This document shows positions 1-42,627 of a DNA stretch of 42,627 nucleotides, piece by piece. Within the stretch, counting starts at the first letter, position 1; every line of letters begins with the position of its first letter. Position numbers and translations under genes: made by a program. The notes under the pieces were generated by a model that worked only from the letters and a program-made list of their open reading frames with translations, did no database searches and was not told the DNA's origin. The stretch is from Vicinamibacteria bacterium (GTDB taxonomy: Bacteria; Acidobacteriota; Vicinamibacteria; Fen-336): contig JAMPXO010000032.1 of the NCBI GenBank assembly GCA_023701125.1, positions 1 to 42,627 on the forward strand, written 5' to 3'.

Positions 1-714
1 GAGGACCCGATCGGCCAGATCGTGCGCGTGCGCAACCTGCCGTTCCGGGTGATCGGCGTGCTGGCGCCCAAGGGCCAGGGCCAGATGGGCGACGACCAGG
101 ACGACATCGTGATCGCGCCCTACACGACGATCCAGAAGAAGCTGCTGGGCATCACTCATCTGAACCGGATCTCGATCTCGGCCGTCAGCCAGGACCGGGT
201 CGAGCGCGCCGCCGTGGAGATCACCCAGTTGATGCGGCAGCGCCACCGGATCAGCAACCCCGAGGAAGACGACTTCAGCGTGCGCACGGTCGAGGAGATG
301 GCGCAGACCCGACTCGACGTGGCGAACACGATGAACTCGCTGCTGATGAGCGTGGCCTCCGTCAGCCTGCTCGTGGGCGGGATCGGGATCATGAACATCA
401 TGCTGGTCTCGGTCACCGAGCGAACCCGCGAGATCGGACTGCGACTGGCCGTCGGTGCCCGCTCGCGCGACATCCTGAGCCAGTTCCTGGCCGAGGCGGT
501 GACGCTGTCGGTGTTCGGCGGGCTGCTCGGCATCGCACTCGGGGTCGGCGTGTCCGAGGCGATCGTGCAGAGCCTGGGCTGGCCGATGAAGGTCACCACC
601 GAGGCGATCGCGCTGGCCTTCGGCTTCGCCGGCGCGGTCGGCGTGTTCTTCGGCTGGTACCCCGCCCGGCGCGCGGCCTCGCTCGACCCGATCGACGCCC
701 TTCGCTACGAGTAG
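1..714 (+). CDS. MacB-type ABC transporter permease, C-terminal part (5' truncated by window)
   Basis: The reading frame is open from base 1, so only the last 237 residues are present. The first part (through VRTVEEM, about residue 98) is the end of the periplasmic MacB core domain. The rest is the FtsX-like membrane domain with three hydrophobic helices: one around SLLVGGIGIMNIMLVSV, one around FGGLLGIALGVG and one around IALAFGFAGAVGVFFGWYPA. The signature TERTREIGLRLAVGAR between the first two and the ending PARRAASLDPIDALRYE are typical of MacB/LolC-like permeases. The family acts with an ATPase and often a periplasmic adaptor to move lipoproteins, peptides or toxins out of the inner membrane. 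The partner genes would lie upstream of the window, so the substrate cannot be read here. It converges on the epimerase gene with an 11-base gap. Confidence 0.9.
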   Translation, partial: EDPIGQIVRVRNLPFRVIGVLAPKGQGQMGDDQDDIVIAPYTTIQKKLLGITHLNRISISAVSQDRVERAAVEITQLMRQRHRISNPEEDDFSVRTVEEMAQTRLDVANTMNSLLMSVASVSLLVGGIGIMNIMLVSVTERTREIGLRLAVGARSRDILSQFLAEAVTLSVFGGLLGIALGVGVSEAIVQSLGWPMKVTTEAIALAFGFAGAVGVFFGWYPARRAASLDPIDALRYE

Positions 715-725
715 GGCGGAGCCTC

Positions 726-1739
726 TCAGCTTCGCGGACGGACGCCCAGGCCGGGGACGTCGGGGGGCACGACCCGGCCGTCCTTCAGCACGGCACCCAC
801 GAAGGGATCTTCGGCGAGCAGCAGCGCGCCGTCGAGGTCGGCGTGGTCCACGAGCGCCGAGATGTGGGCGGCGGCCGTGATCGCCACCGACGACTCGATC
901 ATGCAGCCGAGCATCACGCCCATGCCGTGGGCGCGGGCGACCGCGATCATGCGCAGCGCCTCGGCCAGGCCGCCGCACTTCATCAGCTTGATGTTGATGC
1001 CGTCGAAGGCGCCGGCCAGCTTCGGGATGTCGGCGGCGCGGTGGATGCTCTCGTCGGCGTAGAACGGCAGCGGACTGCGCTTGCGCAGCTCCCGGGTCTC
1101 CGCCAGCATCGCCGCCGGCAGTGGCTGCTCCACGTACTCCACGCCCAGGCCCGCCAGCCACTCCAGCCGCTCCAGCGCCGTCTCCGGCGTCCAGCCCTCG
1201 TTGGCGTCGACGCGCAGGCGCTGGCGAGTGGTGTCGCGCACGGCGGCCAGCATCTCGCGGTCGTTCGGACCGCCGAGCTTGATCTTGAGCACCTCGTACG
1301 AGGAGGCCTCGCGGACCTTCTCCGCGACCACCTCGGGGCTGTCGATGCCGATCGTGAACGAGGTCGCCGGCACCCGCGCGGGGTCCAGCCCGAGCATCTC
1401 GTAAAGGGGCACGCCGCAACGCTGGGCGGCCAGGTCGTGGAGCGCGATGTCGACGGCGGCCTCCGCCGCAGCCTGCCCTGCGACGGCGGCCTCGCGAGCG
1501 GCGCTCGCGAAGTGGCGCGCGTCGCCCAGCCGCGGCGCCATCGCCTGCACGGCCGCGGTCGCCGAGGCCTGGTCCTCGCCGTAGCGCAGGATCGGCGCCG
1601 CTTCGCCGCGGCCGAGCCGCCCGGCCTGCGCGACCTCGACCAGCACGTTGAGGCGCGAGTCGGAGGCGCCGCGGGCGATCCGGAACGTGTGGCGGAGCCG
1701 CAGCTCCAGCGGCCGGGTGACGACGTCGAGAGCGGTCAT
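726..1739 (-). CDS. dipeptide epimerase (L-Ala-D/L-Glu epimerase-like), enolase superfamily
   Basis: This is a 337-residue enolase-superfamily protein. The family epimerises the second residue of dipeptides; the best-known members turn L-Ala-D-Glu from murein into L-Ala-L-Glu. Visible catalytic features in order are the KIK pair (VLKIKLGG), metal ligands in DANEGW, VEQPLP and YADES, the second acid/base Lys in NIKLMKCGG, and late motifs ESSVA and DLDG, the latter resembling the DxD dipeptide-binding motif of these epimerases. The N-terminal capping domain (LRHTFRIARGASDSR) is complete. The start is the ATG at 1739, nine bases after a TATGAT box. It is divergent from a DUF819/binding-protein/serine-hydrolase operon, which supports a role in murein peptide salvage. 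The exact dipeptide specificity is inferred and could differ. Confidence 0.85.
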   Translation of the reverse strand: MTALDVVTRPLELRLRHTFRIARGASDSRLNVLVEVAQAGRLGRGEAAPILRYGEDQASATAAVQAMAPRLGDARHFASAAREAAVAGQAAAEAAVDIALHDLAAQRCGVPLYEMLGLDPARVPATSFTIGIDSPEVVAEKVREASSYEVLKIKLGGPNDREMLAAVRDTTRQRLRVDANEGWTPETALERLEWLAGLGVEYVEQPLPAAMLAETRELRKRSPLPFYADESIHRAADIPKLAGAFDGINIKLMKCGGLAEALRMIAVARAHGMGVMLGCMIESSVAITAAAHISALVDHADLDGALLLAEDPFVGAVLKDGRVVPPDVPGLGVRPRS

Positions 1740-1748
1740 GGCGGCCGG

Positions 1749-1754
1749 ATCATA
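1749..1754 (-). promoter_or_regulatory. -10 box of the epimerase gene
   Basis: Read on the minus strand the hexamer is TATGAT (5 of 6 to consensus), nine bases before the ATG at 1739. No good -35 is seen. No Shine-Dalgarno lies between it and the start, so a leaderless transcript is possible. Confidence 0.4.
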
Positions 1755-1765
1755 GCTCGCGGCGG

Positions 1766-1794
1766 TTGACCCCCCCGGGGCCCTGTTGAATCAT
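1766..1794 (+). promoter_or_regulatory. sigma70-like promoter of the DUF819 operon
   Basis: TTGACC (1766-1771), a 17-base spacer and AATCAT (1789-1794, 4 of 6). Transcription would start near 1801, which is the G of the chosen GTG start. This argues against the in-frame TTG at 1786, which sits inside the promoter. Confidence 0.45.
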
Positions 1795-1800
1795 GCATCC

Positions 1801-2961
1801 GTGCTCCAGGAGCCGATCGCCGTTCTCGCCTACCTCGCGGCCCTGGTGGCCGCCGTCCTGCGCGTCGCGCGCTGGCCGCGGCTGGCTTTCGTGTTCGATC
1901 GGCTGCCCGCGATCTTCTGGATCTACTTCCTGCCGATGCTGTCGACGACGCTGGGGCTGACCCCCGCCGAGAGCCCGGTCTACCAGGCCCTCGCCCGCTA
2001 CCTGCTGCCGTGCTCGCTGGCGCTGATGCTGCTCTCCGCCGATTTGCCCGCGATCGCGAAGCTGGGCCGCACGGCGCTGCTGGTGATGGCCGCGGGCGCG
2101 TTCGGCACCATGCTGGGCGCGCTGTTCGCCTTCGAGCTGTTCCGGCCCTGGCTGCCGGCCGAGGCCTGGAAGGCGATGGGGGCGCTGACCGCGACCTGGA
2201 TCGGCGGCAGCGCCAACCTGGTCACCGTCGCCACGACGCTGCAACTCTCCCCGGAACTGCAGGGCGTGATGATCCTGGTCGACACGGTGGTCGGCTACTC
2301 GTGGATGGGCCTGCTGATCGCGCTGGCGTCGCAGCAGGAGCGTTTCGACCGCTGGAACCGCGCCGACCGCAGCCTGGTCGACGAGATCGGCGCCCACCTC
2401 CAGAAGCTGCGCGCGGAAAACGCCCACCCGATCTCGGTCGCCGACGCCACCCAGATGGTCGGCCTGGCCCTCGGCCTGACCGCCGTCTGCCTCTGGCTCG
2501 GAACCTTGCTGCCGCCCGTCGGCCGCGTCTTGAACGCGTTCTCGTGGAGCGTGATCCTGGTGACGACGATCGCGCTCGGGCTGTCGATGACCCGGCTGGC
2601 GCGGCTCGAGGGCGCTGGCGCCTCCGCCCTGGGCTACACGGGCTTCTACCTGCTGCTGGCCGGGATCGGCGCCCAGGGCGACCTGGGCAAGATCGTCGCC
2701 TACCCGCAATTCATCCTGCTGGGGGTCGTCGTCATAATCGTCCACGCGGCCTGCCTGCTGCTCGCCGTGCGGCTGTTGCGGGCGCCGCTGTTCTTCTTCG
2801 GTTCCGCGAGCCAGGCCTGCGTCGGCGGCTACTCGTCAGCGCCGGTCGTGGCCGCGATCTATCACCCGGCGATGGCGCCGCTGGGGCTGCTGCTGGCCGT
2901 CGTCGGCAACGTGACCGGGACCTACGCGGGCCTGCTGCTCGCGGAGCTGATCGCGCCGTGA
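1801..2961 (+). CDS. DUF819 family integral membrane protein
   Basis: A very hydrophobic protein of 386 residues with about ten to twelve predicted membrane helices. It matches the DUF819 (YjcL-like) family in length and in stretches such as PAIFWIYFLPMLSTTLGL and TATWIGGSANLVTVA, and in the late GSASQACVGGYSSAPVVAAI segment. No transport activity is established for the family to my knowledge; a carrier fold is likely. The GTG at 1801 is chosen because a promoter-like element ends six bases upstream; a TTG at 1786 would add five residues. Its stop overlaps the start of the binding-protein gene (GTGA), so the two are translationally coupled. Its place beside a dipeptide epimerase and a cell-wall-type hydrolase suggests that it moves a murein-derived peptide or amino acid, but that is inference. 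Confidence 0.8.
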   Translation: MLQEPIAVLAYLAALVAAVLRVARWPRLAFVFDRLPAIFWIYFLPMLSTTLGLTPAESPVYQALARYLLPCSLALMLLSADLPAIAKLGRTALLVMAAGAFGTMLGALFAFELFRPWLPAEAWKAMGALTATWIGGSANLVTVATTLQLSPELQGVMILVDTVVGYSWMGLLIALASQQERFDRWNRADRSLVDEIGAHLQKLRAENAHPISVADATQMVGLALGLTAVCLWLGTLLPPVGRVLNAFSWSVILVTTIALGLSMTRLARLEGAGASALGYTGFYLLLAGIGAQGDLGKIVAYPQFILLGVVVIIVHAACLLLAVRLLRAPLFFFGSASQACVGGYSSAPVVAAIYHPAMAPLGLLLAVVGNVTGTYAGLLLAELIAP

Positions 2962-4415
2962 GTGCGACCGTGCTGCTGCTCGCCGCGGCGCTGGCCGCGC
3001 CGGCGTCCGAGGCGCTGGTGGTGGGCCTGCTGGCCGATCCCGTCTCGCTCGCCCCACACCGCGCCAGCGACCTGGTCTCGGCGGCCGTCGTGCTCAACGT
3101 CTGCGAGACGCTGGTCCGCCCGCGCGTGGACGGCGAGCGGTTCGAGCCGCTGCTGGCCACCTCCTGGGCGACAGCCGACGGCCGAACCTGGACCTTCACG
3201 CTGCGCGACGGGGTCAGCTTCCATGACGGCGCTCCGTTCGATGCGGAGACCGTCGTCGCCAACATCGAGCTGCTGCGGCGCGAGCGGGCCTTCCCCGGGC
3301 GCGCGCGCCGCGGCGGCCGGCTCGTCGTCTCGATCGAGCTCGATGCCCCCAACGCCGCGCTGCTGTCGACGCTGTCGCAGCCCTTCTTCGCGCTCCAGAG
3401 CCCGCGTGCGCTCGCCACACCGCGGCCGGTGGGCACCGGCCCGTTCGTCTTCGTCGACGCGGTGCCCGGCCGGGTGCGGCTCGCGTCCCACGCCCGCTAC
3501 TGGGGTGGCCGGCCCCGACTCGACGCCCTCGAGTTCCGCCGCTTCGCCGACGAGGCCCTGCTGTTGCGGGCGCTGCTGGCCGCAGAGGTGGACGTGACCC
3601 AGGCCCTCGGCCACGACCGGGTCGAGGCGCTCCACGACGCGCCCGGCATCGAGCTCGACTTCCGGGTCGGCTCCAACCTCGCGTTCCTCGCGCCCAACCA
3701 CGAAAAGACCCCGTTCGGCGACCGCCGCGTGCGACAGGCGCTCGCCCTCGCGATCGACCGGCCGGCCCTCGTCGAGCACGTGGTCGGGGGCCACGGCGCC
3801 GCCGCCCGCAACCCGCTGCCGCCGGGGCTCTGGGGCTACTCGACCCGGACCCGCGAGTTGGTGCGCGACCTGCCGCAGGCCCGCCGCCTGCTGCGCGAGG
3901 CCGGCTTTCCGGACGGCTTCGAGGCGGAGTTGCTGGAGCCGCCGGTGCCGCGGCCCTACCTGCCGCGTCCCGCCGAGCTGATCCGGCGGCTGCAGGCGGA
4001 CCTGGCGGCGGCGGGCGTGCGCACCCGGCGGGTGACGGTACGCGACTGGGCCGACTACCTGGGACGCGCTTCGCGCGGCGAGTTCGAGCTCGCGGTGTTC
4101 GGCTGGCAGGCCGACACCAGCGACCCCAACGACTTCCTGACGGCGCTGCTCGACTCCGAGTCGATCCCGGCCACCAACCGGGCGCGTTACCGCAGCCCGC
4201 AGATGGACGCGTTGCTGCTGCGGGCGCGGCGACGCAGCCCCGCGGCGGAGCGGATCGCGCTGTACCACGAGGCCCAGGAGCTGTTCCAGCGCGACATGCC
4301 GTGGGCGCCGCTGTTCCACGTCTCCGGCGTCACCGCCCATCGCAGCGCGGTGAGCGGTCTGCTGCTCGGGCCCGCCGGACTGGTCCGCTACGAAGAGGCC
4401 TGGAAGACGCCATGA
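2958..4415 (+). CDS. family 5 (peptide-type) extracellular solute-binding protein
   Basis: This 485-residue protein has the layout of the SBP_bac_5 family (DppA/OppA-like): LVVGLLADPVSLAPHRASD near the start, the WTFTLRDGVSFHDGAPFDAE block at about residue 75-95, and the VRQALALAIDRPALV motif near residue 260. The N-terminal hydrophobic stretch (VLLLAAALAAPASEA) looks like a short signal peptide with no basic n-region, so export is likely but not clean. The GTG start overlaps the DUF819 stop and its own stop overlaps the next ATG. No ABC permease or ATPase gene is adjacent. It either docks on permeases encoded elsewhere or works with the DUF819 protein. Family members bind peptides, including murein tripeptide in the MppA case; the ligand here is unknown. 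Confidence 0.85.
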   Translation: MSATVLLLAAALAAPASEALVVGLLADPVSLAPHRASDLVSAAVVLNVCETLVRPRVDGERFEPLLATSWATADGRTWTFTLRDGVSFHDGAPFDAETVVANIELLRRERAFPGRARRGGRLVVSIELDAPNAALLSTLSQPFFALQSPRALATPRPVGTGPFVFVDAVPGRVRLASHARYWGGRPRLDALEFRRFADEALLLRALLAAEVDVTQALGHDRVEALHDAPGIELDFRVGSNLAFLAPNHEKTPFGDRRVRQALALAIDRPALVEHVVGGHGAAARNPLPPGLWGYSTRTRELVRDLPQARRLLREAGFPDGFEAELLEPPVPRPYLPRPAELIRRLQADLAAAGVRTRRVTVRDWADYLGRASRGEFELAVFGWQADTSDPNDFLTALLDSESIPATNRARYRSPQMDALLLRARRRSPAAERIALYHEAQELFQRDMPWAPLFHVSGVTAHRSAVSGLLLGPAGLVRYEEAWKTP

Positions 4416-5311
4416 GACGAACGTGCGCCACCCTCCTGCTGCTGGCCCTGCCGATCGCTGCTGCGCCGCCGACCGCGAAGGAGTCGCTGCTGTGGGCGAA
4501 GCTCGAGGCGCGCGTCGCCCGCGTGGACGCTTCGCTCGACGGCGTGCTGGGCCTGGTGATCAAGGACCTCACGTCGGGAGCGACGATCGTCCGCCGCGGC
4601 GACGAACCGTTCCCGCAGGCGTCGAGCATCAAGTTGCCGGTGCTCTACGAGGCCTGGCGCCAGGCCGACGCAGGCCGACTCGACCTCGACGCCGTGACCA
4701 CCCCGCCGGCAGCCCCGCGGGCCGGCGGCGGTGGCGTGCTCCAGGTGCTGGGTGGACGCGTCAGCCTGACGTGGCACGACCTCGCGGTGCTGATGATGGG
4801 CTGGTCGGACAACGAGGCCACGAATCTGCTGATCGACCGCGTCGGCATGCAGGCCGTCAACGCCCGGCTCGACGAGCTCGGGCTCCCGAACACGCGGCTG
4901 CGGCGGCGGATGATGGACCTCGGGGCCGCGCGCGAGGGCCGCGAGAACGTCTCCACGCCGCTCGAGATGGCGCGCCTGATGGAGGTCCTGCGCGAGGGGC
5001 GGGGCCTGTCTCCGGCGCGCGCTCGCGACCTGCTCGACGTCGCCGCGGTGGCGAAGGAGTCGGCGTTTCGCGACCCGCTGCCCGCCGCGCTGCGGGTCGT
5101 CGACAAGCCCGGCGCGCTGGAGGGCGTGCGCTGCGTGAGCGCGTTCGTCGACCTGCCGGGGCGACCCTACGTCGTCGTCGTGATGACGACGTTCCTGCGC
5201 CGGGACGCGGACGGCGACGCCGCCATCCGCGAGCTGTCCGCGGCCGTGTTCGAGACCTTCGACCGCCTCGCCCGCTCCTCGGACCTGGGCCGCGTGATCA
5301 GCGAACGCTGA
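4412..5311 (+). CDS. secreted beta-lactamase-fold serine hydrolase (class A-like, deacylation Glu apparently missing)
   Basis: A 299-residue protein with a signal peptide (RRTCATLLLLALPIAAA). The class A fold motifs are present: SSIK (SxxK nucleophile motif, about residue 71-74), SDN at about 132-134, and DKPG at about 231-234 in place of KTG. Aligning the TRL...STP region with TEM-type enzymes places Met at the Glu166 position and Gly at the Asn170 position (TRLRRRMMDLG). Without that Glu, efficient beta-lactam hydrolysis is unlikely; a peptidase, esterase or penicillin-binding role fits better. The ATG overlaps the preceding stop (ATGA). Neighbours suggest cell-wall peptide metabolism. It ends 11 bases from the convergent lysA gene. 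Confidence 0.8.
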   Translation: MRRTCATLLLLALPIAAAPPTAKESLLWAKLEARVARVDASLDGVLGLVIKDLTSGATIVRRGDEPFPQASSIKLPVLYEAWRQADAGRLDLDAVTTPPAAPRAGGGGVLQVLGGRVSLTWHDLAVLMMGWSDNEATNLLIDRVGMQAVNARLDELGLPNTRLRRRMMDLGAAREGRENVSTPLEMARLMEVLREGRGLSPARARDLLDVAAVAKESAFRDPLPAALRVVDKPGALEGVRCVSAFVDLPGRPYVVVVMTTFLRRDADGDAAIRELSAAVFETFDRLARSSDLGRVISER

Positions 5312-5322
5312 GCGCGCGGCGT

Positions 5323-6576
5323 TCAGGCGTCGAGCTCGGCCGCCACCAGGTCTGCGAAGGTCTCCCGCCGCCGTGCGAGCCGCAGCTCGCCCGCCTCCAC
5401 CAGCACCTCCGCCGCGCGCGGCCGCAGGTTGTAGTTGGAGGCCATGCTGAAGCCGTAGGCACCCGCGTCGCGCACGGCGACCAGGTCCCCGGGCTGCACG
5501 TCCTCCAGCAGGCGGCCGCGAGCGAAGAAGTCGCCCGTCTCGCACACCGGCCCCACCACGTCGGCCTCGGAGCGCGGCCGGCCGCGCTCGATGACCGGCT
5601 CGATGCGGTGGAAAGCCTCGTACAACGCCGGCCGCAGCAGGTCGTTCATGCCGGCATCCAGGATCACGAAGCGCTTGCCGCGGTTCTCCTTGACGTACAG
5701 CACCCGCGCCAGCAGCACGCCGGCCGGCGCCACCAGCGAGCGACCCGGCTCCAGCATCAGCAGCATCTTCCGCGGCAGCCCGGCGATCGCGGGCAGGATG
5801 CAAGCGGCCAGCGCGCGCGGGTCGGGCCCGCCTTCGCCCGTGTAGTCGACGCCCAGACCGCCGCCGAGGTCGATGCTGCGCAGCGCGAACCCCTCCGCCA
5901 GCAGTTGCCGCGACAGCCCCGCCACCGCCTTCGCCGCCTCGCCGACCGGCTCCAGGTCGGTCATCTGCGAGCCGATGTGGCACTGCACGCCGGCCACCTC
6001 GATCGCGGGCAGCGCCCGGGCGCGGCGCAACAGCTCCGGGGCCAGCGCCAGATCGACGCCGAACTTGTTCTCGCGCAGCCCGGTCGAGATGTAGGGGTGG
6101 GAGCGCGGGTCGATGTCCGGGTTGACCCGCAACGTCACGCGAGCGGTGCGACCCGAGCGGGCGGCCAGCGCCGACAGGCGCCGGATCTCTTCTTCGCTCT
6201 CGGCATTGAACTCGCCGATGCCGGCGTCGAGACCCGCCTGCAACTCGGCCTCGGTCTTGCCGACGCCCGAGAACACGATCCGCTCCGCGGGGAAACCCGC
6301 GCGCAGCGCCGCCGCCAGCTCGCCGCCCGAGACGATGTCGGCGCCCGCTCCCAGCCGCACCAGGCGCCGCAGCAGCGCCCCGTTGGAGTTGGCCTTCAGC
6401 GCGTAGCAGACCCGGTGGGGTACGGCCGCGAAGGCCGCGTCGTAGGCCCGATAGGCCTGCTCCACCCAGGCGGCGGAATAGACGTAGAGCGGGGTGCCGA
6501 ACTGCTCGGCCGCCGCCACCAGCGACACGCCGTCGCAGCGGAGTTCGCCACCCGTGCGCGCGAAACCGGCGCTCAC
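5323..6576 (-). CDS. lysA: diaminopimelate decarboxylase
   Basis: A 417-residue fold-III PLP enzyme that decarboxylates meso-diaminopimelate to L-lysine, the last step of the DAP pathway. Visible features are the PLP lysine motif CYALKANSN (about residue 45-53), the HIGSQ motif, the glycine-rich phosphate loop DLGGGLGVDY, the EPGRSLVAPAG segment, and the second-subunit catalytic motif GPVCETGDFF. The later GAYGFSMASNYNLRPR stretch is typical of LysA and argues against an ornithine or arginine decarboxylase. The GTG start overlaps the stop of the AGCS symporter (GTGA), so both are one transcript. Placement next to the possible murein-peptide cluster is suggestive, because meso-DAP released from murein could feed this step, but the genes are on opposite strands. 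Confidence 0.93.
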   Translation of the reverse strand: MSAGFARTGGELRCDGVSLVAAAEQFGTPLYVYSAAWVEQAYRAYDAAFAAVPHRVCYALKANSNGALLRRLVRLGAGADIVSGGELAAALRAGFPAERIVFSGVGKTEAELQAGLDAGIGEFNAESEEEIRRLSALAARSGRTARVTLRVNPDIDPRSHPYISTGLRENKFGVDLALAPELLRRARALPAIEVAGVQCHIGSQMTDLEPVGEAAKAVAGLSRQLLAEGFALRSIDLGGGLGVDYTGEGGPDPRALAACILPAIAGLPRKMLLMLEPGRSLVAPAGVLLARVLYVKENRGKRFVILDAGMNDLLRPALYEAFHRIEPVIERGRPRSEADVVGPVCETGDFFARGRLLEDVQPGDLVAVRDAGAYGFSMASNYNLRPRAAEVLVEAGELRLARRRETFADLVAAELDA

Positions 6577-7943
6577 CGCTTGTCTCCGCGCAGCACGGCC
6601 GCCGCCACGCCGGAAAGGCCGATCACGCCGACCAGGTTCGGGAAGATCTGCAAGCCATTCATGAGGTCGCCCCACGCCCACACGGTGTCCACCTTGGAGA
6701 CGGCGCCGAGCACGATCAGACCGCAGTAGATCCAGCGGTACGGCACCACCACCCGCTTGCCGAACACGTACTCGAGGAACTGCTCGCCGTAGTACGCCCA
6801 GCCGATCAGCGTCGTGTACCCGAACAGGAACACGCAGACCGCGACCACCACCCCGCCGAACGGCAGCGCCGTGTCGAACGCCTCGGCGACGATCGCGGCG
6901 CCCGTGTTCTGCGAGCCGCGCCACACCCCGGACAACAGGATCGTGAAGGCGCTGATCGTGGACGTGACGAACGAGACGATGAAGACCTCCATCACGGCCG
7001 CCAGCCCCTGCCGGCGCGGGTCGTCGCTCTGGGCCGTGCCGTAGGCCACCGCGGCCGTGCCGTAGCCGGCCTCGTTGGCGTAGATGCCGCGGGCGATGCC
7101 GTAGCGCATCGCGACCATGATCCCGACGCCGGCCGTGCCGCCGCCGACCGCGCCGATCGAGAAGGCCTCGCGGAAGACCAGCGCCAGCACGTCCGGGATC
7201 TGCCCCGCGTGGGTGACGATCACCACCAGGCCGCCCGCCAGGTACAGAAAGACCTTCAGCGGCGACAGCTTCTCCATCGCCCGCCCGATCACCTTGATGC
7301 CGCCGATGATCACCAGCCAGGCGAGGACGGCGATCGCAATCCCGGACCACAGCGTCGGCACCCCGAGCTGCGATCGCCACACGTCGGCGATCGAATTGGG
7401 CTGGGTGAACGGGGTCGTGGTCAGCGCCGCGACGCCGGCGATCACGGCATAGGCCATCGCCAGCCGCGGCGAGCGCAGCCCCTCGCGCAGGTAGTGCATC
7501 GGCCCCGCCGAGAGCCCGCTGGCGCTGTCGAGCTGGCGGTACTTCATGCCGAGCACGGCCTCGGCGAACTTGATCGAGGTGGCGAAGAAGCCGTAGCACC
7601 AGATCCAGAAGATGGCGCCCGGGCCGCCGGAGACGATCGCGGTCGCCACGCCGGCGATGTTCCCGGTCCCGATCGAGGCGGCCAGCGCGGTCATGAAGGC
7701 CTGGAACGGGGTCAGCGCCCCGGCGCCGCTGGTCGCAGAGCTCGGCACCAGCGCCTGCAGTGCCTCGCGGAAGCAGCGGACCTGGACGAACCCGAAGCGC
7801 AGGGTCAGGAACAGCCCGCTGCCGAAGAGGAGCAGCGCCAGGATCGACGGCAGCGTGACGTCGCCGATCCGGATCGCCCCCCACAGGACCTCGTCCGCGA
7901 GGAAGTGGATGACCCACGCGAGCGCTGCCAGAGCTTCGGACAT
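6573..7943 (-). CDS. sodium:alanine/glycine symporter family (AGCS) transporter
   Basis: A 456-residue inner-membrane protein with about ten to eleven hydrophobic segments. The family signature GTGNIAGVATAIVSGGPGAIFW is clear at about residue 93-114, preceded by LTPFQAFMTALAAS; later NEAGYGTAAVAYGTAQ is also typical. AGCS proteins import alanine, glycine or related amino acids with sodium. The start is the ATG at 7943; an in-frame ATG at 7961 would add six residues. A -10-like TAGCAT lies eight bases upstream and no Shine-Dalgarno is seen. The gene is translationally coupled to lysA, which hints at alanine, lysine or DAP as the substrate, but motifs alone do not give specificity. Confidence 0.9.
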   Translation of the reverse strand: MSEALAALAWVIHFLADEVLWGAIRIGDVTLPSILALLLFGSGLFLTLRFGFVQVRCFREALQALVPSSATSGAGALTPFQAFMTALAASIGTGNIAGVATAIVSGGPGAIFWIWCYGFFATSIKFAEAVLGMKYRQLDSASGLSAGPMHYLREGLRSPRLAMAYAVIAGVAALTTTPFTQPNSIADVWRSQLGVPTLWSGIAIAVLAWLVIIGGIKVIGRAMEKLSPLKVFLYLAGGLVVIVTHAGQIPDVLALVFREAFSIGAVGGGTAGVGIMVAMRYGIARGIYANEAGYGTAAVAYGTAQSDDPRRQGLAAVMEVFIVSFVTSTISAFTILLSGVWRGSQNTGAAIVAEAFDTALPFGGVVVAVCVFLFGYTTLIGWAYYGEQFLEYVFGKRVVVPYRWIYCGLIVLGAVSKVDTVWAWGDLMNGLQIFPNLVGVIGLSGVAAAVLRGDKR

Positions 7944-7951
7944 GGAGCGGC

Positions 7952-7961
7952 ATGCTAGCAT
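7952..7961. promoter_or_regulatory. palindromic divergent -10 region between the AGCS symporter and rpiB-like genes
   Basis: The 10-base perfect palindrome ATGCTAGCAT gives a TAGCAT hexamer on both strands. On the minus strand it sits eight bases before the symporter ATG, and on the plus strand 16 bases before the rpiB-like ATG. No clear -35 is seen on either side. It could be a shared promoter core or an operator. Confidence 0.3.
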
Positions 7962-7977
7962 CGCGCTCACTGCGATT

Positions 7978-8613
7978 ATGGCCGCGCGAGAGCTGATCAC
8001 GGCCGATGACGTGCGTTCCGTGCCCGAGGGTGGCGAGTTGTTCGCCTCGCCGGGGGCGATCGTGACGCCGTGGGCGCGCGAGATCGCCGACTCCCGCGGC
8101 GTGCGCATCACGCTCGAGACCCGGCCGCGGGCCGCGGCGGTGGCGCTGGGCGCCGACCACGGCGGGTTCGCCCTCAAGGAAGCGCTCAAGGCCCGCCTCG
8201 AGCGCATGGGTCGCGCGGTGCGCGACGTCGGCACCCACTCGACCGACCCCGTCGACTACCCCGACCTCGCGCTGGCGGTGGCCCGCGCGGTCGCCGCCGG
8301 CGAGGCCCGGTTCGGGGTCGTGATCGACGGCGCCGGGATCGGCTCGGCGATGGCCGCCAACAAGGTGCCGGGCATCCGCGCGGCGGCCTGCAACTCGCTC
8401 GACCTGGCGCGCAACGCACGCGAGCACAACGACGCCAACGTGCTGACGCTCGGCGCCCGCTTCCTGACGCCCGAGCAGGCGCTGGAGATCGTCGAGGCCT
8501 TCACCTCGCTGCGCTGCAGCGAGGAGCGGCACCTGAAGCGGGTCGCCAAGATCACGACCATCGAAGAGACCTACGGGCGCCGCCCTGCGCGGCGCGGAGC
8601 CAGCGAGAGATGA
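7978..8613 (+). CDS. RpiB-family sugar-phosphate isomerase with EutQ/EutT-like N-terminal extension
   Basis: A 211-residue protein. Residues about 52-190 are a RpiB/LacAB domain: GADHGGF at the start, [14 protein letters not shown], and [10 protein letters not shown] near the end. RpiB enzymes interconvert ribose-5-phosphate and ribulose-5-phosphate. The usual CGTGIG loop reads DGAGIG, so the catalytic Cys is Asp and the Thr is Ala; activity or substrate may differ. The first 48 residues are not part of RpiB. LITADDVR followed by [13 protein letters not shown] closely resembles the N-terminal segment of EutQ (LITANDIR ... ASIITPEAREVAE) and EutT, proteins of the ethanolamine microcompartment. 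Its stop overlaps the deoC ATG (ATGA). The RpiB plus DeoC pairing recalls sugar-phosphate-utilising microcompartment loci. No shell gene is in the window. A second, ordinary rpiB lies at the right end. Confidence 0.85.
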
Positions 8614-9494
8614 ACCAGGCGCAGCTCGTCGAAGCCGTCGTCCGCGCGGTCCTCGCGCAGATCCAGGTCGAGGAGCCGGCCTGCGCCTGTCACGGGGCGC
8701 CTGGCGGCGGTTGCCCGTCGCGCCTCGACGGCTTCGTGGGATACGGAGCGGCGCGCTTCGGCCTGCGCGCGGGGGCTGCCTACCCGCGCGAGATCGCGCG
8801 CACCATCGACCACACGCTGCTCAAGGCGGACGCGACCCGCCCGCAACTCGAGCAACTGTGCCGCGAGGCTCGCGAGTTCGGCTTCGCGACCGTCTGCGTG
8901 AACCCGGCCTGGGTGCCGCTCTCGGCCCGGCTGCTGCGCGGCTCTGAGACGGGCGTCTGCACCGTCGTCGGCTTCCCGCTCGGCGCCACCTTCCCCGAGG
9001 TCAAGGCCCACGAGGCCGCCCGAGTGGTCGAGGAGGGCGCCGGCGAGGTCGACATGGTCGTCAACGTCGGCGCGCTGAAGTCGGGCGACTACGCCCTCGT
9101 CGAGCGCGACATCGCCGCGGTCGTCGAGGCCAGCCGGCGCGGCGGAGCGATCGTCAAGGTGATCCTGGAGACGGCGCTGCTGACCGACGAGGAGAAGGTG
9201 CGCGGCTGCGTGCTGAGCCGCGCCGCGGGCGCGGACTTCGTGAAGACCTCGACCGGCTTCGGCCCGGCCGGCGCCACCGTGGAGGACGTGGCGCTGATGC
9301 GGCGCGTGGTCGGCCCGGCGATGGGCGTCAAGGCGGCCGGCGGCGTGCGCGACTACGCGCAGGCGCAGGCCATGATCGCGGCCGGGGCCGACCGCATCGG
9401 CGCCAGCGTCGGCGTGAAGATCGTGCAGGAGAGCCGCGGCGGCGCGCCGACGCCCTCGTCGCCGGCGCCCGCGCCGAAGGCGAGCTCCTACTAG
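8610..9494 (+). CDS. deoC: deoxyribose-phosphate aldolase with encapsulation-peptide-like N-terminus
   Basis: A 294-residue protein whose DeoC domain (about residue 63-280) cleaves 2-deoxyribose-5-phosphate to acetaldehyde and glyceraldehyde-3-phosphate. It has [26 protein letters not shown], the Schiff-base lysine in [15 protein letters not shown], and the second lysine in [11 protein letters not shown]. Ahead of this is a 60-residue extension. It begins with an amphipathic helix ([16 protein letters not shown]) followed by a flexible linker with clustered Cys ([12 protein letters not shown]). Short helix plus linker is the form of peptides that target enzymes into bacterial microcompartments. 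The C-terminus adds an Ala/Pro/Ser tail of about 20 residues. Ordinary DeoC is about 220-260 residues. The ATG overlaps the upstream stop. The acetaldehyde product is volatile and toxic, the usual reason for enclosing such an enzyme. Confidence 0.9.
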
Positions 9495-9507
9495 ACGCTG
9501 CGTCGGC

Positions 9508-10227
9508 TCAGGACCGCACGCGGGACAGGTACGAGTCCACGGTGCGCTTGACGTCGAGTCCCAGGCAGCGCGCGTATTCGGCCAGGAATCCCTTCAGGTA
9601 GACGAGCGCGGGCAGGTCCGAGTGACGGTCCGCCTCGAGGTACTCGAGGAAGCGCACGCCGATCTTGGTGCGAGTCGAGATCTCCGCCAGCGTCACGCCG
9701 CGCTCCTCGCGGAACCGCCGCAACGTCGGCCCCGTGACCGGCTCCGGCAGCAGCAGCGGCACGACCCGGTCGCGCGGGTGGGCGTGGCTCGCGACGTGAA
9801 GCGGAGCCGCGGGCGCGGCAGGGGCTGGCCGTGGCACGGGCGGTTCCGGCAGAGCGCCAGCCACAGGCCCCGCTGGCACCGGGAGAGCGGGCGGGATGGC
9901 CTGGGGCGCATCCTCCACCGCCGGCGCCGCGGCCGCCACGCCGGCAACGTCGTCGGGCCCGGGCGCGGTTTCCGGACCGGCGGGAGGCCTGCGCTCCGCG
10001 TCGTACGCCTGGCGCCGCACGGGGTCGGCCAGCGCTTCGTACGCGGCGCGCACCCGGGCCCGCGCCTCGGACGCCTCGTCGGGCTCGAGCAACGAATAGG
10101 TGGCGAGCGCGCCCTCGGCGTAGAGGCCTTCGAGGAAGCGGAAGGCGCGCTCGATCTCGTCCTGGGTCGCCCCCGGGCCGAGCCCGAGTGCCTCGTAGTG
10201 GTCGGAGGGCGGCCCGCTCAGGCCCAT
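9508..10227 (-). CDS. J-domain-like / RodZ-type helix-turn-helix protein
   Basis: A 239-residue protein in three parts. Residues about 8-75 look like a J domain (HYEALGLGPGATQDEIERAFR ... AYEALADPVRRQAYD) but the HPD tripeptide needed to stimulate DnaK is absent. Residues about 80-165 are a Pro/Ala-rich linker. Residues about 170-239 form a RodZ/HTH_25-type helix-turn-helix (LRRFREERGVTLAEISTRTKIG, then a YLKGFLAEYARCLGLD segment). No membrane helix follows the HTH, unlike RodZ. The ATG at 10227 lies 10 bases inside the end of the MinD-like gene, so the pair is coupled. A DNA-binding or cell-organisation partner of that ATPase is plausible; the exact role is unknown. Confidence 0.75.
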   Translation of the reverse strand: MGLSGPPSDHYEALGLGPGATQDEIERAFRFLEGLYAEGALATYSLLEPDEASEARARVRAAYEALADPVRRQAYDAERRPPAGPETAPGPDDVAGVAAAAPAVEDAPQAIPPALPVPAGPVAGALPEPPVPRPAPAAPAAPLHVASHAHPRDRVVPLLLPEPVTGPTLRRFREERGVTLAEISTRTKIGVRFLEYLEADRHSDLPALVYLKGFLAEYARCLGLDVKRTVDSYLSRVRS

Positions 10228-11195
10228 GGCAGCGGCAGCGTCTCGCCCTGGAGCAGCGCCCCGGTGAGGCGGCGGATGTGGTCGGCCGCGCGCGACTCGG
10301 CGGCGTCCGCCATGAAGAGGCGGCGGCGGCGCACCGCCCGCCACACGGCGTCCTCGTACGGCACGTAGCCTGCGTAGGACGCCCGCACCCCGAGGTGACG
10401 GGCGCAGGCCGCGACCAGTTGATGGCCCACGCGCTGGTCGGCCTCGTCTCGCACCTGGTTGACGACGAAGCGCGGGTGGAACGCGGCCACCTCGCGTCGC
10501 AGCGCCTCCTCGGCGTCCGGGTGGCGCTCGGCCACGACCCGCAGCAGGTCGATCGGCGTGCGGATGCCGGCCTCGTTCTTGGCGTCGAGCGCAGAGTCGA
10601 TCAACTGCCGCACCGCCTCGTTGCCCGCGACCCCGCGCAGCCGGCGGTACAGCGCGCTCTTGATGAACCGGTAACTGTTCTCGATCGACGTCGGCTCGGG
10701 GATGACGGTCAGCAGCGAGACGTCCGAGATCAGGAAGAAGTCGATGATGTTGAACGAGCTGCCGGCCCCGAGGTCGAGCAGCACGACGTCGACGTCGAGC
10801 GCGCGCAGCCGGTTCAGGATGCGCACCTTCTGGACGTGCTTGATGTTGGCCGCGGCCAGGAAGTCGGAGGCGCCGCTGACCAGTCGCAGCCCCGGCACGC
10901 CGGTCTCCACGAGCACGTCCTCGATCTGCTCCACGCGGCGCTGGAGGAAGTCGCCGAGGGTGAGCGCCGGCATCTCGAGGCCGAGGCAGGTGTGGAGGTT
11001 GGAGCCCCCGAGGTCCGCGTCGACCAGCACGACGCGGCGGCCGGTGCGCGCGAGCTGGTAGCCGAGCGAGGCGGCGAGCAGCGACTTGCCGATCCCGCCC
11101 TTGCCGCCACCCAGCGACCAGATCTGGCGTCGCGAGCGCGGCACCGCGACCACGGCCGCGGCCGTGGTGTGGTCGGCCGGCGCGGCCGTCGTCAA
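10218..11195 (-). CDS. MinD/ParA-family ATPase
   Basis: A 325-residue P-loop ATPase with the deviant Walker A motif GGKGGIGKS (signature lysine, about residue 30-38), VVLVDADLGGSNLHT as the A' motif, and VVLLDLGAGSSFNIIDFF as Walker B. It is closer to FleN/MinD-like regulators of flagella, septa or cell poles than to chromosomal ParA with a ParB partner, because no ParB gene is nearby. A C-terminal MinD-type membrane helix is not obvious. The TTG start at 11195 overlaps the stop of the upstream secreted-protein gene (TTGA); the signature motif follows about 29 residues later. The downstream J-like/HTH gene overlaps by 10 bases. I infer that the two form a unit controlling positioning or transcription. 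Confidence 0.8.
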   Translation of the reverse strand: MTTAAPADHTTAAAVVAVPRSRRQIWSLGGGKGGIGKSLLAASLGYQLARTGRRVVLVDADLGGSNLHTCLGLEMPALTLGDFLQRRVEQIEDVLVETGVPGLRLVSGASDFLAAANIKHVQKVRILNRLRALDVDVVLLDLGAGSSFNIIDFFLISDVSLLTVIPEPTSIENSYRFIKSALYRRLRGVAGNEAVRQLIDSALDAKNEAGIRTPIDLLRVVAERHPDAEEALRREVAAFHPRFVVNQVRDEADQRVGHQLVAACARHLGVRASYAGYVPYEDAVWRAVRRRRLFMADAAESRAADHIRRLTGALLQGETLPLPWA

Positions 11196-11755
11196 CGCAG
11201 GCCGATGCTCGAGAGCACGGCCGCTCCCAGGTCGCGCAGGCGGGACTTGCCCTTCCACTCGCGGGCGGGGGCCATCTGCACCACGCACAGCGACGAGCCC
11301 TGGCCGGTCAGGCTCAGCGAGCGCTGGCGCCACTCGCGGGCGCCGCGCACGTTCTCGTCGTAGCGGATGCGGTAGGCGCTGTCGAGGGCGTCGCGGCCGA
11401 TCACCTTGCCGCCGACGTAGTCGTACTCGTAGTTCACCTCGGCGTCGAGCTGCAGCGCGGGCGCCTGGCGCTCGAGCATGCACTGCGCGTGGAACGCGTC
11501 CGGCGGCAGCTCCGAGGCGTGATACGAGACGCGGAACACGAGGCCGTCGCCGATCACGTCGATCGCGTCGGGCCGGCCCGCGACGGGCTCTTCGACCCAG
11601 CCTGCGGGGGTCCGCATCGACACGGCACCGCTGAACAGGCGGTGCTCCAGGGCAAGGTCCGGAGGCTCGGCGGCGAGGGCGAGCCCGGCCAGCACGAGCG
11701 CGGCACCGGCGAGCCCGGGCAGGCGGCGATGGCGGCGGCGGGCAGCGCGGTTCAA
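11192..11755 (-). CDS. conserved secreted protein of unknown function
   Basis: A 187-residue protein with a basic n-region (NRAARRRHRR) and a hydrophobic core ending in LALAAEPP, which looks like a signal peptide. The mature part begins with a strand-rich segment (FSGAVSMRTPAGW) and has one Cys pair (QCMLER and SLCVVQMA). The alternation VFRVSYHA, VNYEYDYVGG, YRIRYDEN suggests a beta-rich PsbP/DcrB-like fold, but I cannot confirm that. The start is a TTG at 11755, about 30 bases downstream of a promoter-like TTGCCG/TATCGT pair. The stop is coupled to the MinD-like ATPase start. No function is proposed. Confidence 0.6.
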   Translation of the reverse strand: MNRAARRRHRRLPGLAGAALVLAGLALAAEPPDLALEHRLFSGAVSMRTPAGWVEEPVAGRPDAIDVIGDGLVFRVSYHASELPPDAFHAQCMLERQAPALQLDAEVNYEYDYVGGKVIGRDALDSAYRIRYDENVRGAREWRQRSLSLTGQGSSLCVVQMAPAREWKGKSRLRDLGAAVLSSIGLR

Positions 11756-11790
11756 GATCGTCTCGGGCCTCTGTCTTGCGGGGCGGCCTG

Positions 11791-11819
11791 ACGATAGCGT
11801 GTGACCGCGCGGCCGGCAA
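11791..11819 (-). promoter_or_regulatory. sigma70-like promoter of the secreted protein/MinD/HTH operon
   Basis: Read on the minus strand: TTGCCG (11814-11819), 17-base spacer, TATCGT (11791-11796). Each box matches 4 of 6. The start codon lies 35 bases further on. Confidence 0.35.
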
Positions 11820-11847
11820 GGGCCCTGTGGCGCGGAGGATTGGCTAG

Positions 11848-11853
11848 TAGACT
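11848..11853 (+). promoter_or_regulatory. -10 box of the Asp-rich lipoprotein gene
   Basis: TAGACT (4 of 6), nine bases before the ATG at 11863, with no Shine-Dalgarno between and no convincing -35. It fits the leaderless pattern seen at several other genes here. Confidence 0.3.
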
Positions 11854-11862
11854 TGCGCCCCT

Positions 11863-12507
11863 ATGCGGCTCCGCTCCGCCCTCCTCCTCCTGGTCGTGTC
11901 GACCACCGCCTGCGGTGGCACCGGTTGCCTGATCGGCCTGCCCGAGTCGCCCGCCTGGCGCTTCGAGACCGAGGCCGACGGCACCCGCTATCGAGTCGTC
12001 ACCCGCGACCAGCAGGTGACGTGGTACCGGCTCGACGGCAAGATCCACAAGGTCCTGCTCGACACCAACGCCGACGGCAAGCACGATCTCTGGGCCTGGC
12101 ACGAAGGCGAGCCCAAGCCGAAGCGGATCGACATCGATCTCGACTTCGACGGCCAGCCCGACCGCTTCGAAGAACTGGACGCGGCGGGTGGCCTGCGCCG
12201 CGTCGGGGTCAGCACCGGCGGCAAGGGGCGCCGCTACCTGACCCCGGGTCCCGACGGCCTGCCCACGGTGGTGGAGCACGACGAGGACGGGGATGGTCGC
12301 TTCGAGCGGATCGAGCGGATGCAGAAGGGCGCCCCTGCCTCGATCGAGATCGACGGCGACCGCAACGGCCGGATCGACCGCTGGCAGCACTTCGAGGGCC
12401 GTCGGCTGACGGCCGAAGAACTGGACACGGATGGCGACGGGCGCCCGGACCGCCGCCTGCGCTACAGCTCGCGGGGAGATCTCGAGGGGATCGAGACCCT
12501 GAAGTGA
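11863..12507 (+). CDS. putative lipoprotein with Asp-rich calcium-binding-like repeats
   Basis: A 214-residue protein. The N-terminus (RLRSALLLLVVSTTAC) is a lipoprotein-type signal, with Cys17 as the likely lipidated residue. The mature part has five short acidic loops: DTNADGKHD, DIDLDFDGQPD, DEDGDGRFE, DGDRNGRID and DTDGDGRPD. They are spaced through the sequence and each is followed by an aromatic-rich strand such as LWAW or RWQHFEG. Such DxDxDG loops bind calcium in EF-hand-like and thrombospondin-type-3 repeats. No enzyme motif is seen. The stop overlaps the start of the O-antigen ligase-like gene (GTGA), so a surface-polysaccharide or envelope role is possible by context only. Confidence 0.65.
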   Translation: MRLRSALLLLVVSTTACGGTGCLIGLPESPAWRFETEADGTRYRVVTRDQQVTWYRLDGKIHKVLLDTNADGKHDLWAWHEGEPKPKRIDIDLDFDGQPDRFEELDAAGGLRRVGVSTGGKGRRYLTPGPDGLPTVVEHDEDGDGRFERIERMQKGAPASIEIDGDRNGRIDRWQHFEGRRLTAEELDTDGDGRPDRRLRYSSRGDLEGIETLK

Positions 12508-13853
12508 ACAGGGACCCGCGCCACGACGGGCTCTCGGCCTGGGCGAAGTGGGCCGTCCTGTCGGTGGTGGCCGTCGCGCCGCTCGCCTTCGGGGCTGGCA
12601 GCCCCAGCTTCTACCTCCCGCTCTACGCGCTGGCGAGCGTGATGTCGGCGGCCTCGTGGATGCGCGCGCGCTTCGACCGTTCGCTCGGCCGCGCCGTGCC
12701 GACCGTGCCCGGCGGACGCCTGCTGCTGGCACTGCTCGCGCTCGTCCTGCTCCAGCTCGCCCCCCTGCCGCCCGCGCTGCTGGCCCTCGTCAGCCCGGGG
12801 TCCTGGGCCTTCCACCACCTGGGTCAGCCCCCCCAGGGATGGCAGCCGATTTCCGTCAGCCCCGCGGCCACGGCCCGCGGCTTCCTGTCCGTGGCGGGGG
12901 CGATGGCGCTCTACGCGTTCGCCTGCCGCGAGTACCGCTCCGCGCTCTGGCGCCGGCGGGCGATCGCCACCCTGGCGATCGCCGCGGCCGCCCTCGGCAT
13001 GGCGGGACTCGTCCAGGCGGCCTCCGACGACCCGCGTCGCCTCTACGGCATGATCGACGTCCACATCGAGCGGGGCTGGGGGGTGTGGGGCCCCTACCTC
13101 AACCGCAACCACTTCGCGGGTTACGTGGCGATGGCGGTGCCGTTGGGTCTGGGGCTCGCGATCGCCGGTAGCGCGGAGTTCCGCCAGTTGCACAGACGCT
13201 TCGGGTTCGGCCGGGCGCTGGGCGCCCCCTCGTTCCCCGCGGCGCTACAGTGGAGCGCCTTCGCGCTGTTCCTGCTGGTGGCGGCGCTGGCCCCGCAGTC
13301 GCGGGGCGCGCTCTTGGGCCTCGCGGCGGGACTCGGCGCGCTGCTGGCGCTCTCGGGTCACACCCGCCTGACGCTGCTGTCCGGGCTGGTTCTCGGCGGC
13401 ATCGTGCTCGCCACCGTGGACTTCTCGGCGCTCACCGGCGGTTTCGAGGTCCGCGGCTTCAACCGCCGCGGCATCTGGCGGGCGGCACTGCTGATGCTGC
13501 CCGACTTCCCCGTCTTCGGGGCCGGTCTCAACACGTTCCTGGTGGCGTTCCAGCCCTACCAGATCGACTTCCGGGGCGTCCTCGTCACCGCGGCGCACAA
13601 CGATTTTCTGCAGGTCGCGACGGACCTCGGGCTGCTCGGCATCGGGCTGGTGGCAGGGCTCGGCTACCGGGTGCTGCGGGCCATGCTCGCCGCGCGCGGC
13701 GACATCCTCGCGGTCGCCGCCGGTGCGGGCGTGGCGTCCGTGGCCGGGCACGCGCTGGTCGACTACTCGCTGCAGACCCCGGCCAACGCGGCGGCGTTCG
13801 CCGTACTGTGCGGCGTCCTGATGGCGGGCGCGGAGCGGGCGGACGTGCCTTGA
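12504..13853 (+). CDS. O-antigen ligase/polymerase family membrane protein (WaaL/Wzy-like)
   Basis: A 449-residue protein with roughly ten to twelve membrane helices. The stretch YLNRNHFAGYVAMAVPLGLGLA and the later PQSRGALLGLAAGLGALLAL are typical of the Wzy_C/O-antigen ligase family, with a large periplasmic loop after FNRRGIWRAALLMLPDFP. Family members either attach polysaccharide to lipid A-core or polymerise repeat units. Proteins of this type in GC-rich environmental bacteria often sit in exopolysaccharide loci; a Wza/Wzc pair lies 4 kb downstream on the other strand. The GTG start overlaps the lipoprotein stop. Ligase versus polymerase cannot be told by eye. Confidence 0.8.
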   Translation: MNRDPRHDGLSAWAKWAVLSVVAVAPLAFGAGSPSFYLPLYALASVMSAASWMRARFDRSLGRAVPTVPGGRLLLALLALVLLQLAPLPPALLALVSPGSWAFHHLGQPPQGWQPISVSPAATARGFLSVAGAMALYAFACREYRSALWRRRAIATLAIAAAALGMAGLVQAASDDPRRLYGMIDVHIERGWGVWGPYLNRNHFAGYVAMAVPLGLGLAIAGSAEFRQLHRRFGFGRALGAPSFPAALQWSAFALFLLVAALAPQSRGALLGLAAGLGALLALSGHTRLTLLSGLVLGGIVLATVDFSALTGGFEVRGFNRRGIWRAALLMLPDFPVFGAGLNTFLVAFQPYQIDFRGVLVTAAHNDFLQVATDLGLLGIGLVAGLGYRVLRAMLAARGDILAVAAGAGVASVAGHALVDYSLQTPANAAAFAVLCGVLMAGAERADVP

Positions 13854-13878
13854 ACCCCACGGAAGCGACGCCTACAAT
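13850..13878 (+). promoter_or_regulatory. sigma70-like promoter of the Ser/Thr kinase gene
   Basis: TTGAAC (13850-13855, overlapping the ligase stop), 17-base spacer, TACAAT (13873-13878, 5 of 6). Transcription would start near 13885, giving a leader of about 45 bases. Confidence 0.5.
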
Positions 13879-13929
13879 CGCAGCGCTCTTGAACCTCCAA
13901 CCGCCGCGGCCGAGGCACTGCTCGTCGAG

Positions 13930-16374
<2,445 letters not shown>

Positions 16375-16582
16375 CCGCCGCTCGCTGACGGGACGCGGAC
16401 GGCGCCCGCTCGCTCGCGGGACGACCTCGGGCGCACCGCCAGGCGTTCCTCGCGGACCTCGCTCCGGGCGGAGCCTCGCACACGCTGCGTCGTCGCCCGC
16501 TCAAGCGGCCGCAGGTGGGTCCGTCGCTCTGAAGGCTCCCACACCCTCACCCCAGGGCACCACGCCTGGGCCTGCCTCGCTC
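16375..16582. other. intergenic stretch between two convergent genes, nothing recognised
   Basis: Within the 326-base gap between the kinase stop and the convergent surface-protein stop, this GC-rich part has no convincing gene, promoter or repeat. The rest of the gap holds a short tandem repeat and a hairpin terminator. Confidence 0.5.
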
Positions 16583-16620
16583 GCGGCCGAGTTGCCCACA
16601 CGCGGCCGAGTCGCCCACAC
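16583..16620. repeat. tandem duplication of a 19-base unit
   Basis: Two adjacent copies (16583-16601 and 16602-16620), GCGGCCGAGTTGCCCACAC then the same with C for T at position 11, so 18 of 19 bases match. It lies immediately before the terminator hairpin. Confidence 0.7.
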
Positions 16621-16628
16621 AAAGAACG

Positions 16629-16658
16629 AGAGGCGGTGCGCCGGAGCGCACCGCCTCT
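16629..16658 (-). terminator. intrinsic terminator of the poly-Thr surface-protein gene
   Basis: A perfect 13-base stem (AGAGGCGGTGCGC and its complement) around a 4-base loop. On the minus strand it follows the gene ending at 16701 by about 40 bases and is followed by CGTTCTTTG, a short weak T-rich run. It could also stop the convergent kinase transcript. Confidence 0.65.
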
Positions 16659-16700
16659 GGTGAGAACTCGCCGGCCCGGAGGCCGGGACTTCTGTGGAGG

Positions 16701-18119
16701 TTAGTTGTTGCCGCCGAAGTCCGTCTTGCAGGTGTCCGCGAGGCCCGTGGCGTCGCAGAAGGGGTCCGCCTGGCACAGCGCCAGGAAGGCCGAGTTCAGC
16801 TTCCAGCCAAACTGGACTTCGTACGCGAAGGACGCCGTGCCACTGCTGGTCAGCGTGCCGATCGAGAAGCTGGTCGCCGCGCAGGTGTTGGTTTCCTTCG
16901 GGCACTGCGACTGCGGAATGATCCCGGGCCGCTGGCCGGTGACGCCCAGCGGGTCCGAAACCGTCACGAGACGGTAGCCACAGACGATCGGATCCCAGGC
17001 GGCATCGCCCGGGAAGGTGCTGTCGTTGGAGACGGCGCCCGGGTTCGGCGAAGCCGTGACGTCGATCGTCACCGAGCCGCCGGAGCCGAGGGTCCGCGGG
17101 ACCGCCGAAGCCGTGCACGAGCCGATGATGTTGAAGTCGGTGCCCGTCTGCGTCGGCGGCACCGAGCAACTCGCCACAACGACCAGCGAGGCCGGAACCG
17201 GAGGCGTCGTGGTCGTCGGGGCCACGGTGGTGGTGGTGGTGGTCGTCGTCGTGGTGGTCGTTCCACCACTCGCGGCAACGGCCGCGCCGCCGAGGACCAG
17301 AGCGCCCAGACCGATCAGAGCGCCCGTACCGAGCAGCGCGCCGCCCGCGGCGAAGCCCGCCGGCAGGCCGGCCGCGGCGCCGGTGGTAGCCGAGAACAAG
17401 GTCACGCCGCCGGCCGGAGGCGGACCCACCGGAGCGACCTTCTTGTCGTCAGGACAATCTTCCGGCTTTTCCACGACCTCGGCGGAGATCTCGGGCGTCC
17501 GGCTCTCGCCGAAGTCGGTGGTGGTCGCCTGCACGTAGTACGTGATCGGGCTGGCGGCCATCGTCGGACGCGGCAGCACGCCCGTGAACACGCCGTCGGC
17601 CTGCGTCATCTCGACGTAGTACCACTCGTCGCTGAGCACCGACTTGAAGTAGACGCGCGCGCGGACGACGCTCGCGGCGGGCTCGATCTTGGCCTCGAAG
17701 TACGGGAACTCGTTGGCCACCAGACAGCCGATGGCCTCGTGGCCGACGTTGGCCCCGGTCGTGCCCGCGGGCTCCTGGAGGGCGGCGGCGAGCGCGACCA
17801 TCTCCACGCTCGCGGAAGCGACCTTGCCCGACTCCACGTTGACCAGAGCGGGACCGCGGCCGACGGACAGACCGCCGCGGCTGCGGCTGGCGATCACGTA
17901 GGAACCCGGCGCGAGCCGCAACTCGAACGTGCCCGATTCGGTGGTACGCACCGTGTGGATGGCCCCGGTCGCGACGTCGACGAGAGTGACCTCGAGACCC
18001 GCAAGCGCACGACCGTCGAGGCTGACCTGCCCCTTCACCATGCCGGTGGAAGGCGCCGCAAATACGCCGGGTGGGAACACAAGCGATGCGGCAAGCAGCG
18101 CTGCCAGTCTCGATTTCAT
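16701..18119 (-). CDS. secreted/surface protein with carboxypeptidase-regulatory-like domain and poly-Thr stretch
   Basis: A 472-residue protein with a clear signal peptide (KSRLAALLAASLVFPPGVFA). Residues about 25-110 are a carboxypeptidase-regulatory-like (transthyretin-type) domain: GMVKGQVSLDGRALAGLEVTL, then GTFELRLAPGSYVIA. A second beta domain (about 130-230) contains YFKSVLSDEWYYVEM and ITYYVQATTTDFGES. A glycine/alanine-rich hydrophobic segment at about 258-286 is followed by twelve consecutive Thr (287-298) and a second Thr run. The C-terminal part has several Cys. It ends in GGNN with no obvious sorting signal. A promoter (TTGACA/TACCAT) and a GGAGGA Shine-Dalgarno precede the ATG. 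It lies just downstream of the Wza/Wzc genes on the same strand with its own promoter, so a cell-surface role is likely. The exact function is unknown. Confidence 0.65.
   Translation of the reverse strand: MKSRLAALLAASLVFPPGVFAAPSTGMVKGQVSLDGRALAGLEVTLVDVATGAIHTVRTTESGTFELRLAPGSYVIASRSRGGLSVGRGPALVNVESGKVASASVEMVALAAALQEPAGTTGANVGHEAIGCLVANEFPYFEAKIEPAASVVRARVYFKSVLSDEWYYVEMTQADGVFTGVLPRPTMAASPITYYVQATTTDFGESRTPEISAEVVEKPEDCPDDKKVAPVGPPPAGGVTLFSATTGAAAGLPAGFAAGGALLGTGALIGLGALVLGGAAVAASGGTTTTTTTTTTTTVAPTTTTPPVPASLVVVASCSVPPTQTGTDFNIIGSCTASAVPRTLGSGGSVTIDVTASPNPGAVSNDSTFPGDAAWDPIVCGYRLVTVSDPLGVTGQRPGIIPQSQCPKETNTCAATSFSIGTLTSSGTASFAYEVQFGWKLNSAFLALCQADPFCDATGLADTCKTDFGGNN
17226..17261 (-). repeat. 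trinucleotide (ACC/ACG) run encoding twelve Thr
   Basis: Twelve codons in the surface-protein gene, six ACC together plus mixed ACG and ACC. Slippage here would change the linker length without changing frame, since the unit is three bases. Confidence 0.8.
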
Positions 18120-18137
18120 GGAAGTCCTCCGGGTGCA

Positions 18138-18166
18138 ATGGTAAAGATGCACCAGCGCCATGTCAA
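18138..18166 (-). promoter_or_regulatory. sigma70 promoter of the poly-Thr surface-protein gene
   Basis: On the minus strand: TTGACA (18161-18166, perfect), 17-base spacer, TACCAT (18138-18143, 4 of 6), 18 bases before the ATG. A GGAGGA Shine-Dalgarno lies in the leader. Confidence 0.65.
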
Positions 18167-18223
18167 GGGTTTTGAAGAGATGCGACGGGGAGTTGCGCGA
18201 CGCCCGGGGGACCGCGGCGGGCT

Positions 18224-20434
18224 TCAGACGTTTCGCCCCTTGGGGGCCTTCCGGTCCGGGCTTCCGGTCGCGCTCCGCGAGCCCGATTCCGAGTAGTAGC
18301 TGCGGTAGTACTCGCCGTAGTACTTGCCGAAGTAGAAGGAGTTCCGCTCCAGGTCCACCCGGTTGAGGATGACTCCCGCGATGCGGCCGCCGACCGAACC
18401 CAACTGGTCGACGACCCGCGCGAGCCCGGACTTCGGGGTGCGCTCCGAGGCCACGACCAGGATCACCCCGTCGACGACCGGGCTGAGCACGGCGGCGTCG
18501 GCCATCGCGAGGAACGGCGGGGCATCCACGACCACCCACTCGTACTCGGCCCGCAGACGATTGAGAAACTCGCGCATGCGCGCCGAGCCCAGCAGCTCGG
18601 CCGGGTTGGGCGGCAGGTAGCCGCACGGCACCAGGTCCAGCTTGTCGATACCGCTCGGGCGCACGACATCTTCGAGCGTGGCCTTGCCGATCACGTACTC
18701 GGAGAGACCCGGCGCGCTGGCGACGCCCAGCAGGGTGTGGAGCACGGGCCGTCGCAGGTCCGCGTCCACCAGGGCGACGCGGTGGCCGTTGAAGGCGAGC
18801 GACGCCGCGACGTTCGTCGACGTCGTCGACTTGCCCTCGGCGGGGCTCACGCTGCTCACCAGCACCACCTGGCCCTGGCCCTGGTGCGGCGCCGAGAACA
18901 GCAGGTTGGTACGGATCACGCGGTAGGACTCGGCCAGCGTGGAGCGCGGGTTCCTGGCGATCAGCACGCTCGGCGGACCGACGGTGCCGCGCGGTGAGCC
19001 GACCTCGGGGACCATCCCCAGGAACGCCAGGTCGAAGTGCGCCTTGAGGTCCTCGGGGGTCTTGATCGTGCCGTCGAGCTGCTCGACCAGCAGGGCCAGG
19101 AACAGCCCACCGAGCAGCCCGCCCAGGAACGCGATCTGCAAGTTGCGCATGCGACGAGGCGACTCGGGCCCCGACGGGCGCTCCGGTGGCTCCACGACCT
19201 CGACGTTCTCGAGCTTGAGCGAGGACGCCACGTTGGCCTCGGTGGCGCGACCCATGAGCCGGTTGAACATCTGCTCGTTGGCCTCGACCTCGCTCTTCAG
19301 CAGGCTCTGCTCCCCCGTGCGCCGGCGCAGCTCGGTCAGCTCCTGCTGGACGGGGGCGATCGCCGTCTCCACCGCCTGCTCCTTGCGCTGGGCCTCGGCG
19401 ACGGCCCCGTCGAGCCCCTTGACCGCGCGCTGGACCTCGGCGGCGAGCGCCGACTCGGCCTCGGCGAGCGACTCGTTGAGGCGGACCATGTCGGGATGGC
19501 GCTCGCCGAGCGTGTCGGCGAGCCGGGCCCGCTGCCGCTGCAGGTCGATGATCTGCTCCTGGTGCCGCTGGACGGCCTTCTGCGACTGCACGAACGGCAG
19601 CTCCGCCGACTCCTGCGAGGACATCCGACGCGCCCGCTCGAGGTCGGCCTCGCGGGCGAGGCGCTCTGTCTGGGCGTCGAGCAGCGACTTGTTCAGCACC
19701 GCAAGCTGCTGCTCCACCTGGCGAATCTTGTCCTGGAGGCCGGCCAGGCCCTCCTTCTCCTCGTACTCGGCGAGCGCGGCCTTGGCCTTCTCGATCCGCT
19801 TGCGTTGCTCCTCGAGCCGCTCGCCCAGCCAGGATGAGGCTTCGCTTCCAGCCATGGTCATCTCGGTGCTCAGCGATTCCTGGTAGGCCTGGATCAGCTC
19901 GTTGAGCGCCGCGTAGGACAGGTCCGGCTCGTACGCCCGGAAGCCGAGGGTGAGGATGCCGTTCTCGGCGTCGGCTTCGACGGTGATTCGGGAGCGGAAC
20001 ACGGCCACGGCCGGCGACACGGGCATGCCGTCGTCGATATCGTCCGGCTCGGCCACGGTGCCCTGCGGCAGCATCCGGCGCAGCCGCTCCCAGGGGGTCA
20101 GCACGGGTCCGGCCCGCAGGTCGGGGTGCTTTTGCAGGTCGAGCCGCTCGACCACCCGCGTCGCCAACTGCCGGCTGCGCAGGATCCGGACCTGCTCCTG
20201 GAGGCGGCGAGCCGCTTGCGGACGCACGCCGGCCACGCCGCGGGTGTCGATCACCTCGCTCGGCGCACCCGAGATCTGCAGCACCGCGCGGGTCCGGTAC
20301 ACCGGCCGGGTCGTGTAGTTGTAGATCGTCGCGACCAGCACGCAGGCGACCAGCACCGCGGAGATCAGTCCGCGGCGGCGGTGGAGAATGGCCAGCGTCT
20401 GGCCGAAGTCGCCAGCGGCCCCGTTGTTGCTCAT
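18224..20434 (-). CDS. Wzc-type polysaccharide co-polymerase / bacterial tyrosine autokinase
   Basis: A 736-residue fused PCP-2a protein. Residues about 5-90 begin the Wzz domain with a first membrane helix (LISAVLVACVLVATIYNY). A long coiled-coil region follows (about 210-400), then a second membrane helix at about 429-450 (LQIAFLGGLLGGLFLALLV). The cytoplasmic kinase has Walker A SPAEGKSTTS (Lys at about 535), A' motif VALVDADLRRP and Walker B WVVVDAPPF. The C-terminus carries a tyrosine cluster (YFGKYYGEYYRSYY, about 701-714), the autophosphorylation tail of BY-kinases. It controls chain length and export of capsule or exopolysaccharide. The Wza-like gene is three bases upstream in the same operon. 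No cognate phosphatase is visible. Confidence 0.92.
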   Translation of the reverse strand: MSNNGAAGDFGQTLAILHRRRGLISAVLVACVLVATIYNYTTRPVYRTRAVLQISGAPSEVIDTRGVAGVRPQAARRLQEQVRILRSRQLATRVVERLDLQKHPDLRAGPVLTPWERLRRMLPQGTVAEPDDIDDGMPVSPAVAVFRSRITVEADAENGILTLGFRAYEPDLSYAALNELIQAYQESLSTEMTMAGSEASSWLGERLEEQRKRIEKAKAALAEYEEKEGLAGLQDKIRQVEQQLAVLNKSLLDAQTERLAREADLERARRMSSQESAELPFVQSQKAVQRHQEQIIDLQRQRARLADTLGERHPDMVRLNESLAEAESALAAEVQRAVKGLDGAVAEAQRKEQAVETAIAPVQQELTELRRRTGEQSLLKSEVEANEQMFNRLMGRATEANVASSLKLENVEVVEPPERPSGPESPRRMRNLQIAFLGGLLGGLFLALLVEQLDGTIKTPEDLKAHFDLAFLGMVPEVGSPRGTVGPPSVLIARNPRSTLAESYRVIRTNLLFSAPHQGQGQVVLVSSVSPAEGKSTTSTNVAASLAFNGHRVALVDADLRRPVLHTLLGVASAPGLSEYVIGKATLEDVVRPSGIDKLDLVPCGYLPPNPAELLGSARMREFLNRLRAEYEWVVVDAPPFLAMADAAVLSPVVDGVILVVASERTPKSGLARVVDQLGSVGGRIAGVILNRVDLERNSFYFGKYYGEYYRSYYSESGSRSATGSPDRKAPKGRNV

Positions 20435-20437
20435 GCG

Positions 20438-21334
20438 CTAGAAGAACCGCTCGGGCACGACCAGCGTGTCCTCGGCCAGCAGCAGCTCGTCGAGCCGGGG
20501 CTTCAGCTCCAGTCGCTTGCCACCCACCATCCGCACCAGCTTCACGCGGCCGGCGGCGCCGCGATTTGTGACGCCGCCACCCAGCGCCAGCGCCTTCTCG
20601 ACGGTCAGGCCGTCCTCGAAGCGGATCGGCCCCGGCCGCCCCACCTGGCCCTGCAGGTAGACCTGCGCGGCCTTCGGCGCGTAAAGCGTGTCGCCCGCCT
20701 TGAGCACGAGGTTCTTGTCCATCGCGCCCATCTCGATCTCGCGGCGCACGACCCGAAACAGCTCGGTGCCGGGCACGTCCGCCCCGGGCACGTCGTTGCG
20801 CCCGGGCACGTCGATCGGCGGTGCGTTCCGCGCGGGGTCGCCCGCGAAGCGCTCGACGTCCTGCAGTCGCGTCGCGGGCGGCCGGATCACCCACACGACG
20901 TGGCCCGCCGACGCCTGCAGCGGACCCTGGCCCGACTGCTCGGTCAGCATCGTGAGGATCGTGCCGTCGCCCTTGAGCCCGTGAGGCCCCGGCCGGTTGA
21001 CCTCGCCGGTCATGTAGACCTTCTGGCTGCGGAACTCCTTGACCCAGACGGCGACCTGCGGTCGGCGCAGGTAGCCGTCCGACAGCAGCGTCGTCAGCTT
21101 GCGCTCGATCTCGGCCGTGGTCTGCCCCGCCGCCTTGACGCGGCCGAGCAACGGGTAGTTGACCATCCCGTCGGGCTCGACCTCGAAGTCCCCGGAGAAG
21201 TCCTTCTGCCCGGCGACGGAGATCTGCAGCAGGTCCTCGGGGCCGACCTCGTAGTTCGGGGAGCGGGTCTGGGCGTGGATCGACACGGCGAGGATCGACG
21301 CCAGGAGGGAAAGAGACACGTATCGGAAGAGCAT
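20438..21334 (-). CDS. Wza-like polysaccharide export outer-membrane protein
   Basis: A 298-residue protein with a signal peptide (FRYVSLSLLASILAVSIHAQ) and no lipobox Cys. Residues about 28-110 are the Poly_export domain (YEVGPEDLLQISVAG, then GMVNYPLLGRVKAAG), followed by SLBB-like repeats (VYMTGEVNRPG and VYLQGQVGRPG). These proteins form the outer-membrane channel for capsule or exopolysaccharide. It is the first gene of the operon, three bases before the Wzc-like gene. The ATG at 21334 is chosen because the TTGACA/GACAAT promoter ends 13 bases upstream; the other in-frame start at 21370 lies inside that promoter. No Shine-Dalgarno is seen, so the transcript may be nearly leaderless. Confidence 0.88.
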   Translation of the reverse strand: MLFRYVSLSLLASILAVSIHAQTRSPNYEVGPEDLLQISVAGQKDFSGDFEVEPDGMVNYPLLGRVKAAGQTTAEIERKLTTLLSDGYLRRPQVAVWVKEFRSQKVYMTGEVNRPGPHGLKGDGTILTMLTEQSGQGPLQASAGHVVWVIRPPATRLQDVERFAGDPARNAPPIDVPGRNDVPGADVPGTELFRVVRREIEMGAMDKNLVLKAGDTLYAPKAAQVYLQGQVGRPGPIRFEDGLTVEKALALGGGVTNRGAAGRVKLVRMVGGKRLELKPRLDELLLAEDTLVVPERFF

Positions 21335-21347
21335 GCGTTGAATGTTG

Positions 21348-21377
21348 ATTGTCCCCGCCCACGGGAGCAACTGTCAA
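21348..21377 (-). promoter_or_regulatory. sigma70 promoter of the wza-like/wzc-like operon
   Basis: On the minus strand: TTGACA (21372-21377), 18-base spacer, GACAAT (21348-21353). The predicted transcript leader is only about six bases. Confidence 0.6.
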
Positions 21378-21383
21378 CGCGGG

Positions 21384-22217
21384 TCAGGGAGCGGTGCGCA
21401 ACCGGCCCGGCAGCGGCGCCTTCAGCGGGCCGACCGCATCGAGCGGAACGCCGCGGCGCACGGCGATCAACTCCGCGAGGATCGAGACCGCGATCTCCTC
21501 CGGCGTGCGGGCGCCGATCGCGAGCCCCATCGGCACGTGGACCTTCTCCAGCTCCGCCGGCGGCACGCCGCGCTCGCGCAGGTCGGCGATCACGTGCACC
21601 ATCTTGGGCCGGCTGCCGAGCAGGCCCACGTAGCGCAGGCCGCGACCGAGCACGGCGTGCAGGGCATCGGCGTCGCCCTTGTGGCCGCGGGTGACCACGA
21701 CGGCGTAGGCCCCGGGCCCCAGCGCCATCTGGCCGGCTGCGGCCGCGACTTCGTCGACCACGATCCGCCGCGCGTCCGGGAAGCGTTCCGCATTGGCGAA
21801 CTGCACGCGGTCGTCCGTGACCTCGACGTGGAAGCCGGCCAGGTGCGCCATCCGACACAGCGGCACGGCAACGTGGCCCGCGCCGAACACGAGCAGCACC
21901 GGCTCCGGCTCCAGCGGGTTCACGAACACCTGCATCCTCCCCCCGCACACGAGGCCGTCCTCGCCCGCCATGTCGGCGGTCAGCTCGTAGCTCGCCAATT
22001 CCGGCCGGCGGCTGGTGATCGCGAGCCGCGCCCGGCGCACCATCTCGTTCTCGACGCAGCCGCCGCCGATGGTGCCGACCGACACGCCGTCCTCGCGGAC
22101 CAGCATGCAGGCGCCGGCCTTCTGCGGTGTCGAGCCCTCCGTGGCCACCACCGTGACGAGCGCCGCGCCAACGCCTTCGCGCTCGGCCGCCAGCGCCGCC
22201 TCGTACACGACTCTCAT
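21384..22217 (-). CDS. XdhC/CoxI family molybdenum-hydroxylase maturation protein
   Basis: A 277-residue protein. The first part is the XdhC/CoxI domain (ATEGSTPQKAGACML, then GTIGGGCVENEM), and the second a Rossmann domain (VLLVFGAGHVAVPLCRMAHLAGFHVEVTD) ending with the GLLGSRPKM and IGARTPEEIAVSILAE motifs. XdhC binds molybdenum cofactor, helps its sulfuration and inserts it into xanthine-dehydrogenase-type enzymes. Its ATG overlaps the stop of the yqeC-like gene. No molybdenum hydroxylase subunit gene is in the window, so the client enzyme lies elsewhere. With YqeC upstream, the client may be a selenium-dependent hydroxylase. Confidence 0.9.
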   Translation of the reverse strand: MRVVYEAALAAEREGVGAALVTVVATEGSTPQKAGACMLVREDGVSVGTIGGGCVENEMVRRARLAITSRRPELASYELTADMAGEDGLVCGGRMQVFVNPLEPEPVLLVFGAGHVAVPLCRMAHLAGFHVEVTDDRVQFANAERFPDARRIVVDEVAAAAGQMALGPGAYAVVVTRGHKGDADALHAVLGRGLRYVGLLGSRPKMVHVIADLRERGVPPAELEKVHVPMGLAIGARTPEEIAVSILAELIAVRRGVPLDAVGPLKAPLPGRLRTAP

Positions 22218-22948
22218 CGCGGCGAGGATAGCGCGAGCGGGAGCAGCTCTCCGCGGCGGGCGTCGCCGGACGCGATCCGCGAGTAGTGCGGCGCGAGCTT
22301 CGCGGCCAGCATTCGCAGCGATCTGACCTCGACCGCGCCGGCGCTGGCGAGGAACAGCACCCGACGAGCCCCGTCGCCGGCCGAGCCGTAGCCGTCCGGG
22401 CCAAAGGCCGCCGCCAGCACGTCGAAGTCGACGACGCTGCCCGCCTCCCGTCCGCACAGCGCGAGCACGCGCTCGAGCCGGTGCACGTGCCGATCGTCGA
22501 GCGCGACGCCGAGGGCGTTCATCGCGCACACCGCCACCAGCGACGTGCACGGCCGCGGCAACGCGGGCTCGTGCGCAGCGGGCGCCTTCAGCACCCGGCC
22601 ACGAGCGCCGTCGGCTTCGACCACGACCAGGTCCGCGACCTGTGCCAGCGCCCCCGCGGCTTGTGCCGAGAGCCCTCGCGCGCGGCCGTGCGCACCGACC
22701 GCGGACACCACCTGCACCACTCCCGCGCGGTCGAGCGCGCGCACGACAGCCCCCAGCCCGGCCGCCTCGAACTCGACCGGCAGGTCCACGTCCAGTCCGC
22801 AGTGGGTCGTGGCCGTCAGCGCCACCCGCCAACCGGCCTGGCGCGCGTCGGCGCAGAGCGCCCGGGCCAGCGTCGACTTGCCGCCCGCCCCGCACAGCGC
22901 GACCACGTCGCCGCGCCCCACCCCCAGCGCGTCGAGCCAGCCGCTCAC
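22214..22948 (-). CDS. yqeC: YqeC-type selenium-dependent molybdenum hydroxylase accessory protein
   Basis: A 244-residue protein with a P-loop near its start (ALCGAGGKSTLARALC) and the family segments VALTATTHCGL, VVVEADGARGRVLKAP and the late GYGSAGDGARRVLFLASAG stretch. It matches the YqeC family (TIGR03172), which is found beside XdhC/YqeB and SelD in genomes with selenium-dependent molybdenum hydroxylases. Its biochemical role is not settled. The GTG start overlaps the MoeB-rhodanese stop and its stop overlaps the xdhC-like ATG. Such tight coupling supports a shared maturation pathway. Whether selenium is really used needs SelD or the hydroxylase, neither of which is in view. Confidence 0.8.
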   Translation of the reverse strand: MSGWLDALGVGRGDVVALCGAGGKSTLARALCADARQAGWRVALTATTHCGLDVDLPVEFEAAGLGAVVRALDRAGVVQVVSAVGAHGRARGLSAQAAGALAQVADLVVVEADGARGRVLKAPAAHEPALPRPCTSLVAVCAMNALGVALDDRHVHRLERVLALCGREAGSVVDFDVLAAAFGPDGYGSAGDGARRVLFLASAGAVEVRSLRMLAAKLAPHYSRIASGDARRGELLPLALSSPR

Positions 22949-24051
22949 GGCGTGGCGGCGGGACCCGCGGCCTGCCAGGCGAGGTAGCCGCCGGCGAGGT
23001 CGGACACGCTCGCCAGTCCCGCCGAGCGCAGCAGGGCGGCTGCCCGCGCCGATCGGACTCCGCTCTGACAGTAGACGACCAGCGCGCCGCCGGCGCGCAG
23101 TTCTTCCAACCGCGCCTCCAGCTCGTCGAGCGGAATCGAGCGCGAGCCCGGCAAGTGGCCCAGGGCGTGCTCCCCGGGCGTGCGCACGTCGACCAGCGCC
23201 GGCGGCGAGTCGCCCGCCAGCCGGCGCCGCAGCTCGTGGACGGAGAGCGGCGGCGGCGGCGCACAGGCTTCGAGGGGCACGACCCGTGCCTCGGGCCGCG
23301 GCGCATCGCCGCAGGCCGGACAGCGCGGGTCACGGGCGAGCGCGATCTCGTCGAAACCGGCGGCGAGGGCGTCGAAGATCAGCATCCGCCCCGACAGCGG
23401 CTCGCCCAGCCCGAGCAACAGCTTGAGCGCCTCCGCTGCCTGCAGCGAGCCGATCACGCCCGGCAGCACGCCGAGCACACCAGCCTCGGCGCAACTGGCG
23501 ACCAGGCCGGGCGGCGGGGGCTCCGGGTGCAGGCACCGGTAGCACGGCCCGCCCGCCAGCCCGAACACCGCGACCTGGCCCTGGAAGCGGTGCACGGCCC
23601 CGAACACGTAGGGGCGACCGGCGCGGACGCAGGCGTCGTTCAACAGGTAGCGGGCAGTGAAGTTGTCGCTGCCGTCGACCACGACGTCGAAGCGCTCGAC
23701 GGCATCGGCCACGGTGGCGGCGTCCAGGCGTCCGAGTTCCTCGACCTCGACCAGCGGGTTCCGCGCCTGAAGCGCCGCCCGCGCGGAAGCGGTCTTGGAG
23801 CGGCCCACGTCGGCGTCGGTGTGGAGGATCTGCCGCTGCAGGTTGCTGAGCTCCACCTGGTCGCCGTCCGCGATCCCGATCCGGCCCACGCCGGCGGCAG
23901 CGAGGTACAGCGCGGCTGGCGAGCCGAGGCCACCGGCGCCGACGACCAGCACGCGCCCCGCGCGCAGCCGCTGCTGGCCCTCGGGCCCGACCTCGGGCAG
24001 CACCAGGTGCCGCGCGTAGCGCGCGCGTTCGCTGCGGCTCAGCTCGCTCAC
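22945..24051 (-). CDS. MoeB/ThiF-like adenylyltransferase fused to rhodanese
   Basis: A 368-residue two-domain protein. Residues 1-255 are an E1-like adenylyltransferase: RYARHLVLPEVG at the start, nucleotide loop VVGAGGLGSPA, DGDQVELSNLQRQ, DGSDNFTARYLLND and a zinc site from CYRC and CPAC. Residues about 270-365 are a rhodanese domain with active-site Cys in VVYCQSGVRS. This architecture (MoeZ/MOCS3-like) adenylates a sulfur-carrier protein such as MoaD or ThiS and loads sulfur on it. The rhodanese can supply persulfide sulfur. Flanking genes for molybdenum-enzyme maturation favour a MoaD role. The GTG start overlaps the histidine kinase stop (GTGA). Confidence 0.88.
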   Translation of the reverse strand: MSELSRSERARYARHLVLPEVGPEGQQRLRAGRVLVVGAGGLGSPAALYLAAAGVGRIGIADGDQVELSNLQRQILHTDADVGRSKTASARAALQARNPLVEVEELGRLDAATVADAVERFDVVVDGSDNFTARYLLNDACVRAGRPYVFGAVHRFQGQVAVFGLAGGPCYRCLHPEPPPPGLVASCAEAGVLGVLPGVIGSLQAAEALKLLLGLGEPLSGRMLIFDALAAGFDEIALARDPRCPACGDAPRPEARVVPLEACAPPPPLSVHELRRRLAGDSPPALVDVRTPGEHALGHLPGSRSIPLDELEARLEELRAGGALVVYCQSGVRSARAAALLRSAGLASVSDLAGGYLAWQAAGPAATP

Positions 24052-27000
24052 GACGCTTCGTCCGCGGTGACCGCCACCGGCGCCTCGGGCTCGGCCGTCG
24101 CGGCATCGAGGGCGCGAGCCAGCGCTTCCCGATCCACGGGCCGGGTGACGCTGGCCCGGAACAGCGCCCCGCGGCGACCCAGGACGGCCGGCTCGGCGAG
24201 CGCCACCAGCGGCACGTGGCGCGTCTCTTCATGCTCCGCGAGGCGCTCCGCCACCTCCTCGCCCTGCAGCCGCGGCAGCAGGTGGTCGAGCACCGCCACG
24301 TCGGGCACCAGCCGGCGCACGGCCTCCAGTGCCTCGACGCCGTCGCTCGCCTCGTGGACCTCGTAACCGCGAGCCTGGGCGACGCCGCGCACCTCGCGCA
24401 GGGTCGCGGCGTCCGCCGCCGCCACCAGCAGCACCGGCCGGCGCACGCTGGCGACGCCGGTGAACAGCGGCAGCGAGAAATGGACGCGAGTGCCGCCACC
24501 CTCGCGCTCCTCGAGCGCGAGGCGGGCGCCGTGGGCACGCAGGATGCGATCGCAGATGTAAAGGCCGAGCCCCGAGCCCTCGATCGCGGCCGTCTCCGGC
24601 CGACGCAGGCGGGAGAACGGCCGGAACAGGCGGGCGAGGTCGGCGGCGGGGATGCCGATCCCGCGGTCGGCGATCTCGACCATCGCACGGCCGTCCTGGC
24701 GGCCCGCGCGGACGACGATCTCGCCGCCACGCGGCGAGTACTTGACGGCGTTCGAGAGCAGGTTCTCCGTCACCTCGACGAGCCGCTCGCGATCGCCCCA
24801 CACCGGCAACGGCTCCTCCGGCAGCAGCACGACCAGCGGGCGCAGCGGGTCGCGGCTCCAGCGTGCGGCGACCGCGTGCAGCGCCGCGCCCAGGTCGAGC
24901 ACGCCGAACTCGAACGGGAAGTGACCGCTCTCCAGTCGCGTCGTCGCCAGCGTCTTGTCGACCAGCGCCGCCATGTGGCGGGCCGCGGCGGCGATCGCCG
25001 TCGCGTGCTCGGCGGCCTCTCCCCCCGGCTCCCCCGCCGCCAGCAGCAGCTCCGCGCGGCCGAGAATCCCGAACAGCGGCGAGCGCACGTCGTGGGCCAC
25101 GATGTTGACGACCTCGCTCTTGGTGCGGTCGAGCTCGATCAGCCGCTCGTGCGACTCCTCCAGCGCCCGGAACAGCTCGGCGTTGCGCAGCGTGATGGCG
25201 ATCCCGTCCGCCAGCGTCTCCATCATCAACACGACGCCGTGGTCGAACGCGTGGGGCCGGTCGCTCTCGACGTCGAGCACGGCCACGACCTCGTCGCCCG
25301 ACAGCACCGGCACCAGGAGCTCGCTGCGGGTCTCGGGCACGAGGGCCAGGTACTCGGGATCGCGGGCCACGTCCGGCACGTGCACCGTGCGCCGCTCGCG
25401 CAGCACCCGCGCCGTCAGCCCGGCCGCCGTCGGGTAGTGGGGGAAGCCGCCCGGCCGCGGCGGGTCGCACGAGGCGCAGGCGACCCGGTTGAGACCGGAC
25501 AGCGCGTCGGGCACGATCGCCAGCACGACCGGGAAGCGGAAAGCCTCCTGGATGCGCTGGACGGCGATCTCCAGCACGCGCTCGGGCGACAGGCTGCTGG
25601 CGATCTCGCGCAGCACCCGGTTGACGAGGCCGAGCTGCTCGGAGCGGCGTCGCTCGGCCGCGAAGGCGAACGCGTTGGCCGCCGCGACCTGGAGCTGGCC
25701 GGCGAAGCGCATCAGGCCGTCGAGGTCCTCCGGGGTGAACGGCGGCGCGCCCGGGCGGCGGGTCGCGTTGAGCACTCCGAACGTGGTGCTGCGGCCGGCC
25801 TCGGGGTCGTAGTAGGTGATCGGCACGCACAACAGCCGGGCCACCGGGTTGGCGCGCGTCACGAAGCTGGGATCGGCGCCGGTGTCGTTGACGAGGGCCG
25901 GCACGCTGTCGCGCGCCACTCGTCCCACCACGCCCTCGCCGAGCGCGAAGCGGGGGTCCCCGTAGGTCTCGCCGACGCGATCGCGCGCCCAGCCGGCGAA
26001 CAGCCGCAGCTCGCTCTCGTCGAGCCGGAACACCGAGGCGTGGTCGGCGCCGATCAGCCGCCCGGCCTCCTCGGTGGCGCGCTCGAACAGCGAGCGCAGG
26101 TCGCGCAGCGCGGCCGTCTCGATCCCGAGCTCGTACAGGGTCGCCATCTGGCGCGCGAGCCGCTCGGCCTCCGCCAGGCCCGCGGCCTTCTCGAGGCCGA
26201 CTGCGAGCTGGTCCGCCAGCGCGCCCAGCAGGTCGACCTCGAGTTCCTCGAAGGACTGCTCCTTCCCCACCTCGAGCACGCCGAGGGCGCGCGTCCCCGC
26301 CCGCACGGGCAACGCCACGGCGTGGCGGTTCGCCTGCGGCGTGCGCAGCGGCCGCTGGCCATGGGTCGCCCAGCGCAGCCACTCGGCGTCGCCCCCGCCG
26401 GCCGCAGAGCCCGCCTCCAGCTCGATCGCCAGCTCGTCCCCGCGCAGGGCGTGGAACGCCACCCGCGCGTAGCCGTGGCTGCGGCGCAGGCCGCCGACCA
26501 CGGTCTCCACCAGCGCGCCGCGGCCGTGGGTGGCCGCCATCGCCCCCATCAGCCGCGCCGTGACCTCCTGGCGGGACGCCTGCCGCCGCTGCTGCTCGAA
26601 GATCTGGCGGCTGCGCAGGAACGTCGCCGCGGGGCCGGCGAAGATCGACACGACCTGCGCGTCGTCGTCGTCGAAGCCGTCGGGCTTGTTGCAGGCGGCG
26701 ATCACGCCCAGCACCCGGCCCTCGGCCAGCATCGGCACCAGCAGCGCCTGCTCGATGCCCGCCGCCTGCGCCAGCTCGGGTGCGAGCCGCGGGTCGCGCT
26801 GCGCGTCGTCGGTCACGTAGGCGCGGCCCGCGCGCAGGTTCCACAGGCCGCGGTGTTCCGGCCGAAGTTGCAGGTGGATCCGTCGCACCACGTCCGCGGC
26901 CAGGCCGTGAGCGGGGTGGGCCGCCGCCAGCGTCCGCGTCTCGGCGTCGTACAGGGCGAGCAGGCAGATCGGCGCGCCGATCAGCGTCGCCAGCCGCTCG

Positions 27001-27494
27001 CAGACCATGCCCACGAACTCCTCGGGCCGCGCGATCAGCGACCAGTCGCGGCTGATCTCGTGCAACTGCGCGAGCGAGCGGGCTCGCGCCTCGGCTTCGC
27101 GGCTGGCCCGCTCGCTGCGCTCGAACAGCTCGCGCAGGCGGAGGAAGGCGCGCAGCTTGAGCACCAGCGCGCGCGGATCGGGCGGCTTGTTCAGGAACTC
27201 GTCGGCCCCCGCCTCGTAGCCGCGCGAGAGCGCGTCGGCGTCGGCCACCGCGGTCATCAGCACCACCGGCAGCGCGAGGCCGTGGCGGGCGCGGATGCGG
27301 CGACAGGTCTCGATGCCGTCGATGCCGGGCAGCCGCACGTCCAGCAGCACCAGGTCCGGTCGAAGGGCCTCGATTCGGGCCAGCGCCGCCTCGCCCGAGG
27401 TGACGCCGGTGCACTCGAGGCCGTGGAGGGCGAGCAGCCGCTCCAGGAACGCCAGCACGTCGTGATCGTCGTCGACGACGAGGACGTGGGCCAC
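24048..27494 (-). CDS. large hybrid histidine kinase: REC, multiple GAF, HisKA, HATPase, degenerate REC
   Basis: A soluble 1148-residue sensor kinase. Residues 1-120 are a receiver with the full acidic pocket (VDDD), phospho-Asp52 and Lys103. Residues about 155-790 contain probably four GAF sensor domains. HisKA has the phospho-His at about 801 (AHDVRSPL). The HATPase has the N box (TENLLSNAVKY), DRGIGIP and GSGLGLY. The last 129 residues form a second receiver-like domain in which the acidic pair is Ala (LLVAAADA) and the Lys is Arg (SVTRP), though an Asp at about 1070 remains; it is probably not phosphorylated normally. The GTG start at 27494 has GGAGG five to nine bases upstream. No membrane segment is seen, so the signal is cytoplasmic, perhaps redox or small-molecule. 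It is the second gene of the cysteine dioxygenase/molybdenum operon. Confidence 0.88.
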   Translation of the reverse strand: MAHVLVVDDDHDVLAFLERLLALHGLECTGVTSGEAALARIEALRPDLVLLDVRLPGIDGIETCRRIRARHGLALPVVLMTAVADADALSRGYEAGADEFLNKPPDPRALVLKLRAFLRLRELFERSERASREAEARARSLAQLHEISRDWSLIARPEEFVGMVCERLATLIGAPICLLALYDAETRTLAAAHPAHGLAADVVRRIHLQLRPEHRGLWNLRAGRAYVTDDAQRDPRLAPELAQAAGIEQALLVPMLAEGRVLGVIAACNKPDGFDDDDAQVVSIFAGPAATFLRSRQIFEQQRRQASRQEVTARLMGAMAATHGRGALVETVVGGLRRSHGYARVAFHALRGDELAIELEAGSAAGGGDAEWLRWATHGQRPLRTPQANRHAVALPVRAGTRALGVLEVGKEQSFEELEVDLLGALADQLAVGLEKAAGLAEAERLARQMATLYELGIETAALRDLRSLFERATEEAGRLIGADHASVFRLDESELRLFAGWARDRVGETYGDPRFALGEGVVGRVARDSVPALVNDTGADPSFVTRANPVARLLCVPITYYDPEAGRSTTFGVLNATRRPGAPPFTPEDLDGLMRFAGQLQVAAANAFAFAAERRRSEQLGLVNRVLREIASSLSPERVLEIAVQRIQEAFRFPVVLAIVPDALSGLNRVACASCDPPRPGGFPHYPTAAGLTARVLRERRTVHVPDVARDPEYLALVPETRSELLVPVLSGDEVVAVLDVESDRPHAFDHGVVLMMETLADGIAITLRNAELFRALEESHERLIELDRTKSEVVNIVAHDVRSPLFGILGRAELLLAAGEPGGEAAEHATAIAAAARHMAALVDKTLATTRLESGHFPFEFGVLDLGAALHAVAARWSRDPLRPLVVLLPEEPLPVWGDRERLVEVTENLLSNAVKYSPRGGEIVVRAGRQDGRAMVEIADRGIGIPAADLARLFRPFSRLRRPETAAIEGSGLGLYICDRILRAHGARLALEEREGGGTRVHFSLPLFTGVASVRRPVLLVAAADAATLREVRGVAQARGYEVHEASDGVEALEAVRRLVPDVAVLDHLLPRLQGEEVAERLAEHEETRHVPLVALAEPAVLGRRGALFRASVTRPVDREALARALDAATAEPEAPVAVTADEAS

Positions 27495-27517
27495 GCCGCC
27501 CTCCGGGCCGGGGCCGT

Positions 27518-28183
27518 TCAGCGCAGGACCGGCAGTTCCCGGCGGCCCGCGAGCCGGGACGGTGCCGGGCCCTCCACCTCGGCCACCACCTGTCCGTACC
27601 GGCTGTGGAAGGACAACTCGCGCCGCCAGCAGCGCTGCGCCTTGAGGTCGTAGGCCACGCACGACTCGATCGGGCGGCTGTAGAGGTGCAGCGACACCGC
27701 CGGCTCGCGCCCCTGCACGACCACCTGGTGGATCGTGTGCGTCTTGTCCACCGTCGCCACCGGGCCGCCCGGGGCGCACTCGTGGACCGGGCCGCGATCG
27801 AGGTGGATCTCGGTCGCGCCGGCCAGGCAGTCGAGGCCCGACACCTGCTGGTTCTCGGGCGCGTTGCAGCCCAGGTACTTGTACTCGACGACCGCGAGCG
27901 CGCCACGCACCGTCACCATCCAGCCCAGTTGTCCGTTGTGCGAGTGGATCGGCGTGCGCTGCCCCGGCTGCCAGCACAGCACCATCAGCTCGAATACCTC
28001 GTCCACGTGGACCAGGTTGCGGGTGTAGCGTTCGGCGCTGAAGTGGGCGTAGGGCTCGAGGCTGGCGCGGTCGACCTCGACCTCGGACAGGTAGCCGAGG
28101 ATGCGGTCGCGGGTGAACGGTTCCGGCTCGAAGCCGCGCAGCGTCTCGACGACGTCGCCGACCGACACGATCTTCGGGGGCAC
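27518..28183 (-). CDS. cysteine dioxygenase (type I family)
   Basis: A 221-residue cupin that oxidises cysteine to cysteine sulfinate with iron and O2. The iron-binding histidines are visible in the HSHNGQLGWM motif (two His), and the third is likely in the KTHTIHQV segment. The active-site Tyr is in HLYSRP. The Cys that forms the Cys-Tyr crosslink in mammals is a Gly here, as in many bacterial CDOs, so no crosslink is expected. It could also act on a related thiol such as 3-mercaptopropionate. The GTG at 28183 follows six bases after a GACACT box with a TTGACA 18 bases further up, so the transcript is probably leaderless. It is the first gene of the operon that continues 23 bases later with the histidine kinase. 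Confidence 0.87.
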   Translation of the reverse strand: MPPKIVSVGDVVETLRGFEPEPFTRDRILGYLSEVEVDRASLEPYAHFSAERYTRNLVHVDEVFELMVLCWQPGQRTPIHSHNGQLGWMVTVRGALAVVEYKYLGCNAPENQQVSGLDCLAGATEIHLDRGPVHECAPGGPVATVDKTHTIHQVVVQGREPAVSLHLYSRPIESCVAYDLKAQRCWRRELSFHSRYGQVVAEVEGPAPSRLAGRRELPVLR

Positions 28184-28189
28184 GGGTCG

Positions 28190-28219
28190 AGTGTCCCGCG
28201 CGCGGGCTTTCGGTGTCAA
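28190..28219 (-). promoter_or_regulatory. sigma70-like promoter of the cysteine dioxygenase/XdhC operon
   Basis: On the minus strand: TTGACA (28214-28219, perfect), 18-base spacer, GACACT (28190-28195, 3 of 6). The start codon begins six bases later, at the expected transcription start. Confidence 0.5.
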
Positions 28220-28240
28220 GGATCGGACCGCCGCGCGGAC

Positions 28241-28246
28241 TACAAT
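28241..28246 (+). promoter_or_regulatory. -10 box of the small membrane protein gene
   Basis: TACAAT (5 of 6), five bases before the ATG at 28252, again leaving no room for a Shine-Dalgarno. No good plus-strand -35 is seen; the region overlaps the divergent promoter. Confidence 0.4.
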
Positions 28247-28251
28247 CGCCC

Positions 28252-28737
28252 ATGCTCCGCGCGTCCGCCATCGGCGGCCTGCTCGTCCTCGCCGTCGCAG
28301 CCCTGGTGGCGACCGCCCGCGCCCCCCAACTGACGGTCGAGGCGGACGCCTTGCGCCTCGCCTATCCCCCCGCGCGCATCGCCGGCACGGCCGGCGCGGC
28401 ACTGCTGCTGGCGGGAGCCGCTGCGCTGGCGACGGACCGCCGCGTGAAATGGGCCCTGGGCGTCGCGGTCGCGCTGGGCCTGCTGCACACCGCGTCGCTC
28501 GCGGCGTGGACCGTGCGGGCGGATGCCGACGCGCTCTACCAGCGGGGCCTGCTCGGCTCGCGCGTGCTGCGCTGGAGCGAGGTCGCGACGATCGTCAACG
28601 ACCCCGCGGGCCTGGTGGTGACGGCCGGCGACGGGCGCGCGCTGCGGGTGGAAACCGAGGCGCTGTCACCCCAGCACCGCGCGGCGCTGGAGCGCTCCGT
28701 CGCCCGCCGCATCGAGGCCGCGCGACCGCGGCCCTGA
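28252..28737 (+). CDS. small membrane protein with two helices and a PH-like C-terminal region
   Basis: A 161-residue protein. Hydrophobic stretches at about 5-20 (IGGLLVLAVAALVATA) and about 42-60 (IAGTAGAALLLAGAAALA), with a third at about 66-82, look like membrane helices. The C-terminal half (LYQRGLLGSRVLRWSEVATI, then LVVTAGDGRALRVET) resembles the bacterial PH-like domain found in small membrane proteins: a short strand, a Trp-Ser-Glu turn and a second strand. No catalytic motif is present. It lies divergent from the cysteine dioxygenase operon and convergent with the DUF948-like gene. No function is proposed. Confidence 0.6.
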   Translation: MLRASAIGGLLVLAVAALVATARAPQLTVEADALRLAYPPARIAGTAGAALLLAGAAALATDRRVKWALGVAVALGLLHTASLAAWTVRADADALYQRGLLGSRVLRWSEVATIVNDPAGLVVTAGDGRALRVETEALSPQHRAALERSVARRIEAARPRP

Positions 28738-28758
28738 ACGGCCGCGGCGGTCGCCTCG

Positions 28759-29205
28759 TCAGATGAAGAGGTGGTCGTCCTCGGCGTCGGCGCGACGAGC
28801 CCGGGCGCGACGGGAGTCGTCGCCGAGCGAGCCGAACTGCCGGTAGACCTCGACACCCTTCTTGATCCCGCGCAGGAACGCGACGAGGTCGGTGATCGGG
28901 CGCAGCGGGCGCAGCACCACGCGCTGGATCTGGGTGGTCGTGTCCTGCACCTTCTCCAGGGTGTCGGCCAGCAGGTCGTCGACCCGGCGGGCCTGGATCA
29001 CCGCCAGGTCCGCGACCTCCTCGAGGTTGCGCGAGACACGCACGAAGCTGGCCAGGGCGGGCGCCAGTTCCTTGTCGAGCCGCTGCTGGAGCTGGTCGAT
29101 GCGCTGCGCGAGGCGACGTCCCGAGAGCGCGAGCGCCACGAGGAAGCCCGCCTGGACGAGCGACGCCAGCGCGATCACGCCGAGGAATACGGTCGACCAG
29201 TCCAC
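28759..29205 (-). CDS. DUF948-like membrane-anchored coiled-coil protein
   Basis: A 148-residue protein with one N-terminal membrane helix (VFLGVIALASLVQAGFLVALAL) followed by a long helical region rich in Leu, Arg and Gln (about 30-100) and a charged C-terminus. The layout resembles DUF948 proteins, which are often found beside YtxH-like proteins, as here. The GTG at 29205 has a GGGAGG-type Shine-Dalgarno about seven bases upstream. It is probably co-transcribed with the YtxH-like gene 21 bases upstream. Such pairs are linked to general stress in Bacillus; that role is not shown here. Confidence 0.65.
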   Translation of the reverse strand: MDWSTVFLGVIALASLVQAGFLVALALSGRRLAQRIDQLQQRLDKELAPALASFVRVSRNLEEVADLAVIQARRVDDLLADTLEKVQDTTTQIQRVVLRPLRPITDLVAFLRGIKKGVEVYRQFGSLGDDSRRARARRADAEDDHLFI

Positions 29206-29226
29206 CCTGCCCTCCCCTGCCCCCGT

Positions 29227-29553
29227 CTAGACCGAGCCTTCGTCCTTGGTCTCGTGATACGCCTGACGCCCGGCCTCGACGGCAGCGGCCAGGCGGTCCT
29301 TGCGCTTCTCGATCGAGTCGCGACCGCGATCGACGACATCGGAGGCGTCGTCGATGATCTCGCGGCCCTTGCGCACGGCCCGCTCGCGCAACTCGCGGCC
29401 GCGCTCGGCCCCCTCGCGCAGGCGATCCCCGAGCAACTCGCGAGTCTCGCGCCCGGAGCGGGGAGCGTACAGCGTCGCCAGCACGGCGCCGGTCAGGCCG
29501 CCGAGCAGGAACAGCAGTACCCCAGAGGCTCCCGAGTGGCGATCGTCATGCAT
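29227..29553 (-). CDS. YtxH-like small membrane protein
   Basis: A 108-residue protein with a glycine-rich membrane helix (GVLLFLLGGLTGAVLATLYAP, about 10-30) and the APRSGRETRELL motif typical of YtxH-like proteins, then a highly charged helical tail (about 45-100). The ATG at 29553 is preceded by a strong AAGGAGG Shine-Dalgarno. The family is widespread and its function is poorly known; in Bacillus YtxH is induced by general stress. Its own transcript probably also carries the DUF948-like gene. Confidence 0.75.
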   Translation of the reverse strand: MHDDRHSGASGVLLFLLGGLTGAVLATLYAPRSGRETRELLGDRLREGAERGRELRERAVRKGREIIDDASDVVDRGRDSIEKRKDRLAAAVEAGRQAYHETKDEGSV

Positions 29554-29633
29554 CTTGCGCCTCCTTGGCTTGCGCGAACCGCGCCAGACGAGGTTAGCAC
29601 CAACCGGCGGCGGAACCGAAGGCGAACGCACGA

Positions 29634-30620
29634 CTACGACGGCGCTCGCGCCGGCGGCGCCTGGTCTGCCGCAGGCGGCGCGAGGAACAGGTCGGAGGCC
29701 CACGCGGACGGCCCGACGATCTCGACCGCGCGCAGCAGCCAGGCCGCCACGAACGCCATGTAGTCGCGGGCCATGTCGTAGTTGTCCTCGAACACGTCGA
29801 TCAGGCCCTCGGCGTGGCCCTGCAACGCCACGATCGGGGTCAGCGTGCGGGCCGAGAACCAGCGCGGCCGCTCCGCGACCGACTCGAGCCCGCCGAGCGG
29901 GGCGCCAGGACCGGCCTCGAAGCAGTAGCCGGTGGCCACCGACTCGCAGCGCACGCGGCCGTCGACCAGCAGCAGCAGTGAACCGGCGCTGCTGCCCTCG
30001 GCCCACAGCTCGTGACCGGCCTCGACCCGCAGCTCCTGCATCGACCGCGACAGCTCGGCCAGCGCGTTCAGGCTGGCCCGCGCGAACGGTGCCGTGCGGC
30101 GCAGGATCAGGATGCGTTCGACGAAGTCCAGCTCGCGGCGCGGGGCCGTCCAGGCGTCCTTGCGGTCCGGCGGTCCGCACTGCTGCAGGTGGCGCTGGAC
30201 CTCGATCAGCCGCGAGCAGGTCGCCCGCAGCACGTTGTGCAACAGCGGGAAGCGGTCCTCGAACAGCTCGCTCGCGTCGTCGCCGTCGAGCGACAGGCAC
30301 AGCGAAGGTTCGCTGGCGACCGCCTCGAAGCCCTCGGCATCGCGCGCCAGGTAGCCGAGCCCGCCGACGATCGCGCCCGGCAACGCGTCGCCGAGCGGCG
30401 TGCCGCGGCGAAGGACGCGAACCCGGCCTTCGAGCAGGAAGTGCAGGGCACCCACGGGCTCGCCCGCGTTCAACAGCGCGTCGCCCGGCTCCAGCTCGCG
30501 CTCCTCGAGCCGGTCCACGATCATCGCCAGGTCGTCGGTCGAGAAGCCCGCCACCAGCGGCAGCCGGCGCAACGCCAGCAGGCGCTCGCCGTGGCCGATG
30601 CGGCCGCCGCGGGCGCTCAC
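29634..30620 (-). CDS. protein with two cyclic-nucleotide-binding-like domains
   Basis: A 328-residue protein. Residues about 15-130 form a first cNMP-binding domain (LPLVAGFSTDDLAMIVDRLEER, EPGDALLNAGEPVGALHFLLEG). A second, less typical domain spans about 180-290 (FARASLNALAELSRSMQELRV, HELWAEGSSAGSLLLLVDGR). The phosphate-binding cassette (usually GE..LL...RxA) is not obvious in either, so they may bind another ligand or only act as structural regulators. There is no DNA-binding HTH at the end. The GTG start overlaps the stop of the transporter-HEAT gene. It is likely a regulatory partner of that transporter. Confidence 0.75.
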   Translation of the reverse strand: MSARGGRIGHGERLLALRRLPLVAGFSTDDLAMIVDRLEERELEPGDALLNAGEPVGALHFLLEGRVRVLRRGTPLGDALPGAIVGGLGYLARDAEGFEAVASEPSLCLSLDGDDASELFEDRFPLLHNVLRATCSRLIEVQRHLQQCGPPDRKDAWTAPRRELDFVERILILRRTAPFARASLNALAELSRSMQELRVEAGHELWAEGSSAGSLLLLVDGRVRCESVATGYCFEAGPGAPLGGLESVAERPRWFSARTLTPIVALQGHAEGLIDVFEDNYDMARDYMAFVAAWLLRAVEIVGPSAWASDLFLAPPAADQAPPARAPS

Positions 30621-33355
30621 GCGGTCCCGCCCACCGGCTCGGCGGCCGGCCGCGACATCAGCGACAGCGCGCGCTCCACGACCCGATCGAGGAAGAAGCT
30701 GCGGCCCTCGGCGCGAGCCGCCAGCAGCCGCGGACGCATCGCCTCGAGGCCGAGTTCGCCCACGTGATAGGCGGCCAGGCAGCGCACGGTCTCCGAGTTC
30801 TCCGCGAGCAGCGCCGCCAGCAGCTCTTCGTAACCGGCGGGGCCCGGCGCGAGCAGCGGACCGGCCGGGCCCAGGCGCTGCTCCTCGGGGGCGTCGTCGA
30901 CCAGTGCCAGCAGCGCCTCCTTCACGGGCGAGGGGACCAGGTGCTCGAGCAGCTCGCGGCTGCCCGCGCGCACCTTCGGCAACGTGCTGCCGAGGCCGCG
31001 GTAGATGCGCCGGAAGTCCTCGCCGGCCTGCTGCAGCTGCAGCAGCCGGAACAGCCGCTCGACGGCGTGGGCCTCCTTGTCGCGCAGCAGCTCCACCAGC
31101 AGTCCGTGGCCCGGCATGGCGCGGCGCGGCTGCTCGCGGGCCCCGCGCAGCAGCGTCACTCGCCACGACAGCAGCTTGAGCGCGGCGGCGGCGGTGCGGC
31201 GGGACGCCTCGGCCAGCACCGCGCGGTCGAGCTCGAGGCCGGGATTGTCCGCGGCGAGCCGGTTGAGCCCGCGCAGGATCTTGAAGCGCACCATCCCGTC
31301 CGGCTCGTCGAGCAGGTGGCCGAGCAGGACCCGCGCGGCCGCGCTCGGCTCGAACTGGCTGATCGTGCGCGGCAGGTGACGGCGGATCTCGTGCGGCAGG
31401 GCGTGATCGGCCAACGCGGCGCCGAGAAAGTCCAGGGCGGCCTCGCCCTGGGCCAGCAGCGCCCCGCGAGCGGCAGGCCGCGCCTCGTGCTGGGTCAGCA
31501 GGTGCAGCAGCGGCGGCAGGAACGTGGACGAAGGACAGGCCGCCATCGCGCCGGCCACTTCCACGAGCAACTCGGCATCCGCGCCCTGGGCGAGGGTCAG
31601 CAGCAGCGGCTCGCACGCGGGCGATGGTCGACGCCGCATCGCGCGGGCGAGCGCCAGGCGCGCCGGCCGTCCTCCGTCCTGCATCAGGCCGTCGAGCGTG
31701 GCCTGCGCCTCGTCCGCGACCCAGCCCCCCGCGACCAGGCCGACGATGGCCGTGGCGCGCACGAGCGGGTCGGGGTCGGCCGTCGCCCGCCGCAGCGGCC
31801 CCTCTTCCTGCGACGCCGCACTGCGCGCGCGCAGCGCCGCCGCCCGCACCTCGGGGTCGGGGCTCGAGAGCAGCCGGTCGGCGACCGAGACGAAGTCGCG
31901 GCGCCCGGAGTCGGCGAGCAGGTCGAGCGCCCGCAGCACCACCGTGCGCGACGGGTGGTACAGGATCAACGCCGGGATCACCCGCAGCCGGCCGCTGGCG
32001 GCGAGCAGGTCCATGGCGCCCACGACCTCGGCGTCGTCGCTCGAGTTGAAGGCCGCCACCAGCGCCTCGAGATCCGCTGCGTCCAGCTCCGAGAGCTCTC
32101 GGCGATCGCCCAGCACGCCGCCACGCAGGGCGGTGCGGAACAGCTCCAGGTAGTGCTGGCGCAGGTCGGAGGCGAGCGCGATCCACAGCAGGCACAGCGC
32201 CGCCGTCGCCCCGGCCAGCGCGACGTCGCCGCGGCCGAGCACGACCTCGGAGAGGATCGCCAGCGAGGCCAGGGCCTGGCCGCCGCGCTGCCCGACGACG
32301 TCGACCAGCGGCTTGACGCGGCCGCGCAGCGCATCGGGCAGCGGCATCGCCAGCAGCTCGCTGGTGGTGCGATGCAGGGAGTGGCGCAGCGTCCCGTCCG
32401 CGCCCTTCAGCAGCAATGCCGCCACGACCCCGCCGCCGAGGGCCAGGCCCGTGGCGCCGAGCCCCACCAGCGCGGGCAGCACCCACAGCGCGCGGTGCAG
32501 GCCCATCACCCGCATCAGCGGCCCCAGCAGCAGCAGCTGGGTCGCGAAGGCGAGGCCATTGAGCAGCACGTAGAAGCTGGCGAAGAACTCCGGCAGTTGC
32601 GCCGCCGGGACCTCGCGCGCCACCGTGCTCTTGAACACGTAGTCGGCCAGGGTCAGCGCGATCGTGGACACCAGCGTCAGCCCGAGCAGGCCGCGCACGT
32701 AGGGCTCGCGCCGCAGCAACTGCAGCGCCTGCGCGGGATGCGTCAGCGGTGGCCCCGCCGCGCCGCGCCCCGACTCGGGCCGGCGCAGCAGCAGGGCGGG
32801 CCCGAGCGCCGTGACCAGCAGCACGAGCGCGGCCGCCAGCACCAGCTGCGGCGCCTCGGCCCGGCCGGCCACCACCCGCGCCAGCGTCGCGCCGCAGACC
32901 GCGCCGAGCAGGCTGCCCATGCCGATCAGGCGATACAGCCGCTTGGCCTGGGTGACGGTGTACAACTCGCCGAGGATCAGCCAGAACTCCAGCGCCGCCA
33001 GCGTGCCGACGATCCCGGTCCAGACGTAGAGCGCGCGCAGCACCCACGTCTGCTGCCAGCCGCCCAGCAGCCAGAAGCCGAAGGTGACGGCGGCGCAGCC
33101 GACGAGCAGCGCCGAGAGCGTGCGTCCCGCGCGCAGGCCGGGCAGCCGCCCCTGGACCTGCGAGAGCCCGACGGCGACCCCCGCCATCGCCAGGTAGACC
33201 CATGGCAACTGCGAGGCCGGCAACCGGGCGAGGAACAACGCGTCGCGCGCCGTCTCGAGCAGCGTGTGCGCAGCGAGGATGCCGAACAGGGCGCAGAAGG
33301 CCGCCGCGGCGCCCCGGCGTTCTTCGGGGCGCACGTCGGAAGGCGACAGGCTCAC
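30617..33355 (-). CDS. nucleotide-transporter-like (ATP/ADP carrier/MFS) protein fused to HEAT repeats
   Basis: A 912-residue protein. Residues about 15-430 hold ten to twelve membrane helices with features of the NTT/AAA-type carriers and MFS-like relatives (ILAAHTLLETARDALFLARLP near the start, LADYVFKSTVAREV in the middle, HRTTSELLAMPLPDALRGRVKPLVDVVGQRGG later). The second half (about 440-900) is a series of helical HEAT-type repeats, for example SSPDPEVRAAALRARSAA and ADPDPLVRATAIVGLVAG, in the cytoplasm. The GTG at 33355 overlaps the stop of the ferritin-like gene. Nucleotide transport is a guess: free-living bacteria have related proteins whose substrates are not known. The next gene encodes cNMP-like domains. 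Confidence 0.75.
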   Translation of the reverse strand: MSLSPSDVRPEERRGAAAAFCALFGILAAHTLLETARDALFLARLPASQLPWVYLAMAGVAVGLSQVQGRLPGLRAGRTLSALLVGCAAVTFGFWLLGGWQQTWVLRALYVWTGIVGTLAALEFWLILGELYTVTQAKRLYRLIGMGSLLGAVCGATLARVVAGRAEAPQLVLAAALVLLVTALGPALLLRRPESGRGAAGPPLTHPAQALQLLRREPYVRGLLGLTLVSTIALTLADYVFKSTVAREVPAAQLPEFFASFYVLLNGLAFATQLLLLGPLMRVMGLHRALWVLPALVGLGATGLALGGGVVAALLLKGADGTLRHSLHRTTSELLAMPLPDALRGRVKPLVDVVGQRGGQALASLAILSEVVLGRGDVALAGATAALCLLWIALASDLRQHYLELFRTALRGGVLGDRRELSELDAADLEALVAAFNSSDDAEVVGAMDLLAASGRLRVIPALILYHPSRTVVLRALDLLADSGRRDFVSVADRLLSSPDPEVRAAALRARSAASQEEGPLRRATADPDPLVRATAIVGLVAGGWVADEAQATLDGLMQDGGRPARLALARAMRRRPSPACEPLLLTLAQGADAELLVEVAGAMAACPSSTFLPPLLHLLTQHEARPAARGALLAQGEAALDFLGAALADHALPHEIRRHLPRTISQFEPSAAARVLLGHLLDEPDGMVRFKILRGLNRLAADNPGLELDRAVLAEASRRTAAAALKLLSWRVTLLRGAREQPRRAMPGHGLLVELLRDKEAHAVERLFRLLQLQQAGEDFRRIYRGLGSTLPKVRAGSRELLEHLVPSPVKEALLALVDDAPEEQRLGPAGPLLAPGPAGYEELLAALLAENSETVRCLAAYHVGELGLEAMRPRLLAARAEGRSFFLDRVVERALSLMSRPAAEPVGGTA

Positions 33356-33774
33356 GCTCGGTCCGGGCCCCCGTCGGCGAGAGCCCGCTCCAGGCGTGCG
33401 CACAGCGCGGTTTCAGCCCGCGCCAGGCGCTCGAAGAGCGCGGCTGCAGGCGCGTCGCCGGCGTCGCGCGCGGCCCGGGCCAGGTCTGGATAGAGGCGGT
33501 CTGCCTCCTCGCGTTGCACCGCCAGCGCCTGGCGCAATTCGTCCACGGGTGACCCCGCACCGGCCGTGGTGCGCAGGAGATCCAGCAGTTCGACGGCGTG
33601 CGCCGCCTGGGCCAGCGCCGTCTCGCGGCTCAACGCTCCCAGCTCGGCGTGGCCGGCCGCCTCGAGGCCCGCGGCGACGTGAAGCAAACGCCGGTGGGCC
33701 TCGCACTCGCGGCGCAGGGCGTCCTCGAGCGAGGCGCGCAGCGGGCCCGCGACCGTCGGCTCGGAGGCGCTCAT
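33352..33774 (-). CDS. rubrerythrin/ferritin-like helical protein, metal ligands partly lost
   Basis: A 140-residue all-helical protein. Two similar halves (LEDALRRECEAHRRLLHVAA; LYPDLARAARDAGDAPAAALFERLARAE) fit the duplicated helix pairs of rubrerythrin-like four-helix bundles, including the DLARAARDAGD...AALFERLARAE pattern. The ExxH iron-ligand motifs are incomplete: AETALC has no His in the second half and LAQAAHA no Glu in the first. It therefore may not bind a di-iron centre. No rubredoxin tail is present. It is the first gene of the operon with the transporter-HEAT and cNMP-type genes, linked by GTGA overlaps. The ferritin-like assignment is tentative. Confidence 0.5.
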   Translation of the reverse strand: MSASEPTVAGPLRASLEDALRRECEAHRRLLHVAAGLEAAGHAELGALSRETALAQAAHAVELLDLLRTTAGAGSPVDELRQALAVQREEADRLYPDLARAARDAGDAPAAALFERLARAETALCARLERALADGGPDRA

Positions 33775-33783
33775 GACCCGGCT

Positions 33784-33789
33784 ATTCTG
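33784..33789 (-). promoter_or_regulatory. -10 box of the ferritin-like/transporter operon
   Basis: CAGAAT on the minus strand (4 of 6), nine bases before the ATG at 33774. No -35 is recognised. Confidence 0.25.
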
Positions 33790-33828
33790 CCCGAGCCCGC
33801 CCGCGAACGTGCCAGTGCCGGACCGGGC

Positions 33829-33834
33829 GATACT
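33829..33834 (+). promoter_or_regulatory. -10 box of the receiver-like/5'-nucleotidase operon
   Basis: GATACT (4 of 6), eight bases before the ATG at 33843. No -35 and no Shine-Dalgarno are recognised. Confidence 0.25.
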
Positions 33835-33842
33835 GCCCCCGC

Positions 33843-34214
33843 ATGAACGTGGTGCTTCTCGTCCAGGACCTGATGTTCAAGAGCCGGATCGGCGAGGCCG
33901 CCCGCGCGGCGGGAATCGCCGTCCACGCCGCGCCCCGCGGACGCCTCGTCGACACCTGCCGCGAGAGCGGAGCCCGACTGGTGATCGCCGACCTCGACGA
34001 CCGCGGGCGCGACGCGCTGCCCGAGCTGGCCGCGCTGCGGGCAGAGCCTGCGCTCGCCTCCGTGCGCGTGGTCGGATTCCTCAGCCACGTCGACGCGGCG
34101 CGCGCGGTGGCCGCTCGCGAGGCGGGCCTCGAGCGGGTGATGGCGCGCAGTGCGTTCGTGAAGGAACTGCCCGCGCTGCTGGCCGCGGTCGCCGACGGCG
34201 AGGTGCGCTCGTGA
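33843..34214 (+). CDS. small stand-alone receiver-like protein (degenerate)
   Basis: A 123-residue protein with the alternating strand/helix pattern of a response-regulator receiver: VVLLVQDLMFKSRI, LVIADLDD (position of the phospho-Asp, about residue 49-52), VRVVGFLSHVD and a last helix. The N-terminal acidic pair is reduced to one Asp (VQD) and the conserved Lys is Arg (MARSAFV), so phosphotransfer is doubtful. The stop overlaps the 5'-nucleotidase start (GTGA). Nothing else in the operon suggests a cognate kinase. It may be a structural or allosteric partner. Confidence 0.6.
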   Translation: MNVVLLVQDLMFKSRIGEAARAAGIAVHAAPRGRLVDTCRESGARLVIADLDDRGRDALPELAALRAEPALASVRVVGFLSHVDAARAVAAREAGLERVMARSAFVKELPALLAAVADGEVRS

Positions 34215-35707
34215 CCGCCGGCGTGCTGGCCCTGCTGCTCGCGAGCGCCGCGGCGACGCCCACCGAGATCACGCTGCTGGCGTTCTCCGACTACCACTCG
34301 CACGCGGTGCCGTTCTACTCCGAGGGCCAGCCCGGCCAGGGCGGGCTCGCCCGCGCGGTCGCCTACCTCAAGCAGGCCCGCACCGCACCGAACACGGTCG
34401 TGGTCTCGGGCGGCGACATGATGAACCTCGGCACGCCCACCTGGAGCGACGAGTACCGCTGCCGCGACTGGGCCTTCTTCGACGGCCTGGTCGACGCGAT
34501 GTCGCTCGGCAATCACGAGTACGACTACGGGGCCGACGCGTTCGACGCCTGCCGCGCTTCCGTCTCGTTCCCCGTGCTGGCGGCCAACCTGGTCGGCGCC
34601 GACGGGCGCCCGTTGCTGACCCATGCCGGCAAGCCCTACCTCGTGAAAGCAGTGGCGGGGCGCAAGCTGGGCCTGATCGCCGTCGCCGGCCCGGACTTCG
34701 CCCGGCTCGTGAAGAAGGAGTGGCTGCCAGCCGGGGCGCGCTTCACGGACCCGGTGGCGACGGTGCGCGAGCTGGTCGGCCGCCTGCGCCGCGACGAGAA
34801 GGTCGACGCCGTGATCGTGATCGGCCATCAACACCGCGAGGACGACTTCGCGCTGGCCCGCGCCGTCAGCGGCATCGACCTCGTGCTCGGCACCCACTCC
34901 CATTACAAGGGCGAGTTGCAGGTGATCCCCGGCACCCCCACGTGGTACGTCTCGCCGTACCAGTACCTCACCTATCTCTCGCGGGTCGTGCTCCGCTTCG
35001 ATGGCGCGCGGCTCGCGCAGGTCACGGGTGGCCTGGTCCGCCTCGACGCTTCGCTGCCCGAGGATGGGAAGGTGGCGGCAGAGGTCGCGCGCTGGCAGGC
35101 CGAGCTCGAGCACAAGCGGCCCGAGCGCTTCACCGTCGTCGGCCGCGCCGCCGTCGCGTTGACGGACGACGGCGCGCAGTCGGGCGAATCGGTGATCGGC
35201 AACTGGGCGACCGAGGTGCTGCGGCGAGCCGCGGGCGCGCACGTGTTCTTCAACACCGCGTCGAGCTTCCGCGGCACGATCCCGCCGGGCGACGTCACGG
35301 TCGAGGCCTTCTTCCGCGCGATCCCGTACAAGAACCGAATCGCGACCGCCGAGCTGACGGGAACACAACTGCTGGCGCTGCTGCAGGCGTCGATCGCCCG
35401 CCGCGGCTCGGACGGCTTCAGCCAGCAGACCGGCCTGCGCTACCGGCTGCACGAGGGCCGCCCCGTCCAGGTCGAGGTGCTGGCCGACCCCGCGCGGCGG
35501 GAGGCCGGGTTCCTGCCGCTCGACCCGGCCGCCCGCTACCAGGTCGGCACCAGCGACTTCCAGGCCCGGTTGGCGAGTGGCTACCGCGAGCTCTTCGCCA
35601 CCAACCCCTCGCTCGTCGTCACCGAGACGGACGTGCATGCCGTGCTGCTCGACGACCTGCGCACCGGCGCGGCATCGGCACTCGACGGCCGCGACGGCGG
35701 TCGCTAG
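34211..35707 (+). CDS. secreted 5'-nucleotidase / UshA-like metallophosphoesterase
   Basis: A 498-residue protein with a short signal peptide (AGVLALLLASAAATP). The two-metal site is complete: DYHSH (D and H), SGGDMMNLG, SLGNHEYDYG (N and H), VIGHQHRED and LGTHSHYKGE. Residues about 320-480 form the 5'-nucleotidase C-terminal domain (FFNTASSFRGTIPPGDVTVEAFF, then FSQQTGLRYR). Such enzymes release phosphate from extracellular nucleotides or cyclic nucleotides. The GTG start overlaps the receiver-like gene. It is convergent with the sulfurtransferase gene, 13 bases apart. The precise substrate is not readable. Confidence 0.88.
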   Translation: MTAGVLALLLASAAATPTEITLLAFSDYHSHAVPFYSEGQPGQGGLARAVAYLKQARTAPNTVVVSGGDMMNLGTPTWSDEYRCRDWAFFDGLVDAMSLGNHEYDYGADAFDACRASVSFPVLAANLVGADGRPLLTHAGKPYLVKAVAGRKLGLIAVAGPDFARLVKKEWLPAGARFTDPVATVRELVGRLRRDEKVDAVIVIGHQHREDDFALARAVSGIDLVLGTHSHYKGELQVIPGTPTWYVSPYQYLTYLSRVVLRFDGARLAQVTGGLVRLDASLPEDGKVAAEVARWQAELEHKRPERFTVVGRAAVALTDDGAQSGESVIGNWATEVLRRAAGAHVFFNTASSFRGTIPPGDVTVEAFFRAIPYKNRIATAELTGTQLLALLQASIARRGSDGFSQQTGLRYRLHEGRPVQVEVLADPARREAGFLPLDPAARYQVGTSDFQARLASGYRELFATNPSLVVTETDVHAVLLDDLRTGAASALDGRDGGR

Positions 35708-35720
35708 AAGACGGGCGCGG

Positions 35721-36575
35721 TCACTCGCCCGTCGCCACGGGCAGGGCCGGATCCGAGCTCCACTCGCTCCACGAACCCGCGTAGAGCCGGCCGCTCAGCC
35801 CCGCGAGCTCGAGGGCGAGCAGGTCGTGGCAGGCGTTGACCCCCGAGCCGCAGTAGACGACGGGCGGCTCGCGGTCGGCGCCGAGCGCTTCGTAGCGGGC
35901 GCGCAGCTCGGTGGGGGTGCGGAAGACCGGCAGCGGTCCCGCCGTCAGGTTGCCCACGAACGGCGCGCTCTTCGCGCCGGGAACGTGGCCGGCGCGGGGG
36001 TCGATCGGTTCGACCTCGCCGCGGAAGCGCTCCGCGGCGCGCGCGTCGAGCACCAGCGCCGGCGGCCGCGCGAGCAGCTCGGCCTTGTCGACCACGAAGG
36101 CGGGGTCGAAGCGCGGCGTGAAGTCGGTCGGCGGGATCGCGGGTACTGCCGTCTCCAGCGAGCGCCCCTCGGCCAGCCACTTGCCCAGGCCGCCGTCGAG
36201 CACGGCGACGCGGCCGTGGCCGTGGGCCCGCAGCAGGTACCACAGGCGGGCTGCCGTCGCCCCGGCAGCGTCGTCGTAGGCGACGACCTCGGTCTCGCCG
36301 TCGATGCCGAGCTGGCCCATCGCCCGCGCGAAGTGCGCGGGCGCCGGCCAGGGGTGGCGGCCGAGCGGACCGCCGCGGCGGCCGCCCGGTCCCGCGAGGT
36401 CGTGCTCGAGGTCGCAGAACGCGGCGCCGGGCACGTGCCCGGCGTCGTATGCCTCCCGCCCGCGGCGCGCGGGATCGAGGTACCAGCGCACGTCGACGAC
36501 CCGCAGCCGTGGCGAGCCGAGGCGGGCGGCGAGGGCGCCGGTCGAGACGAGCGGAGGCCCGACCGGCGCGCTCAT
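35721..36575 (-). CDS. thiosulfate/3-mercaptopyruvate sulfurtransferase
   Basis: A 284-residue protein of two rhodanese domains. The N-terminal domain (VSTGALAARLGSPRLRVVDVRWYLDP, GHVPGAAFCDLEHDL) is the inactive one; the C-terminal domain holds the active Cys in VVYCGSGVNACHDLL, with the preceding GHVPGAKSAPF. The loop CGSGVNA is close to the CGSGVTA of SseA-type enzymes, so 3-mercaptopyruvate is the more likely donor than thiosulfate. The ATG at 36575 is used. It lies just downstream of the DUF4412-like gene, four bases away, on the same strand. With the cysteine dioxygenase and MoeB-rhodanese genes it adds to the sulfur chemistry in the window, but it is not in their operon. Confidence 0.88.
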   Translation of the reverse strand: MSAPVGPPLVSTGALAARLGSPRLRVVDVRWYLDPARRGREAYDAGHVPGAAFCDLEHDLAGPGGRRGGPLGRHPWPAPAHFARAMGQLGIDGETEVVAYDDAAGATAARLWYLLRAHGHGRVAVLDGGLGKWLAEGRSLETAVPAIPPTDFTPRFDPAFVVDKAELLARPPALVLDARAAERFRGEVEPIDPRAGHVPGAKSAPFVGNLTAGPLPVFRTPTELRARYEALGADREPPVVYCGSGVNACHDLLALELAGLSGRLYAGSWSEWSSDPALPVATGE

Positions 36576-36579
36576 CTGG

Positions 36580-37344
36580 CTACTGCCCGAGGTCCTTGGC
36601 CAGCTTCTTGAGCGGGCTTTCGACCTTCTTGTAACCGGTCGGAGCAGCGAACGCCGAGGCCGGGATCGCGCCCTCCTTGACCTCGGTCGCCTCGCTGGCG
36701 ACGGTCGACTTGCGGCCCATCATCTCGATCGTCGTCGTCTCGGCCAGCGCCAGGCCCTCGATCTTCGCCAGTTCCTCGAACCCCTTGGCGTAGCGCTGCA
36801 TCATCGGGTTCGCGAACGCGAACGCCTGGCGCGCCGCCTGGGTGCCGGCGGGCGGCTTGAGCGCGGTCGTCGCCCACATCTCGATCGACATCGCCTCGCC
36901 CATCGTCACCACGTACTTCGTGCAGTCGTAGCCGGCGATCTTGCGGGTCTCGGCGGTCTTCACGACCTTCGCGGCCGGCAGCGGGCCGCCCATGCCGGGC
37001 AGCTTCTTGAGCATCTGCTCCATCATCGGGTTGCCCTTGGCCTGCTCGAGCTGCTTCTCGACCTCGGCCATCTTCTTCGCCATCGCGTCGGCGGCGGCCT
37101 TCATGTCCTCGGCCGTGGCTTCCCAGTACTGCTTCTTGCCGTGCTCGACGACCGTCAGCTTGCCGCTCGCGTACTCGAAGATCGACTCCGTCTGCGCGTC
37201 GGCGTGCTTGAACGCGGAGTTCCCGTACCAGGCGGTGCTGCTCGTACCGCCGCCGCCCGTCTGCTTCTGCGTGATCGTCAACTCGCCCGCCAGCGCGGGC
37301 AGCGTCGCCAGCGCGGCGACGGCAAACAGCCTGAAGGTCTTCAA
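36580..37344 (-). CDS. secreted DUF4412-like protein
   Basis: A 254-residue protein with a signal peptide (KTFRLFAVAALATLPALAG). The body resembles DUF4412/LolA-type beta proteins: ELTITQKQTGG at the start, SIFEYASGKLTVVEHGKKQYWEA, then ETRKIAGYDCTKYVV and SIEMWATTALKPP. A helical Met/Lys-rich insert lies at about 80-115. The start is a TTG at 37344, with GGAGG five bases upstream. No catalytic residues are seen. It probably acts in the periplasm. Function unknown. Confidence 0.7.
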   Translation of the reverse strand: MKTFRLFAVAALATLPALAGELTITQKQTGGGGTSSTAWYGNSAFKHADAQTESIFEYASGKLTVVEHGKKQYWEATAEDMKAAADAMAKKMAEVEKQLEQAKGNPMMEQMLKKLPGMGGPLPAAKVVKTAETRKIAGYDCTKYVVTMGEAMSIEMWATTALKPPAGTQAARQAFAFANPMMQRYAKGFEELAKIEGLALAETTTIEMMGRKSTVASEATEVKEGAIPASAFAAPTGYKKVESPLKKLAKDLGQ

Positions 37345-37378
37345 GAGGGCTCCTCCATCGAATCGAATGCGGGAACGG

Positions 37379-37756
37379 CTATCGGGTGCGGCGCTCGCCG
37401 CTCCGGCTGGGTCGCTTGCGCAACAGCGCGGCGACTCCCCGGTGGCGGCGCGCCAGGGCGCGCAGGAACTGTTCCGGCTCGACGCGGCCCTCGCGCAGGA
37501 ACGCGCCCACCTCGCGCGCGTACTGCTCGACCACGTCCGGCGCGTTCGAGGCCTGCTCGTGCACGACCGTGCGCGAGTGGAGCCGCCCCTGCTCGATCAG
37601 GCGGCGCACGAGCAGCACCCGCGCAGGGCTCCACAGGCGGTGCCCGTTGCGGTCACGGGTCGGCTCCGGGACCCGCTTGTCACGCAGCCAATTGAGCAGG
37701 GTCTGCTTGCTGACCCCGAACTCGCGCGCCGCCTGCAACGTCGTGAGGTATTTCAC
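37379..37756 (-). CDS. MerR-like helix-turn-helix regulator
   Basis: A 125-residue protein. Residues about 1-45 are a MerR/excisionase-type winged helix-turn-helix (YLTTLQAAREFGVSKQTLLN, then the wing with RNGHRLWSP). The C-terminal part is helical and highly charged, with no metal-binding Cys cluster. The GTG at 37756 is chosen because a TTGTCG/GACAAT promoter ends 11 bases upstream; an upstream GTG at 37801 lies inside the promoter. Target genes are unknown. Confidence 0.7.
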   Translation of the reverse strand: MKYLTTLQAAREFGVSKQTLLNWLRDKRVPEPTRDRNGHRLWSPARVLLVRRLIEQGRLHSRTVVHEQASNAPDVVEQYAREVGAFLREGRVEPEQFLRALARRHRGVAALLRKRPSRSGERRTR

Positions 37757-37767
37757 GGTGGAGCCCG

Positions 37768-37797
37768 ATTGTCTCGCGACCACGCGGCCTCCGACAA
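37768..37797 (-). promoter_or_regulatory. sigma70-like promoter of the MerR-like regulator
   Basis: On the minus strand: TTGTCG (37792-37797, 4 of 6), 18-base spacer, GACAAT (37768-37773). The layout is the same as at the wza-like operon (18-base spacer and GACAAT). The predicted leader is about four bases. Confidence 0.45.
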
Positions 37798-37841
37798 GCA
37801 CGCACTGCAGCGACGCGCCGCCCGGGATCAGGCTCGAGGCG

Positions 37842-38657
37842 TCAGCGCGACCACGAGACGCCCAGTCGCCACGTCGTTCCCACCGCCAGGTTGCGCTCGC
37901 GGGCCGTGCCCTCCACGTCGAGTTGCACGGCGAGCCCCGCTCCCAGCTTGACGATCGCCGTCGGGCCGAAGGCCAGGTAGGCCACGCCGTCGCCGAGGCC
38001 GACCGGGCTGCCGAGCGCGACCTCGCGCGGGGCGTCGCTCCACGGCTCGAGACCGCGCAGGTTCCAGGCCAGTACCAGGCGTGGCGTCGCGTTCCAGCCG
38101 ACCTGCGCCCCGTACGTGAAACCGTCGCGCAGGACGTCGCGGTAGCGGTAGCCGAGTTCCGCGAAGCAGTAGACGCGGCCCGCCGCGCTGGTGCTGCCCG
38201 CGGACAACACCGCCTCGCCCTCCCACACGCCGCTGCCCGTCGGCAGCACGCCGCCGGCCAGCGTCTCGTCGCCGGTGGGCGCCTGCACCATCAGACGGCC
38301 GGCGAACACGCCACGACCACGCGTGCCGAGCTGGACTTGCGCGCCGAAGGCGACGTCGCCGGGTGCCCTCTCGCTTCCGAAGTACTCGAGGTCGGAGCGA
38401 CGCACGAGCGGCACGTCGGCCAGCAGCGTCACCCGCTCGTCGAGACCGACGGCCGCGAACACGACCCACTCGTCCTTCACGAACCTGGGGATCGTGACCT
38501 GCGAGCCGTCCGGGTTGGCGAGCGTGTCCGAAACGAGCCGGCCGTAGCCGAGCTTCACGTAGGAGTGCCCGCGCCCGGTCGCCCACGGCCCGGCTGCGGC
38601 CGGGTCGGCCGCGCCGCACAAGGCGAGCACCAGCAGCGCACGCAGGCCGCGCGTCAC
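37842..38657 (-). CDS. outer-membrane beta-barrel-like protein
   Basis: A 271-residue protein with a signal peptide (TRGLRALLVLALCGAADPAAAG). The remainder is a run of amphipathic strands with aromatic belts and Gly/Asp turns (HSYVKLGYGRLVSDTLA, VYCFAELGYRYRDVL, FTYGAQVGWNATPRLVLAW, and the terminal WRLGVSWSR). This alternation and the C-terminal aromatic residue near the end suggest an outer-membrane beta barrel of about 10-12 strands. It might be a transporter or pore-type protein of the MetA-pathway phenol-degradation-like/DUF family; I cannot name it. The GTG start overlaps the DM13 lipoprotein stop, so the two are coupled. Confidence 0.6.
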   Translation of the reverse strand: MTRGLRALLVLALCGAADPAAAGPWATGRGHSYVKLGYGRLVSDTLANPDGSQVTIPRFVKDEWVVFAAVGLDERVTLLADVPLVRRSDLEYFGSERAPGDVAFGAQVQLGTRGRGVFAGRLMVQAPTGDETLAGGVLPTGSGVWEGEAVLSAGSTSAAGRVYCFAELGYRYRDVLRDGFTYGAQVGWNATPRLVLAWNLRGLEPWSDAPREVALGSPVGLGDGVAYLAFGPTAIVKLGAGLAVQLDVEGTARERNLAVGTTWRLGVSWSR

Positions 38658-39145
38658 TGCAGCTCTCCGACGCCGATCGGGATCCGGAACGGGCGACACC
38701 ACAGCACGACGTGCGAGTAGCTCCCGCCCGCGTCGGGCAGGTCGTAGCTCTGCGCGCCGCGGGTCGACTTCATCGCACCCAGGTTCAGGTCGGACGCGCC
38801 CACGGTCTCGGCCTGGCGCGCGAGGTAGACGTCGTTGTTGTCGCTGTCGATCCGGAAGTCGGAGAGCAACTCGAGCCGGTAGCGCCCGCCCTCGCGGACG
38901 ATGCGGGCCGTGCCGCTGGCGGCGTGGCCCGCGGCGCCGCGGATGCGGGCGGTGCGCAGGACCGTCGGCCCGGCGTCGGGAGTCGGCGTCGCGGCAGGCG
39001 TCGGCGTGGCCGCGGCCGTCGGCGAGGGCGAGGGCGACGGTGACGGCGACGCGGCGATCGGAGGTGGGCTCGGGGCCATCGGCGAACTCCCCCCGCAACC
39101 GGCCAGCACGACCACGGCCACGACGACAAGTCCGCGACGGCGCAT
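38654..39145 (-). CDS. DM13-domain lipoprotein
   Basis: A 163-residue protein. A lipoprotein signal (RRRGLVVVAVVVLAGC) places Cys17 as the lipidated residue. A Pro/Ser/Thr/Ala-rich linker spans about 22-60. The last 100 residues look like a DM13 domain (LLSDFRIDSDNNDVYLA, LGAMKSTRGAQSYDLP, YSHVVLWCRPFRIPIG), with a single Cys near the end that is conserved in many DM13 proteins. DM13 is thought to act in electron transfer or redox chemistry at the membrane, from comparisons rather than direct tests. A GGAGGG Shine-Dalgarno precedes the ATG. It is divergent from an ECF sigma factor gene and coupled to the beta-barrel gene. Confidence 0.72.
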   Translation of the reverse strand: MRRRGLVVVAVVVLAGCGGSSPMAPSPPPIAASPSPSPSPSPTAAATPTPAATPTPDAGPTVLRTARIRGAAGHAASGTARIVREGGRYRLELLSDFRIDSDNNDVYLARQAETVGASDLNLGAMKSTRGAQSYDLPDAGGSYSHVVLWCRPFRIPIGVGELQ

Positions 39146-39286
39146 CAGAACCCTCCGTTGCGAAGGAGAACGACGTCCGCCGAGGGCCGATTCCCCGGGC
39201 GTGCCAGAATGGCGATCGCCCTCCATGAGTTCGCCTGGAATCGAACGGCACCCGCGTGCGTTCCCCCACACGAGGACGTGGTCCGC

Positions 39287-39784
39287 GTGACCCGCGAGGA
39301 GCGGTTCCTCGAAGAAGCCCGTCCCCACTTCCGCGCCATGTACGGAACTGCCCTGCGCCTGACCCGCAACCCGGCCGACGCGGAAGACCTGGTCCAGGAC
39401 ACGCTGTTGCGCGCGTTCCGCGGCCTCGCCGGCTACACGCCGGGCACCAACGCCCGCGCCTGGCTGTTCACGATCCTGCACCGCGCCCGGCTCGACACGG
39501 TGCGACGCGAGGCGCGGCGGCCGGTCAACGTGGAACTGGAGGAGGCGGACGCGCCGGTGCCGCCCCCGCAGGACCTGCTGGCGCGAGGCCAGGAGGACGT
39601 GGAGGCCGCGCTGGGCCAGGTGCCCGAGGTCTACCGGGGAGCGCTGCTGCTGCGCGACGTCGAGGAGTTCAGCTACGAGGAGATCGCCCGCATGCTCGAC
39701 GTCCCCGTCGGCACGGTGATGTCGCGAATCCACCGCGGGCGCCGCCTGCTGCGCGCCGCGCTCGCCGTCGGGAACCCGGCATGA
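39287..39784 (+). CDS. ECF-type RNA polymerase sigma factor
   Basis: A 165-residue protein with the two ECF domains: sigma-2 (AMYGTALRLTRNPADAEDLVQD, TNARAWLFTILHRARLD) and sigma-4 with its helix-turn-helix (YEEIARMLDVPVGTVMSRIHRGRRLL). It redirects RNA polymerase to stress or envelope genes. The start is uncertain: the GTG at 39287 has GAGGA about ten bases upstream, and in-frame starts also exist at 39278 and 39209. The stop overlaps the anti-sigma ATG (ATGA), so the two are made together. The divergent DM13/beta-barrel pair is a natural candidate target. Confidence 0.87.
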   Translation: MTREERFLEEARPHFRAMYGTALRLTRNPADAEDLVQDTLLRAFRGLAGYTPGTNARAWLFTILHRARLDTVRREARRPVNVELEEADAPVPPPQDLLARGQEDVEAALGQVPEVYRGALLLRDVEEFSYEEIARMLDVPVGTVMSRIHRGRRLLRAALAVGNPA

Positions 39785-40518
39785 CCTGCGCGCCCGAGAA
39801 GGTGACGGCCCTGGTCGACGCCGCGCTCGACGCCGTCGAGGCGGAGGTGCTGCGCGCCCACCTCGCCCTGTGCCCCGCTTGTGCCGAGCAGGCGGAGGCC
39901 GAGCGCGTGCTGCGCGCCCGGCTGCACGAGTTGCCCGGGCCGGAGTTGCCCGCGGGCTTCGAACTGCGGATGCGGAATGCCGTGCGGCCGCGCCGGGTCC
40001 CGCTGCTGGCCGCGTTGCTGCCGCTCGCCGCCATGCTGGTAGTCGCGGTCTGGGCCCGCGGCGCGGCGCCGGTGGTGGCGCTGGCCCTCGCCCTCGACCA
40101 CGACAAGTGTTTCGCCCACGACCCGCTGCCCGCCCACGTGTGGAGCGACGACCCCGACGTCGTCGCGGCCTGGTTCGAGGAGCGCGGCAGTCGATTGCCG
40201 GTGGTCCCGCGGCAGGCGGCCGGCCTCGAACTCGTCGGCGCCCGCTTCTGCCCGCTGCTCACGCTGACCAGCGCTCCCCACCTCTATTACGCCTCCGCGG
40301 AGCACCAGGTCTCGCTGTTCGTCGTGCCCCACGGCGTGCGCCTGCCGCCCGCGCTGCGCTCGGCCGTGCTGCGACGGCGCGCCGTCCAGTTGTTGCGAGT
40401 GGCCGGCACGACGGTCGGCATCGTCGGCGACCGCGAAGAAGAGGTCGTCGCCTTCCGCCGCAGCTTCGAGCAGATGATCGCCCGCCGCCTCGGACCGGGA
40501 GCCATCGAGCCACTCTGA
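39781..40518 (+). CDS. zinc-finger anti-sigma factor with extracytoplasmic domain
   Basis: A 245-residue membrane protein. Residues 1-40 are a zf-HC2-type ZAS motif (H27, C31 and C34 in AHLALCPACAEQ, plus an upstream Cys). A membrane helix lies at about 75-95 (LLAALLPLAAMLVVAVW). The C-terminal part (about 105-240) is extracytoplasmic and contains DHDKCFAHD, an ARFCPLLTL stretch and several His, which could bind a metal or respond to redox; this is inference. It should hold the ECF sigma factor inactive at the membrane until a signal arrives. ATG start overlapping the sigma stop. Confidence 0.82.
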   Translation: MTCAPEKVTALVDAALDAVEAEVLRAHLALCPACAEQAEAERVLRARLHELPGPELPAGFELRMRNAVRPRRVPLLAALLPLAAMLVVAVWARGAAPVVALALALDHDKCFAHDPLPAHVWSDDPDVVAAWFEERGSRLPVVPRQAAGLELVGARFCPLLTLTSAPHLYYASAEHQVSLFVVPHGVRLPPALRSAVLRRRAVQLLRVAGTTVGIVGDREEEVVAFRRSFEQMIARRLGPGAIEPL

Positions 40519-40530
40519 TCGACGCTCCGG

Positions 40531-40560
40531 TTGACCGCGGGGCTCGAGTGAAGCTATAAA
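40531..40560 (+). promoter_or_regulatory. sigma70 promoter of tRNA-Ala
   Basis: TTGACC (40531-40536, 5 of 6), 18-base spacer, TATAAA (40555-40560, 5 of 6), 17 bases before the tRNA. This is the closest match to consensus in the window. Confidence 0.75.
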
Positions 40561-40577
40561 TGACTCACCTCGTCTGT

Positions 40578-40653
40578 GGGGCTGTAGCGCAGTTGGGAGC
40601 GCGCGTGAATGGCATTCACGAGGTCGCCGGTTCGATCCCGGCCAGCTCCACCA
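40578..40653 (+). tRNA. tRNA-Ala (anticodon GGC)
   Basis: A 76-base cloverleaf. The acceptor stem GGGGCTG pairs with CAGCTCC and includes the G3:U70 pair that identifies alanine tRNAs. The D stem is GCGC/GCGC, the anticodon stem CGTGA/TCACG with loop ATGGCAT (U33, anticodon GGC), and the T stem GCCGG/CCGGC with TTCGATC. The 3' CCA is encoded. It decodes GCC, the likely favoured Ala codon at this GC content. Confidence 0.97.
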
Positions 40654-40671
40654 ATCCTTCCTCTCGAGGCC

Positions 40672-40690
40672 GAGGCGTGAACGACGCCTC
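40672..40690. terminator. possible hairpin between tRNA-Ala and pgi
   Basis: A 7-base stem GAGGCGT/ACGCCTC with a 5-base loop, between two genes that run toward each other. There is no T run on either side, so its role as a terminator is uncertain. Confidence 0.35.
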
Positions 40691-40702
40691 CGGGTACCTG
40701 GG

Positions 40703-42403
40703 TCAGGCCAGGGCCCGTGTCAGCGCCGCGCTGATGCGCTCCAGTCCGGCCGTGGGATCCCCGTGCAGGTGCACGCGCAGGGCGCGGCGACCGCGCGCCG
40801 CGAGCACCTCGAAGTCCCCGCGGGCCTGGGCCGCCTTGACCACGCCGAAGCTGGCGCGCTGGCCGGGGACGGGCAGGTCGGCCGCGTCGTCGCAGGTGAT
40901 CTGCACGAAGACTCCGGTGTCCGGCCCGCCCTTGTAGGCCTGGCCGGTCGAGTGCAGGAAGCGCGGGCCGAAACCGACGCAGGTCGCGTGCCCCGTGGCC
41001 GTCAGCAGCGCGGTCCGCATCCCGAGCAGGACGCGCTCGTGGACCGGACTGCGGTCCAGGTAGGCGAGCAGCCCGACGTAGTCGGACGCGCGCAGGGTCG
41101 CCAGGTGAGCGCGCAACAGGCCGGCCAGATCCGAGGCGCCGGCCAGCGTCGACGCGTGGGCCGCGGGGGCGAACACGGACACCCCTTCCCCGCTCCACAG
41201 CGGCGCCTCTGCGGGCAGCGCTCCGGTCGCGTCGTACTCGTTCGTCAGCCGCCGCGTCTCGATCTTGCTGGCCTCGACGTCGGGCTGATCGAACGGGTGC
41301 ACGCCCATCACCGCGCCGGCCACGGCCGTCGCGACCTCCCATCGGAAGAACTCCGCGAACAGGTGCTGGCACTCGGGCACCTCGATGCGGCAGACAGGCA
41401 GACCGGCCGCGGCCAGCGCCTGCACGGCCGTGGTCGCGGGATCGACCTCACCGACGAGCCCCACGTGGACGAACAGGCGGTCGGCCCCGTAGCGGGCCGG
41501 CGCCGCCAGCGGCTCGCCATCGACGGGGATGATGGCCCGGCCCTGCTTGCCCGTGCTCTCGGCCACCAGTTGTTCGAGCCAGGCACCCAGCGCGCGGAGC
41601 CCCGGTGACAGCACGAGCGTCAGCTTGTCCTGCCCCGCCAGCGCCGCGTGGCCCAGCACCAGACCCAGCGCCACGCCGGGGTTGTCGAGCGCCGCTCGCT
41701 CTGGCGCGCAGGCCGCAGCCATCGCCTGGGCGTGCGCGATCAGCAGTCGCGTGTCGTGGCCGCACAGGGCCGCCGGCACCAACCCGAACGGCGACAGCGC
41801 CGAGAAGCGACCGCCGACGCTCTTGATGCCGCGGACCACGTGCCGATAGCCGTCGGCCGTGGCCGCGGCCTCCAGCTTCGAGCCGGGGTCCGTGACCGCC
41901 ATGCAGTGGCGGCCGGCCTGGTCGCCGAGCGCCGAGCGCAGCCACGCGAAGAAGTGCAGGCGCAGGATCTCGGGCTCGAGCGTGCTGCCGGACTTGCTCG
42001 CCACCAGCACCAGCGTGCGGGTCGGGTCGAGGCCGGCCGCGATGCGGCGGACCTGTGCAGGGTCGGTGCTGTCGAGCACGTGCAGGTGCGGCGCGCCCAC
42101 GATCGTCGGCAGCGTGGCCGCCACCACCTCGGGGCCGAGGCTGGAGCCGCCCATGCCGAGCAGCAGCACGTCCGAGAAGCCGCGCGCGTCTTCGGCCAGC
42201 GCCATCAGCGCGTCGGCCCCGATGCCCGGCGCGGTCGGCAGGTCGAGCCAGCCCAGCCACGCCGCCTCGTCGCTTCCGGTCCACAGGCTCGCGTCGCGGG
42301 CCCACAGGCGGGCGGTCCCGCGCGCCGCGTCCCACGCCGCCGCCCCGCCCTCGACGCGCGCGCGCAAGGCCGGCGACAGCCTGCCCAGCATCAGGCCGTT
42401 CAT
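40703..42403 (-). CDS. pgi: glucose-6-phosphate isomerase
   Basis: A 566-residue enzyme interconverting glucose-6-phosphate and fructose-6-phosphate. Visible motifs are [14 protein letters not shown], the [10 protein letters not shown] sugar-phosphate loop, [17 protein letters not shown], the active-site [12 protein letters not shown], and near the end [16 protein letters not shown]. The [11 protein letters not shown] and [10 protein letters not shown] forms match the isomerase half of transaldolase-isomerase fusion proteins more than E. coli Pgi, but there is no transaldolase domain here. The ATG at 42403 overlaps the stop of the preceding rpiB gene (ATGA), linking glycolysis and the pentose phosphate pathway in one transcript. 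Confidence 0.92.
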
Positions 42404-42627
42404 GCTCCCTCCCGCATCGCCCGCTCCAGCGCCAGCACCTTGGCCAGCCGCTTCGCGTGGCGCTCCTCGTTGGTGTAGCGCGCGTCGAGGAAGGCGCGCA
42501 GCACTTCCTGGGCGACGGCAGCGCCGATCACCCGCGCGCCCATCACCAGCACGTTGACGTCGTCGTGCTCGACGCACTGGTGGCCCGAGTAGGTGTCGTG
42601 GCACAGGCCCGCACGAGCGCCGAAGAC
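42400..42627 (-). CDS. rpiB: ribose-5-phosphate isomerase B, C-terminal part (5' truncated by window)
   Basis: Only the last 75 residues are present, open to the window edge. They read [19 protein letters not shown], then [11 protein letters not shown] and a final [14 protein letters not shown] helix, which is the end of RpiB. The EHDDVN motif and the following segment match housekeeping RpiB proteins. Its stop overlaps the pgi ATG. This is a second RpiB distinct from the extended one at 7978-8613, whose active-site loop is altered. The active-site Cys region of this copy is outside the window. Confidence 0.88.

Follow-up and report, generated by a model that had tools for sequence, protein, structure and literature searches.

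An NTT-type carrier with a HEAT solenoid, paired with a dual-CNB protein in an acidobacterial genome: a two-gene unit with a probable non-canonical substrate and ligand, and a probable ferritin-like passenger

NTT carriers are generally regarded as a hallmark of parasites and plastids. Four residues of the carrier AtNTT1, K155, E245, E385 and K527, matter for its transport function, K155 being linked to the binding of ADP and K527 to that of ATP (PMC3306366, PMC4256464). NTT carriers are also found in free-living bacteria. In the passages that deal with them, Major, Embley and Williams (2017; PMC5381601) describe NTT-HEAT proteins whose genes precede a cNBD gene or that carry a fused cNBD, mention a duplicated cNBD in Bacilli and oomycetes, and propose cAMP control of ATP uptake. 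The NTT-HEAT/cNBD pairing is thus already known in outline from that source.

We analyzed a 42,627-nucleotide stretch of DNA (the window) from a Vicinamibacteria bacterium (contig JAMPXO010000032.1). The host belongs to the Acidobacteriota and lies near the Vicinamibacteria MAGs ACD1 and ACD2 (carrier identity 87 percent); its 5.4-Mb genome shows no sign of intracellular life. Our main reading, to which we assign a probability of about 0.6, is a two-gene regulated carrier: an NTT of its own type with a dual-CNB gate docked on its HEAT arm, a non-canonical substrate or mode of binding, a non-canonical ligand, and a ferritin-like gene as passenger. The features of the locus are as follows.

33352..33774, minus strand: ferritin-like (rubrerythrin-derived) gene, 140 aa, ATG start, eroded ligands; probable passenger
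33352..33355, minus strand: GTGA stop/start overlap between the ferritin-like and carrier genes, read from the sequence
30617..33355, minus strand: NTT-type carrier fused to a HEAT solenoid, 912 aa, GTG start
32120..33343, minus strand: 12-helix membrane half of NTT/MFS fold, residues about 5-412; the VIA-align match to AtNTT1 (9j3l) spans 5..410, with phmmer/hmmsearch matches to 9j3j and 9j3n
30653..32086, minus strand: HEAT solenoid, residues about 424-901; HEAT_2 in five stretches, helical repeats in the model
30617..30620, minus strand: GTGA stop/start overlap between the carrier and CNB genes, read from the sequence; in related loci the frames abut or overlap
29634..30620, minus strand: dual CNB (cNMP-type) protein, 328 aa, GTG start
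30249..30506, minus strand: CNB domain 1, without the cassette Glu
29781..30038, minus strand: CNB domain 2, without the cassette Glu, with an acid two residues later and Arg253
29227..29553, minus strand: YtxH-like protein, part of an older RR / rubrerythrin / YtxH / DUF948 neighborhood
28759..29205, minus strand: DUF948-like protein of the same neighborhood; its Pfam match is under the family's own cut-off
33843..34214, plus strand: small receiver-like protein, divergent neighbor; RR is a label of convenience, with no Pfam match
34211..35707, plus strand: apparently exported 5'-nucleotidase (UshA-type; Metallophos and 5_nucleotid_C), divergent neighbor

The sequence-only reading had described three minus-strand genes chained by GTGA overlaps, a rubrerythrin-like bundle with eroded metal ligands, a nucleotide-carrier-like membrane half joined to a HEAT half of equal size, and a protein with two cNMP-like domains. 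All of these descriptions hold, on the evidence given below for each protein. The UshA-type 5'-nucleotidase, divergent from the carrier genes, is kept in two congeners.

The NTT kinship of the carrier is firm. The TLC family (PF03219) scores 30.3 bits in it, over a Pfam cut-off of 21, and HEAT_2 scores 49.7 bits. A carrier model built from a 57-sequence alignment is confident (pLDDT 91.8), and AtNTT1 and C. pneumoniae NTT1 rank first for it by Foldseek and VIA-align. The match to AtNTT1 has a Z of 37.6 over 405 residues at 2.4 A, compared with 29.6 for the best non-NTT carrier.

The residues important for transport in AtNTT1 are mostly replaced. With AtNTT1 numbering set by an offset of 84, which gives K, E, E and K at all four chain positions, K155, E245, E385 and K527 correspond to Y54, G114, D238 and Q360 of the window protein, and only E385 is conserved, as D. 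The same holds among the 57 relatives: position 54 is Y in 55 of them, position 114 is G in 46, A in 6 and S in 4, position 238 is D in 56, and position 360 is Q in 51 and K in 4. Two other equivalences were discarded. The TM1 lysine (window R37) was considered for K155 and ruled out by a fuller alignment, which places K155 in the FLK motif of TM2 at Y54; Q356 was dropped for K527 when a gapless alignment gave Q360. Three fused NTT-HEAT-cNBD relatives retain Lys at the K527 position. The 57 relatives share a charged set of their own, in which E34, R37, D38 and E333 are invariant and K138, R139, D238, K242, D320, K348 and R357 are near-invariant.

The tree places the window's subfamily in one group of 20 rows (support 100/99), apart from the fused forms. 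Its members come, by record titles, from Acidobacteriota, Myxococcota, Gemmatimonadota, Krumholzibacteriota, Latescibacterota, Eiseniibacteriota and Pseudomonadota. As to a single origin of the NTT-HEAT fusion, HEAT-bearing rows occur on both sides of the same tree, which has 4 to 6 label changes and open deep forks. Alignment and tree together set the carrier apart as an NTT subfamily marked by a near-invariant charged set of its own.

These replacements make canonical ATP/ADP exchange appear unlikely. They are not proof of a new substrate, because microsporidian NTTs with three of these four positions altered are still classed as nucleotide carriers (PMC4256464). The question of the substrate, which had been left open, is sharpened by the loss of most of the AtNTT1 exchange residues. 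The cargo of the carrier is probably either some other solute that is phosphorylated or anionic, or a nucleotide bound in a different mode. It could also be that the subfamily does not transport and that the membrane half is a sensor, signaling to the HEAT arm and the CNB protein whether substrate is bound. The loss of transport-critical residues together with the strong conservation of a different charged set would suit a sensor, as would the large cytosolic scaffold. However, the complete 12-helix carrier architecture and the intramembrane charges are kept, and a sensor would not need all of these, so we regard this reading as improbable.

The CNB protein shows changes at its own binding positions. 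The cNMP_binding family (PF00027) scores 64.8 bits in two stretches, above the curated cut-off. The model (pLDDT 91.7, pTM 0.88) has the CNB fold, and its nearest folds are the PKA and PKG regulatory subunits. Among 54 aligned relatives, the cassette Glu is present in none in domain 1 and in one in domain 2. The cassette Arg is not conserved in domain 1, and Arg253 of domain 2 is retained in 41 of the 54. By comparison, the cassette Glu is present in all 27 other readable CNB domains of the host genome, including three fused paralogues, which retain the cassette Arg as well. Position 246 of domain 2 is E or D in 48 of 54. By its spacing, this residue would correspond to A202 of PKA-RI alpha, an analogy of position. 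In trypanosome PKAR, a Glu at the A202 position binds the ribose hydroxyls and clashes with the cAMP phosphate (PMC10959531). To judge from these residues, the dual-CNB protein probably does not bind cAMP or cGMP in the usual pose. Cyclic-nucleotide binding is made less likely by the loss of the Glu, though the cassette Arg of domain 2, still in place in most relatives, leaves some chance of it.

These results bear on the suggestion of Major et al. (2017), as given in the passages of PMC5381601 on these proteins, which would make the carrier an ordinary ATP/ADP exchanger that imports nucleotides from the surroundings under cAMP gating. The NTT fold and kinship agree with it, and the host genome has seven class III cyclase genes as well as the fused paralogues with an intact cassette Glu and Arg. 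For the window's subfamily it is nevertheless quite unlikely, given that K155, E245 and K527 are replaced in nearly all 57 relatives and that neither CNB domain has the cassette Glu in 53-54 of 54.

The carrier and the dual-CNB protein occur together across genomes. A scan of one genome per species yielded 80 loci, 70 of them with room downstream. The dual-CNB gene directly follows the carrier gene, abutting its HEAT-coding end, in 69 of these 70 (68 adjoining and one fused), and the remaining locus has no dual-CNB gene. One of the 68 adjoining genes sits 987 bases on, behind a probably broken carrier frame. Paired loci span about seven phyla, and the pairing is present in every member examined of the window's own family. 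The nearest possible dual-CNB starts mostly give an overlap of 4 to 17 bases with the carrier stop, although exact lengths are approximate since the start was picked by nearness to that stop. Sister clades carry fused NTT-HEAT-cNBD proteins. The stable unit is therefore two genes, an NTT-HEAT carrier and then a dual-CNB protein.

Some loci of the survey depart from the usual arrangement. One (L046:9440-10792 and 10684-12138, genome G005) has the carrier and the HEAT part as two overlapping frames, through either a natural split or a frameshift. Adjacent NTT-HEAT gene pairs in opposite orientation occur at L053 and L054 (also in G031, G047 and G058), with at least one of the pair cNBD-fused where read.

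Because the CNB gene adjoins the carrier gene and sister clades have the two fused, we propose that the two proteins dock and that one regulates the other. The role in regulation or assembly that the sequence-only reading gave to the HEAT half is reasonable on the same grounds. The 12-helix NTT-type carrier would lie in the inner membrane, and its even number of helices would leave the HEAT solenoid in the cytosol. There, the separately made dual-CNB protein would dock on the HEAT arm, as suggested by fusion and adjacency. A small ligand on the second CNB domain would then let the dual-CNB protein gate the carrier.

The ferritin-like gene has a different history. The protein matches the rubrerythrin family (PF02915; 29.4 bits, Pfam cut-off 22.8). 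Three of seven ligands are changed, with Q56, Q87 and L124 in place of Glu, Glu and His (E53, E94 and H130 in Desulfovibrio rubrerythrin numbering), and E23, H59, E90 and E121 are retained. The full ligand set is present in all other rubrerythrin homologues compared. The gene is not the host's canonical rubrerythrin, which lies on contig C230 with FeS and DUF3501 genes. In the rubrerythrin tree the branch of the window protein is too long for its placement to be informative, and a plasmid search with the protein gave no match.

A rubrerythrin-like gene accompanies the carrier in none of the 80 related loci, two of them from congeners. In these congeners (carrier 87 percent identical), the carrier gene directly follows the divergent RR gene. 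Kinship with NTT carriers and co-occurrence of the three genes elsewhere had both been named as things on which the sequence-only reading depended. The first was found; the second failed for the ferritin-like gene, so that the three genes are not one conserved unit. The term operon suits the carrier and dual-CNB genes and does not extend to the ferritin-like gene, which is joined to them in no other locus searched.

The absence of the gene from all 80 loci and from the same place in the congeners rules it out as a conserved third part. It could in principle still work in the window as a third component, for example as an oxidative-stress sensor for the carrier. Its short stop/start overlap with the carrier gene and its recognizable family match would be expected of such a component, but these absences and the replaced ligands make it very improbable. 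The gene is most likely a passenger from the older RR / rubrerythrin / YtxH / DUF948 neighborhood, because three genomes carry canonical rubrerythrins there. G007 has a canonical rubrerythrin with FeS and DUF3501 genes between the RR and carrier genes. The rubrerythrin lies between RR and YtxH / DUF948 in G008 (L155:227-1929) and ahead of YtxH / DUF948 in G013 (L156:5111-6406), in both cases with no carrier at that place.

No gene other than that for the CNB protein is a universal partner across the 80 loci. Envelope-related genes recur in 30 of them, which have at least one of a second NTT (17 loci), an Omp85 barrel (15), an exported lipoprotein family (12) and an exported-looking ATP-grasp (PPDK_N) protein (8). 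The lipoprotein family has HipA/FAM20 kinase-like D-x4-N and D-x-G motifs. Members near NTT carriers and Omp85 genes (e.g. L129:3394-5037, L145:1383-3149 and L053:13881-15569) have invariant D278-x4-N283 and D306 in L129 numbering. A proven kinase it is not: the assignment is by motif, and searches gave no Pfam family (best E 0.08), no NCBIfam support and no PDB match. Among 60 relatives, 13 of 34 lipoprotein-family genes have an NTT-family gene within 6 kb, with 0.3 expected, a contrast that overstates independence in that the query came from an NTT neighbor and the genomes are related. As a rough control, one of 24 rubrerythrin-like matches outside the host genome (that of G007) is within 6 kb of an NTT gene.

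The PPDK_N protein lies within 5 kb of the carrier gene in its eight loci, and in seven it is divergent, 99-329 bp from it. It is about 950 aa long with an apparent signal peptide (L091, L095, L096, L101, L113, L136, L144, L150), and in those seven loci its gene lies a short way upstream of the NTT-HEAT gene. It is present at each of the six Gemmatimonadota loci; among the 60 window relatives it occurs only in G042. G005 and G012, from the window's own family, show a consecutive run of carrier, CNB gene, another NTT and an Omp85 protein that bears a GDWDRH motif. At two loci (L192:7931-10342 and L141:3-3263), one in an Acidobacteriota and one in a Myxococcota genome, a single open frame covers both an NTT carrier and an Omp85-type barrel, with a segment resembling a signal peptide where they join. 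A similar Omp85 and lipoprotein pair occurs in the host genome away from NTT genes (L188:7004-9854, contig C191).

The clustering of NTT, Omp85, ATP-grasp and possibly kinase-like genes near the carriers suggests, as a lead, a supply of nucleotide to the periplasm. NTT carriers of free-living bacteria may export ATP or another nucleotide to exported phosphotransfer enzymes, with the HEAT/CNB head limiting leak. The divergent PPDK_N genes, the lipoprotein family with its excess near NTT genes, the four-gene run in two family members and the adjoining 5'-nucleotidase of the window all point this way. However, the kinase assignment by motif, the dependence among related loci, the absence of all four partners from the window and the loss in the subfamily of K155 and K527, which are linked to ADP and ATP binding in AtNTT1, leave it unlikely as an account of this locus. 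A broader form would have NTTs serve, in free-living Acidobacteriota, Myxococcota and Gemmatimonadota, as the inner-membrane component of an envelope machinery feeding ATP or another nucleotide to periplasmic ATP-grasp or kinase-like lipoproteins and Omp85-linked proteins, with the HEAT arm and a dual-CNB protein that senses a nucleoside or nucleotide in place of cAMP metering the flow; it is likewise speculative and, in our estimate, unlikely. If it were true, parasite ATP theft and plastid ATP trade would be special uses of an older carrier, and if the neighborhood lead holds, it could explain how exported kinase-like bacterial enzymes obtain ATP.

The regulated two-gene carrier with a non-canonical substrate or binding mode remains our preferred reading. 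A subfamily that is kept in about seven phyla, is paired with a modified dual-CNB protein and is present in a host without signs of intracellular life must do something other than the NTTs of parasites and plastids. Its signature of residues sets it apart from known exchangers and opens both substrate and ligand to direct testing. The literature found contained no characterized member.

The locus can be compared with four known systems. The ferritin-like protein matches rubrerythrin (PF02915) above the cut-off but differs from it in the three replaced ligands, and no FeS or DUF3501 genes lie beside its gene. The dual-CNB protein has the same tandem CNB pair as the PKA/PKG regulatory subunits, including trypanosome PKAR (6flo, 6hyi, 6hyq), at 10-15 percent identity and with the domains placed differently (TM about 0.3-0.5). 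Like nucleoside-binding trypanosome PKAR (PMC10959531), it has an acid in domain 2 at what would be the A202 position of PKA-RI alpha. Unlike these proteins, it has no kinase partner and no canonical Glu, and domain 2 mostly keeps the cassette Arg. The membrane half resembles AtNTT1 (9j3j/9j3l/9j3m) and C. pneumoniae NTT1 (9j3n/9j3o) in fold and sequence, whereas the window protein adds a HEAT arm and a CNB partner to the plastid and chlamydial ATP/ADP translocators, and has the four-residue set mostly changed. The closest system is the NTT-HEAT(-cNBD) of PMC5381601, which in the passages describing it has the same C-terminal HEAT and a cNBD that is fused or encoded immediately downstream. The window's clade appears to differ in its separate dual-CNB gene, in its own near-invariant carrier residues and in the absence of the cassette Glu from both CNB domains; those passages do not treat these residues. 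What is new here, for this subfamily, is residue evidence that argues against both the ATP-uptake and the cAMP-control halves of the proposal as those passages give it. Also new are the almost unbroken pairing across many phyla, the standing of the ferritin-like gene as a probable passenger, and the envelope-related genes seen around related carriers.
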